From Phascolomyces articulosus (Eukaryota > Mucoromycota > Mucoromycetes > Mucorales > Lichtheimiaceae): 64,000 nt of DNA. Under the pieces are notes generated by a model that was not told the DNA's origin, ran no database searches, and saw only the letters and a program-made list of their open reading frames with translations. Position numbers and translations under genes: made by a program. The stretch covers positions 248,001 to 312,000 of the forward strand of contig JAIXMP010000030.1 of assembly GCA_025677815.1 (NCBI GenBank), given 5' to 3'. Positions 1 to 64,000 of this stretch are shown here, one piece after another (positions within the stretch are counted from its first letter, which is position 1; each line of letters starts with the position of its first letter).

Positions 1-1734
1 TTCTATTGACAGTTAACACCAAGACTATATTTTATGACTCAAATTGTCTCTGCATAATTTTCTTTGTATAACTTCATGTGAGCTTTATACTGCGCTTTTA
101 CTTTTTTTTGACATTAAAATCATTAAAAGTTGTCATGTAGTGATTTCCCGATAACTTTGATCAAAATTTAATTTTTATATAGTACAGCATCTACCAAACG
201 CATGATAACACATTTGAGTCAGAGTAATGATCGATGATATAATCATTGCTTCGCATGTAACAAGTACAAAGAAAAATAAAAATACACTTTTAATCAGCAC
301 TTTGAAAAGGCACACCAAGAAGCAGACTCGTTTATCTTCTGTTATGAAGGTGTGAATTCCTTGTCGAGCATCGGAACAAGAGCAGCTGTTTTTGTCCAAC
401 GAGTTTGAGCGCGAGCGATACGGTTCTAAATCTCATGGCCTACATAAGATATATCAGCCAATATTGAAACCAAGAATTATCTAAAATGCCTACATTGAAG
501 AGTCATGAGGAAAACGCTAGCGGGTACACATACAACCGAGAGTCAAATAATAATTATCAGCAACATATATGTACAGTACTTTTTATATTAATTGCAAGTT
601 TTTTTATCCTCCCTCTCCCATGAATCGTTTTACAATGATATGTGATATCAAGGGATATTTTATATTTTGAAATTGATCACTGTCAAATTTCACCCTAATT
701 ATCAAATATTACTATATATCATCATATTTTGTATATCTATAATGACCAGTGATGCGATATTATATACATTGCACCTTACTGGTGTTTTACTGGATCAAAC
801 ATGGTGCTCCTTTTATTCTTATTCTGGGTTTACTATATTTTCTCGTCTCTTTATTATTTGGACAAGGCAACGCCTCTAGAACGGAAACGAATGAATTGGA
901 TGGAATGCAAAGGTGTGATATCGATAACTGTGATGAATATTAGAAAACGAAAAATGTGAGGAGATGGTTGAATAATGGTTTGCGCAGTGAGAAATATAAG
1001 CCGCATCAACACCAAATTGACCAGTTCAGGCCAGTGTAGTATTAATCAATCGTTGAGTACTGTAAAACCATCGATGTCTTCTATCATAGTAAATATATTC
1101 CTCTACAGCATTGTTTTTGATACGTACAAATTTTATGCATTCTTTAATAAAAATTTTAAACCAGCTACTAGGTGATTGTCTTCAAAAAAAAAACTGACAG
1201 GGTTCACTGAGAGACAATTTTACTAGTAATTTTTTATTTATTTATTGCACTGAATAATAACACGCGCAATGTTCCTGGGTAAAAACAAAAATGATGAATA
1301 ATAGAGATTGAACCCATTCATTACGTGAAGCTTATAAATATATATAACTACTGGATATAATAGCTGCTGGTCGACTACGAACTTTACCATTGTCCACATA
1401 TCGATCGCGATTCAACAATGTTTGTTCATGTCATGTAAATATTTATTTTTTCGTGCTCTCTAATACAAAAGATAACCTTTATTCGTAACTGAAAAGTAAT
1501 GGCGGAATGGGTTATAGGTAACGAACAATAGAACTGTAAATATAGCACGACGACACCCTGATACCCGGGTATTATCGGCACAACAGGTACGAAAGTGCAT
1601 TTTCTCTACCTAACAGATAAAAAAATGTAGACTTCATCCAGTTTTGAAATTCTAACTCGTAAAGGACATTTTATATAATAATAACATAGACTAGTAAACA
1701 CCATTATACAACATCTACCACCCAAGAACAACCA
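1..1734. other. Gene-poor AT-rich upstream region
   Basis: No convincing coding region. Open frames here are short and unlike known families. It should hold the promoter, and perhaps a missing first exon, of the histidyl-tRNA synthetase gene that begins near 1735. A perfect 12-bp palindrome (ATACCCGGGTAT, 1561-1572) stands out as GC-rich in an AT-rich setting. Confidence 0.4.
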
Positions 1735-3123
1735 GTGCAACAAAAAAACATTGTATTAAAAACACCCAAAGGAACCAAAGATTATAATGACAAGGAAATG
1801 GCGATCCGAGCTCAAGTTTTTGATACCATTACTCACATTTTCAAAAAACACGGTGCTGTGACCATTGATACACCTGTATTCGAGCTGACAGATATCTTGG
1901 CTGGAAAATATGGCGAAGATAGCAAATTGATTTATGACTTGGCTGATCAAGGAGGTGAATTCTGTTCATTGAGATATGATTTGACTGTTCCCTTTGCACG
2001 ATTTGTCGCCATGAACGGCAAAGAATATCAATACATCAAACGATACCATATCGGCAAAGTATATCGTCGTGATCAACCTGCCATGACTAAGGGTCGTTTA
2101 CGTGAATTTTATCAATGCGATTTTGATATTGCTGGTACCTATGATCCAATGATTCCTGATGCTGAAATCTTACGCGTTCTTTGCGAAGCATTAACGGCAT
2201 TACAAATTGGACCTTACACGATCAAGATCAATCATAGAAAAATCCTCGATGGTATTTTTGAAGTGTGTCAAGTTCCTCAAGAAAGCATTCGATCCATTTC
2301 ATCAGCAGTAGATAAACTTGATAAATTGCCATGGGATCAAGTCAAGTGTGAAATGATCGAGGAAAGAGGGTTACCAAGTCATGTTGCTGACAAGATTGGT
2401 GAATATGTTAAATTGCAAGGTGGAAAGGAGTTATTGGATGTCCTTTCCAAGGATGAAAGGATATTAAACAATAAAACAGCCATGGAAGGGTTAGAAGATA
2501 TGAAATTATTATATGAATATTTGGAAATCCTTGATGTACAAGACAAGTTACGTTTGGATCTTAGTCTGGCACGTGGATTGGATTATTATACAGGTGTAAT
2601 TTATGAAGCTATTACACCTTCCAGTACACATGGTGGTGTTGGATCCGTCGCTGCAGGTGGTCGTTATGATAATTTAGTCGGTATGTTTTCTGGAAAGAAC
2701 AAAAAGGGACAACCAAGTATGAAGGTACCTTGTGTTGGCGTTTCTTTGGGCGTTGAACGCATTTTTTCCATCTTAACTGCACAACAAAAAGGTCAACAAG
2801 TCAAAAGTAAGGAAACTGAAGTATTGATCATTGCTGTGGGTCGTGACCTTATCAAGGAACAAATGAAATTAGCCAAGGAACTATGGGATCATGATATCAA
2901 GGCATCCTTTATGTTCAAGAACAAACCCAAATTGGAAAAACAATGGACCATGTGTGAAAAAGATCAAATTCCATTTGCAGTTATTATTGGTCAAGACGAA
3001 TTGAATGCAAATCAAGTACGACTCAAGGATATGCGTGCTAAGGATAAGTCGCAAGGTGGGGGTACCATGTTGCAACGTCCTGATTTAGTTTCTGAATTGA
3101 AAAAACGATTAAAAGATATTTAG
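1735..3123 (+). CDS. HTS1: Histidyl-tRNA synthetase (5' end unresolved)
   Basis: Class II synthetase that charges tRNA-His with histidine; in fungi one gene usually serves cytosol and mitochondria. The 462-residue frame opens with the conserved KTPKGTKDY segment. It then shows motif 1 (TPVFEL...[13 protein letters not shown]), motif 2 ([19 protein letters not shown]), the histidine A signature (ARGLDYYTG), GGRYD, and motif 3 (GVSLGVERI), followed by the anticodon-binding domain. The body appears full, but there is no in-frame ATG before 1798, and starting there would remove the conserved N-terminus. The frame is open upstream only to a TAG at 1687. A CAG splice acceptor ends at 1735, so an upstream exon (perhaps with a mitochondrial presequence) is likely; initiation at a near-cognate codon is the alternative. 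It converges on the next gene, with 191 bp between stop codons. Confidence 0.95.
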
Positions 3124-3314
3124 TTTGGATAATGGTCATTGTTAAAAAAAATGAAGAAGTTGTTTCTTTTGGAGAGGATTGATGATCACTGTGGATTAGG
3201 GAAATAGAAAAGTTTTACAATCAAATAGTATGTATGTGTGTATATATGCAAGATGAAATATTTTGAGAAAAGTAGGAAGAAGAGGAAGGATATAGAAAGT
3301 AGGGTGGAGGTGCA

Positions 3315-4885
3315 TTATGTTTGGAGGAGATATTTGCGAATCATGGGTTCAATTTTTGATACAAGACCTATTCTTGCTTGATCACGTCGTCTGTAAAACC
3401 ATCTATCATTTTGCATCCAACGAACAAAGATGGGACTATTTTCTTGAGGAGCATGAAGTGCATTATCGAAATCCTTAGCTACACCTAAATGTATTCGTGT
3501 CTTGCTTTGTCTTTCAATAAAAAACACATCAGGTCCAACCATATCCATCGTACCACGATCCAGAAGGGGTGCATTGATACCTTTAGGTATTGGTTTATGC
3601 TTATGCTGTTTGAGAGAGCTCGTACTGGAGGATGAAGGTGCAGATGATACTACTTCGGGTGGCATACTCCCACTACTTGTATTAGCTGGTTTGTTAGGTG
3701 CTGACGTATTTTGGTAATTCGATGGTGCTGAAATAGGTGTTGCATTTGCTGTTGCTGTAGCTTTCGTTTTTTGAATTACGCCGCGAGGTGCTTTGGGGTG
3801 AGTTTCTGGTTGTGATCTCCCAAAGGGTGCTGCCTGTTCATTTCGAATACGTGGATCTCGTGAAGGTGTACGAATCAGAATAGAGGGTCCTGGTGGTATT
3901 TGTCCTTGAAAAACGGCTCCTTTATGAGATGGTGAAGTATTGCTTCGAATAGGTTGTCGTGGTGATTCTTGTCGAGATTGAACAGGTGGAGAACTGAAGC
4001 GAATGCGTTTAGTCGAAGATGGTGGTGGCTGTGCTTCAGTCTCAGTACGCTTTGTGGGAATGGATAGTGCTGGAGTGGCAGGTGCTGGGACGGGTGTGGG
4101 TGCTTTTGATTGTAATTGTGGTGATGTTGATAATGTTGAGTGTTCAAGTTGTCCCAGTTGTTGTCTTAAAGGTCCTTTTTGTTCAATATAATCTCGTTGG
4201 AAATCTGCAAATAAAGTTTTTTGTCGATCACGTAATACTTTGAGTTCACTTTCGTAGATAATCTAATAACGGTATCATTGAAAAAAATAATAAGCACTTT
4301 TCATTATATATTTATAAGAAGTTATCAATATTAGTTACATTGATTTGATTTGTAAATGGATCAATAGGTTCTGATATACGTTGAGCGCAGAGCTTTTCTG
4401 GTAGTGTATCTTTTTGTGCTTCACCTTTTCCTTGCGTGATAACATTTTGTAACTGATCCAGTATTTGAAGTATTTGCGATTGTTTTTCGACAAGAAAGCG
4501 TTCACCATTGATAGTTTCAAAGATACCTGACTTTTTTTCCAGAGATGTCTGGAAGAGACTTGGATCGATTCGTTCGGCAAATGCTGCTTGGAAATCTGAT
4601 AATGCCCATGTTTGTTGATTTATCAAACGTTCTACAATACGCTCATGTTTCTTTTGAATATTATCCAGACGTGTGTTAATCAATGATCGTGAAGGTCCCG
4701 TAGGCGTGTCTGGTGCAAGGAATGCATCGGTATTACTGTAAAATACAAATAAATATAATAATGGAATTGTCCAAGTCAATAAAAAATAAAAAGACGATAG
4801 TCAATAATTAAAATGAGCGAATATTATTTTACGTTATAGATTCTTGCTCCAACCAATATTGCAATTCTTCATTTTCGGTTGACAT
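3315..4885 (-). CDS. Unrecognised 465-aa protein, three exons
   Basis: Spliced as complement(join(3315..4262, 4339..4735, 4833..4885)); both junctions use GT-AG and keep frame (53 + 397 + 948 nt). I do not recognise the family. Residues 1-150 are polar and probably helical (MSTENEELQYW start; LDNIQKKHERIVERL). Residues 150-190 look like a short coiled coil (ESELKVLRDRQKTLF). A long Pro/Ser/Thr/Gln-rich disordered middle follows, including a basic TKRIRFSSPP patch. The C-terminal ~85 residues look folded (VGPDVFFIERQSKTRIHLG; FVRWMQNDRWFYRRRDQARIG) and are probably the conserved part. Domain order suggests a nuclear or scaffold protein, but that is inference. The start is the only ATG fitting exon 1. 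Confidence 0.8.
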
Positions 4886-5257
4886 TATTATTTTTCTTTT
4901 ATCAAATAGAATGGTTGAGTGGAGACAAGTGTAACCTATATCTCTTAAATATACGAATTTTCTATTCACCACGCGGGATAATTTTTCATTGTTCGCGTTT
5001 GGTGAGCCATGATCACCTTAAATAATTGGGAAAGAAAAAAATACTTTAAATTGTATATATAGGGGTGATGGATCTTTTTATCGAGCTAATAAATCAATAT
5101 CGATGTTCAAAATACTATTAAAGCAGCTGAATCACTTGAGATTACAGTGGCAAGTGCCAACAACTTTTATTTCTTTTTTTTTACGTATTTGTACTTTCTT
5201 TTAACACAACAATCATAGCTATGCAGATAAAGCATGTACTTGTTTATTTGTATCTTC
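4886..5257. other. Intergenic, promoter side of the 465-aa gene
   Basis: AT-rich sequence that probably carries the promoter of the minus-strand gene. A short open stretch near 5110-5165 (reading TIKAAESLEITVASAN) might be an exon of the fragment that follows, but its splice sites cannot be decided. Confidence 0.3.
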
Positions 5258-5260
5258 TAG

Positions 5261-5536
5261 TATAAAGCCAAAGTATCGTGGAAAAAGATTGATCGACCAT
5301 TAAAAGACCGATATAATGCTCTATCATCCAACCAAGACATGAACACACGACCAGAACAAGAAGCAAGCACATCAGCATCGTCCTCATCAAACTCATTATG
5401 TTCCTTGAAAACAAAAATTAACCCAGTCGACAAAGTTAACCTGCAACACCGATTTGCTGCATTTAAAAGAAAACATGGTTGCATGGTAAAAAAGTATTCA
5501 GGCCTGAATGGTGAAAAAAAAACGGCACATGCTTGA
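5261..5536 (+). pseudogene. Orphan exon or gene remnant
   Basis: An open frame starts directly after a TTCTAG acceptor-like site and ends at a TGA at 5534. It reads YKAKVSWKKIDRPLKDRYNA, then a Ser/Thr/Ala-rich linker, then a basic tail with two Cys/His-poor clusters (AAFKRKHGC). An internal ATG lies at 5339. No upstream exon with a clear start was found and no family was recognised. It may be the last exon of a decayed gene, or a small real gene whose start is lost to view. Confidence 0.3.
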
Positions 5537-5602
5537 AGGTGGAAAATTTGGAACAGGCTCAATAGTGAAAAAAATGGGTGTCCATTCATCAGTGGTGTCT
5601 TA

Positions 5603-6274
5603 CTAGTCAGTGCGCTGTCGTTTTTGTGATGATTTTTGTGATGGAATGAAGTTCGGAGGGAGACACCAATGATTTCTTCCAGGTGACAATAATGATAAAG
5701 GTCGTATGGTACTACTCGTTAAATCAAGGGTTTTTTCTATGATTCTTTTACCAACACAAGCAAGATTCAAAATTGGCAAAATCTTCGTCACCAATGTTTT
5801 ATTGCTGTTAGAGAAATCGAGAGGTTCTGTTCTTCTGACTTTAGTAACAAAACAATTGGGGATATCAACATCCATTGATGATACAGAGCCGCCTAAATGG
5901 ACGTATTAGTTTTTAATAAAGAGTTATCAATTTGTAAGACTTTTACTAATAAATAGAATACAAGAATAATACAAACCTGAAATGCAGTAACCAATTATAT
6001 GGGACTCATGTAATAGTAAAGGAGAAAACGTAGCCAACAACAACATGTCACGTAAAACAATTAGCATCTTTAAAAAGCTACCTTGGATCTCTTTCGTCTG
6101 ATTCTTCGCAGTACCAATTTCTGTACAATCAAGTTCCAACTTGCCCGATTTAAAAATAATATCACCACGTCTACCCATATTTCTATTCGCGATTGGTTTT
6201 ACGAATGATAGGTGACGATCATTATTTAAGGTATGTGCATTTGCTTCGCTCGATCCTTCGGTACTATTGAATAT
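5603..6274 (-). CDS. Mucoralean repeat-family protein, 3' two exons (5' end unclear)
   Basis: Two exons join cleanly as complement(join(5603..5892, 5977..6274)), giving 195 residues ending in a basic tail (SQKSSQKRQRTD). Recognisable blocks are STEGSSEANAH, RNMGRRGDIIFKSGKLEL, FLKMLIVLRDML, HIIGYCISGG and IPNCFVTKVRRTE. This arrangement (SEANA, GRRGD, then a conserved beta segment before a basic end) resembles an uncharacterised, highly repeated protein family that I remember from mucoralean genomes; the function is unknown. Upstream exon traces occur to about 6640 (a donor GTAAGTT near 6625, LVRTLQSAYM before it; a segment around 6380-6480 open in two frames), but no consistent start could be built. 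The gene may be truncated or decayed at its 5' end. Confidence 0.5.
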
Positions 6275-6299
6275 CTTTTTTTTTTTAAAAAAAAGAGTA

Positions 6300-8037
6300 T
6301 TAGTGAACCTACTCTGTTACCTTTCTTTTATCTACATATTTGTGATTGGCTTACCCTTTCGCCACAATGTCGAACCTTGAACAGCAGAAGAAAGAAATCC
6401 AAACATCAAGCACAGTTGGTCTGTTTCCATCATTGTACCAATACCAAATGAGCCAGTTTTCAAAAACAATCGGGCGATCTAAGCCAGATCCAAACAAAAT
6501 GCCTATATCTAAATAGAGAAATAACAGCGATATGAGTAAGTCAGTAAACGATTATAAAGTAATCACAATGACACCCCTCTTTGATTCTATTCTCAATAAA
6601 TTATCAAATATATAATAACTTACCATATAAGCAGATTGTAAGGTCCTAACCAGAAGAAATATCTTGACATGTAAAAAAAAATGTGATTTCGTATTAATAT
6701 TGCTGTTTGATAATTGATGTATAAAATTATATGTTATATCAACAAAGATTTAATGCTTACCACGTAAGTATTGAGGATGCTTCTTTCCGATGGCCACCCC
6801 CATAATTAATCATACTTGTACTGAGCAACTACAAGGTTTTTTTTACAGAAAACCTTGCAGGAACTCCAAGCGAATGGCCGTTGATAAAAAGAAAAAGAAG
6901 AGGAAAAAAGGAACCCAGGGTATCCAGAAGAATGTTGTCGATGATGACAATACTATAAAAATAAAGGAACAGTTAGCCATAACATATTAAATATATATAT
7001 ATTGAAGTTTAACATTACATTCCAACGCTACGCACAAAAGAGAAATAGTAGTAATTACGTTTCATATGTGTGTGTGTGTGTGTATGTGCTTGTGTGTGAA
7101 AGATTTGATGGAGAGAAAAAAAAAAGAAAAAGAAAAAATATTCACTCCTTTATAGTTTTTTTTTTTTGGACCCAATCTTATTGCTGGCTCTTTGTTGCCT
7201 ATAAACATAATATCAATTCTTTCTGTAAATGAATTCTTTTTATTTTTTCCAATAAAAGCTTTCTCAAAACAAGAAATGGCTCTTTGGTTTCCTGTATTAA
7301 ATTTAATTTTAGCATAAGAAATAATAAACCCGAATAGTTTGGTGAAATACCTGAAGAAAAAAAAATGCAAATCATCAGGAATGACTTCATTTTAACGGAG
7401 TACTTTATGCTATTTACAAACCATTGTGCGTATATATATGAACAATGGCATTGATATGATACCTACGTACTATTTTTATTATATATTACTATGTTAATGG
7501 AATAATATGGTGATCTTTTTTTTTCTACCTTTCATATACAAATACAAGAAAGGAAAAAAAGTAGTAAAAGTTGCATGAAAAATATACTTCAGCTTCTTAA
7601 AAAGGTATAAAAAAAGTATTTTATTTAACAATAACAAGAGAAAACCATGATCTAGGTATATCATGGTTTATTTTACCAAAAAAACATGATTTTAACCAAT
7701 GTCAGGCTTTTTTCTTTCATCAAAAAGTATAATATTCCTAAAATTACCTGTCTCTATTATCCCAAATTTCAGGTTTTTAACAGACACTTCATTTTTTGTG
7801 ATTTAATTCTGGAGACGATTAATCGAGTTCAAGTCCATAATGATATGTAGTTTAGATTCTCAATGCATACACAAATTCTTCAGTGGAGGTTCATGTCAAT
7901 GTCTTTATTATGTACTATAATGATACTATAAGTTTTTTTTTTATTATATTGAGAATTGTGTCAAATGATTTGAATGTACCCTATTCTATATCATTGCAAG
8001 ACTAATCTAATACGCGTGAACTAATAGGATTGGCCTA
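6300..8037. other. AT-rich spacer with low-complexity sequence
   Basis: Beyond the possible 5' exons of the minus-strand repeat-family gene (to about 6640), no gene is supported. A Lys-rich frame at 6871-6990 (KKKKKRKKGTQ) is probably chance. The stretch carries a TG microsatellite and several A and T homopolymers. Confidence 0.35.
7066..7099. repeat. TG microsatellite, imperfect
   Basis: An imperfect run of TG dinucleotides interrupted by TATG and CT, followed by an A-rich tract of about 35 bases. No gene depends on it. Confidence 0.8.
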
Positions 8038-8612
8038 ACAGGAATGGATTATAATACGTTTCTGAAAGGAACACCACGAAGAGGAGGCAAACGGTTCTGA
8101 AAAGCGCACCACACATCGACGGCAGTTGTATTGCAAAATGAGCATATGTCAAGTCAAATCTGTGTTTTTTGTTTCCAGCCATTGAGTCACCTACCAGGGA
8201 TAGTCATTAAAGATGGAATAAAGGTTAAAAAATGCTCGCATGGTGCTCTTGTGTGCGACAATGTTAACTGTCCAGCTGTATTGGTTGGATATACCACTTT
8301 TAACAGAGATGCTGTAGGCGCTACCGGTATTTGGTTAGCAGCAATGACAACAATTTTTTCTGACGACAAGAAGCCATCCCTCCCTACAATCCATCAGCCT
8401 CGTTAACAACTACTACAACTACCACCAGTTATATCGAATTGGATCAAATTTATCGTTCTGTCTCACCATCATCAACTTTTTTGCATGGTACGTAAATTTG
8501 TTATACTTCTATATGATAAATTTTATAATTTAAAAACATCAAGTGACAAATACTTATTTATTTGTTTATAGGTGCAGGTCAAACATCCATGGACTTTTTC
8601 GTAGCGCTTTAA
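8038..8612 (+). pseudogene. TnpB/Fanzor-like zinc-ribbon/RuvC-III remnant
   Basis: The open frame at 8131-8406 contains CVFC, a basic linker (KDGIKVKKCSHGALVC), a second pair CDNVNC, then FNRDAVGATGI. The order CxxC...CxxxxC...NRDxxxA matches the C-terminal zinc ribbon plus RuvC-III aspartate of TnpB-type nucleases, including eukaryotic Fanzor proteins. Similar proteins are repeated in mucoralean genomes, from memory. Upstream, the same frame reads MDYNTFLKGTPRRGGKRF, then an in-frame TGA at 8098. Downstream, coding character moves to another frame after 8366 (EAIPPYNPSASL) and can splice through 8490/8572 to end at TAA 8612. The stop and frame change, with no RuvC-I or RuvC-II region upstream, indicate a decayed 3' fragment. 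Alternative: an unrelated zinc-finger transposon protein. Confidence 0.5.
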
Positions 8613-8924
8613 TATAGTCACTCTGCCTTCCCCTAGACATATTATGTGTACCGAAAAAACATAGTAAAAACGACTATATTCAACGCCATACCAACTATTT
8701 GTCATGGGAAATACCGTTGAATAAGGCAAATTGCCCTAATAGTAATAAATAATCCAAATTTGGTTTGGCTTCTTTATCGCTATGCATCACATAAATGACA
8801 CCCACCCACCCAACTTGAAACTTGCATTTTCTTTCTCACCTTCACAACTTTTTTTCTAGGCATACTCTTTTCCACCTTTTTTTTTCACTTTTCACCTTTT
8901 CTCCTATCTTTTTCCATTCCTATA
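8613..8924. other. Promoter region of the J-domain gene
   Basis: Strongly pyrimidine-rich from 8820 to 8920 (runs of T with CTTTC/CACC), typical of fungal promoters or 5' UTRs just upstream of a start codon. No coding sequence is seen. Confidence 0.5.
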
Positions 8925-9958
8925 ATGAGCAACCTTCCTGATTATTACAACATTCTCGAGATCCATCCAACTTCCACACAGTCCGAAATAAAAGATGGTA
9001 TTTAACATTACCCCTTTTTTATTATTATTTAGAATACTACTTTTTTTTTCATTAAATCTTTTTATAATGACACATACTTTTTTTTATATGAATTAGCATA
9101 TAAGAAGCAAGCTTTATTACATCATCCCGATCGACTTAAGGACAGTGTTAGCTCAGAAGAAAGAGCTGAAGCAACCAGAAAATTTCAGGTGATTGCCGAT
9201 GCTTATTATATCTTGGGTGATCCAGCTCGTCGTAAGACATATGATCAATCAAGAAAGCGACACACGCCTGCTATGGACGAGTCATCCCCACATGTAGATG
9301 CACAAGGTGTTTTTGGTGATGTTTTTGAAGAATTACTTAAGCCAGAAGGTAGAGTATTATTATTATTTTGGATGGATCAAAAACATGAAAATGAAGGAAA
9401 AAAGTGTAACTAAAAAGAGGCTATCTATATATTAAAATAGTGGAACGTCCAGGTCATTTGTGGCGAATTTTAGGAACAGGGGCTGGAGCAGTACTTGGTT
9501 TCATTATTGGAAATGTTGGTGGTGCTGCAGTGGTACGTTGTATACGAATGGGGTATGGTGACTAGATGGACAGATCAAGTCGCGACAATATATGTGCCAA
9601 GAATTTCTTAAAAAAAGGATGATGCTTAACTCTATTTTTTTATATATTGTTTTTTTTTAATGAATTAATTAAAGGGTGCTGTCGCCGGCCGAACACTTGG
9701 CAAGATCAGAGATAATAAAGGTAAGGAGAATAAAGAAGAATACACGTTTTATTGACACTTTATATGACGTAAAACTAAATATTCATGTGAAATTGTGTGT
9801 GTGTATGGTACGTATACATATATTTATTTATAAATACATACATAGGTGTCTCCGTATATACTGCATTCCAACGATTAGCCGCAAATGAACGACGAGATAT
9901 ATTGACAGCCTTATTAACGCGATTTGTAACCCAAGGAGCTGCTGGAATGATGAAATAA
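8925..9958 (+). CDS. J-domain protein with glycine-zipper segment
   Basis: Spliced as join(8925..8997, 9097..9348, 9441..9532, 9675..9720, 9846..9958), 191 residues, all GT-AG and in frame. Residues 5-75 form a DnaJ domain (DYYNILEIHPTST; HPD triad at 34-36; DAYYILGDPARRKTYD), so it should stimulate an Hsp70 ATPase. After an acidic linker comes a glycine-zipper segment (GTGAGAVLGFIIGNVGGAAV, continuing GAVAGRTLGK), suggesting membrane insertion or oligomerisation, then a helical C-terminal tail. Small fungal J-proteins with this layout are known but poorly characterised; the organelle cannot be told, as there is no clear signal peptide. It converges tightly on cytidine deaminase (18 bp between stop codons). 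The start is supported by a pyrimidine-rich leader and the immediate J-domain. Confidence 0.9.
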
Positions 9959-9976
9959 AAAAGGGCAACACCTTTT

Positions 9977-10948
9977 CTACATAAGGTATTTATTACCTTG
10001 TTCTAATGCGAATGAATGTGGTAAAAGTTCACCAAGTGTTGTCGGGAAGGATTCACCCTTTACGTTTATAAGAAATACAGGTAACGAAGCTGGTCCAAAT
10101 TCTGAAATAAATTGTCTAAATATTACATATACACACAAATATACATATCAACCATTTTTGTTATCATAACTTATTCCGATTCATTTTATATTATTATTAT
10201 TATCTATCAGTCTTATCTTTCCTTCCATTTCTTTACTATCCCCATCCTTCCTCATCCTCTACATAACATCAATTTTGTATCCTCTTTCATACACATATAA
10301 ATCATATATTTTTATCATATAAATTTACCTGCAAATACCACATGGGGAAACGTGTTCGGTTTGATCCGTTGTTACTACCAGTGCCTTGAAATTCTTATGA
10401 CCTTCGCTCTAATTTTGTTATAACTTGGTGAGTAACCATTTGCATAATTACAGGGTCGAATATATATATATTGTCATGCCCTTCAAAACATACCAATGCT
10501 TTTACGTAAGCAGTTCTCTCAGCACAAATAGCTGCACCTGCATATATATAAAAAGAGAAATCATCAGTATATATATTGCAAAACAACAAAAAACTACTAC
10601 GCTACTTACCATAGGAAGCGTTTTCAACATTACAACCTATAAATCAAATATTAGGCATTGCGTAAATATAAATCTCAAACCTAATTCCCTTTTCACCATT
10701 TCAATTTTACCTTTAAAGATGGTCCCGTCTTCACTTAGTAATGCTGCACCGACACGAAACTTTGAATAAGGAGCATAAGCTGCTTCTTTACCTATAGTTT
10801 TCGCCAATGAAAATGCTATTCTCTATATTTGAACGAACATGAAACAGATAAAAAGAAACACTCTTCTATTCTTACCTTCGTTTGCAACTTTAAAAAGCTT
10901 ATCTTGCATTTCTTTTGGCACGATGATAGGATCGGTATTGTTAGACAT
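9977..10948 (-). CDS. CDD1: Cytidine deaminase
   Basis: Spliced as complement(join(9977..10115, 10329..10408, 10494..10537, 10610..10636, 10711..10815, 10876..10948)), 155 residues, the usual size of the homotetrameric zinc enzyme that converts cytidine and deoxycytidine to uridine forms in pyrimidine salvage. Diagnostic blocks: APYSKFRVGAALL (39-51), CNVENASYGAAICAERTA with catalytic C73-A-E75, and SPCGICRQF with zinc ligands C106 and C109. The micro-exon at 10610-10636 (27 nt) encodes the CNVENASY substrate loop. For the first intron the acceptor must be the second AG (AATAG before 10815); the nearer AG creates a stop. No organelle signal is seen, so it is probably cytosolic. Confidence 0.95.
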
Positions 10949-12515
10949 GGTCTTATAATTGATTATTCTTTGTCTCAAAAGTGAAAGGAAGAAGAAAGAA
11001 CACGTTACAGATTGGAAGGTTTCTTCGGAGAGTGTGCTAATTTATACAATTTCGATTCGGGAGGGGGGCTTTAACTACGTTTGAAAGAAATTTCTAAATT
11101 GGCGCCTGATGGGAGAATCAGAAACATTATTGGGCCATTATCTACTTCTTATCTGACTTGTTGCATTATAATGGTATAACAACAACAACAACAGATGACC
11201 CGTGGGATGGAATATAATACATTAGTTCCCCATGATTCGACCTTTTTAAGTTTCGCCCACATATTATACATACTATAATAATACTAAGTTTATCCGTCGT
11301 ATATTATTATATTATAAAAATCCGTTGAAATTATCCATGAGCATTATCATTACCAGTTACCACTAGTAACACGTATAATAAGAATAACTGTTATTGTTTA
11401 CACAAATTCAATAATCCTCAAAAATCTCCCACGAATATCATGTTCACTCGCAGTTAGACAACTGAATGTTATTGTTGTACACATATTTTGTTGTATCCAA
11501 ATTTATATCTATTGTGGCAGTGTTGATACTTTTAGTTGTTTTATGATATATAAAAGTACAATACACAATGTAATAATGGTAACAGTATTAATAATGCCTG
11601 ATAATAACTTAGCATTTAAAAAAATCAGATGATATGTAATAACACGTAATACTCCATCACCGGCACCTTTTTATATATTCCAGAAAAAGACATTCAGAGA
11701 CTGAAGATGCTAACCATACCCTAACCGGAGAAGGAGCTTTGGATTTATAACACCTATTGCATGTACCGGAAAAAATGTATTTCTTCCTCATTTTTTATAA
11801 TATATACCTACGGACTATTAACTACGCCTATAACCTGGTGCACCTTATTTATTTTTATCTTACCATTTAAACAATATCCGTATACAACTCAAAAGGTCAA
11901 AGATTTTCTTTTTCCCTCTTTCCCTTTCCTTTCAGATTGCCACCGACAATCTTTCTTTTTATCCAAAGGTACCTGTTGATTGAATGGTTACTGATATCTT
12001 GTAGGTTATACATTCGCTATAATATGAAAAAAGCAGAACTTTTATGAAGTCATTTGTACAGATGAGAATGCACTATAATAATACACCAATGTCTTGACCA
12101 ACTTGTCAAAAGTGCATTTTATTTTAATCACTTAAAAATTGATTCTTCACTACATTCCTGCAATAATCGATAGAAAAAAAGTAATACATATATCAAGTGA
12201 TAAAGAAGAACAATAATTGATCGAGCCTTGTTTCACACCTGGTGTAAATAAATATAACTGGATTCTCTCTCTCTATACTCTCGAGTATTCTAGCTTCAAT
12301 GCTAATTTATCAATAAAACGTTACACTCATTATATATTAATCATGAATTATTATGAGCATAATCCGTATACTTTAGGTTGATGGATGATTATTATATGCA
12401 TGCTTATAATGATTATGAATAATTGTTACGACTGTAAATAATCAAATTCAGATTTCATCCCTTTTCTCTCATCTTATTCTTTTCACGTTGATATAAAAGA
12501 GGCATACAAGAACGA
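10949..12515. other. Intergenic region without supported genes
   Basis: AT-rich sequence with scattered short frames (for example 11761-11979) that lack family resemblance. Contains an (ACA)n-like stretch near 11180. No tRNA-like box pair or transposon terminus was noticed. Confidence 0.35.
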
Positions 12516-13545
12516 TGGCCATGAAAGTGATTATCAAATATACATCGACTATTCGTTGTTGTATTTTTCTTGATGACTATGGTAATAATGGATCGTTGCT
12601 TTCTTTATCATTGCCTTTTCAATCAAACAGTATGTATGACCTTGTTTTCTCCAGAAGGCTGTAATTATTGTATCTGTCAATGTTGTTTGGAAAAGTGTAC
12701 AACGACTGTGCTTGAACGAAATCAAAAGATTAGTATTACTAATATGAAATTTATCAACTGTCCTGCGGATGGATGCGCCAAAGTTTACGTATTGATGAAA
12801 TCATTTCCAAAGCCTTGCCCTTCAGACATCGACTTGCGTTTTGGTGGCGTCAAATCCATCTTTCTACTGGTAATGATCATCGTCCATCCACTTTATCAAA
12901 ACAAGCTACTACACCACAATATTTATTTCCTCATGATCAAATGAAAAAAAATACCTAGGGAGTTTTCAAGACATTATGATCTATATCCTACAAGAAGAAA
13001 TGGGCCACCACCGCCTCCGCCTCCACCATCCTTATCTTCATCTTAGTTATCATCGTTTGTTGCTTTTAATACAGTAATGCTGGATTTTTACCTCCGTCCA
13101 CTGCTCCATCTTTTTCTAGTAGTATCAAAAATAACATTATAATAAGTAATGATATTCAAAACAACCTTCACAAGATGAGTTTTTAAAACTTGGATTGGAA
13201 AAAACCTGGACGCGATGCCCTATTTGTCGATTCTTTGTTGAATGCCATGTAAGTAGTCCTGTTTTTTGATGATCAATTATTGAAAAAAAAACCTAATTTA
13301 TTCAATAACATCTTTTTTTATAACCTAATAGAGTGGCTGCAGACATATGGTCTGCCGATGTGGAATCAAATTGTAAGTTTGATTTTTTACTACACTACAG
13401 CTGAAAAAAGGTAGATATGCGACTTATTTCATACATATTTTTTAATAATCATAGTTGTTACAATTGTGGAAAAATGGGGTGTGCTTCTAGTTGTTGTAAA
13501 AGACAAAAAAGAAATGATGTATACGCAGAACTACAAAATGCGTGA
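12516..13545 (+). pseudogene. RBR-type RING protein pseudogene
   Basis: Homologous along its whole length to the minus-strand RING gene at 20565-21598 but broken. It starts MAMKVIIKYTSTIRCCIFLDDY, where the partner has CCICLED; the third Cys, a zinc ligand, is Phe. The frame must change near 12650 to continue FSPEGCNYCICQCCLEK and again near 12790 to continue ISKALPFRHRLAFWW. A stop (TAG at 12956) and more disruptions follow. Later exons remain readable: EKTWTRCPICRFFVECH (near 13198-13250), SGCRHMVCRCGIKF (13332-13371) and CYNCGKMGCASSCC (from 13456) to TGA 13545, with intact GT-AG sites. So the third RING is preserved while the first is ruined. A recently dead duplicate is the simplest reading. 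Confidence 0.75.
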
Positions 13546-13738
13546 GCCTACTCTCCTCTTGTCTACAGAAATTAGTTATATATGATGCTGTTCATAATTG
13601 CCAAATTACCAAAAATAAAAACCTGACCTTCAAATCTTGCTGCTTAAAAAATAGTTTCACCTATTAAAAACGTGGCTTGAAACTTATTTTTGACATTCTC
13701 CTTTGCCCATTCTCCCCTTTTTTTTCATTTGTATTGTA

Positions 13739-16196
13739 ATGGGAATCTTTGGTCTGTCAGCATTTGTACATGAGCATGTTACATTAGGCGTACAACATAC
13801 ATGGTCATCCGATGCACAACAAGACAGCCACGATCACTTTATCATTGATGGCAATGCTTTTACTTATCATTATGCAATGAAAACAAACTTTAACTGGGTC
13901 CATGGAGGTATAAGATACTTTTTAACTCTCTCTCACTCTATCTCTCAAACATATTATTTGAGAATCCACAACAATTAACTGAATAAAATTGATAAATATA
14001 GGCCATTATACATTTTTCGCTGATACTATACGTCGAGATATTGCCGCATTACAGCAAGCTGGCATTCGATTAACATTTTTATTTGACGGAGCATTACCGC
14101 ATGATAAAGAATATACACGCATGAAACGTTATCGGTCCTATATTGAACGTGCTGAACTTTTGATGGCCCATCTCGATCAAATCAACGCCAATTTGAAAAC
14201 CCAAGAAAGTGGAATACAACATGCTGCTGATATGTATTTGATCCCACCATTAATGCTTGAAGTGTGCCTTCAAACGATTCGAGATTTGGGATTGAATCCT
14301 ATTGTATGTCGAGGAGAAGCCGATGGTCATGTGGTACAATTAGCAGATAAATATCAAGGCTATGTCGTTTCTAAAGATTCGGATATGCATGTTTATCCAC
14401 GGATTGGAAAAGGGTATATCCCTCTCAATACACTTTCCATCTTTAGTCAAATCAATGAAGAGGAAATCCACAGCAACAGCAACAGCAATAATGATATCAC
14501 CATCAGTTACAGTACAGTAAAAGCAACGGTCTATCATCCTCAACGATTGGCATCTCTTTTAAAATTGGAAAATGTAGAATTACTTCCTTTATTGGGTGCA
14601 ATTCTTGGTAATGATTATCTCGATCCACAACTTGTACGATACCCTATCATGGAATGGTGTTCTTCTCAAAACATGCCTGTCAAAAACAAACTTGGCTATT
14701 GGCCAAAATGTGTAGCAGAATATTTACGGGAAACCTGTGCTCTCGATGAAAAAGAAAACAATCTCCCTGATCTAGTGGCAGTGGCAGACAACCTCAAAAC
14801 CGTGATTACCAAGACACGAGAAAATAATTCAACAGCAGCAGCATTGGATGGATTAGGACAAGCATTAATTACATCCATTTATCGATACGATCCAGAAAGT
14901 GCACTCTTGAGTGGACATTCATGTCCCAAGGTACAAGAAGAAAAAGAAGAAGAGCAACAACATACATTACCGGAAAGCATTTCCGAACTCGGAAAAATGA
15001 GCCGATCGATTATTGACTGTCTGGTTACACGGACATTTTGGGCAACTCTATTTATTGAAGATTTCCAAAAAGAATCCAGTTGGATAATTAGCCGTTCCCT
15101 GCGACAGTGTCTTTATACACTCTTATTATCCAATAATACCAAACATGATGAACAAATAGTACCCTCATCCGGACAATTACCACCACCACAAGTAAAAGAA
15201 TATATTCGTGAAAAACATCATATCGCCGATATGGATATACCTGGACTTCCAATAAAAGACATTTTAGATTATGCATCAAGCAATTCGATCCAACATATAT
15301 TAAATGACGCACAAGCCTCCGACCAACTCCTTTATCACATGCATTATTCAAACGACAAAAAAGTACAAGATTTATTGACAGCTCTCGACAACCATTACCT
15401 TCAATCGTTTGTTTTATGTTTACGATATTTAATTGGAGAAAGTGCACATCAAGGAACACCTCTCAAGAACTATGATGTCGTGGGACTTTTAGTCGGTATG
15501 ATGATGGCGTCATCATCCTCTGTACTATTACCATCATCAGTATGCACAGACACTCATCAGAAGAATAATGAGAAGAAGGGGCCCAATAATAACAGCATGA
15601 AAAAGTGGTCCGAGCACAATAGAGATGGCAACACAAGACCAGCCCTGAAAAAGCAAGTGTTACATCTCACAGCACAATATCAAAGCGTGGTATTTTGTTC
15701 CCATTTATTAAGCCAGGTACTGCATTGTAATACTCCGCAGCATCTAAGGGGAAAAGCGTCCCTCGAGCATATGTACAACGGTGTCAATATGCATCATTAC
15801 CTGCAGCTTGCACGTCGTGGTGCCAATATTGGAAGTCTTCTGGGAGGACCCTCTCGTGCACACGAATTAGGCGGACTATTTTGGAAATTACATCGTGCTA
15901 CGACCTTGGGTTTAACCGATAAAATGGAACAAATCTATGATTATCGAATACCATCTACTCATGTCAATAGCAATGCATCATCAACGCAAGAGGATTGGCT
16001 TCAACCACGTAATATCAAGAAACGATCCAATAGCCACAATAATTCGAATGAAGCATCTTTTGGAAAAAATACCAAAAGATTAGCAACAACCAAGAACAAA
16101 AAGGCATCATCATCATCCAACCATAATAAAAAAGGTGGCAATAATATATTTGATGTATTAAGTTTTGGGTGTAATTTTGATGATGATGACGAATAA
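13739..16196 (+). CDS. Asteroid-type XPG/PIN-fold nuclease
   Basis: Spliced as join(13739..13907, 14002..16196), 787 residues. It starts MGIFGLSAFV, as XPG-family nucleases do. The acidic metal-binding residues expected of the fold are present: D37 (IIDGNA), D85 (LFDGA), E162 and D164 (CRGEADG), D182 and D184 (VSKDSD), so the site looks competent. The long middle and C-terminus (helical, with Gln/Ser/Asn inserts and a basic linker ending in an acidic SFGCNFDDDDE) match the animal/fungal Asteroid (ASTE1) group rather than FEN1, EXO1 or XPG, which have a helix-hairpin-helix. ASTE1 in animals is a structure-specific DNA endonuclease linked to shieldin-directed end joining; that role here is inference, but an XRCC4 gene lies 16 kb away. 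Confidence 0.85.
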
Positions 16197-16216
16197 TAAT
16201 AATAATAATAATAATA
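16190..16216. repeat. AAT trinucleotide repeat
   Basis: About nine AAT units spanning the stop codon and first 3' UTR bases of the Asteroid gene. Similar short AAT runs recur at 16290 and elsewhere. Confidence 0.85.
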
Positions 16217-17615
16217 TAGTATAATTTAATAATTGATAAGAAATCCATTTGTTGTACTAGTAATAATTCCATGCATTATTAAGATTTGTAAATAATAATA
16301 ATAATAAGAGCCATTTTTGCATAAAATACATGTTCTATTCGAATTTTCCATGTAATAATTATTCTCTCGTGTCAATTTCACTTTTTTGGGTTGTCAATGA
16401 TAATTTCACCTTGATTTTTAATTAAACAAAAGAACTTGATTCTTCTATTATATGTTATCATAATATCTAATTCTAATATCAATCAATCAATCATATTTAA
16501 TATATGAAATAACAATATATATTGTTCTATACCGAACACTTTTTTGCTCTTCCTTATAGTATAGAAAAAATTGCGCGGAAACAAATTATGTTTAGACCGG
16601 TAAGGTACTCACTATTTTATAATTATTATTCTATTAGAATTATAGGGTCATTATAAATAAAACACTTGATCTTATATAAACCTTATTAAATAATTAGTTG
16701 GTTTCAGTTATTTTTATTATTATTGCTATTATTCTATATAATCACACCTTGTTATTATTATTATATGTTGAAGTCCCCCAAAAACTCTAATCTTGGTTGT
16801 TATTTTTTTAAATGTGAATTTTACGGTTTGGAGTAGTACAAAAGGGATCATGACCAATTATTTTATTATCTTTTGTGCACGTTGACAAACTGATTGGTTG
16901 AGATAAATATCACCCTTCTTCAGTATCTACTGTTCGCCTAATTAGGAAAATAAGCTGTGTAACCGATCGTTCTTTTATTGTTGTTATTATGAATAATCCT
17001 AATAACTGGGGGGAGCAGGAATTAGAAGAATAAGAAATCATAAGGTTTATATATAATAGCGTTATTAAGTTTCAACCAACTTTTCGAACCAGATTATCAT
17101 TGCTATGGTTACGTATTTTACATTTGTTTCCGAATAATAAAAGGATTCAGTTTTCAGGGCAACTTATGTTTCTCTTTTTTTCCCCGCAATTCATCATCTA
17201 GGCAATCATCTATCAAAAATCGTTGATAAAGAAATTGCGGAGTGAAATTGGATTAATTCTGTAATTTTTGTGTATATAATGTTTATATAAAAATAAAAAT
17301 AAAAATGGCCCATGGGCCCAGGTGGTTTGTTTGGGGGGGGGAAGAAGAAGTCAATATGAAAAATGATGAGCTTATAAAAAAAAGTGTGAGCGTCCATCAT
17401 CTGTAGTATCATCTCTTACGGTTGGGTTATTTTTTTTTCTTTTGCAGTTTTTCTTGGTATTCTATTGTGACTGAATTTAAAATGACACAAATTGGTAAAG
17501 TGAGTGAATTGTGTGTAAGAAAAAAAAAAAAAAAAGAGAACCTTGCCTCGTCCCGTTTAGTCGATGCCTTTCTTTCTTTTTATATCTCAAGTTTTGAATC
17601 TCTTGTATTACGAGG
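16217..17615. other. Intergenic, upstream of the HSF gene
   Basis: AT-rich with several AAT/TTA runs. A G-rich island (ATGGGCCCAGG followed by nine G at about 17333) and a pyrimidine-rich tract at 17410-17460 lie in the probable promoter of the HSF-type gene. No gene supported. Confidence 0.4.
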
Positions 17616-19438
17616 ATGGATCACCTTCATCGAAGATCATCCTCCAATCCAACAACAACTTTCTCATTACTTGAAACACCTCCTGTCTCAGTACGTTCTT
17701 CCATTTCGAACATGTCAGTCGCAACCACAGCTGCTGCTGCAGTAGCGACTCAACAACAAACAATGTCGACATTTGGTCAACATCAATTGACGGTTCAACA
17801 ACCACCTCCACCACCACCCCCAGCAACAGCTCAAAAGCCAGCACATGCAAATACTTTTGTTCATAAACTCTATAAGTAATTATCTTTTCAATTTTTTCAG
17901 CAAGTTAGAAAATCAATCATCAAAAAAAAAAAAAAACGCGTAGTCCAATTGGAACAATGTTGATATGATCGATGGATCACGATATAGGATCTATAAATAT
18001 TAATGATTGATATATTATTATTATTGTTATTAGCATGGTAGTGGATAGTCAATATCAACATTTAATTGCTTGGAATTATACTGGTTCATCATTTATTGTA
18101 TGTAATATTATGGAATTTTCTCGTGATGTATTACCAAAGCATTTCAAGCATAATAATTTTTCAAGTTTTGTTCGACAATTGAATATGTAAGTTTATTCCC
18201 AAACAAAAATTATATATATATATATATATGAGGGATGGGGAGTCATGATGATGGCATCTTTTGGATAAATATGAGTATGAACAAATAGCTTAACTCTCGA
18301 TAGGTACGGTTTTCATAAAGTGAATAAATCACCTCGAGGTCATCGTACATTGGCAGAAAATCAAATTTGGGAATTTTCACATCCAAAGTTTTTACGAAAC
18401 AGAGCTGATCTACTCGATGATATTAAACGAAAGGCCATGGAAAGTTCCGATACGGCACGACGAGAAACGGGTGATTTACATGCCCATATGGCCATGATGC
18501 AAGTAGCACAAAGTGACATGATGCAACAAATTGGTCATTTATTTGAAAATATCAATCAACTTGTCAAAGAATTACAAGAAACGCGTCGTAAACAAGCAAA
18601 TCAACAACAATTAATGAAAAATATGGCAAATTATATTTCTCAACATAATGGTGGTAAGTAATAGTATCCATTCACAATGGTAGATGTTTATTTTGCATGA
18701 GGAGAACAAGCAGTTATTTACCCATTGTTCACTTACTTAGGTCAATTACCATCTGAACTCAATATCGATCAATTCGACTTGGGTACACCTACAACCAATG
18801 CAACAGCAAATACTACAACAGGAACAGCACCAGTAAAACAAGAAAGACCTCCTTCTATTTTTATTACATCACCAGATCCATCAGCAACAAATGCATCTCA
18901 TTCAGGGAGTGGAAGTGATTTAATCAGTGAAGTATTTGGTACATCACGTAGTCCATTATCTGTACAAACTCATAACTTACATCATCATCAACAACAACAA
19001 ACACAACATCAACAAACCAGACCCGATTTAGCGCCACCTATTACGAGTCGAGCACCTACGATGTCATCTTTAGGCCCTTTTGGAAATCATTTACCGCCCA
19101 GTCCCAGCCCTAGTAGTTTAATATCTGATGATGAATCAAGTTCGTTGTATTCACCCCATTCCCCTCATACGCCTCACCATCAACAACAACAACAACAGCA
19201 ACAACAACACCATCATCATCATCAACATGCACAACATCATCAAACAAGTCAAGCACAACATCACGCAGGAACAAATGCTCATCACCATCAACAACAGCAA
19301 CAACATCATCATCATAATAGTAATACCAATCGACTTTCTGATGCACTCGACCCACCCACTCCACAGCCAACAAATCAAGAACAATCCAATGCACCATTTG
19401 CATTTGTAAATCCACTTGATCCACTTTCTCATCGATAA
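17616..19438 (+). CDS. HSF-type heat-shock transcription factor
   Basis: Spliced as join(17616..17875, 18034..18186, 18304..18653, 18741..19438), 486 residues, all junctions in frame. A Ser/Thr/Gln/Pro-rich leader (1-78) precedes the HSF winged-helix DNA-binding domain (about 79-187: [52 protein letters not shown]). The recognition helix [12 protein letters not shown] is intact. A coiled coil follows (about 195-252: [20 protein letters not shown]), equivalent to the HR-A/B trimerisation region, then an activation-type tail with long mixed Gln/His runs. It should bind nGAAn repeats and drive stress genes; whether it is the main Hsf1 or a paralogue cannot be told, and there is no receiver domain, so it is not Skn7. 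An introns-in-DBD pattern splits LNM/YGF. Confidence 0.95.
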
Positions 19439-20564
19439 AACTACATCATCCCATATCTTTTTGATTTATATATCAATCCATTACTTTCACCTCAGTGTTT
19501 TCTTTTTCTTCTTTATCAAACATATATAACAATCTCATTGATTTTTTTTCTGCTTGCTGGTTGTCGAGCAAAAAAAAATAACAATTGAACGTTATACATA
19601 GCAACAAAATAGATGGCGTTGTCTCACTACTACTACTATATTATTACTACTACTTCTCGTACACTTTGTTTCCCCTTTCAACTTCTTTTCTTTTCCTTTT
19701 TCGGTATTCTATATGGTTTCATCACTCTCTTCTATATTTCTTTTTTTACACCCCCTCACGAATTCATTCATCTCTTATTATATTATTATTGTTTCGCATG
19801 ATTTTTCTCACACAAGTCTTTTTATTTTTCAGATCGCACCAAAAAAAATCTCACCTCTTCTTCTCCGGCGCACCTAAACACCTACTTCTTTTACACCACC
19901 CATTTATGTTTTTTTTTCTTCTTATAAGGATCGAGGATGACGTTTTATTCTCTCTTCTTTTTTTTTTTTTGCTTTCTTTCTTTCTTGTAGCTTTTTTTTA
20001 TATCTCAGAGAGAAAACGAACAGTCCCGTTTTCTCTGTGTAATATATCATTATAAATATATAAATATGTATGAATATATAAGATTTTACTATATTATAGA
20101 ACTTTTTTTAAAAAAAGAATCCTATGTTTGGCATTTCATACCAAAAGAAGAAAAATTGGTTGTTGTAATGATAACGATGATGATTTGTTTCATAGATAGG
20201 GGAGGGTTTTTTTTGACAAGTATTATATATATATATACGTATATATACACATTTTTACTTTTATGTGCAATACATTCATAAATGTATATAAATACGTTCA
20301 TTATTTTCTGTAAGAACGTCAGGATTTTCTATAAGAATTGTTTATTAGTACGTAGGGGGGTTTTTTTTCAAAGATTTCCAGAAAAACCAAGAAACAAAAG
20401 AAGACTTAAGGTGGATACAATTATAGAAAGTCAATGATAATAAGGACCCTTAATAATCTTCACATTGATAACTGATATCCACGTTGAAACATATATTAAT
20501 ATAATACATATATACGCATTTTATTATTTATATATACAAGAATCAGTATTTTTAGACAACATTA
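19439..20564. other. 3' flank of HSF gene: long polypyrimidine tract
   Basis: From about 19440 to 20030 the plus strand is overwhelmingly C and T with long TTCT/CTTT runs. The 156-codon frame over it encodes only Phe/Leu/Ser/Tyr-rich low complexity and is not considered a gene. A T7A7 junction lies at 20103-20116. Confidence 0.5.
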
Positions 20565-21598
20565 TTACAATAACAATTTCTGCATCTCCTCACGTAAATT
20601 TTCTCGGTTTCGATTACAGATGTTTTTATCTGCACCACACTTTGATCCACAACGATAGCAACTAATAATAATATAAATACAAATCAAGTTGATGGTTAGC
20701 GCAAAGAAGAAAAAAGAAGAATAAATAGTATATATACTTACAAAGTAGCACCACAAGGACAAGACATATGATTACAACCTCGCTACATATACGTATATAT
20801 ATGATATTTAAAACATAAAAAAATGTTAAGAGAATAAAAATGATGGATATATAGAAAGATGACCATTTACATCAATAAAAAAAAAATAAACCTTACCGTG
20901 CGTTGTACAAGATATTTACACTGTGGACAACGAGTCCAATTGTTCTTTAATGCCATCTTTACAATTTTATCTGTTGCTTTCTTATTGTTATAATTCAGTT
21001 TTTGACCATCTTCAAAAAACAATGCAGAAGAAGGAGAAGCTGCCGCAGTGGCGGCTATAGCTGCTACTGTTGCTGAAGAAGACGTTCGTTTCTTCATTTT
21101 AATATTGAAACGACGCTTTTGTTGTTGTTGTCGTTCTTGCTCTAGTTGTTGTTGTCGAAGTTCCTCTTCTAGGGATGCTTTTTCCAAATTTTGTTGTAAT
21201 ATATGTATCTTATTATGGAACCAAAATAACATGCGTTGTCGTAGTGGTAAAGCAAATGCTATTAATTCTTCCAATAGATAGGTTTGTGTGCATTCAGGTT
21301 CTGGGCATTGGACAAACATCAAATTAGTCATCCCATCTTCGTTGCCTTGTTTCAAGGATGCGAGAGTATATTTCTCCATGCAAGGTTGACAAATATGATG
21401 ATTACAATTTTCTGGTGCAAACAAGATAGGACTTGGAGGTGGTGGTTGTGTTTCTGTTTCTGTTGCTTGTGTTGCGTATTGATTAGGTAGGATGTTTCCA
21501 TTATTGTCATTGAAAAATAAGGATGTATCATAATAATCCTCTAGACAAATACAACATCGGATAATTTTCTGATACTTTTTAACTACCTTGATAACCAT
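20565..21598 (-). CDS. RBR-type (RING-IBR-RING-like) zinc-finger protein
   Basis: Spliced as complement(join(20565..20661, 20742..20782, 20897..21598)), 279 residues, in frame. The first RING begins at residue 15 (RCCICLEDYYDT), continues through NCNHHICQPCMEKY and CPEPECTQTYLLEE. A Gln/Arg-rich helical linker (QQQLEQERQQQQKRR) with a basic nuclear-type patch follows. The end has WTRCPQCKYLVQRT and then RGCNHMSCPCGATFCYRCG, the classic signature seen in the IBR/second RING of ariadne-class E3 ubiquitin ligases. At 279 residues it is shorter than ariadne proteins, so a compact two-module form. Predicted E3 ligase; substrate unknown. A frameshifted paralogue lies at 12516-13545. Confidence 0.85.
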
Positions 21599-23179
21599 GA
21601 TTTGCTTGTTTTATATGGATTTCTTTTTTATTTAGTAGAAATAAAGGAAAGAAGAGAATGGATAATTAATGTCAAATTTTATTTTTATTTTATATATGAA
21701 GATACGGTTATATGCGCATAGTGCTGGCTTCTATGCGTATGTATATAAAGATGATGAACATGGCTACGCATTTTTTATTAACCTCTAAGGGAACCCCAGT
21801 AGTGCGCCACAAGCATAATTTAAAGTAATAGTATATTGATTATCATTGTTATTGCTACGCGCCGTCATTTAATACTATATAGGTACTTAAAGCATAAGTG
21901 AATGCTATTAACTCAACGGGCTGATATCAATACTATCCCAATAATCTGGTAATGCATTATGAACTTTAATAAAGCATGATAAATCGTGTGTCACAAATAA
22001 AAGTTTAAATTTAGCCAACAGTATCATATTTTTTCTATAAACGATTTGCATGATTCTTCCTTTCATCATTTATAATCCAGTATTATTTTCAAATGATCCT
22101 TTAGAATAAGAAGTAAGTAATAATTGATTATTCAGTGGTGGGTACTACTACATTACCAGTGTTATATTGCGTTGATCTGTTTACAAAAGACGCCAATTGA
22201 AAACGTGATGGTTTTTAATATTTACATCTGGTACCCAAAAGCAACCAGGTGATAAAAACGAAAGGCTGGTGTTGATGCGTAAAAACTATATAAAAGAGAA
22301 AAATCTTTTCGAATCTTTTCATAAGTAATGTTACTCAAAGCTTCATCATATACCGTCTAAATTGTTTTTAGAATTTGTTGTATGTCTTAGTACACATCAA
22401 CGTTACTGCGAAAAGAAAACACACCATGTGTTGTAAAGTGTTATGGGTAGGATAAAAGTACTTCATTGGATGGCGCATCAAAAAAAAAATTAATAACCAG
22501 AACAACCATCGTTCGGCGCAGTTTACTACTGGTGGTTGTTCCCAGGGCAGCTAACTAACCGCTACGCAGGTAATTTTTCCAAATATAGAATAATAATAAT
22601 TACCTCCACTTTCTGTATACGTGGGAATCCTTATACTTATTATAAATAATACGAATGCTCTCTGTTACATTATCGTTGTTATATATGCCACCCTCAGAAT
22701 AAATATCATTGTAAGTTGAACCTGTTATGGATATCCTCTTTGTTTTTTGGTTCCATGAATTGAACAAATAAACATAGATGATAACCATAATATCCGCTAC
22801 GTGTTGTCATAGTAAGTTATCATCATCGACATCTTCAGGAGAGACGTAGATATTTTTATTATTATTATTACTGTGTCAGCATTCATGCACTAGCTGTTTG
22901 TAAGCATAAGTAGGTACCTGTAACCCGTAGAGTTTTCTGGTGTCATTGTGATTTTGAAAGGTTACAATTGTGCTTTTAATAAAATTCTTTCCATCAGCAC
23001 CAGTTTGTGATAGCAAAAATTCACATTTTTTGAATTGTTGAATAATAATACTAATTCAGAAAAACAACTTACATCCAATTCAACTCAAGAAAACAACTAA
23101 TTAATTTCCCATTATCTACTCCTCCCCACATCTATAATTTCCCCTTTTCTTCTACATTTCTATCATGCCCTGATTATCT

Positions 23180-23332
23180 ACTCTAGCTTTAGCCTTTCCT
23201 CCTGGGGGGTGGGTTTCAGCTGATGCCATATAATATTTTATTCATACATAATTCTACCATAGAGTACCTCAAGGAAGCGACCATATGCCTATAGGCGCAC
23301 GTCAATTCAGTCTTCCATTTTAATAAATAAAA
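23180..23332 (-). repeat. Dispersed repeat, copy 1
   Basis: Read on the minus strand, this segment aligns over about 155 bp with 50778-50940 on the plus strand, at roughly 80 percent identity by eye. Shared landmarks are ATTTATTAAAATG, GGAAGACTGAA, GCGCCTATA, AGGCATATGGTCGCTTCCTTG, GGCATCA and CTGAAA, and GCTAGAGT at the end. It lies in the gene-poor interval with no frame beside it. Confidence 0.8.
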
Positions 23333-25792
23333 TTTTTTTAACCGACTAATTCAGAAATAACAGAGTTTTGCTTGTTGCATGTACGTATATCACTTTCTGC
23401 AACAAAATCATGAAAATCTCATTGTTGCAAAAACCGGGGGTTGACTTTATTTTCTTTCCATCCCGATTTAGCTATGGGTCATCCTGATGATAAAAGTAAA
23501 GAAGAAATATACAGCATTAATTATGTAATTCCTATTAGTTAATATATAAAGATTTTCAAAAGGTAATCTATCCTTTAATACTTTATTTGAAATGGAAGAG
23601 AGCTAATGGCACCATTTTCAAGTAATCAAGACATATCACACCGCCATTGACTAAGGTGAATCGTTTCCTCATTAGTAACAAAATTGAACCTTGTTTTTCA
23701 TGCATGCGATATTTTTAATTGTACAAAAAGTATGATATATGACAAGAAGTTAATATGATGAAAATTCACCAAAAGAAAATGGAGCAGCAGATGGATCTTG
23801 GTAGGTTGTTCAAAGTTGAATCGTTGAAATAGATATATATGGGTATTTATGTATATTAGAAATGATCTAGTTAAAAAAAGCCTTCTGTTAACCAAGAGAA
23901 GATAGGAAGAAACCATTTCCATTATCAGAGTCGTCGATACAAGAAATGGAGTATGGCATCTTCCTTAAAGCTGAAACATCATATTCTGTTGGGGTGTACC
24001 AAATTTTATATAGTAAACCACATTTTATGGACAAAACGCACGAGATAAATTGCTACAGTTAAGTAGATTAGAAATATGACCTCGCTCAATGTTTAACATT
24101 GAAGATACAGTGTAATATGAATACATGCAGCGAGCATGTTTGTACAGAAGGCATAACTCTTGTAAATATCTACAATAATAAGGATGGCCAAATTTAACTT
24201 CCAACGCTGTAATTCTGATAATTATTTTCCTCTTGGTTGTGAAAAAATAAGGTGACATGGCTAAAAAATACAGGCGTTTTATTAAAAAAAAGACCATGTG
24301 CACTTTGTATCCAGCATCCGCTGGCCGACAACGTGAACTAATACTAGTGACACGTCAAAAAAAACTCCATTGATGAGGGAGAGAAAGGGGGTAAACTATA
24401 TAAGCTGGTAAATGGAGCAATGAGTTTATATTAGTTAAGTGATCTTCAAATACTACATCTTCATCTTAAACAGTCTACAAAACTATAAACTTACCAAAGC
24501 AAATTAAAAAAAAAACATAAAAGAAATGTGCAAAAGAAAAGACCTAATAGAAGAGAATTAATCATTAGAATACATAGATAAATATCAATATTCACACATT
24601 AACTTGATTATACACCTCTCCAATATCCAACTAAGCATCATGATAATGAAAACCATACATACCTTGAAATAAGCAAAAAAAAAAAAGAAAAGAAAAAAAA
24701 AAGGGCGAGTTTAAAGACATCCCGGGTCAAAAGCATGACCAAAAATAGACCCCAGTGTAGATATTTCAGTAGGAATGACATGATACGGCAAAGGATTAAA
24801 CCAACGTATATGATGAAAGATGGACGATATAGCATGATGATGAATCGATACAGCATACATGATAAAAGTTTGTTCATGGTGACTTGATCAACAGGTATTC
24901 ATGATGCAATATAACAAAGTAGAACCAAAGGCCAAAGATCATGTGACACAGCAAGGAATTACCTAAGAAGGACGACTTGACACATGGTAGTAATAAAATA
25001 ATCCCATAGTATATACAATCAATGGAAACATACAACATGGTGCATAGTATGGATGGCCGAAGGAGATTGATACAAGAGAGCAACAACTTGGATGACTAAT
25101 AAAGAAGATAGATAACACAAAAAAAAGATTTGTAAGTGTTATCAACAGGTAGAAGACACGTTATAAATATAATACGATCACGAAAAAAAAGGTATCAAAA
25201 GAAATCCAATAACATACCATAATATATCGCACCATGTTTGGGAGGAAAACAACAGGAAACAATGTTACATGACCAAAAAGATGAGTGTGATGTCTGCCGC
25301 AGCAAGGATGGATTGGAGCCAGAGAACCATGGATGGATTGAGCAAGATCTTGCTGCATGATGGATTGTGATGAAAAGAAATAGTGATGGGCGATGAATGA
25401 TTGGATGATTAAATAAAAAAAGAAAAAAGAAAGAAAAGGTGCGGTGATAATTTTTTGCAATTTTGGGGGGCTATTTTGAACCCTTTTTATACTTTTTCAA
25501 CATTGGAACAATAAACCATTTTTCAATCCTTTATAACTTTATCAATTTTGATCGATATAACACGAGATGAGTCTTGTTTTAAAGCCAAGAACCTAGAAAT
25601 TTTTGATATATATATTTTTTATAATAATGATATTTGATGATATAGTTATATATTTATTTAAAATAATAAATTAATATTTTGACAAGATGATCGTATGACA
25701 ACGTCTAAAAAAGGAAATTTCAAAATAGTTGTGACATCTAAACGGAAGATTTTTTTATTGAATAGGTGATAAAGTAGATAAGAGAGACTTGC

Positions 25793-27084
25793 TTTTTTTT
25801 AAAAAAAAGAAAAGAGTATACTGAATGATCGATGTATTGATTAATAAGAGGATGATATCATTTCTATGTACGTAATTAAAGAACAATAAGCATGCTCTTT
25901 ATGTATGTCAGGCAAATACGGAGAGGACTCTTTTTTTTTTAAAAAAAAGAAGCCATTGAACTCAATTGAATTTGCTGACATGACCTTACTAGACATTCAA
26001 TAATAAAACTGACATGATTAGAAAGAGAAAAAGATAGGCTTTCTGCCAATATATTATTACGGATCTAAAGTGAATGTTTTTCATGAGTTAAAAAGTATTT
26101 GAAATGTCATGATTATGGATTACTCATTAAGAAAAGTAGAGATTTATTACCATGAAAACAATGACGAGAATGATTAATGATATCGGATTCAATTTAATAA
26201 AGAGATAAGATGATGATATCATCTTGTCATGATCGTTTACAAAGAAAAATCATGTATAATAATGAATCTTATCTTCCAGCCAAAATAGGATGTTTTTTTT
26301 TTAAAAAAAAACAAGCCATTGAACAAGATTGCGTTAATCGACGAGATGTTACAGAGTAACCATTAATAAAATTAGAATGATTAGAATGAGAAAAAGATGA
26401 ATTCTTTGATGATATATATAGATCATTATTGATATATATAATACATAAATGTAGCTAGATAATGATTTAAAAATAAAGACCTTTTTTTTTTTTGAAAATT
26501 TTATGATAGCAGACCAATAATTAACAAAAATAGAAATAAAAAATATCTTATCTAATCATGAAAACAATGTCAAAAACGGCTATTATAAACAAAAAGGATT
26601 GTGTGCTTTATTCTTTTTTTTTAATTGCATAACAAATGATAGTAGCAAAGAGCTAGAGGACTCGTAATAAGGAACAAAATGGAATATAATGGAAATATAG
26701 TTAATATTTCAGAAAAAGGGTCTTTCTCATGCTATTAAAAGGAAAATGCATTGGGTTTGGTGTTCAGTGTATTATGTAATGAGGCTATTATTATAAAAAA
26801 AAACATGAGTATGTGGTGAACCACACTAATGTATGATAGATTCATTCATTCATTAATAATCGGTTAAACATCATTCCATAATAAAACATGATACAACTAT
26901 CGATACACTATATCACTCTTGATTTGTTCATTATTAATAATCTGGAATATAGAAGAAAGATTATGAAGAATAGAAAAGAAGTAAATTGACTAATAAACAG
27001 GACAATATAAAGATATTCCTACCAGTATCACTTTTTATTACATTCCATTTCATCCCATACAGAAGTAATAATTTTTTTTTAAAA
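25793..27084. repeat. AT-rich cluster of T-run/A-run junctions with diverged duplication
   Basis: Four junctions where a T run meets an A run: 25793-25808 (T8A8), 25931-25948 (T10A8), 26293-26311 (T10A9) and 27072-27084 (T9A4). The second and third are 362 bp apart and are followed by related sequence (GCCATTGAAC, later ATGATTAGAA and GAGAAAAAGAT), suggesting an old tandem duplication. GATGATATCAT also recurs at 25853 and 26210. Confidence 0.55.
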
Positions 27085-27710
27085 GATTCTTTATTATTAC
27101 TCTACTACTATAAAAGAGGACATGACGCTCTTTCTAAATGCTGACTCTTCTACATATCATGTGCTTAATCATTTTATTCAGAGAATTTAGAAACTGTGGT
27201 GCCCTAGAAATAAGAATGTAGAGTATTCGAAAAATAGGGTTCGTGCCCCTGATAATATTGTAAAATACCATAAATCTGTGATAAAGCCACCACATATCAA
27301 ATATTAAGTTCTTTAAGATACATTCTCAATAACACATGCCAGATATAAACCATGAGGAGAGGTCCTACCATATAAATAGACAAGATGCACATGGGACAAT
27401 AGAAATAAATTTTATCTTTGATTTTATCTTTATTCACAATAAATCGTGTTCTACTTACAACACAGAAACTTATAAAAACAAACATTATTTGAGTAGATGA
27501 TCAAACCTTTCATCATTAACTATTTTATATATTCGTTATTGTATTTCTTGCTTTCACCATTATGGTAGGACTTAGAACAGACAGCAAACACATATAGGGT
27601 GCACGCCTTTTTAACTTGGTTTATTTCGAAGATCAAGTCTTTCATATGCAAAATGGCGATGAAGTTTCTTTTTTACTGCATTGCTTTTTATTTCTAATAT
27701 AAACTGTTAG

Positions 27711-28090
27711 CTGCCAATAAATTACATTACCATTTCCATAAATGGAAGGCGTTACGTTACAGACAGCCAGCCAAACATGTCCATACACTTCTTAATATAC
27801 CATATGTTGTCCCTGATCCGATATCATTCGTGCTCAACTCGCTACCAACCAAACGACCAACATCCGATTCAAAAAAACGATACTGGAAATATATTTGGCC
27901 TCGACTTACTAGACTTATGAAAGAAATTGACTGCCTATGCCATGACGATGACTTGCGAGAAAACGATTCAGAACAACCACTCAGCATAAAAAATGATTTC
28001 ATAATGTGGATTGATCAACCAAATGCAAATTCAGCTCACAGATCACCTTCTACTTCTCAATATACTCTTACACAACATTCTTCTGATTAA
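27711..28090 (+). pseudogene. Coding remnant or orphan terminal exon
   Basis: A continuous frame follows an acceptor-like TTAG and runs to TAA at 28088-28090. It reads NKLHYHFHKWKALRYRQPAK, then HVHTLLNIPYVVPDPISFVL, later KKRYWKYIWPRLTRLMKEID, then an acidic and Ser/Thr-rich tail. It has good amino-acid composition (Trp, Pro, Arg) unlike the chance frames around it, so it is probably real coding sequence. No start or upstream exon was found and I cannot name the family; a retroelement or a repeated host gene fragment are possibilities. Confidence 0.4.
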
Positions 28091-28380
28091 TCTCTCCTCT
28101 TTGTTTTTCCCTGTATCTCAACTATATAACAATACCCATATTCTCTTCCTTAGTTTAGCACTTTATTTCACTTCGGATAGCTTTTTACCCTTACAATAGT
28201 TCACTTTTTCTTCTTTATTCATTTTCCTCCTATATCTTATGGGGTTTTTTTTAACCAGTCCTTGAGATCCGGCTTTAGCGGGTATGCGATTTGCGAAGCG
28301 CTTTTTTGAAGCCTTTATTAATTTGTAAATGATAAATAAAATATATTAAATTTGATCCAGACAGTCAAACCAAATCCTAA

Positions 28381-28411
28381 AGGCGCTTTTCATACTTCGT
28401 ATAAAACGCCT
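28381..28411. repeat. Hairpin-forming inverted repeat
   Basis: AGGCGCTTTTCATAC and GTATAAAACGCCT are near-perfect inverted copies around a TTC loop. The sequence sits between the coding remnant and the SYM1 gene, in a small GC-richer patch that also has GCGAAGCGC at about 28294. Confidence 0.7.
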
Positions 28412-28748
28412 AAAAAAGGGAGCTAAAAAGAAATTATTCAAACTTTATGTCTTGTCATTCAAAAATAGTACCGCGATGATAACATTGCCAGCACCAAGCA
28501 CCAAGAATTCATCCACAATATTATATATAGAATCTTTATTATACTAACATCTATAAATAATAAATAATGATGGGCAACAACACTTAGCACAAGCTCTACT
28601 ACGTTGCCAAAGAAACTATTATTAGTTGGCGGCACACGAGCATATTTCATCATGCGCCGAATTGAAAACATCCTTCCGCCAATGAGATAAGGAAAAATCC
28701 TGTATTAATAATAATAATAAGGGAAAAGGAAAAAAAAAGGATCCTTTC

Positions 28749-29653
28749 ATGAACCGACTTTTAACTAAATATCAACAGCAGATTGCTGAACGACCTTTAC
28801 GAACTTATGCCATTCAATCAGGTAAAAAATATTAGTAATGATAATGCAGAATCAAAAAGAATTGACATTCTTTTATTATTTTATTGTTTTCTAAAACATT
28901 ATATTATGTAATGACGATTTTCAGGTACCATGTTCACCATGGGCGATGTGGTAGCACAGCAGGCAATAGAAAAGAAGGGCAATGATCATGACTTTATTCG
29001 AACAGCTCGTATGGGATTGTATGGCTTTTGTATTGGTGGCCCTGTTATTGGTAGTTGGCTAACTTTTCTTAATAATGCCATCAAGATTCAACATCGAGTC
29101 AAAGGTAAAAAAGAAAACCAACTTTATAGAAAGTGAAACAATGAAAGCTAAATTTTTTATATCTTAAAACAGGTGCATTGGTAAAGCTGGCGATTGATCA
29201 AGCCGTTGTTCCACCATCGATCAATGCAGTCTTTTTAACGAGTATCAGTCTACTTGAAGGAAGGAACTTACCTGAAATCAAAGAAAAGTTCAGAACTGTA
29301 AGTTTTTTTCCCCACGCTGTAATACAACAAATTTGCTTTTATGGTAACTAACAATAAAAAATTAACATAATCATGTGTAGAGTTATTTTGCTGCCTTGTC
29401 TAATTCTTATCAATTATGGCCATTTGTGAATTTTGTCAGCTTTATATTTATTAATCCAGCTTATCGACCATTAACCAATAGTGTGATCTCTGTTGGATGG
29501 AATGCTTATTTATCTTATTTGAATCAAACGGCTTTAAAACCTAACAATGATTTAATACAGGATCCCGATCCTACTCCAACAACAACAGTGACAAGTAATA
29601 ATACAAGTACTACTGCGACAGAGAACCCAGAGCAACAAAAAGTGTTTGCATAA
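28749..29653 (+). CDS. SYM1: Mpv17/PMP22-family inner-membrane protein
   Basis: Spliced as join(28749..28821, 28925..29104, 29173..29297, 29381..29653), 216 residues, all in frame. It matches the Mpv17/Sym1 family: N-terminal LLTKYQQQIAERPLRTYAIQ, then GTMFTMGDVVAQQAIE, RTARMGLYGFCIGGPVIGSW, a DQAVVPPSINAVFL loop, and the signature LWPFVNFVSFIFINPAYRP followed by WNAYLSYLNQ. Four membrane segments are expected. Yeast Sym1 is a stress-induced channel-like protein of the mitochondrial inner membrane; other family members are peroxisomal or vacuolar, so the mitochondrial placement is inference. The C-terminal 45 residues are a Thr/Asn-rich extension beyond the usual family end. It converges on the next gene with 264 bp between stop codons. 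Confidence 0.93.
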
Positions 29654-29917
29654 ATATAATAATAATGATTACTATAGAGTTGATTTAAAGATTCATTGGT
29701 TTTTCTTTCTTGTATATAAGAGTGATTTTTATTTAATAGAAAATAAAAAAATAAAAATAAAAAGCACCAATATTCCCCCATATTCACCTTTCCCATTCAT
29801 TACTAATAATTGTTATTCATACGTCTCTTTTGTTTTCATTTGCAAAAAGAAAAATTATTATCATCAAATATATCAATATGTACACATATTAAACTTCATG
29901 TCTCTTTTTTAACTAAT

Positions 29918-31981
29918 TCATGCACGTTGCCTCTTAGATGCAGGACCCGATCCAATAGTACCGTTTTGTTGTTGATTACTATCCCGATCTATAAATATAC
30001 TATCAAGTTAAAAAAAATTGGCCTATCTCTCTCGCTCTTGATACTTTCCAATCTTTGATAAATAAATGAATAAATAATAACAATAGCACATACCTGTAGA
30101 AAGTCTTGGACGTTTATAACGTCGTTTTGGTTCATAAATTTCAACCCAAAATGGATTTGGTTTCATGGATCCGTCAGGTCCTCTATTCAAAGTATGTGGT
30201 TTTTATTTGTTTATTATTAGATTACACACATGTCATTTCGATTTCTCTTGATCCAATTTTTATATCTTACTTACTCAAGAATATCAGTGCGTCTCAATTT
30301 AACATTAGGAATTTGTTGAACAATTTCTTTCATGGACGATCGATGAATATCACTTGGTACCTAAAATAAATCAAAAAAGGGATAAATATAATGACAATTT
30401 AATTTTCAAAACCAATAGTAATTAAAAATGATAATGACCTTGTTTAAAGCCGTTGTTGCTCGAGAAGTTCGTACTGCTGGTGTAGAGGGTAATACTTTAT
30501 AACCACCAGCGGGTATTTGATTTGCTCGGAGAGGAGATGTTGTAGATGATGATGTCGTTGGTTTAGTAAATGTAGTACTATTACTGTTCGTGGAAATGCG
30601 TTGGTGTCGAATCGGTGATTGTGTAGATAATAAGGGTGGTGGTGAAGGTAAAGGTATTTCAGGTTCATTTTTACGATCTTCAGCTCCATCATTTACTTTC
30701 GGCGGTGCTGCACGGGATGGAGACATATGTATTTGATGTTGAAGTGGTGTGGGTGCTGGCGGTGGAACAGGGATATGTGTAGGTGTAACAAGAGGCGTGG
30801 TTTTTAATGGTCTGACTGGAGCTGTAATAGTGGATGGGCGTGATGGTGTAGAAGAAGGCGATGTTGATGTTGGTGATGACGATGTTGTGGATGCTATACT
30901 TGTTGATGATACTAATTTTGCAACCTATAAAATATAGCGATATAGAATAATGTCAATTCTTGTTTCTTTTTTTTTTCTGTTTGGATACGAGATAATTACG
31001 ATTCTTCGTCTATTTTCAACTTTATAGTACCTGTGCTTGAATTGCTTCAATGCGATGTTCCAATGCCTGCATACGACCTTGTTCATCCCGATGATGGCGA
31101 TAACCATCTACTGAAGTACTCATAGATGGGGTTGTAATAGTTGCAGTTACTTTTGGTGCTTGCTTTTCGATCGTTCTTGTAGCAATGTTCCTAGCAGATG
31201 ATGTAGTTGTATTGTTATTGTTACTGTTCGTATGAGTACCATTGCTTGTAGCGGTACTAGTACTAGTAGTGGGGAAAGCGTTATAATTATCCATCAATGC
31301 TTCTTCCTTGAGTTCACGTAACATGGCTTCTACTTCATTGATCCTACGAAGTTTTTCAGCTCGTTCAAAAGTCATATGATCTAAAGTATCATCATTGTCA
31401 TGGCGAAATGGCCGTTTTCGACGATCTAAATGAGTAAATAATAAATAAATAAACAATAATACCATATGAAAGATAAATTAAATATTTTTATTTTCTTTCC
31501 AACTACCCTCCTCTCTCCTTCCTTCTTCTATTACTCATTAATAACAATAAAAAAAATAGATACCATTTGTTGCTACTGCTGCTAAAGAAGAAGTAGAAGA
31601 AGAGATAGATGATTTTCGTGAAGATTTATGTTGTTGTTGAGACGTTGAACTGAAAGAAGGAGTTGAAAAGTAACGTGAAGTAGAACTTTGACGTCGAGAA
31701 GGACTAGAAATACTAATAGTCGTTGGTAATGTTGTATTGGTATCCATTGAGCGTTGTTGTTGTTGTTGCTCTTCAGCTAATGAAGTGCTTGGTGATTGTT
31801 TAAAACCCATTGTTTCAAATAAACGGTCAAATTCAACAGAAGCATATTGAGCAGTGTTTTTGACGGCTGTACTGAAATTATTCCAAAAGGATGACTGTTC
31901 TTGATCTGAACCAGATTGGGATGGTGGAGTAGAATTATTATTTGTTAACCGATTAATACTAAAACCGTCCGCTTTATTCAT
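29918..31981 (-). CDS. Unrecognised 514-aa Ser/Thr-rich protein, six exons
   Basis: Spliced as complement(join(29918..29988, 30094..30182, 30275..30360, 30439..30924, 31031..31425, 31564..31981)); every junction keeps frame, though the donor at 30438 is GTCATT, which is atypical. Family not recognised. Mostly disordered Ser/Thr/Pro/Gln sequence with three conserved-looking islands: FWNNFSTAVKNTAQYASVEF near residue 35; a helical segment DHMTFERAEKLRRINEVEAM at about 155-175, with another at DEQGRMQALEHRIEAIQAQV (about 255); and a basic C-terminus (IPNVKLRRTDILEGP, NPFWVEIYEPKRRYKRPRLS, ASKRQRA). The C-terminal basic clusters suggest nuclear localisation. It is divergent from the XRCC4 gene with 264 bp between start codons, so the promoter may be shared. 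Confidence 0.75.
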
Positions 31982-32245
31982 GTTTTCGTTTTCTTTCCTT
32001 CGTCTCTTTCTTTTTCTTTGTACGGGTGTCTCAATGTTCGATTAAATACAGTTGAATCAATAAAGCAAACAAAATTAATAAAAAAAGAGAGGAAAGAAAG
32101 TCTGTGGGAATAAGAAAACACTTCTGCAAAAGAAAAAATAATGTTCCAAAATAAGAAATCAAGGCGCGAAATTTATAAAAGGGCTCGTGATATTTTGAAT
32201 TTCATTCTCTTTCTTTTTCAAGTAACTACACCAAAAAAACATAAT

Positions 32246-34145
32246 ATGGTTCACTATATTTACAAGAGTGAACAAAAACAAGATCAATCACGATGGTATA
32301 TCGATTGTGAATGGATGAATAATATTGACTTTGAAACAAATCATTCCGATCTTCACTTATGCACCATTACTCTGAATAACGTTTCAGACTTTTGGTCCGG
32401 ATCAAGTAAGCGTTTATGCATTCCTAATCTATTTTTTATAGATTACAACCCTGCTTCTTTCCCCCTTATTTTATATTAACATGTATCTGAAACTTTTTTA
32501 TTAAATATAGTCACACGAAAAGATCTTGACAACTTTGTCAATCAAAATACATCGTTTGACAAATTAAACCAAGTGGTCACCTCAGGTTTACAGGGGGAAC
32601 AAGATTACGAAGGTCAAGCATTATCTTGGAAAATATTCCAAAAAGAGAATACATGCAAGGTATCCTATTTCAGCTTATTGTACATCCGTCACTGATATAA
32701 AGATGATATATTAACTTTTTTTTTTCATTCTTTTTCTTTTAAAGATGGTATTAATAGGGTATATGGCTGGATCATTACCTGTAAGTCGTGTTTTTATATT
32801 ATGCATAATGAAAACTGATAGATGGATGGGTTATTTATATATTTTTTTCTATCGTCTTCTCAAAGTATGAATTAGGCTATATCAACATTCCTAAAGTACC
32901 AGCACCCGAAAAACATAAAGTGATGCGGAATTGGATGGAAAATACAATAAAACAATGTTTGACGTTCAAGGTAAAAAAAGAAACGCACTTTCTCTTAAGA
33001 TGAATTTATCACGACTCAAAGTAATTAACAATATTGTTCATATTATCAATAGCAAATACAAAAGGCACTTTTAGAACGAAATCGAGATCTTGTGGTATAT
33101 AAAGAGAAAATGGAAAAAGAATTGGAAGATTTAACTCGAGAAAAAGTGGAATCAGATATGGCGACCATTCAAAAGGTGATTTTCGTTCTGTTTTCAAGTA
33201 GTAAGGGGGAAGAATGGCTGGATGGTATTGACAACATTTTCTTTGATCTATTAGATAAAACTATTAGTGAATAGTAAAAAAAGACGGATTCATAAAGTCA
33301 TGATGGAACGGGATCGATTATGTAAGTGGATATATATTTTTCATGCAGATTTACTCTCAAATAAAAAAATGCTGATTCTGTATTCATCTATTCTTAATAC
33401 TATTTGATTCTCAGTGAAACAATTAGAAGCACAACAAGCAGTGGATGAAAATAATGATCGAGAGAGACAATCTACATCCCCAACATCTCCAAAACCTGTT
33501 ACTACTACAAAAAAACGAGGTCGACCCTCATCGAAAACAACAGGAAACGACGAAAATACTCAGTCGAAAAGGTAAAAAAAAAAAAAAAAAAGAAACCAGT
33601 GAATTCAATATATATATATGGATTGTATTAACATCAACACATATTTTATATACAGAACACGCACTACAGTAGCTACTTCATCGCCGACTCCCCCATCACC
33701 ACCATCATTAAGCAATAGAAATAATAAAAACACTAGTGACGACAAACACACTAATGATCAGCCACAAGGTATCGACAATGGAATCAACACAGAAGAGAGC
33801 GGAGAACCTGCTATTGTTCCCAAAACAAATACATCTGCCCCTTCAAGTTCAACATTGAAACCTTCCAATGGAAATAATTCGACAAAACCAAAACCTGAAG
33901 CTATTGTTCATATCGCTAGTGATAATTCGACTGATGATGATGACGACGACGATATGTTTAATGCTGTTTCCAAATTACGACGAAGAATTATACCTGAGAA
34001 AAGGTAAGGAAAAAAAGGGAAGAATGTTTATAATATAAATAAATATCACAATGACAACTCAATATAAAAATTATCAATTTATAGTACGAAAAACAAGGGA
34101 AAAGAACAAGCCAGAAATACATCGGATGACAGCGATACCGACTAA
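32246..34145 (+). CDS. XRCC4: XRCC4-like non-homologous end-joining factor
   Basis: Spliced as join(32246..32405, 32511..32659, 32745..32780, 32866..32970, 33053..33175, 33255..33321, 33415..33571, 33656..34003, 34085..34145), 401 residues. The head domain (about 1-150: WYIDCEWMN, LCTITLNNVSDFWSGSI, ALSWKIFQKENTCKMVLIGY, ELGYINIPKV) matches the XRCC4 beta-sandwich, followed by a coiled coil (150-215) with QKIKLLVNSKKRRIHKVM, equivalent to the FILVLNEKKxKIR region of human XRCC4 where the helix that binds DNA ligase IV lies. The tail has an AT-hook-like KKRGRP (about 243), acidic runs and DDDMFNAVSKLRRRI. It should scaffold ligase IV in NHEJ. The intron at 33176-33254 uses a GTGATT donor; alternative splicing there would truncate the coil. 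Confidence 0.88.
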
Positions 34146-34311
34146 GAAGCAAAAAGGCAGAAATTTTCCCTTTTAATATACCCAACGAAACTTTTTTTTT
34201 TCAAAAACAGCAAACAAGCTTTTGGGTAATAATAATAATAACTTTTGCTCAACATTTTTTTTTTAATTTCGCACACTCTTTTTTTCTTTTTTCTCACCTA
34301 AAAAAAAAATC

Positions 34312-34881
34312 ATGTTTCGCACTACTACTACCCACTTGTTAAAACGCGTTACCACAGCAACAACACAACGTAACGGTTTCCATAACACTGCTACTCAATT
34401 TATCAAAAAGGGCGACTATCTCCCTAGTGTTACTGTTCAACGCAAGTCTCCTGGTGATACAGTCGATGTTCAAGAACTTTTTGGTAGTGTCAAAAAGGCC
34501 ATTCTCTTTGGTGTTCCAGGTGCATTCACCCCTGGTTGTTCAAAGACTCATTTGCCCGGTTTTATTCAACAAGCTGAAAAGCTCAAGGCAGAAAAGGGTG
34601 TTGATTTGATTGCTTGTGTTTCTGTCAATGACGCGTTTGTCATGAGTGCATGGGCTGATGCTACCAATGCTGATGGTAAGGTCGATCTTTTGGCTGATAG
34701 CAAAGGTGAATTGGCCAAGGCTATGGATTTGGATTTTGATGCTTCTGGTGCTTTGGGTGGTCATCGTTTCAAGCGTTTTGCTGCTATTCTTGACCATGGT
34801 GTTGTCAAAGAACTATTTGTTGAACAAGACAAGACTGGATTGAATGTGAGCTTGGTTGAAAACGTTGAAAAGCATTTGTAA
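34312..34881 (+). CDS. Prx5-type mitochondrial peroxiredoxin
   Basis: Intronless, 189 residues. The first ~30 residues are basic, Thr/Arg-rich and free of acids (MFRTTTTHLLKRVTTATTQR), a likely mitochondrial targeting sequence. The redoxin domain has the peroxidatic motif PGAFTPGCSKTHLPGF with T73 and C76, the SVNDAFVMSAW segment, and GGHRFKRFA near the C-terminus. Besides C76, the only other Cys is C102; the C-terminal resolving Cys of animal Prx5 is missing, so it fits the fungal 1-Cys/atypical group that uses glutathione, glutaredoxin or thioredoxin for recycling (family knowledge). It reduces hydrogen and alkyl peroxides. It starts 166 bp after the XRCC4 stop codon, downstream of T/A-rich promoter sequence. 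Confidence 0.95.
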   Translation: MFRTTTTHLLKRVTTATTQRNGFHNTATQFIKKGDYLPSVTVQRKSPGDTVDVQELFGSVKKAILFGVPGAFTPGCSKTHLPGFIQQAEKLKAEKGVDLIACVSVNDAFVMSAWADATNADGKVDLLADSKGELAKAMDLDFDASGALGGHRFKRFAAILDHGVVKELFVEQDKTGLNVSLVENVEKHL

Positions 34882-37800
34882 AATTTCAGGTCTTGCTTTG
34901 TGATATAGTATACCTTAATAGCTGTATAAGCATAAAATAGAAAAGAACAATAAACTCAAATATGTAACCTCCATTTTGTTTTGAAAGAAAAAGAATTTCC
35001 ATACGAAAAGAGAATATGTGTTGAAAATGAACATATATTCCTGTAAAAAGATATTATACTTCAACAATTAAATAATATGTAACTAATCGCAACGGTTATT
35101 TGCTATGGAGGATGTCGAGGGTTTAGAATCCCAGTACAGTGGAATAAAAAGGGAGCATGGGAAACCATGACTCAAAGAAATTTATTATGAAACCCAATCA
35201 TAATGCATTTTAATGCGCAGAGGCAATATCACACTCAGGAACACGAATTATGATAACTGAAAATTTTACTTGAGTGTTTTGCTTCATTTTCTGCTAATTA
35301 CCAGTCCTGTAAAAAGTTATATGTTCTTGTCCATATAAATATTTTCTCAGGAATGGACGACTTGTCTTTTTTTTTTTTTACTTCCATATTGCTGTATGTA
35401 TGTACTTGACAATAACTAGATAATATACGTTTCTGTAAAATAGCCATATATATGTATGTACAGCTAGAGTTAAAGAACTGCCGCATACCACCAGGGCTTA
35501 TTATGATAATATTATGTCTTCTGTTGTAATAGGCCTTCAAGTATAAATTTCATCTTTCATTATACAAATTGTTCATAACGGTATGTACCCTATATACCTA
35601 TATCAACTCTTTTTTCAGAAAAGAAAAGCAAGCGTGCTTGATTTATCAATAAAAAGCAACAAAATTGATTCAATAAATAGTTTGTCTAATATAACCAGCA
35701 GTTGAAGGAAGGGCGTACACATTATATTCAATTATGGTTAATGCCCACAGACTCTTGAATTCGTATCATATTAATATATTAATGTTCAATACGGTTTATC
35801 AATAAAATTGAATATGCTTTATCAAAAGATACCAAAATAAGAGCTTGTAAAAGATGAACGATGACTTAGAAGTCTTAAAAAGAGAAGTTGAAGGATTTAT
35901 AAATAGACAAACACACCGGACACAATAAATCTTCATGCTTCCCCTTTTTTTATATTCATTCTTTTCTTGATTGCCTTTCAAACTTTTGGAGCTTATATAT
36001 GAATTTATCAATGTTATTCATGTATATTCATATCGACTGAAATCTTCTATTGGAAAAATAATGAAATGTTACAAAGAGATTTTTCTGAAAAGCAACTTGA
36101 ACAATATTCAATCTCAAGATGTGTATTCGAATCTATCCCACTAACTCATTACCAAATTAGAGTTTTTGTTTGATTTATGCTTCATCATGATATGCCGTAA
36201 TATTAGTTTCAATGCAGCCTTATTAGTTCAACATTCAACATTAATATGACCAATGAAATTATACACTACTTGCTGTCCCAAGTATCATCGAGATACCCTA
36301 GTGGTACCACTATCGCTGCCCACTAAAAGTATTGACAGTCTTTATTATAATGCAAATATTCGACACTAGTCCTCCTCACCCCGCGACCCACAGCCACCAC
36401 CCATGTATATCTTCATGATGACCTTAGTTGCACCATTCTCATATCTGACGCATGATTAAATAATAAAAAAGGACATATTAGTCCTGTGCAAATATATATA
36501 TATATATATATATATGTCTATGTCAGATTACCGAGGGGCACGTTGATGCTACTGGATAAACATTGAAGGAGAAGGGACTACCACAGACAGCGAGTGCTGT
36601 GTTATATATCTTGTTGTATATGAATATCATTTTCTTTTTATCATTAATAATAATTCGAGAACAAACTGTTTTTGAGACAAATAGCTCTGATAAGCATAGT
36701 ATGGATCAATCTCCTGTTTTGTACGACTCAATTTCGCTTAGGTAGCTTAATCAATTTGGTTACATTGCATGTATCTCTGAAATTTTTATAGGTCAACTAC
36801 TAGTGTTGTCATCGGGATTTGCAGCTGCCAAACCAGTGATTCTTTTAATGCAATTTATCATCTTTTTCTTTTTGGTGTACAATGAGTACAAAATGATGTT
36901 TATACTTATATATGGATCAAAAGCATATTCTCAGAGGCATTTTCATAGAAGTAAATGATCTGTTCGACGTAGAAAAGACAGCCCTTTTCCAATGATTCTT
37001 TGTTTTCCAGCAATTCCCCCGATATAAAATTTGTAAAATTGCAATTAATATTCATGTTATTTGATATTCCTATTCCGTCTTCTTTCCTTCCTCCCCCCAA
37101 AAACATTCAAAGATTATTGTTTCGATATGAAAAGCGATATTTTATTACAAGTTTTTAAAAGGAATAGTTTGTATAAAGCCTTCTAACTTAAGTTGGTATA
37201 ATATGTAAACAAAATAACCATAAATGAAGTTTATTATTATGCAGGTGGTGGATAAAAAGAAAAGAGTTTCCACTCAAAATACATTGTGACACAAAATGGC
37301 AATAGAAGGAAATTCATTGATCATGTTGAGATTTAGTGCCATAATCTTTGTTTTGTAAACACATGTCAATAAGGATGGTGTTGTCAGACTTTTTGATCAT
37401 ATTATTATTTAGTATTTTATGATCTATATAATAGTATATCGAAAAAGAAATAAGTTCTTATTATTACAGTAATACTTCCTCTGGGATTAAACTAAAGTTA
37501 TTCCAAGATTGTATATGGAGCCATTTATTAGTAATATTTGTTAGGAAATAACAACTTGATGAGGAAAAAGGAGTGTTTCTTAATTGATTGATATGAAGAG
37601 GATATACCTTTTATAAAGCTACATGGCTGTGTTTGATATCCATTCCAAAAACAAACAATTATTTTTAAACAGAATAACAAACTATTTATTTGTCGGTACG
37701 TACATTTGCCAGCTCAACTCTTCTAACCTTTTAAGCTTTTAATCGGTAAAGGTATTCATTATACATATAGTAATAATGGTAAATCCACCTTATCGAAAAT

Positions 37801-38652
37801 TCCATTGAGTTAGTTTTTTAAATATATACTTCTAAAAACCTGAATAGCCTTCATATCCTATTAGTAAACAAACATATATATACCTTCTAAATCAAAGTCA
37901 ATGAAAGAATGAGAAGCGCATCACATTCTATCTACCACTTTTTTTATGCAAGTAAACCTGACAAGATTAGATCTAGCTTGGCTAAGTTTGGTTAAGCATC
38001 ATGTAGAAGGTTTGAGTTTTCCTGTTTTTGAAACTCCAAAACTGTTGTCAGTAACCGCGCCACCACTTGTTATGAGAGGAATAGATGTGATAAATTGATA
38101 TTTTTTTCACTGATGTTAAACCCATGGTAAGCATGACGTCCCACATATATTCCCAATATAATAAAAAGTATATAACAACAATTATATATAGAGAAGGATG
38201 TAGATGATTCATCTTGGGGTTGTGAATATGCATGTTATATTTATCCGACATCCGATTCCCAATCAGCTGAGGAAAAAAAAAAGCAGAGGGCTTATGTTTA
38301 TATGCATAATTCCAGTAATCATAATGTTCAATAGAATCAATAAAAGATTATCTTCATAAAGAGGTATTATAACACGATGTTCTTGTTTTTTTTTTTTGCT
38401 AAGGATTGAATTATACAGGCTGGGAAACGTTATTGGAAATGCATTTATAATAGTAAACCAACCAACCCCCCATTTGAAAAAGATACTCAAGAAAAATTTC
38501 ATGTGTAACCACCCATGCTTTTATATAACTTTTTAACTTTTTTTTCTGCTTGAAAGGATTTCAGCCTTCTCTTTTTTTTTCCCAATTTTTCTTCCTTTAT
38601 CCAATCCATATAGATCCTTACTCTTTCTCTTCTCTTGATCCTTCTTTATAAT
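34882..38652. other. Gene-poor interval of 3.8 kb
   Basis: No supported gene. Includes an (AT)n microsatellite at 36491-36514 and many short frames without family resemblance. The last 150 bp before the O-fucosyltransferase-like gene are rich in TTTTCT/CTTTT runs, a probable promoter. I saw no transposase or reverse-transcriptase motif. Confidence 0.4.
36491..36514. repeat. AT microsatellite
   Basis: Twelve uninterrupted AT/TA units within the gene-poor interval; possibly cruciform-prone. Confidence 0.9.
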
Positions 38653-40287
38653 ATGCTTCAATTCGCATATAATAATCGTCCAGGGTCAAGTAAAATGAGA
38701 AAGTTACAAAATCGATCCAACGCGTCTTGGTCGTCCACGTTATCTTTATCTCATAGAATAGTCCCTATCTTACTAGGCACTTTATTACTTCTCGCCTGTC
38801 TGTCATTTCTCTCTACTTTGTCAGAAATCGCCCTTGATTCCACAACTGGCTCTGACACACATGCAACACCTCCATTACGCCATGGTGGAATGGGATCGTC
38901 TGTAACACCGGGATCGGGACTACAACAAGAAGAATATTATTTAGCCTATTTACCTCATTCCGGTTTATCCAACCAACGCATAGAACTTGCCAACGCACTG
39001 TTACTTGCTGCCTTACTGCAACGCACGCTTATTATCCCCCCTGCATTCTTAGGGACTGTTGTCGGGTGGATGAAAAAGGAACAAATCTATGACCATTTGG
39101 GGTGGCTGACGAATGCAAGTATTCCCTTTGAACAAATCTGTCGGTCAGCCACACCGGGAGATTTAGCAACCTATGTACGACGAAGCCGATGCGGAGAATA
39201 CCGTCGTTTTGGCGTGATCCCATGGACAGAACTGCATGATATCGAATCCCTCACACCCTATGTGAATATTCGATTCCAGGATATTGTTTCATTGCCTCAA
39301 TTACAAGAAGATTTGGGTATTGATGAGAGTGATACCTATGTTCATACAGACCAACATTTGTATGATTGGAGACTTTATGAAGATATATCAGAGGCACGCA
39401 AATTACTGAAAACAGGCACCAATTACTTTGACTCGTTTGCTGGACGACGCTATTATAAAGTATATACATTGAACCACTGGCAACGTCGACCTGAACGATT
39501 ATTACAATTGGGTGGTATATTTGGCAGTACACGGTTCAACCTTATTGATCCTGAACACATTGCACTCCGTAGCAAGATTGCAAATGCATTACACTTTCGT
39601 CGTGATACGCATATTGGCGAAACAGTTGAAAATATTGTTAATTATTTGGGTGGCACTGGATCTTTTATGGGGGTTCATTTTCGAACGGGTGACAAACCAT
39701 TCAAGAAACAATTACCAAAAAATATGGTGTTATTTGCCCAAGGTATGGCTGAATCGACTGGTGTATCCGTTATACCCAGAGAAGAGGATATTTTGGCAGC
39801 AATTGAAGCACAAGCAATCGATATTAGTAACAACAACTCAAATTCTGAAGATGGAAGTGAATTAGTACAAGAGCAACAACAACCAAAACGAAGAGTACCT
39901 TTATTACCACCTCCTGAAGGATTACATATGGCACCATGGTCCACAGTATGTCGCAACGTCCCAGTTAATGGTGCCCCTGTCACCAGTGGATCTCGTACTG
40001 TCATTTATATTGCAACTGATCAACCAGAACCACGATCTCCTGTCAGTAAACTATTGCCTTGGTTTGATATGTTTCCGTGTACTGTCACCTTGAACGATTT
40101 ACCAGATCATTTATTTACACCTCTTGATAAAATACATGATATGATTGTTCCTGAAAAACCTCTCAAATCATTCTTGATACCCATTGTTGATGCCATGGTT
40201 GCTGCTCATGCTCAGCAAGTCTTTGCTACTCCTCGTTCAACTTATTCTAAATTTATTGGTGAATTGAATCGAGCTTGGGTTCCATAA
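38653..40287 (+). CDS. O-fucosyltransferase-family type II membrane glycosyltransferase
   Basis: Intronless, 544 residues from ATG 38653 (the upstream frame to 38635 has no ATG). A basic cytoplasmic N-terminus (1-34), one membrane anchor (about 36-58, IVPILLGTLLLLACLSFLS) and a lumenal domain indicate a Golgi/ER type II protein. The catalytic region has YLAYLPHSGLSNQRIELANA at about 95-115, LIIPP at 129, and HFRTGDKPF near 342, where the Arg of the GDP-fucose-binding H-F-R motif is kept. This places it in the GDP-fucose protein O-fucosyltransferase superfamily. Other landmarks are VYRRxD-like RYYKVYTLNHW and VIYIATDQPEPRSPVSKLLP. Actual donor and acceptor are unknown. An ~35-residue acidic/Gln-rich insert (near 395-420) interrupts the domain. 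Confidence 0.85.
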   Translation: MLQFAYNNRPGSSKMRKLQNRSNASWSSTLSLSHRIVPILLGTLLLLACLSFLSTLSEIALDSTTGSDTHATPPLRHGGMGSSVTPGSGLQQEEYYLAYLPHSGLSNQRIELANALLLAALLQRTLIIPPAFLGTVVGWMKKEQIYDHLGWLTNASIPFEQICRSATPGDLATYVRRSRCGEYRRFGVIPWTELHDIESLTPYVNIRFQDIVSLPQLQEDLGIDESDTYVHTDQHLYDWRLYEDISEARKLLKTGTNYFDSFAGRRYYKVYTLNHWQRRPERLLQLGGIFGSTRFNLIDPEHIALRSKIANALHFRRDTHIGETVENIVNYLGGTGSFMGVHFRTGDKPFKKQLPKNMVLFAQGMAESTGVSVIPREEDILAAIEAQAIDISNNNSNSEDGSELVQEQQQPKRRVPLLPPPEGLHMAPWSTVCRNVPVNGAPVTSGSRTVIYIATDQPEPRSPVSKLLPWFDMFPCTVTLNDLPDHLFTPLDKIHDMIVPEKPLKSFLIPIVDAMVAAHAQQVFATPRSTYSKFIGELNRAWVP

Positions 40288-43200
40288 AAAAGGCAACCTG
40301 TTCGTACCTTATTGTATTACTTTTTTTTTTCTTTTTTTGCACATAGTATCTTGTAATTTTCTTTTCCCTTCCTCCTCACCCAATTTGTAGATAGCACATA
40401 ATGTACCCCATTATTACATTCATAATTATAATAATAATATACTATTAATATTATTAATTAATAAATAGATTTTGTAATATGTATAATCACGCAAAATATA
40501 TTTTTAAAAAATGAAAATGAATGAATCCCCCATATTTTTCAGATTGGTCCTACCAAAAACTTTGTCCAGTTTCAATCCACACTTTTTTTTAAAAAAAACT
40601 TGATACGAAGAAGAGGCTAAAAAAGGCCAGGGGAAAGGGGTGTAGTTTACACAGGGTTATATGATATTAGGGAAAATAATGTCCTTGTTCCCAATGAAAT
40701 AAGAAAAAAAAATATACAAGAAATGTTCCTCGTCACCATCATGCTTTCGTTTTTTACGCGTCGGCAGCAATCAAAGCAACAATCATGCGGTAAAGATAGT
40801 AAAAGAAACACTAACAAACAGAAAGAGTATATATATGTTTATATAACAATCAATTCACGAATCCACATTTTTTCCCAATCTTTTTCTCCTTCACCCACAT
40901 GAATACACATATGGGTGTTCTTTTTGGTATATTTCATAATAATCCATTACACTTACACATAGATAAAAGGCAAGCTTAATAAAACATTCCTTTTTATGCA
41001 CATTCAACGTTCGAAAGATTTCCGTTGCATCATACATATGTCGATTCTCTGTTACCCTGTTTGTTATATTCATCTTTAGTAATCCTTCCTAAACCATTCT
41101 ATTATGAAAATAAATAATCCATTCTTTCCAAACACTTACTTTTTTATATTGAAAGCTACTAGTGGTAGATTCAGTATCATTGAAAACCAACTTCCATTGA
41201 TAAGAAACATGAAGAATAAGAATGCATGGGCGCCCATTTCAGGAAGTACAAACTACATTGACACGTGTGCCAAAAAAATATGTAAGTACATGGAATGCTT
41301 TAACATGTTTTGTTTTACTCTTTCTCAAACAAGAATGATCATAATAGTGGAGACGAAAAACGAGAATATATATGTGTGTGTTTCCCTTACCTGGTTCAAC
41401 TTGTTACATAAATCGATTGGGTTAATATAGTCACATTCTAAATCAGAAAACATAATAACCTATACAATATGTGGAAGAAAAACGAGTTAAGGACTGGGAG
41501 TTATATTGGTTATAAAAGTAGGTGTAGTAGTGGTGGTTGTCCTGTTTTTCGTTCTACAAAAGGAATCTCGATTCAAGTAATTGTCAGCTTTTATTTAGAA
41601 AAAAAAGGATACGAAAAACACCATCAAGAATAGCAGCAAGGCTGCCATTATGACAGAAAATAAAAATAACAAGGCTTCTCCGGGCATCACAATATGCTAT
41701 ATTCTGAAAAAGAACAAGAGAATGAAAAAAGTGTGTACAGCAACAACGAATTACGTGGAACCTTTTGCTTTCCAGATTTTTAGGCCTACAAATCATGCCT
41801 GGAGTTAAAAAAAATTCTCAGGTTGATTTACCAAATATTATTACTTACATTGTTTATGAGTACATGGATGCACCCACACCGCAAGGAAACCACTAAAGAC
41901 AAGCAGATTAATATCACTTGTGCTATATTGTAAAAGACGCTACCTATTTCTAATTTTATTCAATTTAAAATGAGAAAAACGAAACTTACTATCACAGACG
42001 ATGGCCAATACCAGCAAGCCATCCTGTCGAAACAGGCATTCTCGTTTTGGCCTAACCCTGGACGCTCTCTCTATAGTAACGTATTTTCTTCATTAGTAAA
42101 ATATAACTTTCTTAGTAACCATTATAATATCCCACTCTCATTTGTAATACTTTCATAGTTTACCAAAGCAGAATTAGGAGGGCCAAAGAAATAGAAAAAT
42201 GAAAGCCTTCTCATGTGATATTTTATATTATGATTGATCACCACAAACAACATATCATTAAAAATCAGTGATTATTGTCATTCAGCATGGAAGGGAATAA
42301 CTGACAAAAATATAGAAAAACTATATACCAGTATAATTTTTTATGATCATATATAAGAGAATAATATGAGAGACGGAACGTGAGATATTCATTTGGTTGC
42401 ATTTTATATATAATATACTAGGAATATTTCGAGAGAATAATAGACGTGCGTCGATTGTTTACATACTCTAATCAAAGTCATCAACACAATATATAAATTA
42501 ATGTAGTCAGTTGAGAACACGTTTCGATTATGTTACATGTATTATTGTATTGATAAACTACAATGATATAAATCTCTTAACGGTTTTAATCAGTAAGCTG
42601 TTATAAGGCAACATAACATTACGAATGTATCTTAAGTCTTTTTAAAAAACACCCATTATCCTCTGCCACAGCTTGGTTTTATTTGCTTTATTGCACATTT
42701 GAGACAAAATCGAATAGCTTGTCGTAATTATCCTTTATAGATATTTGAACGGAAGAATGAGGATCATTTTTAGATTTACTTTTCCAACTTGGTATCGATG
42801 GTGAGCCATTTCTTTACTTTTAATATGATTGGCACCAGGCACTTTAACACCGCCGATTTTTATGTTGCATTGCTATTATGTATAGTATTTCAGGGTCCGC
42901 GATCAGCTTTGGTTCCAACACGATTTACTTCTTTGCCATCCTTATTGGTAATCTTTTTTCAGATATAATATATTCGGAGTAGATTCAAAATAATGAAATC
43001 ATAACTATAGTAACAGATACAGAACGGGGTGTATATCAATTAATGAAGTGGGGTTCAGCACTAGCATGAGTATGTGTAAATCGACAGTGGCATTATTATT
43101 ATGCTGAAAAGGAGATCAATAAATAATGACGTGTATAAAGTAGACATATATAAAAGGGTCAGATAAGATGCTAGAGGGATTAGCGTTGAAACGTGCAGCT

Positions 43201-45633
43201 TTATTATATCCTGTGCTAACAATGGGTCAGAAATGTGTATTGTAATTTCAAAAATTCACCAAGTGGTACTCAATCGCCAGTATTCACAGCTATTATTACA
43301 TTGTTTACTATGTATCTAGGAAATAATACTGAGCTCTCCTCCCAGCCAAAAGCTTTAATATCATTACATCGATTTCAGTATTCTTAGCTCTCCTCCTTCC
43401 AAAATTATAAATGTTCTGGGTTAAAACATCCAATGGTTTAAACAGAGAAGGCCCAGTTTTTACCAAAAAGAATAAAATGACAATTGCTCCAACAAATGTA
43501 TCTAGTCTTCTTTCTATCTATATGCCCCATCCATACTTTTTTTTGTGTATGTTTATATTTTTTCTTTCAAATTACGTAGAAAAATGAGTAAACTACAACA
43601 ACTCCACTACTACCGATGCTTCTTATTTTCGTTGTATACAAATAGTCACTCTTCCATTTTACTGGTGTTGAATAAACCAATTTATCATTTTTTCAGTTTT
43701 TTTTTACTCATTATTGTTTATCAATTATTATTTTTTAAGTTATGAAATATGTATCAACATCGTATGGGATGGCATCAAAGTTAATAAACCATTGTCATAG
43801 TTTATGGTAAGCGACAGAGAAAAAGATAAATATAGAACAATTACCTGAATCTTCCTAAAAAAAATTCATCAGTCCAGTGGAAAATATATCGGTTCGCTCT
43901 ACACCAATAATCATGTTGTCTGGTAAAATTCATGTTTCATCACCATCATCATTGTTTATAAAAAAAAAGTTTATCTTTATCTGAATAAATCGGTCATCAT
44001 CATCACATCAAGCGTTTCTAAAATAATGCATAATTACTTAAAGAAGCAAAGCACCACCAGGAAAGGGTCAGCGTCTATCTCAAAACTAAGCTTATTGATA
44101 ATTTTTATAAAGACCAGAAGAAAAATATATATGCGTAGTAAGTCATCACTTATTCTAGACTCTAGACAATATGAAAACTCCTTTGGACTTCGTAATATAG
44201 ATTTTCTTGGAGAAAAACGCGTCGATGAACATTGTTACTGCATCATTTATATTTTGACAATAGCAACAGCAACTCTGTTCTACTGCTGGATGTAATGGTC
44301 AGTTATAATTAATGGCAATTATTATATTCTAAAGGAGGAGCATGTGTGATAGTGATGTCCTCCCATTTTACTCGACAACGACAGTGCAGTAAAGTTGATC
44401 TGCATAAGAACAACCAGAAAAATAGGTTTGTTGTCATGTAGTAGTAAAACTCACATATTTATCTATTGTCACTGCCTGTGTGCGACAAGTATTTTTTGTA
44501 TTGTTTTTTTATTCATATTACGTCATAATAATATAATACGAAGGTCCCGTTTCATTTGGATTTCTAATAGCTGTCTATTGTTTGTATCTAAGTCTAACAT
44601 AAAATAACAAAGATTGAATTCACTTACAATAAAGGTTATATTCTCATTATGCTCTTTATTGAACCGGTTTCGTTATTGAGTTTAAACAATGGACAGGATT
44701 ATAAAGGTCCATTTCAGTGTTTTGACAACACTGCATTTAAAAGTAAATAAAAAGCCTTGAGTAGTAGGATACCCACTAATAACAATATCTTTTGTCTGTT
44801 GTTGCATAACTGCTGCACCAAATATTTTCCACTTTACTGATCCTTCTATTTTTCTCTTAGTCAAGTTGAGAAAATAATACAAATACTCAGCACAAGATGC
44901 TGTCTTTTTATTAACAATCACAGAAGTTTACTGGATGAATTACGGTATGAATTCTTAAGATGTGTCGAATCTAGAGTAGCTATGTTTTCTTTTGGGCGAT
45001 TTTAGAGTATAGGCTTAGAATACTATTGTTTTGTGTAACCGTGCTTTTGTATTGCACAAAGAGGTGGAGCTAGGGTTTTTTTTCTTTTATTCTAACAACC
45101 TTTTACGTTCTTATCACATTGCTTCCTAGTCGTTCGAGAGTAATGAATCAGACATTCAACGACATGATGATTAAAAGAATTCATATTATTCCAATTGATA
45201 TGATGAAAAAAAAGTAACAAGTAGTAAAAACACCTTTTCTTAATCGCCTGCATAAAAGTAAATATTACGCAGCATTATTTATTTATAGGGTACTCTTTCA
45301 AGTTGTGGCGGAGCCAACTCGTAATATGTCATACTAGTTTAGGGAGAAAAAGATACATTTATAAGCCTTGATTGGTTTTTCTTCTCTTTGGTTAAAACAC
45401 AACTTCTTTTCGTTTTTCAATTTCTATTTGCAACTTCCATCACTGCCCTTCATATGACAAAAAATTCTTAAAAGAACGCATATTTACTACCACTAAAATT
45501 CATCACCACTTTATACTCTCTTGCAATTTTTCCAATAGTACCATTCGTTTCTTCTTTATCTGTGAGTAAACACCTCTCTTTTTTATTTCTATTATATACG
45601 ATTATATTTAAACTAACTTGCCAAACTTATTTA
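40288..45633. other. Gene-poor interval of 5.3 kb
   Basis: No supported gene. A T8A8 junction lies at 40583-40598. A 55-bp stretch at about 42895-42950 is flanked by an acceptor (TTTCAG) and a donor-like GTAATC and could be an exon (GPRSALVPTRFTSLPSLL), but nothing joins to it. A 12-bp motif (AGCTCTCCTCC) repeats at about 43333 and 43387. The remaining frames are chance. Confidence 0.35.
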
Positions 45634-47328
45634 ATGATCATAGAAATAATGTATATAACCTACGAGACGGCTCAGTATTCTTGGAATGACAAAGATATAT
45701 TCATTAAACATGTAAAACCATCCATAATAATCCCCAATGAATTACCCAAGCCAGATTTTATGCCTACAAAACTTGTTCGTATTTCTGACATGAAAGTAGT
45801 CGATGGATCACAAGTCAACGAAGGTTACTGTGCATTATCATATTCATGGAATCAATCTGGTGATATTTTACTTGATGAAAAAACTGGGAAATACAAACGA
45901 GTCGATGATGGCAAACACGAGATTATTTCTTATGATGATATTTATCCTGATATGATTATTCCTGAATACAAGACAAAATCTAATAGTAAATTGGACAAGG
46001 TATATCAAGTTCTGAGGATCATTGACAATGAAAACTATTACTTTACAAAAACAGTTCAATATGTCAAATTCGAAGGCATCATTCAGCAAATGTGTCAACA
46101 ATTCAACATCAAATATATATGGTACGACCAATTATGCATCAATCAAGACAATAAAGAAGAAAAACACCATGAAATACGCAACATGCATCATATATACGAA
46201 AATGCTTATTGCACTGTTGCACTTGTACCTGATTACTATCATGATAGCTTGTTATTTTCAAGCGCACAGTATTTCACACGTTTATGGACCTTAGGAGAAG
46301 CAATAAAGTCAAAAAGATTACTATTTGTCGGAAGAGATGAATATGACTGGGGAGATTATAGTACATTCATTGAAATAATTCAGTTAACAAAATCATCTTC
46401 TGAACTAAGTGTTTCACAAATACTATGCCATGCACATCAACGAACAAGCACCAATGAACACGACCGTGTTTTTGCACTCATCCAACTTTTCCCAGAGTTC
46501 ATGGACGAAATCGACATTGATTACGATCAAAAATTAGAAGACTTGATGATTCAATTTTATATTCTTTTAGCAAAAAAAGACATCAGCATTTTGTTCTTTC
46601 GAAATAAATATAAAAAAACAACAATCGAAAAATACAAGTCTTTGCCATCATGGACCGGTATTAATGGTAGACACTTTATATTTGATATAACGACCTCATT
46701 TCAAAATTACGATATAATTGGAAAAACCATGCATGTTACAACTACTTATGTTACAAAAAACCAATCCATCGATGATGACAGTTTAATTATACAAGAAGAA
46801 GATATACCACCAATTCCTGACGATATCAATGATGATAATAAAGACGATTATCGCTTGTGCATACTTGTCCAACTATCGAAAGCAAATGAAATGAAAATAA
46901 TCGATTTGGATCGTTATGGTCACTATTGGAATTTAACTAGAAAATCATTTTTCTATATAATCTCTACAGAACTTCAACAATTATCAAGATTCGTGGAGAT
47001 AAAAAAGGAAAACTTGTGTTGGTATAACATAGAAAGTGATGCTTATCGAATGACTGCAAGTATTGATTTTGGTGATTTTACAGGCAGTTTGGACGATCCT
47101 TCAGCAAAATACGTCATCCTCTCTGAAATTTCGTTTGAAACCATTGATCTTAAGCATATAGATCATAGGTTTAAAAATAAATATTATCTATATCCCGTCA
47201 TAAAAAAGGAACAAGGAGAAGAGTTCTATAAAGCTATTGGATGCTGTAAAATATTTTGTAAAATAGGAAGTAACGAAGATTTTTTCTCTGACTGTAATTT
47301 AAACAAAGAAACATTTTTGATTCAATAA
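45634..47328 (+). CDS. HET-domain (heterokaryon incompatibility-type) protein
   Basis: Intronless, 564 residues; ATG 45634 chosen (45649 also possible). The HET domain spans about 45-300: GYCALSYSWNQSGD at 64-77, IKYIWYDQLCINQDN at 159-173, HHEIRNMHHIYENAYCTVAL at 178-197, and the RLWTLGEAIKSKRLLF segment. These match the three blocks that define HET domains. The long C-terminal half (300-564) is Asp/Asn/Ile-rich and unrecognised, with no NACHT or WD repeats. In ascomycetes HET domains trigger programmed cell death on allorecognition and resemble TIR folds; in mucoralean fungi the family is present but its role is unknown. It is more AT-rich than neighbouring genes and lies beside a zone of decayed elements, typical of expanded accessory genes. 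Confidence 0.88.
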   Translation: MIIEIMYITYETAQYSWNDKDIFIKHVKPSIIIPNELPKPDFMPTKLVRISDMKVVDGSQVNEGYCALSYSWNQSGDILLDEKTGKYKRVDDGKHEIISYDDIYPDMIIPEYKTKSNSKLDKVYQVLRIIDNENYYFTKTVQYVKFEGIIQQMCQQFNIKYIWYDQLCINQDNKEEKHHEIRNMHHIYENAYCTVALVPDYYHDSLLFSSAQYFTRLWTLGEAIKSKRLLFVGRDEYDWGDYSTFIEIIQLTKSSSELSVSQILCHAHQRTSTNEHDRVFALIQLFPEFMDEIDIDYDQKLEDLMIQFYILLAKKDISILFFRNKYKKTTIEKYKSLPSWTGINGRHFIFDITTSFQNYDIIGKTMHVTTTYVTKNQSIDDDSLIIQEEDIPPIPDDINDDNKDDYRLCILVQLSKANEMKIIDLDRYGHYWNLTRKSFFYIISTELQQLSRFVEIKKENLCWYNIESDAYRMTASIDFGDFTGSLDDPSAKYVILSEISFETIDLKHIDHRFKNKYYLYPVIKKEQGEEFYKAIGCCKIFCKIGSNEDFFSDCNLNKETFLIQ

Positions 47329-48079
47329 AAATGAGCAATTGATATAAATAATTTACGTAATTAATTAGATTTATGTTCATTTTTAAAATATCACAACTCA
47401 GTGTACAGCAAAATAAACACTTTGATTGTTCAATAAATCGATAATGAGTCCAATAGGTTTTTAAAATAAATATTGTTTGTCAATATCTGGAGTCAATATC
47501 TGGAGGGTTCTTGAGGTACATCCTGATAAAGTCAACAACTACACGTTAGGAATAGTCAAGTTTTGAGCGAGTGTTCAAATATTTGGTAGTATTTTTTTTT
47601 GGATCATAGACGAACTAATTCAAACACCATCAAAGAGCCAACTTCCCAACACATCTGGTTAACACAATGTCGCTGCCGATAACATCACGAATTGCCTAAG
47701 GCTTGCTCATCATTATTGTCACCATTTTAGACGTATTATAATTAATCAAGAAAGATAATTAAAAACCTAATGGTTACAAATAGCATAGTGGTGTTTCTCA
47801 ATCATGTAACCTAAACTATCTCAGCAGTAATACGCTTAAGTTATGGTATCTAAATTCAATATGTTATTTATATATTTATATTTACATTGTTTTTTTTTAA
47901 ATAATAAATACAACTGTTACCATTTTACAAATTTCTCTTCCAAATAACAAATCCGTTTTTCTTCTGAAATAATATAATCTTTACAAGTTGGTTTAATATC
48001 TAGCTAATTTTGACCCCAGATCACCAAAGATTTTTTACTCGCACAAACACAAACACACAAACAGACTCGTTCGCAATGA
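47329..48079. other. 3' flank of the HET gene
   Basis: AT-rich, no gene seen. A 14-bp tandem duplication (GTCAATATCTGGA twice) occurs at about 47480-47506. Confidence 0.4.
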
Positions 48080-48600
48080 ACACCTTTGAATCAAGAGTCT
48101 TTAAAGATTCTTGAAAAGCTCCGCCGAAAGGATCATGCTGAGCGCCGGAAGCGTCAGCAGATTGAGGTAATTTTTTGAAAAAAAATACTCTTACATATCC
48201 GTTAATGAGCCAGTTATGATTTTTAACATCCCACCATTATAATACAGTGTCACAGGAAGATGTCGAATTGATCAACAGCATCGATATTGTTGCTGTTGAA
48301 TTGCTACATGATTATAATTTCGGCTTTATAAATTTAATACCTTGGATACTAATAGATATATGTTATGTAGCTTCGCCTACTCCACCCCGTCCTTGGTCAC
48401 GCTGACGTAGCCACCCAAGAGAAGGTTCCTGCCGTTGAGGATCCTGTTCCAGCCCAAGATGAAGAAGAAACTTCTTCGCTGGAACAATGGGTGGTGGTGG
48501 AAATGCCATCATTCAGCTACCCGCTACAACCACCACCATCACGCTTCGAACGGCATGCAGATGGGTCTGTTTCCAGGGCATGCCAAGTTAATTTAATTTA
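48080..48600 (+). pseudogene. Decayed coding fragments
   Basis: Coding-like pieces without a workable gene model. A basic segment (SLKILEKLRRKDHAERRKRQ) runs to a donor-like GTAATT at about 48168. VSQEDVELINSIDIVAVELL follows a possible acceptor near 48249, ending at a stop about 48404. In a different frame, ADVATQEKVPAVEDPVPAQD and SLEQWVVVEMPSFSYPL run to about 48600. The composition is clearly coding, but the frames do not join. Probably a fragment of a repeated mucoralean gene or element; no domain recognised. Confidence 0.4.
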
Positions 48601-49029
48601 ACAAAAAAAATACAATAGCTAATTATTTGTCAGAATATTTATTAATTGAATTAATTGGATGTTAAAGTAGAGGAATGTGTTTAAGAGGTTAGAACAGTTA
48701 GCACTTGGGAGTGAACAATGTTTGCAGTTTGTTTTTATTTTCATGATATTCGTAAATTAATATATATTTATACAAAGGAATATAATTATTAATTAATTTT
48801 ATTTATTATGCTATATTTATTATCTTCTATTATAAAAGTATAACAATGATTAATATCTAAAGACATTAAAAAATCTTCCATTGTATCAAATACATTTTTT
48901 AAGTATTCTTCGTCGTCACTCGGAAGCAAAAATGTTATTGGCCGATTGTGCGTCCTACAGAACCTTTATTTATATAAACAAAAAATATATTTAAACTAAC
49001 ACTAATGATAATCCCATCTCTTCTCTCTT

Positions 49030-49838
49030 TAGCCGTCTGAAAGCGTGACAGAACCGCCGACGTACATTAACACTGAACTAAATAACGGAGCAGTTCATCA
49101 GTTGCAACCTCAAACTCAACAACATTATTATCAAACTCTGGAACTTCATTCACAAAATCCATTATCTAGTCCTGAAATCATAGAAGTTGTCAACAACCAA
49201 CAAAAGCCAGTTGAATGCAATAATAAATGAACGGAATAAGGAAGATGGTTGATGGAATTAGAGATGTTTGCAGCGGTTACAAGGAATTCTTATCACTCGC
49301 AGAGAGAAGCACCGGACGAATAGGAAACTATCACGCTATAATAAACAGCTTGATAGTGGCATGATAGCAGCGTGATTGGTACCTATCACGGTGTTGATGA
49401 AATGGGGGAGCATAGGTATTAAAGCAGTATGTTTTTTAAATATTAAGCTGTTATTGAGAAGTAATCATGGCCTATATTGGGGTGAGGTTTCAACGAAATT
49501 AAAAATTCAGCGAACAGCAATGGCAGTACCTCCACCAACCATGAAGAAAGTACCCAAGTCATCAATACCAGCACAACCAACAGCAACATTAGCAATAAAA
49601 AAGATAAAAATGAAGAAGAGCATAGTCAGTCCGACGGAGAGTATATTCAATCTGATGAAGAAGATAAAGAACATGGTGATGGAGATTATGACCTTGACGA
49701 GAAGGACTCAGCGAATCTGAAATATTATTTATGCAAAGAAGAGATGATATTCGTATTGATGAAGAAGGATCAACAACAATTGGTCCAAGTACCCAAACAC
49801 CACGATCAGATGACGTGATTAGTGCCCTCGCTGCATAA
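49030..49838 (+). pseudogene. Decayed acidic protein gene fragments
   Basis: The frame 49033-49230 follows an acceptor-like TTTAG and is Gln/Asn/Pro-rich (PSESVTEPPTYINTELNNGA). Near 49585-49720 a second frame reads NEEEHSQSDGEYIQSDEEDK then an Asp/Gly-rich run, while the competing frame is Lys-rich; the acidic reading looks more natural. Stops separate the pieces. It appears to be part of the same decayed locus as the fragments on either side. Confidence 0.3.
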
Positions 49839-50403
49839 TATACGATGGTTATCGAAAAATTTGATGCTTGTTGGTGTAATGAATGGAACAAAAAGGATAT
49901 TAAGGTATTGTCGTATATTTTTAGTATTAGATGTTACAATTGCTGTGCCACTACGTAGCCTTACATAAAGGCTATGTTTTAGTAAAAATAAATCTTTCGC
50001 TTTAGACCTGGTGAACCACTGTTCTTATCCTTTTATATTTGTTGATTGCTATAAAGAAGTATTCGTGTTCCTGGCTTAGCGTCGCCGCCAGACAACGCAA
50101 AAACAGAAACGACAGTAACCCCACTGTGAAATGAGAACGATATTATGCTGTTAAACATAATTATTAATGCTGCTCATTTAAATCCCAATACACTATCATG
50201 TATTGAACCTTACAGGGTGGGATATATGAACAAGAATTGTACAGGGTGATTTATATCACCTTGAACGCCTTGATTACTCAACGTCCATAACATACAAGCG
50301 TCATGAATTAACAACAGACGAAGCAACCATGTTTGAAGATCCTGATCAAAAATGCGTCGGTGATAAAAAAAAAGAATTCGACGATTAATGAAATGTAAAC
50401 TGC

Positions 50404-50775
50404 TTGAGTTATGGAAAAGAGTACAACAAAAAAGTGCTTATATTTGTTGTTCATAAATACAGTGATGAAAGGTTGGAGGAAAATACAGGGAGGACACGGT
50501 CTACTGAACTGCAACATTGTGTAAAGAACTCCCTCCACTTTGCTGAGGCTGCAGAACCCCGGGGCAAAGTAAAAAAAGAGTTTGACTGTCAATGGTAAGT
50601 ACATAAAGGAATAAGGATCAGATAAGGAAGAGGAAGGGAGGAGAAGAGGTAGGAACTAACTAACCGTCTTTTTAATTTTTCAGGGGCGACAAGTCGTTGA
50701 TTGCAACCAGTGCTCGTAAATCTACTCAAAAAGACCCACAACTTATATCACCCATGGGCAAAAAGTGTGATTAGG
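50404..50775 (+). pseudogene. Two-exon remnant with intact splice sites
   Basis: Frame 50404-50594 (YNKKVLIFVVHKYSDERLEE; STELQHCVKNSLHFAEAAEP) can splice from GTAAGTAC at 50595 to an acceptor at about 50683, giving QWGDKSLIATSARKSTQKDP and a stop at 50775. The upstream frame (ERLDYSTSITYKRHELTTDE; MFEDPDQKCVGDKKKEF) is separated by a stop. No family recognised. The piece is followed within 5 bp by dispersed repeat copy 2. Confidence 0.35.
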
Positions 50776-50777
50776 GT

Positions 50778-50940
50778 AAAATTTATATTTATTAAAATGT
50801 GGAAGACTGAACTGACCTGCGCCTATATATAGGCATATGGTCGCTTCCTTGCGGTACTTTGAGTTGGAATTATATATGATAAAAGATACGTGGCATCAAC
50901 TGAAAACCCCACCTTTGGGAGGAAAAGCTAAGCTAGAGTG
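50778..50940 (+). repeat. Dispersed repeat, copy 2
   Basis: Inverted relative of 23180-23332. It includes the palindrome GCCTATATATAGGC (shorter in copy 1) and ends right where the frame of the next remnant begins, so it could be a promoter or leader carried by a repeated gene family, or the end of a mobile element. Confidence 0.8.
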
Positions 50941-51528
50941 AATAATGAGAATAATGTTACAAAGAAAAAAAAGTGTGATTATATTGTATTCAGTAAAAGT
51001 ATTGCACGGAATCCCGAACTATTTATAGGTGAAATATCTGGTGGCCCACCTCAATGTCCGCAGTGGAAGTTCTTGCATGATTTGTTAGTCAAATGTGCTT
51101 TGGGGTCTCGAGATTGTTTATGGCATATCTTGAATGAAATGCCTCATTTAACAATAAATGGCTTGGAAAACATGAAAGTATATTCGCATCAACTGGCTGG
51201 TAAGATGGAAAAAATGATGGGAGAATATAGAACATTTGACTGATTCCGACCATTGATTAATTTGCTTTTTTTTTGTTACTTTACAGGGTTGAGCTTGTAT
51301 GTTTACTGCATCGATTATCACCAGGGAGTGTTTTTATTTGCCATGGTTGATTACTGTACGTTACCTGTCTCCATTTACGAAACAGAACGAAGGAAAGAAG
51401 TGTACTATGTGATAAAAGGATTGTTTGAATCAGTTGAGACTGAAGCCAAGAAATTGGTACAACTTGCAAAAGGAAAAGAGTACGGTCAATGTCTGACTAC
51501 GACGCTGAAGATACATACAAGGTCTTGA
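50941..51528 (+). pseudogene. Repeated mucoralean gene, donor site lost
   Basis: Two coding blocks fit as exons 50941-51238 and 51287-51528 in matching phase (…MMGEYRTF then GLSLYVYCIDYHQGVFLFAM). Exon 1 has KKCDYIVFSKSIARNPELF, CPQWKFLHDLLVKCALGSRD and LENMKVYSHQLAGK; exon 2 ends with a Lys-rich tail. The acceptor (TTTACAG) is good, but the donor is ACTGAT instead of GT, so reading through gives a stop after 2 codons. The overall layout resembles repeat-family proteins I remember from mucoralean genomes; no function is known. Lost donor and fragmentary 5' neighbours point to a pseudogene. Confidence 0.5.
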
Positions 51529-52161
51529 AAATAGTGTCATCATCACTTAAAAAAAACAAGAAGGAATAATATTAACTATGTCGACATCAATTATTACTAA
51601 TAATGTATTACCTAATATATATATATATATTCCTTTTCCCTCTTTTACAAAACCAATTTCAATTCTTGTACTATATAATACCATTATTATTGTATATAAT
51701 GTAACCCCTTTTTTTTTTATTCCTGATATAAAAAAAAAGATATTCATATCCGTGTACCATCTTTGCAAACTTAATTGGAAAGAATACATTTTAATATGTT
51801 TTATGCACTCATGTATTCCATCCTTCTAGATTTTCTTTATCGAAAGGAAAACAACATCGTTCATTAATCCTTCAAATTTTCTCTTAATTGTAAACTCATA
51901 TAATAATGTATAAAAAATACAATAGTATTGTGATTCATTAATAGATAATTTCAATTCTAAGTGTTCCTTAATCTCAATAGATATGATATGTGTGTCAATC
52001 TCCATGAAAACGGAAAACGGACCAATAGAATACAAATGAACTGTCCAATCCGATTGAAAAAAAAGCGGGATACCAACTTTACCAGATTTCATATGTAGTC
52101 GACATCTGTTTCAAGTGTTTCTCTCCTCTTTTTCTTTTCACTTTCACCTTATTTGAATACA
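51529..52161. other. Promoter-side spacer of the glutaredoxin gene
   Basis: AT-rich with one AT run at about 51619-51631 and pyrimidine-rich sequence at 52110-52150, immediately before the start codon. No gene seen. Confidence 0.45.
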
Positions 52162-53215
52162 ATGAGCAACACCATTGAAATCACCAGCGAAGCTCAATTC
52201 CAAGATCTTACCACAAAGAAAGATGCCGTATTAGTTCTTAACTTCTGGGCTTCTTGGGCTGAACCTTGCAAACAAATGAACGAAGTTGCCGCTGAGCTTG
52301 CTGGTAAGTTTCCTTCCTTACAATTTGTAAAGGTAATATTGATAGCCACCTCTCTTTTTTTTTTATCTGTACATAACCATGGACCAATGCCAGCAATTTG
52401 AATTTATGATCTTGTGTGATTGTGGGATTGGAAGAGCTACCCGTAACACCAATATATACACGATCGACAATAACCAAAAAAAAAAAGGCACTTGCTTACT
52501 GATCGGGTTTCTTGGTTTTTTTTTTGACATTTAGATTGAAGCCGAGAACTTTCCAGAGATTTCTGAAGAGTTTGAAATTGCTGCTGTTCCTACTTTTGCT
52601 ATCCTTAAGGTACATAAAAAAACTTTTATTGCTATTATTTTTACCTTGATATGAGTATTCACGAGCATAAAAAAATATTTTCAGGGTGGAAAAACTGTTG
52701 AACGTATTGAAGGTGCAAAGGCTGCTGAATTGACAAATGCTGTTGGTAAACACGCAAAGGGTGTTTCTTCTCACAAAACTTCATTGGCTGAGAATGATGT
52801 CAAGCCTGTCAAGGATCTTAACACTCGCTTAAAGTCATTGATTGAAAGTGCTTCTGTCATGGTTTTTATCAAGGGTACCCCACAACAGGTACGGAGGAAT
52901 GAAAAAGGAAGAAGAAGGGGATTGATTAGTCATCTATCAATTTTTTTTTTACTAATGATATATTTAATATAAATGATATAGCCTCGCTGTGGTTTTACGC
53001 GCCAATTAATTGATATTTTGGGAGAACAGAAGATTAAATACAGTTCATTCAATATTTTGGTCGATGAAGATGTACGACAAGGATTGAAGGCTTACTCCAA
53101 CTGGCCTACTTATCCACAAATGTATGTCAATGGTGAATTGATTGGTGGTCTTGATATTGTCAAGGAATTGGTTTCATCTGGTGAACTTAAGGAAATGATT
53201 GAAGAAGAAAATTAA
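52162..53215 (+). CDS. Monothiol glutaredoxin, Grx3/Grx4 (PICOT) type
   Basis: Spliced as join(52162..52332, 52535..52609, 52685..52888, 52982..53215), 227 residues, phase 0 at all junctions. An N-terminal thioredoxin-like domain (1-105) has [12 protein letters not shown] with a single Cys (C36), as in PICOT proteins. A linker leads to a glutaredoxin domain (about 125-227) with [34 protein letters not shown]. These proteins bind [2Fe-2S] clusters with glutathione and, in yeast, control iron sensing and cytosolic iron delivery. The active site reads C153-G-F-T, where the family consensus is CGFS. The Ser-to-Thr change is conservative and the cluster ligand Cys is kept. The last intron splits the loop just before the active site (QQ/PRCGF). 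Confidence 0.94.
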
Positions 53216-53697
53216 ATTTAAGGTTATCAATCACCATCCATTTCATTCACATTATTATATAATATATTTTTCTCCTACTTTTCCTTCTTATATACAAGCT
53301 CATCTCTTTTTTTTTGTTTATGCAATTATTCAAAAGAAAATATTATTGTACACTTCTTCTTTCTACTGTTATCCTTTTACAACCACATATATTAAAAAAC
53401 ATATAGGCTTTTTATTGCATATTTACTATTATATCTCATCCAGGTTCCAAATAACAAGTGTTGTTTGACGTTATCAGGCATATGGGTTCTCAGTCGAGGT
53501 TCCACGCATAATTTTATAAGTTATTGTTATTATTGTTTTTATTAAATATGCCTTAGATAAAAGCTTTAATTATATGATCTCACGCCAATATATTATACTC
53601 ATCATCAAAAAACAATCGAAACTATATAGATATAACGGATGTCAGCGTTTATTTTTTTGTATATATTAATAACCATAATACTTGGATCATTCCAAAA
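53216..53697. other. 3' flank of the glutaredoxin gene
   Basis: AT-rich; nothing recognised except the start of the transposase remnant near 53698. I found no terminal inverted repeat by eye. Confidence 0.4.
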
Positions 53698-54399
53698 GCT
53701 ATAAACAGCCCTGATAATTGTGAAAAGCGATATGCTTGGGAAAAGAAATGGATTGACAAAGATTTGAATTATCTACAAACTGTATATTCGTTGACGAGAC
53801 CGGCTTCAATATCAACTTGAGAAGTCCCAATGCTTATTCAACTCGTGGTACTCCGGCAGTTCTAGAAACATCAAGCTCTCATGCTGTCTCGGACCTCAAT
53901 TGCAACGATATCATTTACAGATATGGTACCGGAGATAGTATGAGAGAGCCAATGAAGTCTAAGAAGCTGAAGATTCATGGAAGCAAGATGAGAAAGAAGC
54001 CAACAGTAACAAAGACACCCAAGGGTACTGTCACTGGTCACTACATGAAGTTTATCTCTAAAACATTGGATGAAATGGCCAAGTTTCCCGAAATGAGTAG
54101 TTATTACATTGTGATGCTTAACGCACTAATCCGCACTTCGCAGGATATAACGATAGTTGGAGCAAGAGGCTATAGAGCTATCTATCTTCCTCCATACTCT
54201 CCCGAACTGTATCCAATAAAAAAAAAACTTTTGGGCAATACTCAAAGGGGTTGTTAAACGTAGCAAATTCGAAGAAACAGAGGACTTGAAGACCATAATT
54301 GCGGAAGCTGGCGAAAGTATTAGTAGAAAATATTTGTATAGTACTATTCTACACTGGATTAACAATTTTGAAAAGTGTATCAATAAAGAGCTGCTTTAA
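53698..54399 (+). pseudogene. Inactive Tc1/mariner-type DDE transposase
   Basis: Frames must be changed at about 53780 and 54215. Blocks in order: YAWEKKWIDKDLNYLQT, then FVDETGFNINLRSPNAYSTR (first catalytic Asp kept), GHYMKFISKTLDEMAKF, VMLNALIRTSQDI, RGYRAIYLPPYSPELYPI, then WAILKGVVKRSKFEETEDLK and an end at TAA 54399. In active members the second block reads like MDNAPIH with a catalytic Asp, and the third ends PELNPIE with a catalytic Glu. Here the Asp position is Leu and the Glu is Lys. Two frameshifts, two lost catalytic residues and a missing N-terminal DNA-binding half make it a dead remnant. An IS630/Tc1-type origin is secure from the YLPPYSPEL motif. Confidence 0.8.
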
Positions 54400-54724
54400 T
54401 AAACCTTTGACTACAAGGATTCTACACAACAGCCCCACGTCATTTTAGAATCAGTTTCGGTTCGTATATAGGTACTCAAATTTACAGCTATATAAGCCGT
54501 TATAGCATGTTGCTCTTAAGACTAAATAGTCATAAAAAATATGATAACTTTTGAAAATGAACTAAGGCAATAAAGGATGCGAAAATTGACCAAACTTTGG
54601 AAATAGCAAAAACGAAGACTGCGAAACAACTTGACATTTTCATTCACCGCTAAAAGTATCTCTTTTGAAATATGTTCAATTGTCTTTTTTCCTCTTTCTT
54701 TCAATCCATTCAATCTCAAAAACA
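54400..54724. other. Promoter region of PRP6
   Basis: Spacer between the transposase remnant and the PRP6 start codon; pyrimidine-rich in the last 40 bp (TTTTTCCTCTTTCTTTC), which fits a transcription start. No gene seen. Confidence 0.45.
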
Positions 54725-57717
54725 ATGTTTGGAGTCACGAAAGATTTCATTGGAAAACCTGCTCCTCCTAACTATGTTGCTGGTTTAGGTCGTGGTGCCA
54801 CTGGTTTCACTACTCGATCAGATATTGGTCCTGCAAGAGAATCAGGCGATTTTGGAGCGTAAGTCATTTTCTCTCTCTCTCTCTTTTTAATTAATCTATC
54901 CCGTTTTTCATATAAAAAAAAGACTAAACTTCTCGAAAATAATTATGTATATATTTATATAAATACAAAGATCAACGCAATGGATAAACTAATGTCTTTT
55001 TTTATGAATACGATTCTCCTTGTCTTTTTCAATATTAGTGATTCAAAACAAGCAGGAGCTAAGCAAGGTGCAGACGATGACGACGATGAACGTTTTCAAG
55101 ATCCAGATAATGAAGTAGCATTATTTTCGAGTGGACCGTATGATCAAGAAGATGAGGAAGCCGATCGAGTGTATGAAGAAATTGCAAATCGTATGGATGA
55201 ACGAAGACGTACGCGCCGTGAAGCGCGAGAACGAGAAGAATTAGAACGATATCGTAAAGAACGGCCCAAAATCTCTCAACAATTTGCCGATCTCAAACGA
55301 CAGCTGGGAACGATTGATGAAGCTGAATGGGCAGCCATTCCTGACGTAGGCGATTTGGTTGGCAAAAATAGAAAACGAAATAAAATGCCAGAACGATTCA
55401 CCCCATTACCCGATACCATTTTAGCAGCAGCTCGTGAAAAATCCCAGTATGAAACAAGTATTGATGCTGGATCAGAGAATGGTTCTGGATCTTCAACTTC
55501 AGATGGTATGATGACAAACTTTAGAGAGATTGGTCAAGCAAGAGATAAAGTCCTTGGTTTGAAATTGGATCAAGTATCAGATTCAGTATCTGGTCAAACC
55601 ACAGTGGATCCTAAGGGTTATTTGACGGATTTGAATAGTATCGCACTTCGAAGTGCTGCTGAAATCGGTGATATCAAAAAGGCCCGTTTGCTTTTCAGTT
55701 CAATGACAACATCCAATCCTTTATATGCTCCAGGTTGGATGGCAGCAGCACGTTTGGAAAAGGAAGCTGGAAGAATTGTTCAGGCACGAAATATCATTGC
55801 AAAAGGCTGTGAACATTGTCCTCAAAATGAAGATGTCTGGTTAGAAAATGCCAGTTTAAATGTAAGTATTTGTTTCATTTTATTTCACTTTTCAAAAAAA
55901 AAAAAAGAAAAAAAAACTAATGTGTTTACTTCTATTCAATATAGACCACCGAAAACGCTAAAATTATTCTCGCTGATGCTGTCCGACATATACCACAATC
56001 CGTCAAAATCTGGCTCAAGGCGGTTGATCTCGAAACTGATCCCAAAGCCCAGAAATTAGTTCTTCGTCGCGCTCTTGAATTTATTCCAAACTCTGTGAAA
56101 TTATGGCGCGCTGCAGTCAATATGGAAGAAAATCCTGGAGACGCCAAAATTTTATTATCGCGCGCTATTGAGTTGGTGCCGCTCAGTGTGGAATTATGGC
56201 TTGCCTTGGCCCGTTTAGAAACCTATAAAAATGCTCAAGCTGTTCTTAATAAAGCTCGACGTGCCATTCCTACAAGTCATGAAATTTGGATTGCAGCAGC
56301 CCGATTGGAAGAAGAACATGGTACACCTAGTAGAGTTGATTTGGTTATCCAAAAGGCTGCCAAAGCATTATCACAGACCGGTGCAGTGCTGGATCGTGAA
56401 CAATGGCTCAAGGAAGCTGAAAAATGTGAAAAGAATGGATCTGTCTTGACTTGTCAAGCTATTGTACGAGCTACCATTGGCCTCAACCTTGAAGAGGAAG
56501 ATCAAAAAGATACGTGGATGGATGACGCTGAAAACTGTATTGGCCATGGATCCATTGAAACAGCCCGTGCCATCTATGCCCATGCTATTCATGAATATCC
56601 CGCCAAACAATCGATTTGGAAACAAGCTGCCTTTTTGGAGAAAAGTCATGGTACATCACATAGTTTGGAAGAATTACTTCAACGTGCTGTCCGTTATTGT
56701 CCCCAAGCTGAAGTCCTTTGGCTTATGGGTGCCAAAGAAAAATGGCTTGCTGATGATGTTGGGGGCGCACGTGCCATTTTGGAAGAAGCATTCCGTGCCA
56801 ACCCCAATAGTGAACAAATTTGGCTTGCTGCTGTCAAGGTTGAAAGTGAGAGCAATGAATACGAACGTGCACGACGATTGCTTGAATTGGCCCGTAAAGA
56901 ATCTGGTACAGAACGTGTATGGATGAAATCAGCACAATTGGAACGACAGCTCAAGGATTATGATGGCTCTTTGAAGCTGGTGGAAGAAGGTTTAAATAAA
57001 TATCCAACATTTGACAAGTTATGGGCTATTAAAGGTCAAATCTTGGATGAAGCTTTGGGTAATACGAATGAAGCACGCGAAACCTACAACAAAGCCGTCA
57101 AAAGTTGTCCCAAGAGTACCATGTTATGGATTCTGTTGGCAAAACTGGAAGAAAAATTGGGTATGGTAACCAAGGCCCGTTCTACTTTAGAAAAAGCACG
57201 TTATACCAATCCCAAGACAGCCGAATTATGGGTGGAAGGTATACGTATCGAAATTCGAGCCAAGAATACCAGTGCGGCCAAGGCTATGTCCGCGAAAGCC
57301 CTCCAAGAGTGTCCTACCTCGGGTGCCTTGTGGCGAGAAGTTATTTATCTTGAAGCACGACCTCAACGTAAAGCAAGAAGTGTGGATGCTTTGAAAAAGT
57401 GTGAACATGATCCTATTGTGGTGACTACCGTGGCTCTTTTGTTTTGGACGGATCGAAAGATTGAAAAAGCACGCAATTGGTTTCAAAAGGCAGTACAAAT
57501 CGATCTTGATCAGGGGGATTCTTTTGCTTGGTGGTACAAGTTTGAATTACAACATGGAACAGAAGAACAACAAGAATTGGTGGTGAGACGTTGTGTTGCT
57601 GCTGAACCTCACCATGGTGAATATTGGCAATCTATTGCAAAAGATATGTCAAATGTTGGTAAAAAGACTACGGAAATATTAAAGCTTTGTGCCGCTAAAC
57701 TTGAACCCATCAAGTAA
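54725..57717 (+). CDS. PRP6: Pre-mRNA splicing factor Prp6 (U4/U6.U5 tri-snRNP)
   Basis: Spliced as join(54725..54858, 55039..55861, 55945..57717), 909 residues, close to the family length of about 900. The N-terminal PRP1 domain is clear: [31 protein letters not shown], then [14 protein letters not shown] and the charged helix [15 protein letters not shown]. From about residue 220 to the end there are tandem HAT/TPR-like helical repeats with repeated W and ARxxxxxA patterns ([54 protein letters not shown]). Prp6 bridges U5 and U4/U6 snRNPs in the tri-snRNP; nuclear. Intron 1 falls after GDFGA, intron 2 within repeat SLN/TTENA. No anomalies seen; the gene is the best conserved in the window. 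Confidence 0.97.
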
Positions 57718-58157
57718 AAAAAAAGTATAACTATTCAATCATATTTTCTACTCGCTCCTTTTTTCCCCTGTATATAGCATTCCATTTCAAATAAAATCTG
57801 TCGTTCATTATTATTATTATTGATCAAAGAATATCTTTTTGGTTGTTCCCTTCCGATAAGACTAGTGAATAGAGTACATTTTTTTATAAATAAGCAGTTG
57901 TCTGCCATGAAACACTGAATACTGAAGGTGTCAAAAAGATAAATCATGAGTTTCTAAGAAACAAACATTTGTTCCACTATTCCATTTTGATGGCATAGCA
58001 CAAAAAACAAACAGATAAAATAGATTGGACAATAGAAAATAGTGTAATTGTGCATGTATCATAGAATAATATAATAAAAAAAAGTTATAAGAACACTATT
58101 TCTGGAAATGTCTTTCGGTAGCACGGCTTTTCTTATTAATACTATTTGTTCTATGAA

Positions 58158-61100
58158 TTATAGGCGATCCGGGTATAATAAGTGGTGGTGGTTTCCTGGA
58201 TAACTGTCGTTTTGTCTAATGATTTGATAAATAGAAGTCAGTACCCTATAGAAAAGAGCAGAATATGCACGAGAATTTTCTCTCTTTTTCTTGTAATAAT
58301 ATACCTTTCTTGGTAGTTTTTGCGATAAATCTGTTGTATTTATAGGCACTGGAGTAGAGGTATGGGGGACATAGGAAGAAATATTCTGTTGTTGTAGAGT
58401 TGAATTTGCAGCATGCCGTCTTGTTCGTCGTGGAGTGCCGATGGTGCCTAACTTCTCAACCATTCGACCAAAAAATCGAGATGATGTTCGAGCAAGTCCC
58501 ATAGTGGCAGCACTTAATGATCTTGGTAACCCTGGTGTGGCTTGAGGTGGTAGTTGTGATGCAGGATTTTGAATTTTAATATTATTATGGTGAATAGATT
58601 GAAGACTTGTAGCACTTTCGTTCACTTGTGGTTTGTCATTATTATTAGTAAGTGATCCACGTCGAGATAATCTAAATATCATACTGTCCATGTTTACTGA
58701 ATTAGTAGCTACTGGTGGAAGTTGCTGCAGCTGCTGTTGCTGATAATGGTAATTTTGTAAAGAAGAGTGAATCATGGTTGAATGTGTACTATGTGTAGAA
58801 GGGGGTCGACGAAGTGGTACATCATTTATGATGGGTTCCGATACACGCAGTCGGCTAGGCAAGGATGCTTTGCGTCGCACAGCACTTTTAAATATATCTT
58901 GGGATGAGGATAAAGTGGCAGTTGTTAGTGCAGGTCCTGCACCAATACTCTTACTGTTTGTCGATAAAAGATGATGGTGAGAATGAGGATGACCATGCTG
59001 TTCATCCTCCAATCCTTTGATACTTGTAAACGCAAGCATTGATGCTGATTTACCCACACGGCTCTTTCGTTGATGTTTCCATTGATTATTTTCTATACCA
59101 CTGGATCGATCATTTTTGACTTGTGAACGTGCAGTCAAAATAGGTGTTGTACATACATCTTCAAACTTGTTATCAATACCAAGAGCACGTACACTATATT
59201 GTTGATGACGTCGTTGGGAACGGAAATCTGCCACCGTGTTGGTAACAAAATCACAAAAGTCACTGAGACTCGCCTGCGAGCGCATACCAGGAGAATTGAC
59301 ATTGCTACTCTGAGTGGAGGAATGTGTTGGTGAATCGCCACTTTGAGGCCCACCTAATTCTTCAGTTGTATCAGTTGAACATATTGTTTTAGGAGTATCT
59401 GGTCGGATAATCGTACTGCAATTTGGGCTTACAGCTGTTCCCATCATATGATCTAATGCAACATTGCTGCTACCATGTACTTGTGGTGAATAACTGCAAA
59501 GACTTGTACAAGGAGAAGATCCATTGGGATAGTCAGATGTTATCACATTGCCGATATTGCTGTTATTGATACTTGTTGAGGAAAAATTAAAGGAAGAAAC
59601 AAATAATTCTTCCACGGCTGTATTGGATGTTCGACTTTCATCATATTCATCTTTGGATGCTTTGATGGCTTCTCGTAATTTATCTAACCATATTTGCTTT
59701 TCTTGTTCACACATGGCCGAAAATTCAATTGATTGCGTTTCACTAAAAAGCAGCCAGGAATGTGGAAGACTGGCTAGGGTTGCAGAGTCAGTATGGATTT
59801 ACTTATTTATATTGGATGATGATAATTTGCGAAATGGATACAATAAAGTAAGGAAAATAACATACGCTGCTCATTGGGAAGATCTTGAACATCAAATGTG
59901 CGTAATGGAAACCAATGTCGTGGTTCATATCGATCATATCGTTTTCCTTTGGCTATAATCATATAAGAATTGAATAATGCACACCCAAATCGCTTCACTT
60001 TGGTATTTTCAGATAAAATTCGAATATCCAATGTACCGATCAGAATACATGAGCCAAGAACACCATAAAAACGTTTAGAAGCTGCCTATACAATAATAAT
60101 CCCCCATGTTTACCCTTTTGTTTTAGTCTACATGGCAAGAGTTGTTTTTTTAAAAAATAAATTATTGTCTTTTTTTGATCCATTACATTCACCCAATCTG
60201 AATCCAATCTATTCAGGAACAACTTTGTCTTGCGTCGGGCCTCTAACCGTGATTTTTCTGAATTAAGTCGTAACGCTACTTTATGCATAACAAGTAATGC
60301 CTGCATTAATGCCTCATGCTCTTTTGTATCTGTTTGTACTGTTTTATTCATGGATTCAAGAATCAGTTTATATTTTAACAATCGTTGAACTGGCTATTTG
60401 AAAATTATGTGGATTATTAATATGAATTTATCTTTCATAATTGAGTACTTTTTTTTTAAAAAAAAAAAAGATTATAGTATTACCATGATCATATAATCTT
60501 CAAACATACGTCGTCCATTCATCTCATCAATGGATCTTTTAAACTTGTTCAATTTTTCCAATGTATGTTGGTATGGTATGTTGTTTGACATTAATTCTTT
60601 GTGTATTTCAGTTGCTTTATCTTGATAAATACAGTAATCAATATAAACATTAAATTTCTCAGCCTATGTAAAAAAAAACCAGGAGGGTCAATGTACTATT
60701 CTTTTTTAATCCGACATATTACTTTACCGAATCACAAAACTGATGAGCAATACGTGTTAATCGTTGGTCTACATGGTTGTCAGGATTTTGCTCAATTCTG
60801 CTTGCAGATAATAAAGCTTCTGAGAACTGTGTTTGGAAGGATAGAACCTCCGTACAATTACGAAAGAGACGTTCTTTAAAACGATCGGGTATATTCGTGA
60901 TCTCTGCAATACCACGGAAAAAGTGCTATATATTATTATTAACAAAGTAAGTCAATGTGCTGCTATTTGTGTTTAGAGATATAAAGGATTGTAAAGGGAA
61001 GTAATACTTACGTTAACAAGGTGACTTAGATCTTTACAATAACTGACTTCAGTGTCAAGTAGCTCTTGAATAGCACCTTGACGCCTGCGCAAGTGCCGTT

Positions 61101-62022
61101 CTGCCAATGTTGTTGGTGCTGGTGCTACTGCTGGTACTATGGCACCCTTATTAATATTGGGTTCCATAGTTAATTCATCAGGGCTATTTTCCTGATTTTT
61201 CTCTTTTTCTTCCACCATTTTCATTGCTGCTGATGGTTTGGATCGATCATGATCCCGGATTTTCATCGATACTGATGGCGATAGAATCATTGAAAATTTA
61301 CCATCGTCATGTTGACAATCGGAAAGATAGCATTTTGTATTGTTGATATAGCTGTTGGTATCAAGTAACAATGTACGATCCACGACTGATTGAATAGTAC
61401 GCGTATCCACACGAAGAATTAACTCTCTACCAAGGGCTTGTGCTACTTTTTTTGAAGGGGATGCATGATCGGAAGTTAATTTATGATTATGGATGTTGTT
61501 GCTACTTTTTACTGTAGGATGAGAGGGATAAGTTGAAGCATGTTTCTTTGCAGCTTTAGCAGCTGCCATCATAGCTGCTGTAGCTGCAGAGATTTCTGCT
61601 TTGCGTTGATGCATTCGTCGTTGTTGGATTAAGTTATCATTATTATTGACCAGAGATAAGGTACTGTATTTTGCTTGAGGTTGCAAATTACCAAGTGATA
61701 GAGAGGACGAGGATGGTAATCCATGTGCTGCTTTTGTATAAGTTGCAGTTGTTGTTACATTAGTTGCACTTAGCATGGGAACTGTGTCATCATCCTTATC
61801 ACCACCACTATAAGATGATGTTGTTGTCGTTGATGTTGCTGCTAATGATAGGTTACTGCTTTTTGTATCCAATGGAGAAGGTAGATCGACTTTTGCCTGA
61901 TAAGAGGTTGATATTGGATGATGTGGACCAGATGATATTGAAGCGGATGAAATAGATGTTGCAGGACTATTTGATTGCAAATCGCAAGATGGATTTGAAG
62001 CATAACAAAGCTCTTTTGTCAT
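58158..62022 (-). CDS. DH-PH Rho guanine-nucleotide exchange factor
   Basis: Spliced as complement(join(58158..59773, 59866..60085, 60187..60393, 60484..60663, 60728..60925, 61012..62022)), 1143 residues, in frame throughout. A Ser/Thr/Asn-rich N-terminus (1-310) leads into a DH domain (about 312-530: RRRQGAIQELLDTEVSYCKD, HFFRGIAEITNIPDRFKERL, the CR3 hallmark PVQRLLKYKLILESM). A PH-type module follows (about 535-660: RFYGVLGSCILIGTLDIRIL, KRFGCALFNSYMIIAKGKRY, CEQEKQIWLDKLREAIK). A long disordered tail follows. It should activate Rho/Cdc42 GTPases in polarity and cell-wall signalling; which one is unknown. The intron-4 donor may be GTGAAT (exon to 60193) instead of GTAATG. A C-terminal intron (58308 to about 58247) could end the protein as KGTDFYLSNH instead. 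Intron 3 holds a long T/A run. Confidence 0.88.
60449..60469. repeat. T9A12 junction inside RhoGEF intron 3
   Basis: A T run directly followed by an A run; on the transcribed strand this makes a self-complementary hairpin inside the intron between exons 3 and 4. Confidence 0.85.
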
Positions 62023-63474
62023 TTATTAAATGAAATATGAGAGATAAAGGAAAGAAAAATAAAAAGAAAGAAAATAAAAAAAATAACAGTATGAATTCGT
62101 TTCCTCTTTTCTTTTATTGCGGGCAAAAAAAAAAGGCAAGGTGATTTTCGGAAACTTATTAAGTTTATGAAAATGGCGATGATCTTACTATTTTTTTTTG
62201 GTTCTTTTTTCTTTAAATTGACTGTCCAAAATGCTCTTTCAAATTCTTTATATATTTTCTCAATAACATTGATGATTTTGGGTGCTCTGGGTGTGTGTAC
62301 ACTTTTTCTTTATTTAAAAATGGAACGAAATTGATAACCAACGAAATAAATGAATAATGAGGATTCATCCGATTGCCAAATATGTTTGAGATCGACGTAT
62401 GTATATCAAAAAAAAAAAGTCATGGAAAGGAACAAGCAGTAAAATGGGAGATTATCTTTTGAATAACATTTTGGCGAAAAATCCATTTATGGGACCAATA
62501 TCCTTGTAGAGCATAACAATTAGTTTTATTTACAAACTGGAAAATAAGAAGAAACATAACATGGCTGAGCGAGAGATGGTGGTACGTATTATTGTTGTGC
62601 GTGTATATTCTTAAAACCTATCAACTTTTTTTTCCTTGTTATCTTTTACACGTTCAATTATTATTTGCAAGATATATACTTGACTTTTTTCCCAAAAAAA
62701 AAAAAAAAAAAACGTGCTTTACTGTAGATAGACATTGTAGTAAACTAATCCTATTTCTTTGTTAGTATTTTATATAATCCTTTTTTTTTGTATATATCCA
62801 AAAAAGAAAAGTTTTTGTATTCGATCTAGATATCTCAATGTTTATTTTCTTGTTCAATATGATCATTCATATAAATATTATACCAGTGAATCCTATATAT
62901 GATGTTTTATGTTTAACGATAAAGCTATGCATAGGATATTCATTATCATTTTTTAATATATTTCAAAGGGTTGGTCTGGCCAGGCAAAGCTTCTTTGTAG
63001 GAAAATTCAAGGGGGAAGAGAGGGGACGGAGCATTATTTGCTCGATTGTTTATTAATGCGTTTATATAGATATAAATAATATAATGCTTTCACAATATTT
63101 CTTATATCTATGAATTTTTCTATGCTTGAATTATGATTATGACACTGTCATTACTCTCTATATATTTATTCTGATACTTTATACGTATTCATGTAGAGCA
63201 CAATAATCACCTTTTCTCTCCTAGCTTCATAAAAAAATTCCTATACATCTCCGAAATTTTCTTAAGAGATGAGCCAACACAAAAACCCATAATAAAAATA
63301 TATATGCATTGAAATAAAACACAGATGTAGGAATGGAATTTCTCGATCTATATATAGTCAAAACAAGGGGACGTAAGAAATAGACACTCCTAGTTATAAG
63401 CGCCTGGCAATGTTGGTTATTTCATTATAGTGTACTTACAGTATCATATTCCTGCTGACTGATATATAAGAAGT
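62023..63474. other. Promoter region of the RhoGEF gene and spacer
   Basis: Just upstream of the RhoGEF start (62023-62100) the plus strand is A/G-rich, that is pyrimidine-rich on the coding strand, fitting a promoter. A long A run occurs at 62694-62712. No gene seen; the frame at 62838-63056 is hydrophobic AT-driven. Confidence 0.4.
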
Positions 63475-64000
63475 TTATTCCAAAAAAAACTGAATAGTTG
63501 AGAGAGCGATATACAAGCAGTTATTTGGATTGTGTTTTGTCGATCTTGTCTCCATCATACGTATAAAAAAACACAGACAACAAAAAAGGGATTTAAATAA
63601 TAAAAGTGGACAGGAAAATCCAAGTATATTTATTAATATATTTATAGTATAAGTATTTCTGTAACTGTGTAGTAGTGAATCAGTGCTTTGCATCCGATTG
63701 AAAGGTGTATATCCAGTAGATGAAACCATTTCAGATGTAAACGATACCACGGGATAATAAACAGGTAATGCGTGACGACGCACTATAAAACTCTTGCTAT
63801 ATTCACATGTGGTATTGTCCTTTCATTATTTGTGTAATTAGAAGATACCACTATGTCTTGAACCAGTCCTTGCCAAAACATGTTCAATTTCACCAGCTCG
63901 TAGTTCCTCATCTTCATCCACACTGTTGTTAGCATCGACATCCTCTGGGTTCTCTATATCATGATGTTGTTGTGCCTTTACTTTTTCGGCGTATGCTTCT
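63475..64000 (-). CDS. 3' part of a gene running off the window
   Basis: At the right edge a clear minus-strand coding stretch reads AEKVKAQQHHDIENPEDVDA and then SVDEDEELRAGEIEHVLART. It can end at TAA 63838 (…SRHSGIF), or a GTATCT donor (exon low end 63849) can join an acceptor (exon high end 63782) to give SRHSVRRHALPVYYPVVSFT and a Ser/Thr-rich segment to about 63660, with an AT-driven hydrophobic end at 63475. The alternative end is plausible because the downstream frame has good composition only as far as HSYRNTY. Acidic then basic polar sequence; family not recognised. Confidence 0.45.

Follow-up and report, generated by a model that had tools for sequence, protein, structure and literature searches.

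A 5'-truncated mobile-element fossil in Phascolomyces articulosus and its probable origin in a family of large Fanzor-related nucleases

The window, a 64,000-nucleotide stretch of DNA from the fungus Phascolomyces articulosus (Mucorales), carries a 742-bp remnant of a 5.8-kb mobile element, 5'-truncated and broken in frame (Table 1). An earlier note made from this DNA had read it as a Fanzor/TnpB-like remnant and confined it to 8038..8612, which proved too small: the sole match between the element L025 and the window is 7918-8659. The frame 8101-8406 translates as KAHHTSTAVVLQNEHMSSQICVFCFQPLSHLPG...CDNVNCPAVLVGYTTFNRDAVGATG, and CVFC, CDNVNC and NRDAVGA follow one another as the note had described, all in one frame. 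The in-frame TGA (8098-8100) and the tail in another frame (8364-8495) that it reported are both present, and as the tail frame leads on into the conserved last intron and 3' end, it is more than noise. The note's statement that RuvC-I and RuvC-II are absent upstream holds for RuvC-I, which truncation removed, and fails for RuvC-II, whose equivalent, IGLTGMDYNTFLKGTPRRGGKRF, is present at 8029-8097. A pattern of the form E-x6-CxxC-x(20-35)-C-x(2-4)-C-x(4-14)-D, composed post hoc with the sequence already in view, has a single stop-free occurrence when the whole window is translated in six frames, at 8140, and none in 20,000 shuffled versions of the window-frame protein. The right flank of this copy has no left partner because the 5' end is gone. 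Lacking RuvC-I and carrying two breaks, the window copy could not make such an enzyme, and by itself it is a fossil, ordinary debris.

Table 1. Features of the remnant, in positions of the window.
Feature	Position	Strand	Evidence
5'-truncated 3'-end remnant of the 5.8-kb element, including 7 bp of A-rich right flank	7918..8659	+	blastn, ~80% to long copies
Intron preceding the last large exon; donor AT here, GT in relatives	7928..8027	+	alignment with L022-L029 copies
RuvC-II-equivalent segment IGLTGMDYNTFLKGTPRRGGKRF	8029..8097	+	counterpart of the RuvC-II strand of relatives
TGA stop, in frame	8098..8100	+	translation
Codon for Glu where Fanzors have the alternative glutamate, six residues ahead of CVFC	8140..8142	+	rule from the accessible part of PMC10711439
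Zinc ribbon (TNB) and RuvC-III aspartate: E-x6-CxxC ... C-x4-C ... NRD	8140..8310	+	pattern and profile searches
Frame break, followed by reading in frame 8364-8495	8370..8380	+	translation and copy alignment
Last intron (identity with the L022 copy 92%, against 77% for the RuvC-II-to-NRD exon)	8488..8571	+	alignment
3'-terminal hairpin: element UUUUUCG pairs with C plus flank GAAAAA; candidate guide-RNA scaffold end	8591..8659	+	folding, z -3.13 (69-nt piece)
Right-end flank GAAAAAA, at the position of the target duplication in longer copies	8653..8659	+	sequence

Two annotated or apparent genes lie over or near the remnant. The 103-aa protein P0002 (BDA99DRAFT_563704; window 8146-8612) appears to be a gene model drawn over the remnant and spliced round the frame break; it matches 60% of the window frame at 98% identity and is unlikely to be functional as a gene. 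Some 270 bases further downstream, at 8925-9960, lies a multi-exon gene whose first exon, MSNLPDYYNILEIHPTSTQSEIKDG, presumably belongs to a DnaJ J-domain protein, which it resembles.

At least 21 matches to the window frame are found in the P. articulosus genome, and the longer relatives that the earlier note had predicted are among them. In a DNA comparison of ten loci, five long copies (L022, L023, L024, L025 and L027) have ~5.8 kb in common at 94-97% pairwise identity, and the window copy shares only its 742 bp with the long copies, at ~80%. L026 and L028 are 5'-truncated, L029 and L030 carry internal deletions, and an additional left end lies at C23:2078791. A 764-base probe from the right end matched 12 times. 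Identity was 96-100% in six cases, 80% for the window and 78%, 76% and 73% for three more; the remaining two matches were short, at 87% across 149 and 89% across 53 bases of the query. The long copies contain a multi-exon gene, whose exons we predicted by hand. In the C22 copy (L022) every predicted exon is open, giving a 1,319-aa model, and each of the other four has at least one exon break; with one long copy open in this way, the active relatives that the note had suggested are possible as judged from the sequence. Over model residues 800-1319 the independently annotated P0010 of Circinella minor (1,280 aa) is 52% identical, and therefore supports the exon structure. When 7,992 candidates were scored in a profile search, 28 proteins fell at E<=0.01, all from Phascolomyces, Circinella, or metagenome or environmental sources; the most divergent are P0018 and P0029, at 36%. 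No precomputed Pfam domain is recorded for any of the 28.

To look at selection we compared the exon running from RuvC-II to RuvC-III. Between the window and L022 (112 codons) this gave dN = 0.12 and dS = 1.11, which indicates that the window frame was under purifying selection before it decayed. The other pairs are weaker: dN/dS is 0.14/0.32 for window-L029, 0.13/0.89 for L022-L029, 0.21/0.36 for window-L028 and 0.24/0.79 for L022-L028. Across most of the element the five long copies show little codon-position bias, which points to largely neutral change after their spread.

The ends of the element bear on how it moved. The left ends of L022, L024, L025, L027 and L029 are preceded by an A-rich string, found again at the right end, and in four of these five copies the string shared by a copy's own flanks (8, 9, 10 and 9 bases) is longer than that shared with the flank of any other copy (at most 7); L025 fails this comparison, at 6 versus 7. 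Judged from their sequence, these are target duplications of 8-10 bases in A-rich sites in four of the five copies. At the 5'-truncated L026 the A-rich duplication was not seen, and by eye an 8-base string is common to both edges; also by eye, the two element ends have a degenerate inverted-repeat likeness. The first 70-86 bases of the element recur at 14 further places, family copies excluded. Three of these, L055-L057, were read: they have the same left boundary and 92-97% identity over the left 67-84 bases, after which their sequence differs from that of the nuclease element. L058 extends L057 into an ORF of another kind; it has a Cys-rich ORF and an ORF with weak OTU/C33-like Pfam matches, below cut-off. 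From these alignments, the nuclease elements appear to have their left end in common with other elements, as would fit mobilisation by a transposase acting in trans. Fanzor1 has reportedly been associated with many DNA transposon families by Bao and Jurka. A MULE-type transposase in L058, suspected from motifs, had no Pfam match for the joined exons. Non-LTR (LINE-like) movement, prompted by the 5'-truncated copies and by right ends that run into A-runs, was dropped because introns are kept, because L055-L057 carry the left end with an identical boundary, and because duplications of 8-10 bases occur in four of five copies. Introns are retained in the aligned copies, the last intron of L029 with a deletion.

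The 3' end of the element is better conserved than the exon, as the earlier note had foreseen for non-coding sequence in the relatives. Between the window and L022, 68 of 291 sites differ in the RuvC-II-to-NRD exon and 20 of 108 in the upstream intron, compared with 10 of 166 in the last intron, tail and 3' end. Each of the six copy pairs tested shows the lower divergence at the 3' end (Fisher p between 4.8e-7 and 0.043, the copies not being independent). Fanzors are eukaryotic RNA-guided DNA-cutting enzymes, and a guide-RNA scaffold would be expected to leave non-coding conservation of this kind beside the right end, to which sites for a transposase, or gene conversion, may add. When folded, the terminal ~69 bases form a hairpin, at the base of which the element's UUUUUCG pairs with C plus the flanking GAAAAA. 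This fold or a near version of it is found in eight of ten copies, L028 and L029 folding otherwise. Shuffling gave z-scores of -2.54, -4.19, -2.17, -2.35 (L028, with another fold), +0.16 (L029) and -3.13 (window) in six of the ten copies. Longer single 3' stretches gave -1.77 for the window (matched or bettered by 9 of 200 shuffles) and -2.30 for L025 (6 of 200). With Alifold on a seven-copy alignment and column shuffles, three stretches at the 3' end had z-scores of -2.65, -2.14 and -0.56, and one stretch of exon had -1.22. Support from RNA structure is therefore mixed.

Could the 3' conservation come from transposase-binding ends or gene conversion only, with no guide RNA? This is compatible with a nuclease and is a serious contender, though we put it below an even chance. 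The left 73 bp are well conserved too (91.8%, L024 versus L029), the hairpin at the 3' end might act as an end signal in the DNA, and the dS between the window and L022 far exceeds the divergence of both introns, as conversion could produce. Against this, the conserved 3' stretch is longer (~170 bp) and includes the last intron in six of six copy pairs, and the target duplication is part of the predicted terminal stem, which agrees with published Fanzor1 reRNAs, where the duplication forms part of the terminal stem or scaffold.

We then turned to the catalytic residues of the protein. RuvC-I reads GATDYGHVV in P0010 and the long copies, GTDYG in P0018, and GTTDYG in P0019, P0023 and P0025. The large-nuclease family thus has TDYG and no DPG at this place; DPG is present in the in-genome relatives L032, L033, L034, L036 and L042 and, in the portion of PMC10711439 available, is near exclusive in Fanzors. 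The RuvC-II-equivalent strand is IGLAGMGFNTFLKG in the family and IGLTGMDYNTFLKG in the window. The Glu within NEHMSSQICVFC lies six residues ahead of the first Cys, and a rearranged alternative Glu at just this distance before CxxC is given as a Fanzor hallmark in the same portion of PMC10711439. The ribbon is CxxC / C-x4-C and RuvC-III is NRD. In alignment A5, whose 17 rows we chose ourselves, the alternative Glu is found in all 14 rows with a letter there, the RuvC-III Asp in 15 of 15 and the RuvC-I Asp in 4 of 4; P0004, a Circinella fragment outside A5, has Lys at the Glu position. The earlier note had pointed to the acidic residues of longer relatives as decisive for its reading, and in these the RuvC-I Asp, the Fanzor-type alternative Glu and the RuvC-III Asp are all kept. 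In P0010 the RuvC-I Asp and this Glu are 313 residues apart, in the C22 model 302 and in P0018 195; the published Fanzor pattern, in the accessible text of PMC10711439, reads as 120-160, so that RuvC has an insertion here. The spacing of ribbon and RuvC-III also departs from the regular expression given there, and a string search for TDG, a motif of the Fanzor WED domain, found none in P0010 or the C22 model.

These departures would suit a protein descended from Fanzor/TnpB that has lost the RNA-guided nuclease function and acts for the element or the host as a DNA- or RNA-binding factor: its very long N-terminal part has no significant Pfam domain, DYG replaces DPG, and TDG is absent. We consider this unlikely, since none of the three acidic positions is lost in any A5 row that covers it and the RuvC-II to RuvC-III exon bears the signature of constraint described above for window versus L022.

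Homology to Fanzor was assessed by searching profiles against the PDB. The A3 profile (10 members: the large-nuclease family with P0018 and P0029) has SpuFz1, the Fanzor1 of Spizellomyces punctatus, as its sole match up to E=10, at E=0.05. A2, which takes in the in-genome L033 and L019 relatives, reaches SpuFz1 at E=4.7e-5 over chain residues 794-1010, the next match being at 0.37, and A5 does so at E=2.8e-7, followed by two Cas12f chains at 0.3. The stronger E-values of A2 and A5 hinge on the included relatives, which were themselves found at E 8e-8 to 1.1e-4. In the A3-SpuFz1 alignment the family Glu and Asp stand opposite chain residues 935 and 1000, 65 apart by hand count, and in the accessible part of PMC10432273 the SpuFz1 metal ligands include E541 and D606, with the same spacing of 65; in this sequence alignment the published catalytic Glu and Asp of SpuFz1 superpose on the family residues. 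Single-sequence searches of the PDB found no Fanzor, and NCBIfam gave no relevant match. Against Pfam TNB (Cas12f1-like_TNB, PF07282; cut-off 26.3) the window frame scored 14.9 bits and P0018 15.7. The profile check that the note had proposed thus came out in its favour for the PDB searches and fell below cut-off for Pfam TNB. AlphaFold on P0018 was no help (pLDDT 43.1 with 10 rows, 51.1 with 17). A compact bridge within the genome is L042 (C33:524465), an open 323-codon frame with GIDPG, NEFRSSKTC and NRD that scored 25.2 bits against PF07282, just under cut-off, and matched P0018 at E=2e-11 in a two-sequence comparison (30% over 165 columns); in its motifs it is intermediate between the DYG family and the DPG Fanzors. 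Other TnpB/Fanzor-type copies above the Pfam TNB cut-off occur in the same genome: L040 (C45:1634757), L041 (C27:718569) and L039 (C23:1327991), the last an open 376-codon frame with GGDPG and NRDVNAARN.

An unrelated transposon zinc-ribbon protein that resembles TnpB by chance, disfavoured and very improbable, could point to zf-like (PF04071) weakly matching 4 of 10 single A3 members (best E 0.015) and TNB only 2 of 10 (best E 0.017), all below cut-off, and to the window frame scoring 12 bits for zf-like beside its TNB score, also below cut-off, but it must contend with Fanzor being far ahead in the profile searches over ~220 residues, including the region before the ribbon, and with the superposed catalytic residues. 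The Fanzor/TnpB-like identity first proposed is supported, SpuFz1 being the best PDB match of the family profiles.

Altogether, we think it very probable that the remnant in the window is a dead copy, truncated at its 5' end, of a mobile element encoding a large Fanzor-related nuclease of the TnpB/Fanzor/Cas12 superfamily with a SpuFz1-like ribbon, together with a putative 3' guide-RNA scaffold and a transposase presumably supplied in trans. The grounds are homology to SpuFz1 in the RuvC-II to RuvC-III part, D-E-D in the relatives, target duplications, the shared left end and 3' conservation. As DPG and TDG were looked for and not found, we would class the family as a divergent lineage of very large proteins related to Fanzor1 and not as textbook Fanzor1; its RNA-guided activity is what these features would predict. 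In such a system the 3' end (last intron, tail and A-rich duplication) would be transcribed as the guide-RNA scaffold, and the protein would use this RNA to cut DNA, with flanking sequence as guide. Cutting sites left empty, or sites like them, may let the element persist or spread, and a transposase provided in trans would move it. A more specific proposal, which we regard as speculative and somewhat doubtful, is that a separate giant Fanzor-like lineage (~1,300 aa, DYG) exists in Lichtheimiaceae and allied Mucorales, inserts at GAAAAA-type sites because the duplicated target pairs with the element's UUUUUC and so completes the guide-RNA scaffold, and takes its transposase from elements with the same left end. 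The family behind the window copy is of moderate interest: an oversized lineage with an altered RuvC-I motif, with open candidate genes in two fungi beside dead copies, would illustrate the extent of divergence open to Fanzors, and it offers a testable rule tying target site to guide scaffold. Literature searches pairing Fanzor with Mucorales or zygomycete transposable elements gave no description of the family among the matches listed, supplementary sequence tables aside, and those pairing Fanzor with Mucoromycota, or Phascolomyces with transposable elements, found nothing.

How does the family compare with known systems? Textbook Fanzors are ~800 aa, against 1,280-1,320 here, and differ from the present family in its lack of DPG and TDG and in its C-x4-C ribbon. 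PpFz1, the Fanzor1 of Parasitella parasitica, also has a Mucorales host, and its RuvC insertion, the FRI domain in the available part of PMC11423790, recalls the RuvC insertion here; no chain so named is among the E<=10 matches of the A3, A2 and A5 profiles. The canonical Fanzor1-type copies L041 and L039 of the same genome share the order D, alternative E, D and the ribbon, and differ in having DPG, CxxC in the second half of the ribbon, RDRNAARN or NRDVNAARN, and Pfam TNB scores above cut-off. The predicted hairpin at the 3' end would pair with the A-rich flank, as is reported of Fanzor1 guide-RNA scaffolds. SpuFz1 (PDB 8gkh) is about half the size, to judge from the ~2.1-kb single-ORF locus given in the accessible part of PMC10432273, and the present family differs from it in DYG at RuvC-I, a multi-exon gene and a 5.8-kb element; the two are alike in the alternative Glu six residues before the first CxxC, in the C-x4-C second half of the ribbon (CTNPNC in SpuFz1) and in the NRD of RuvC-III.
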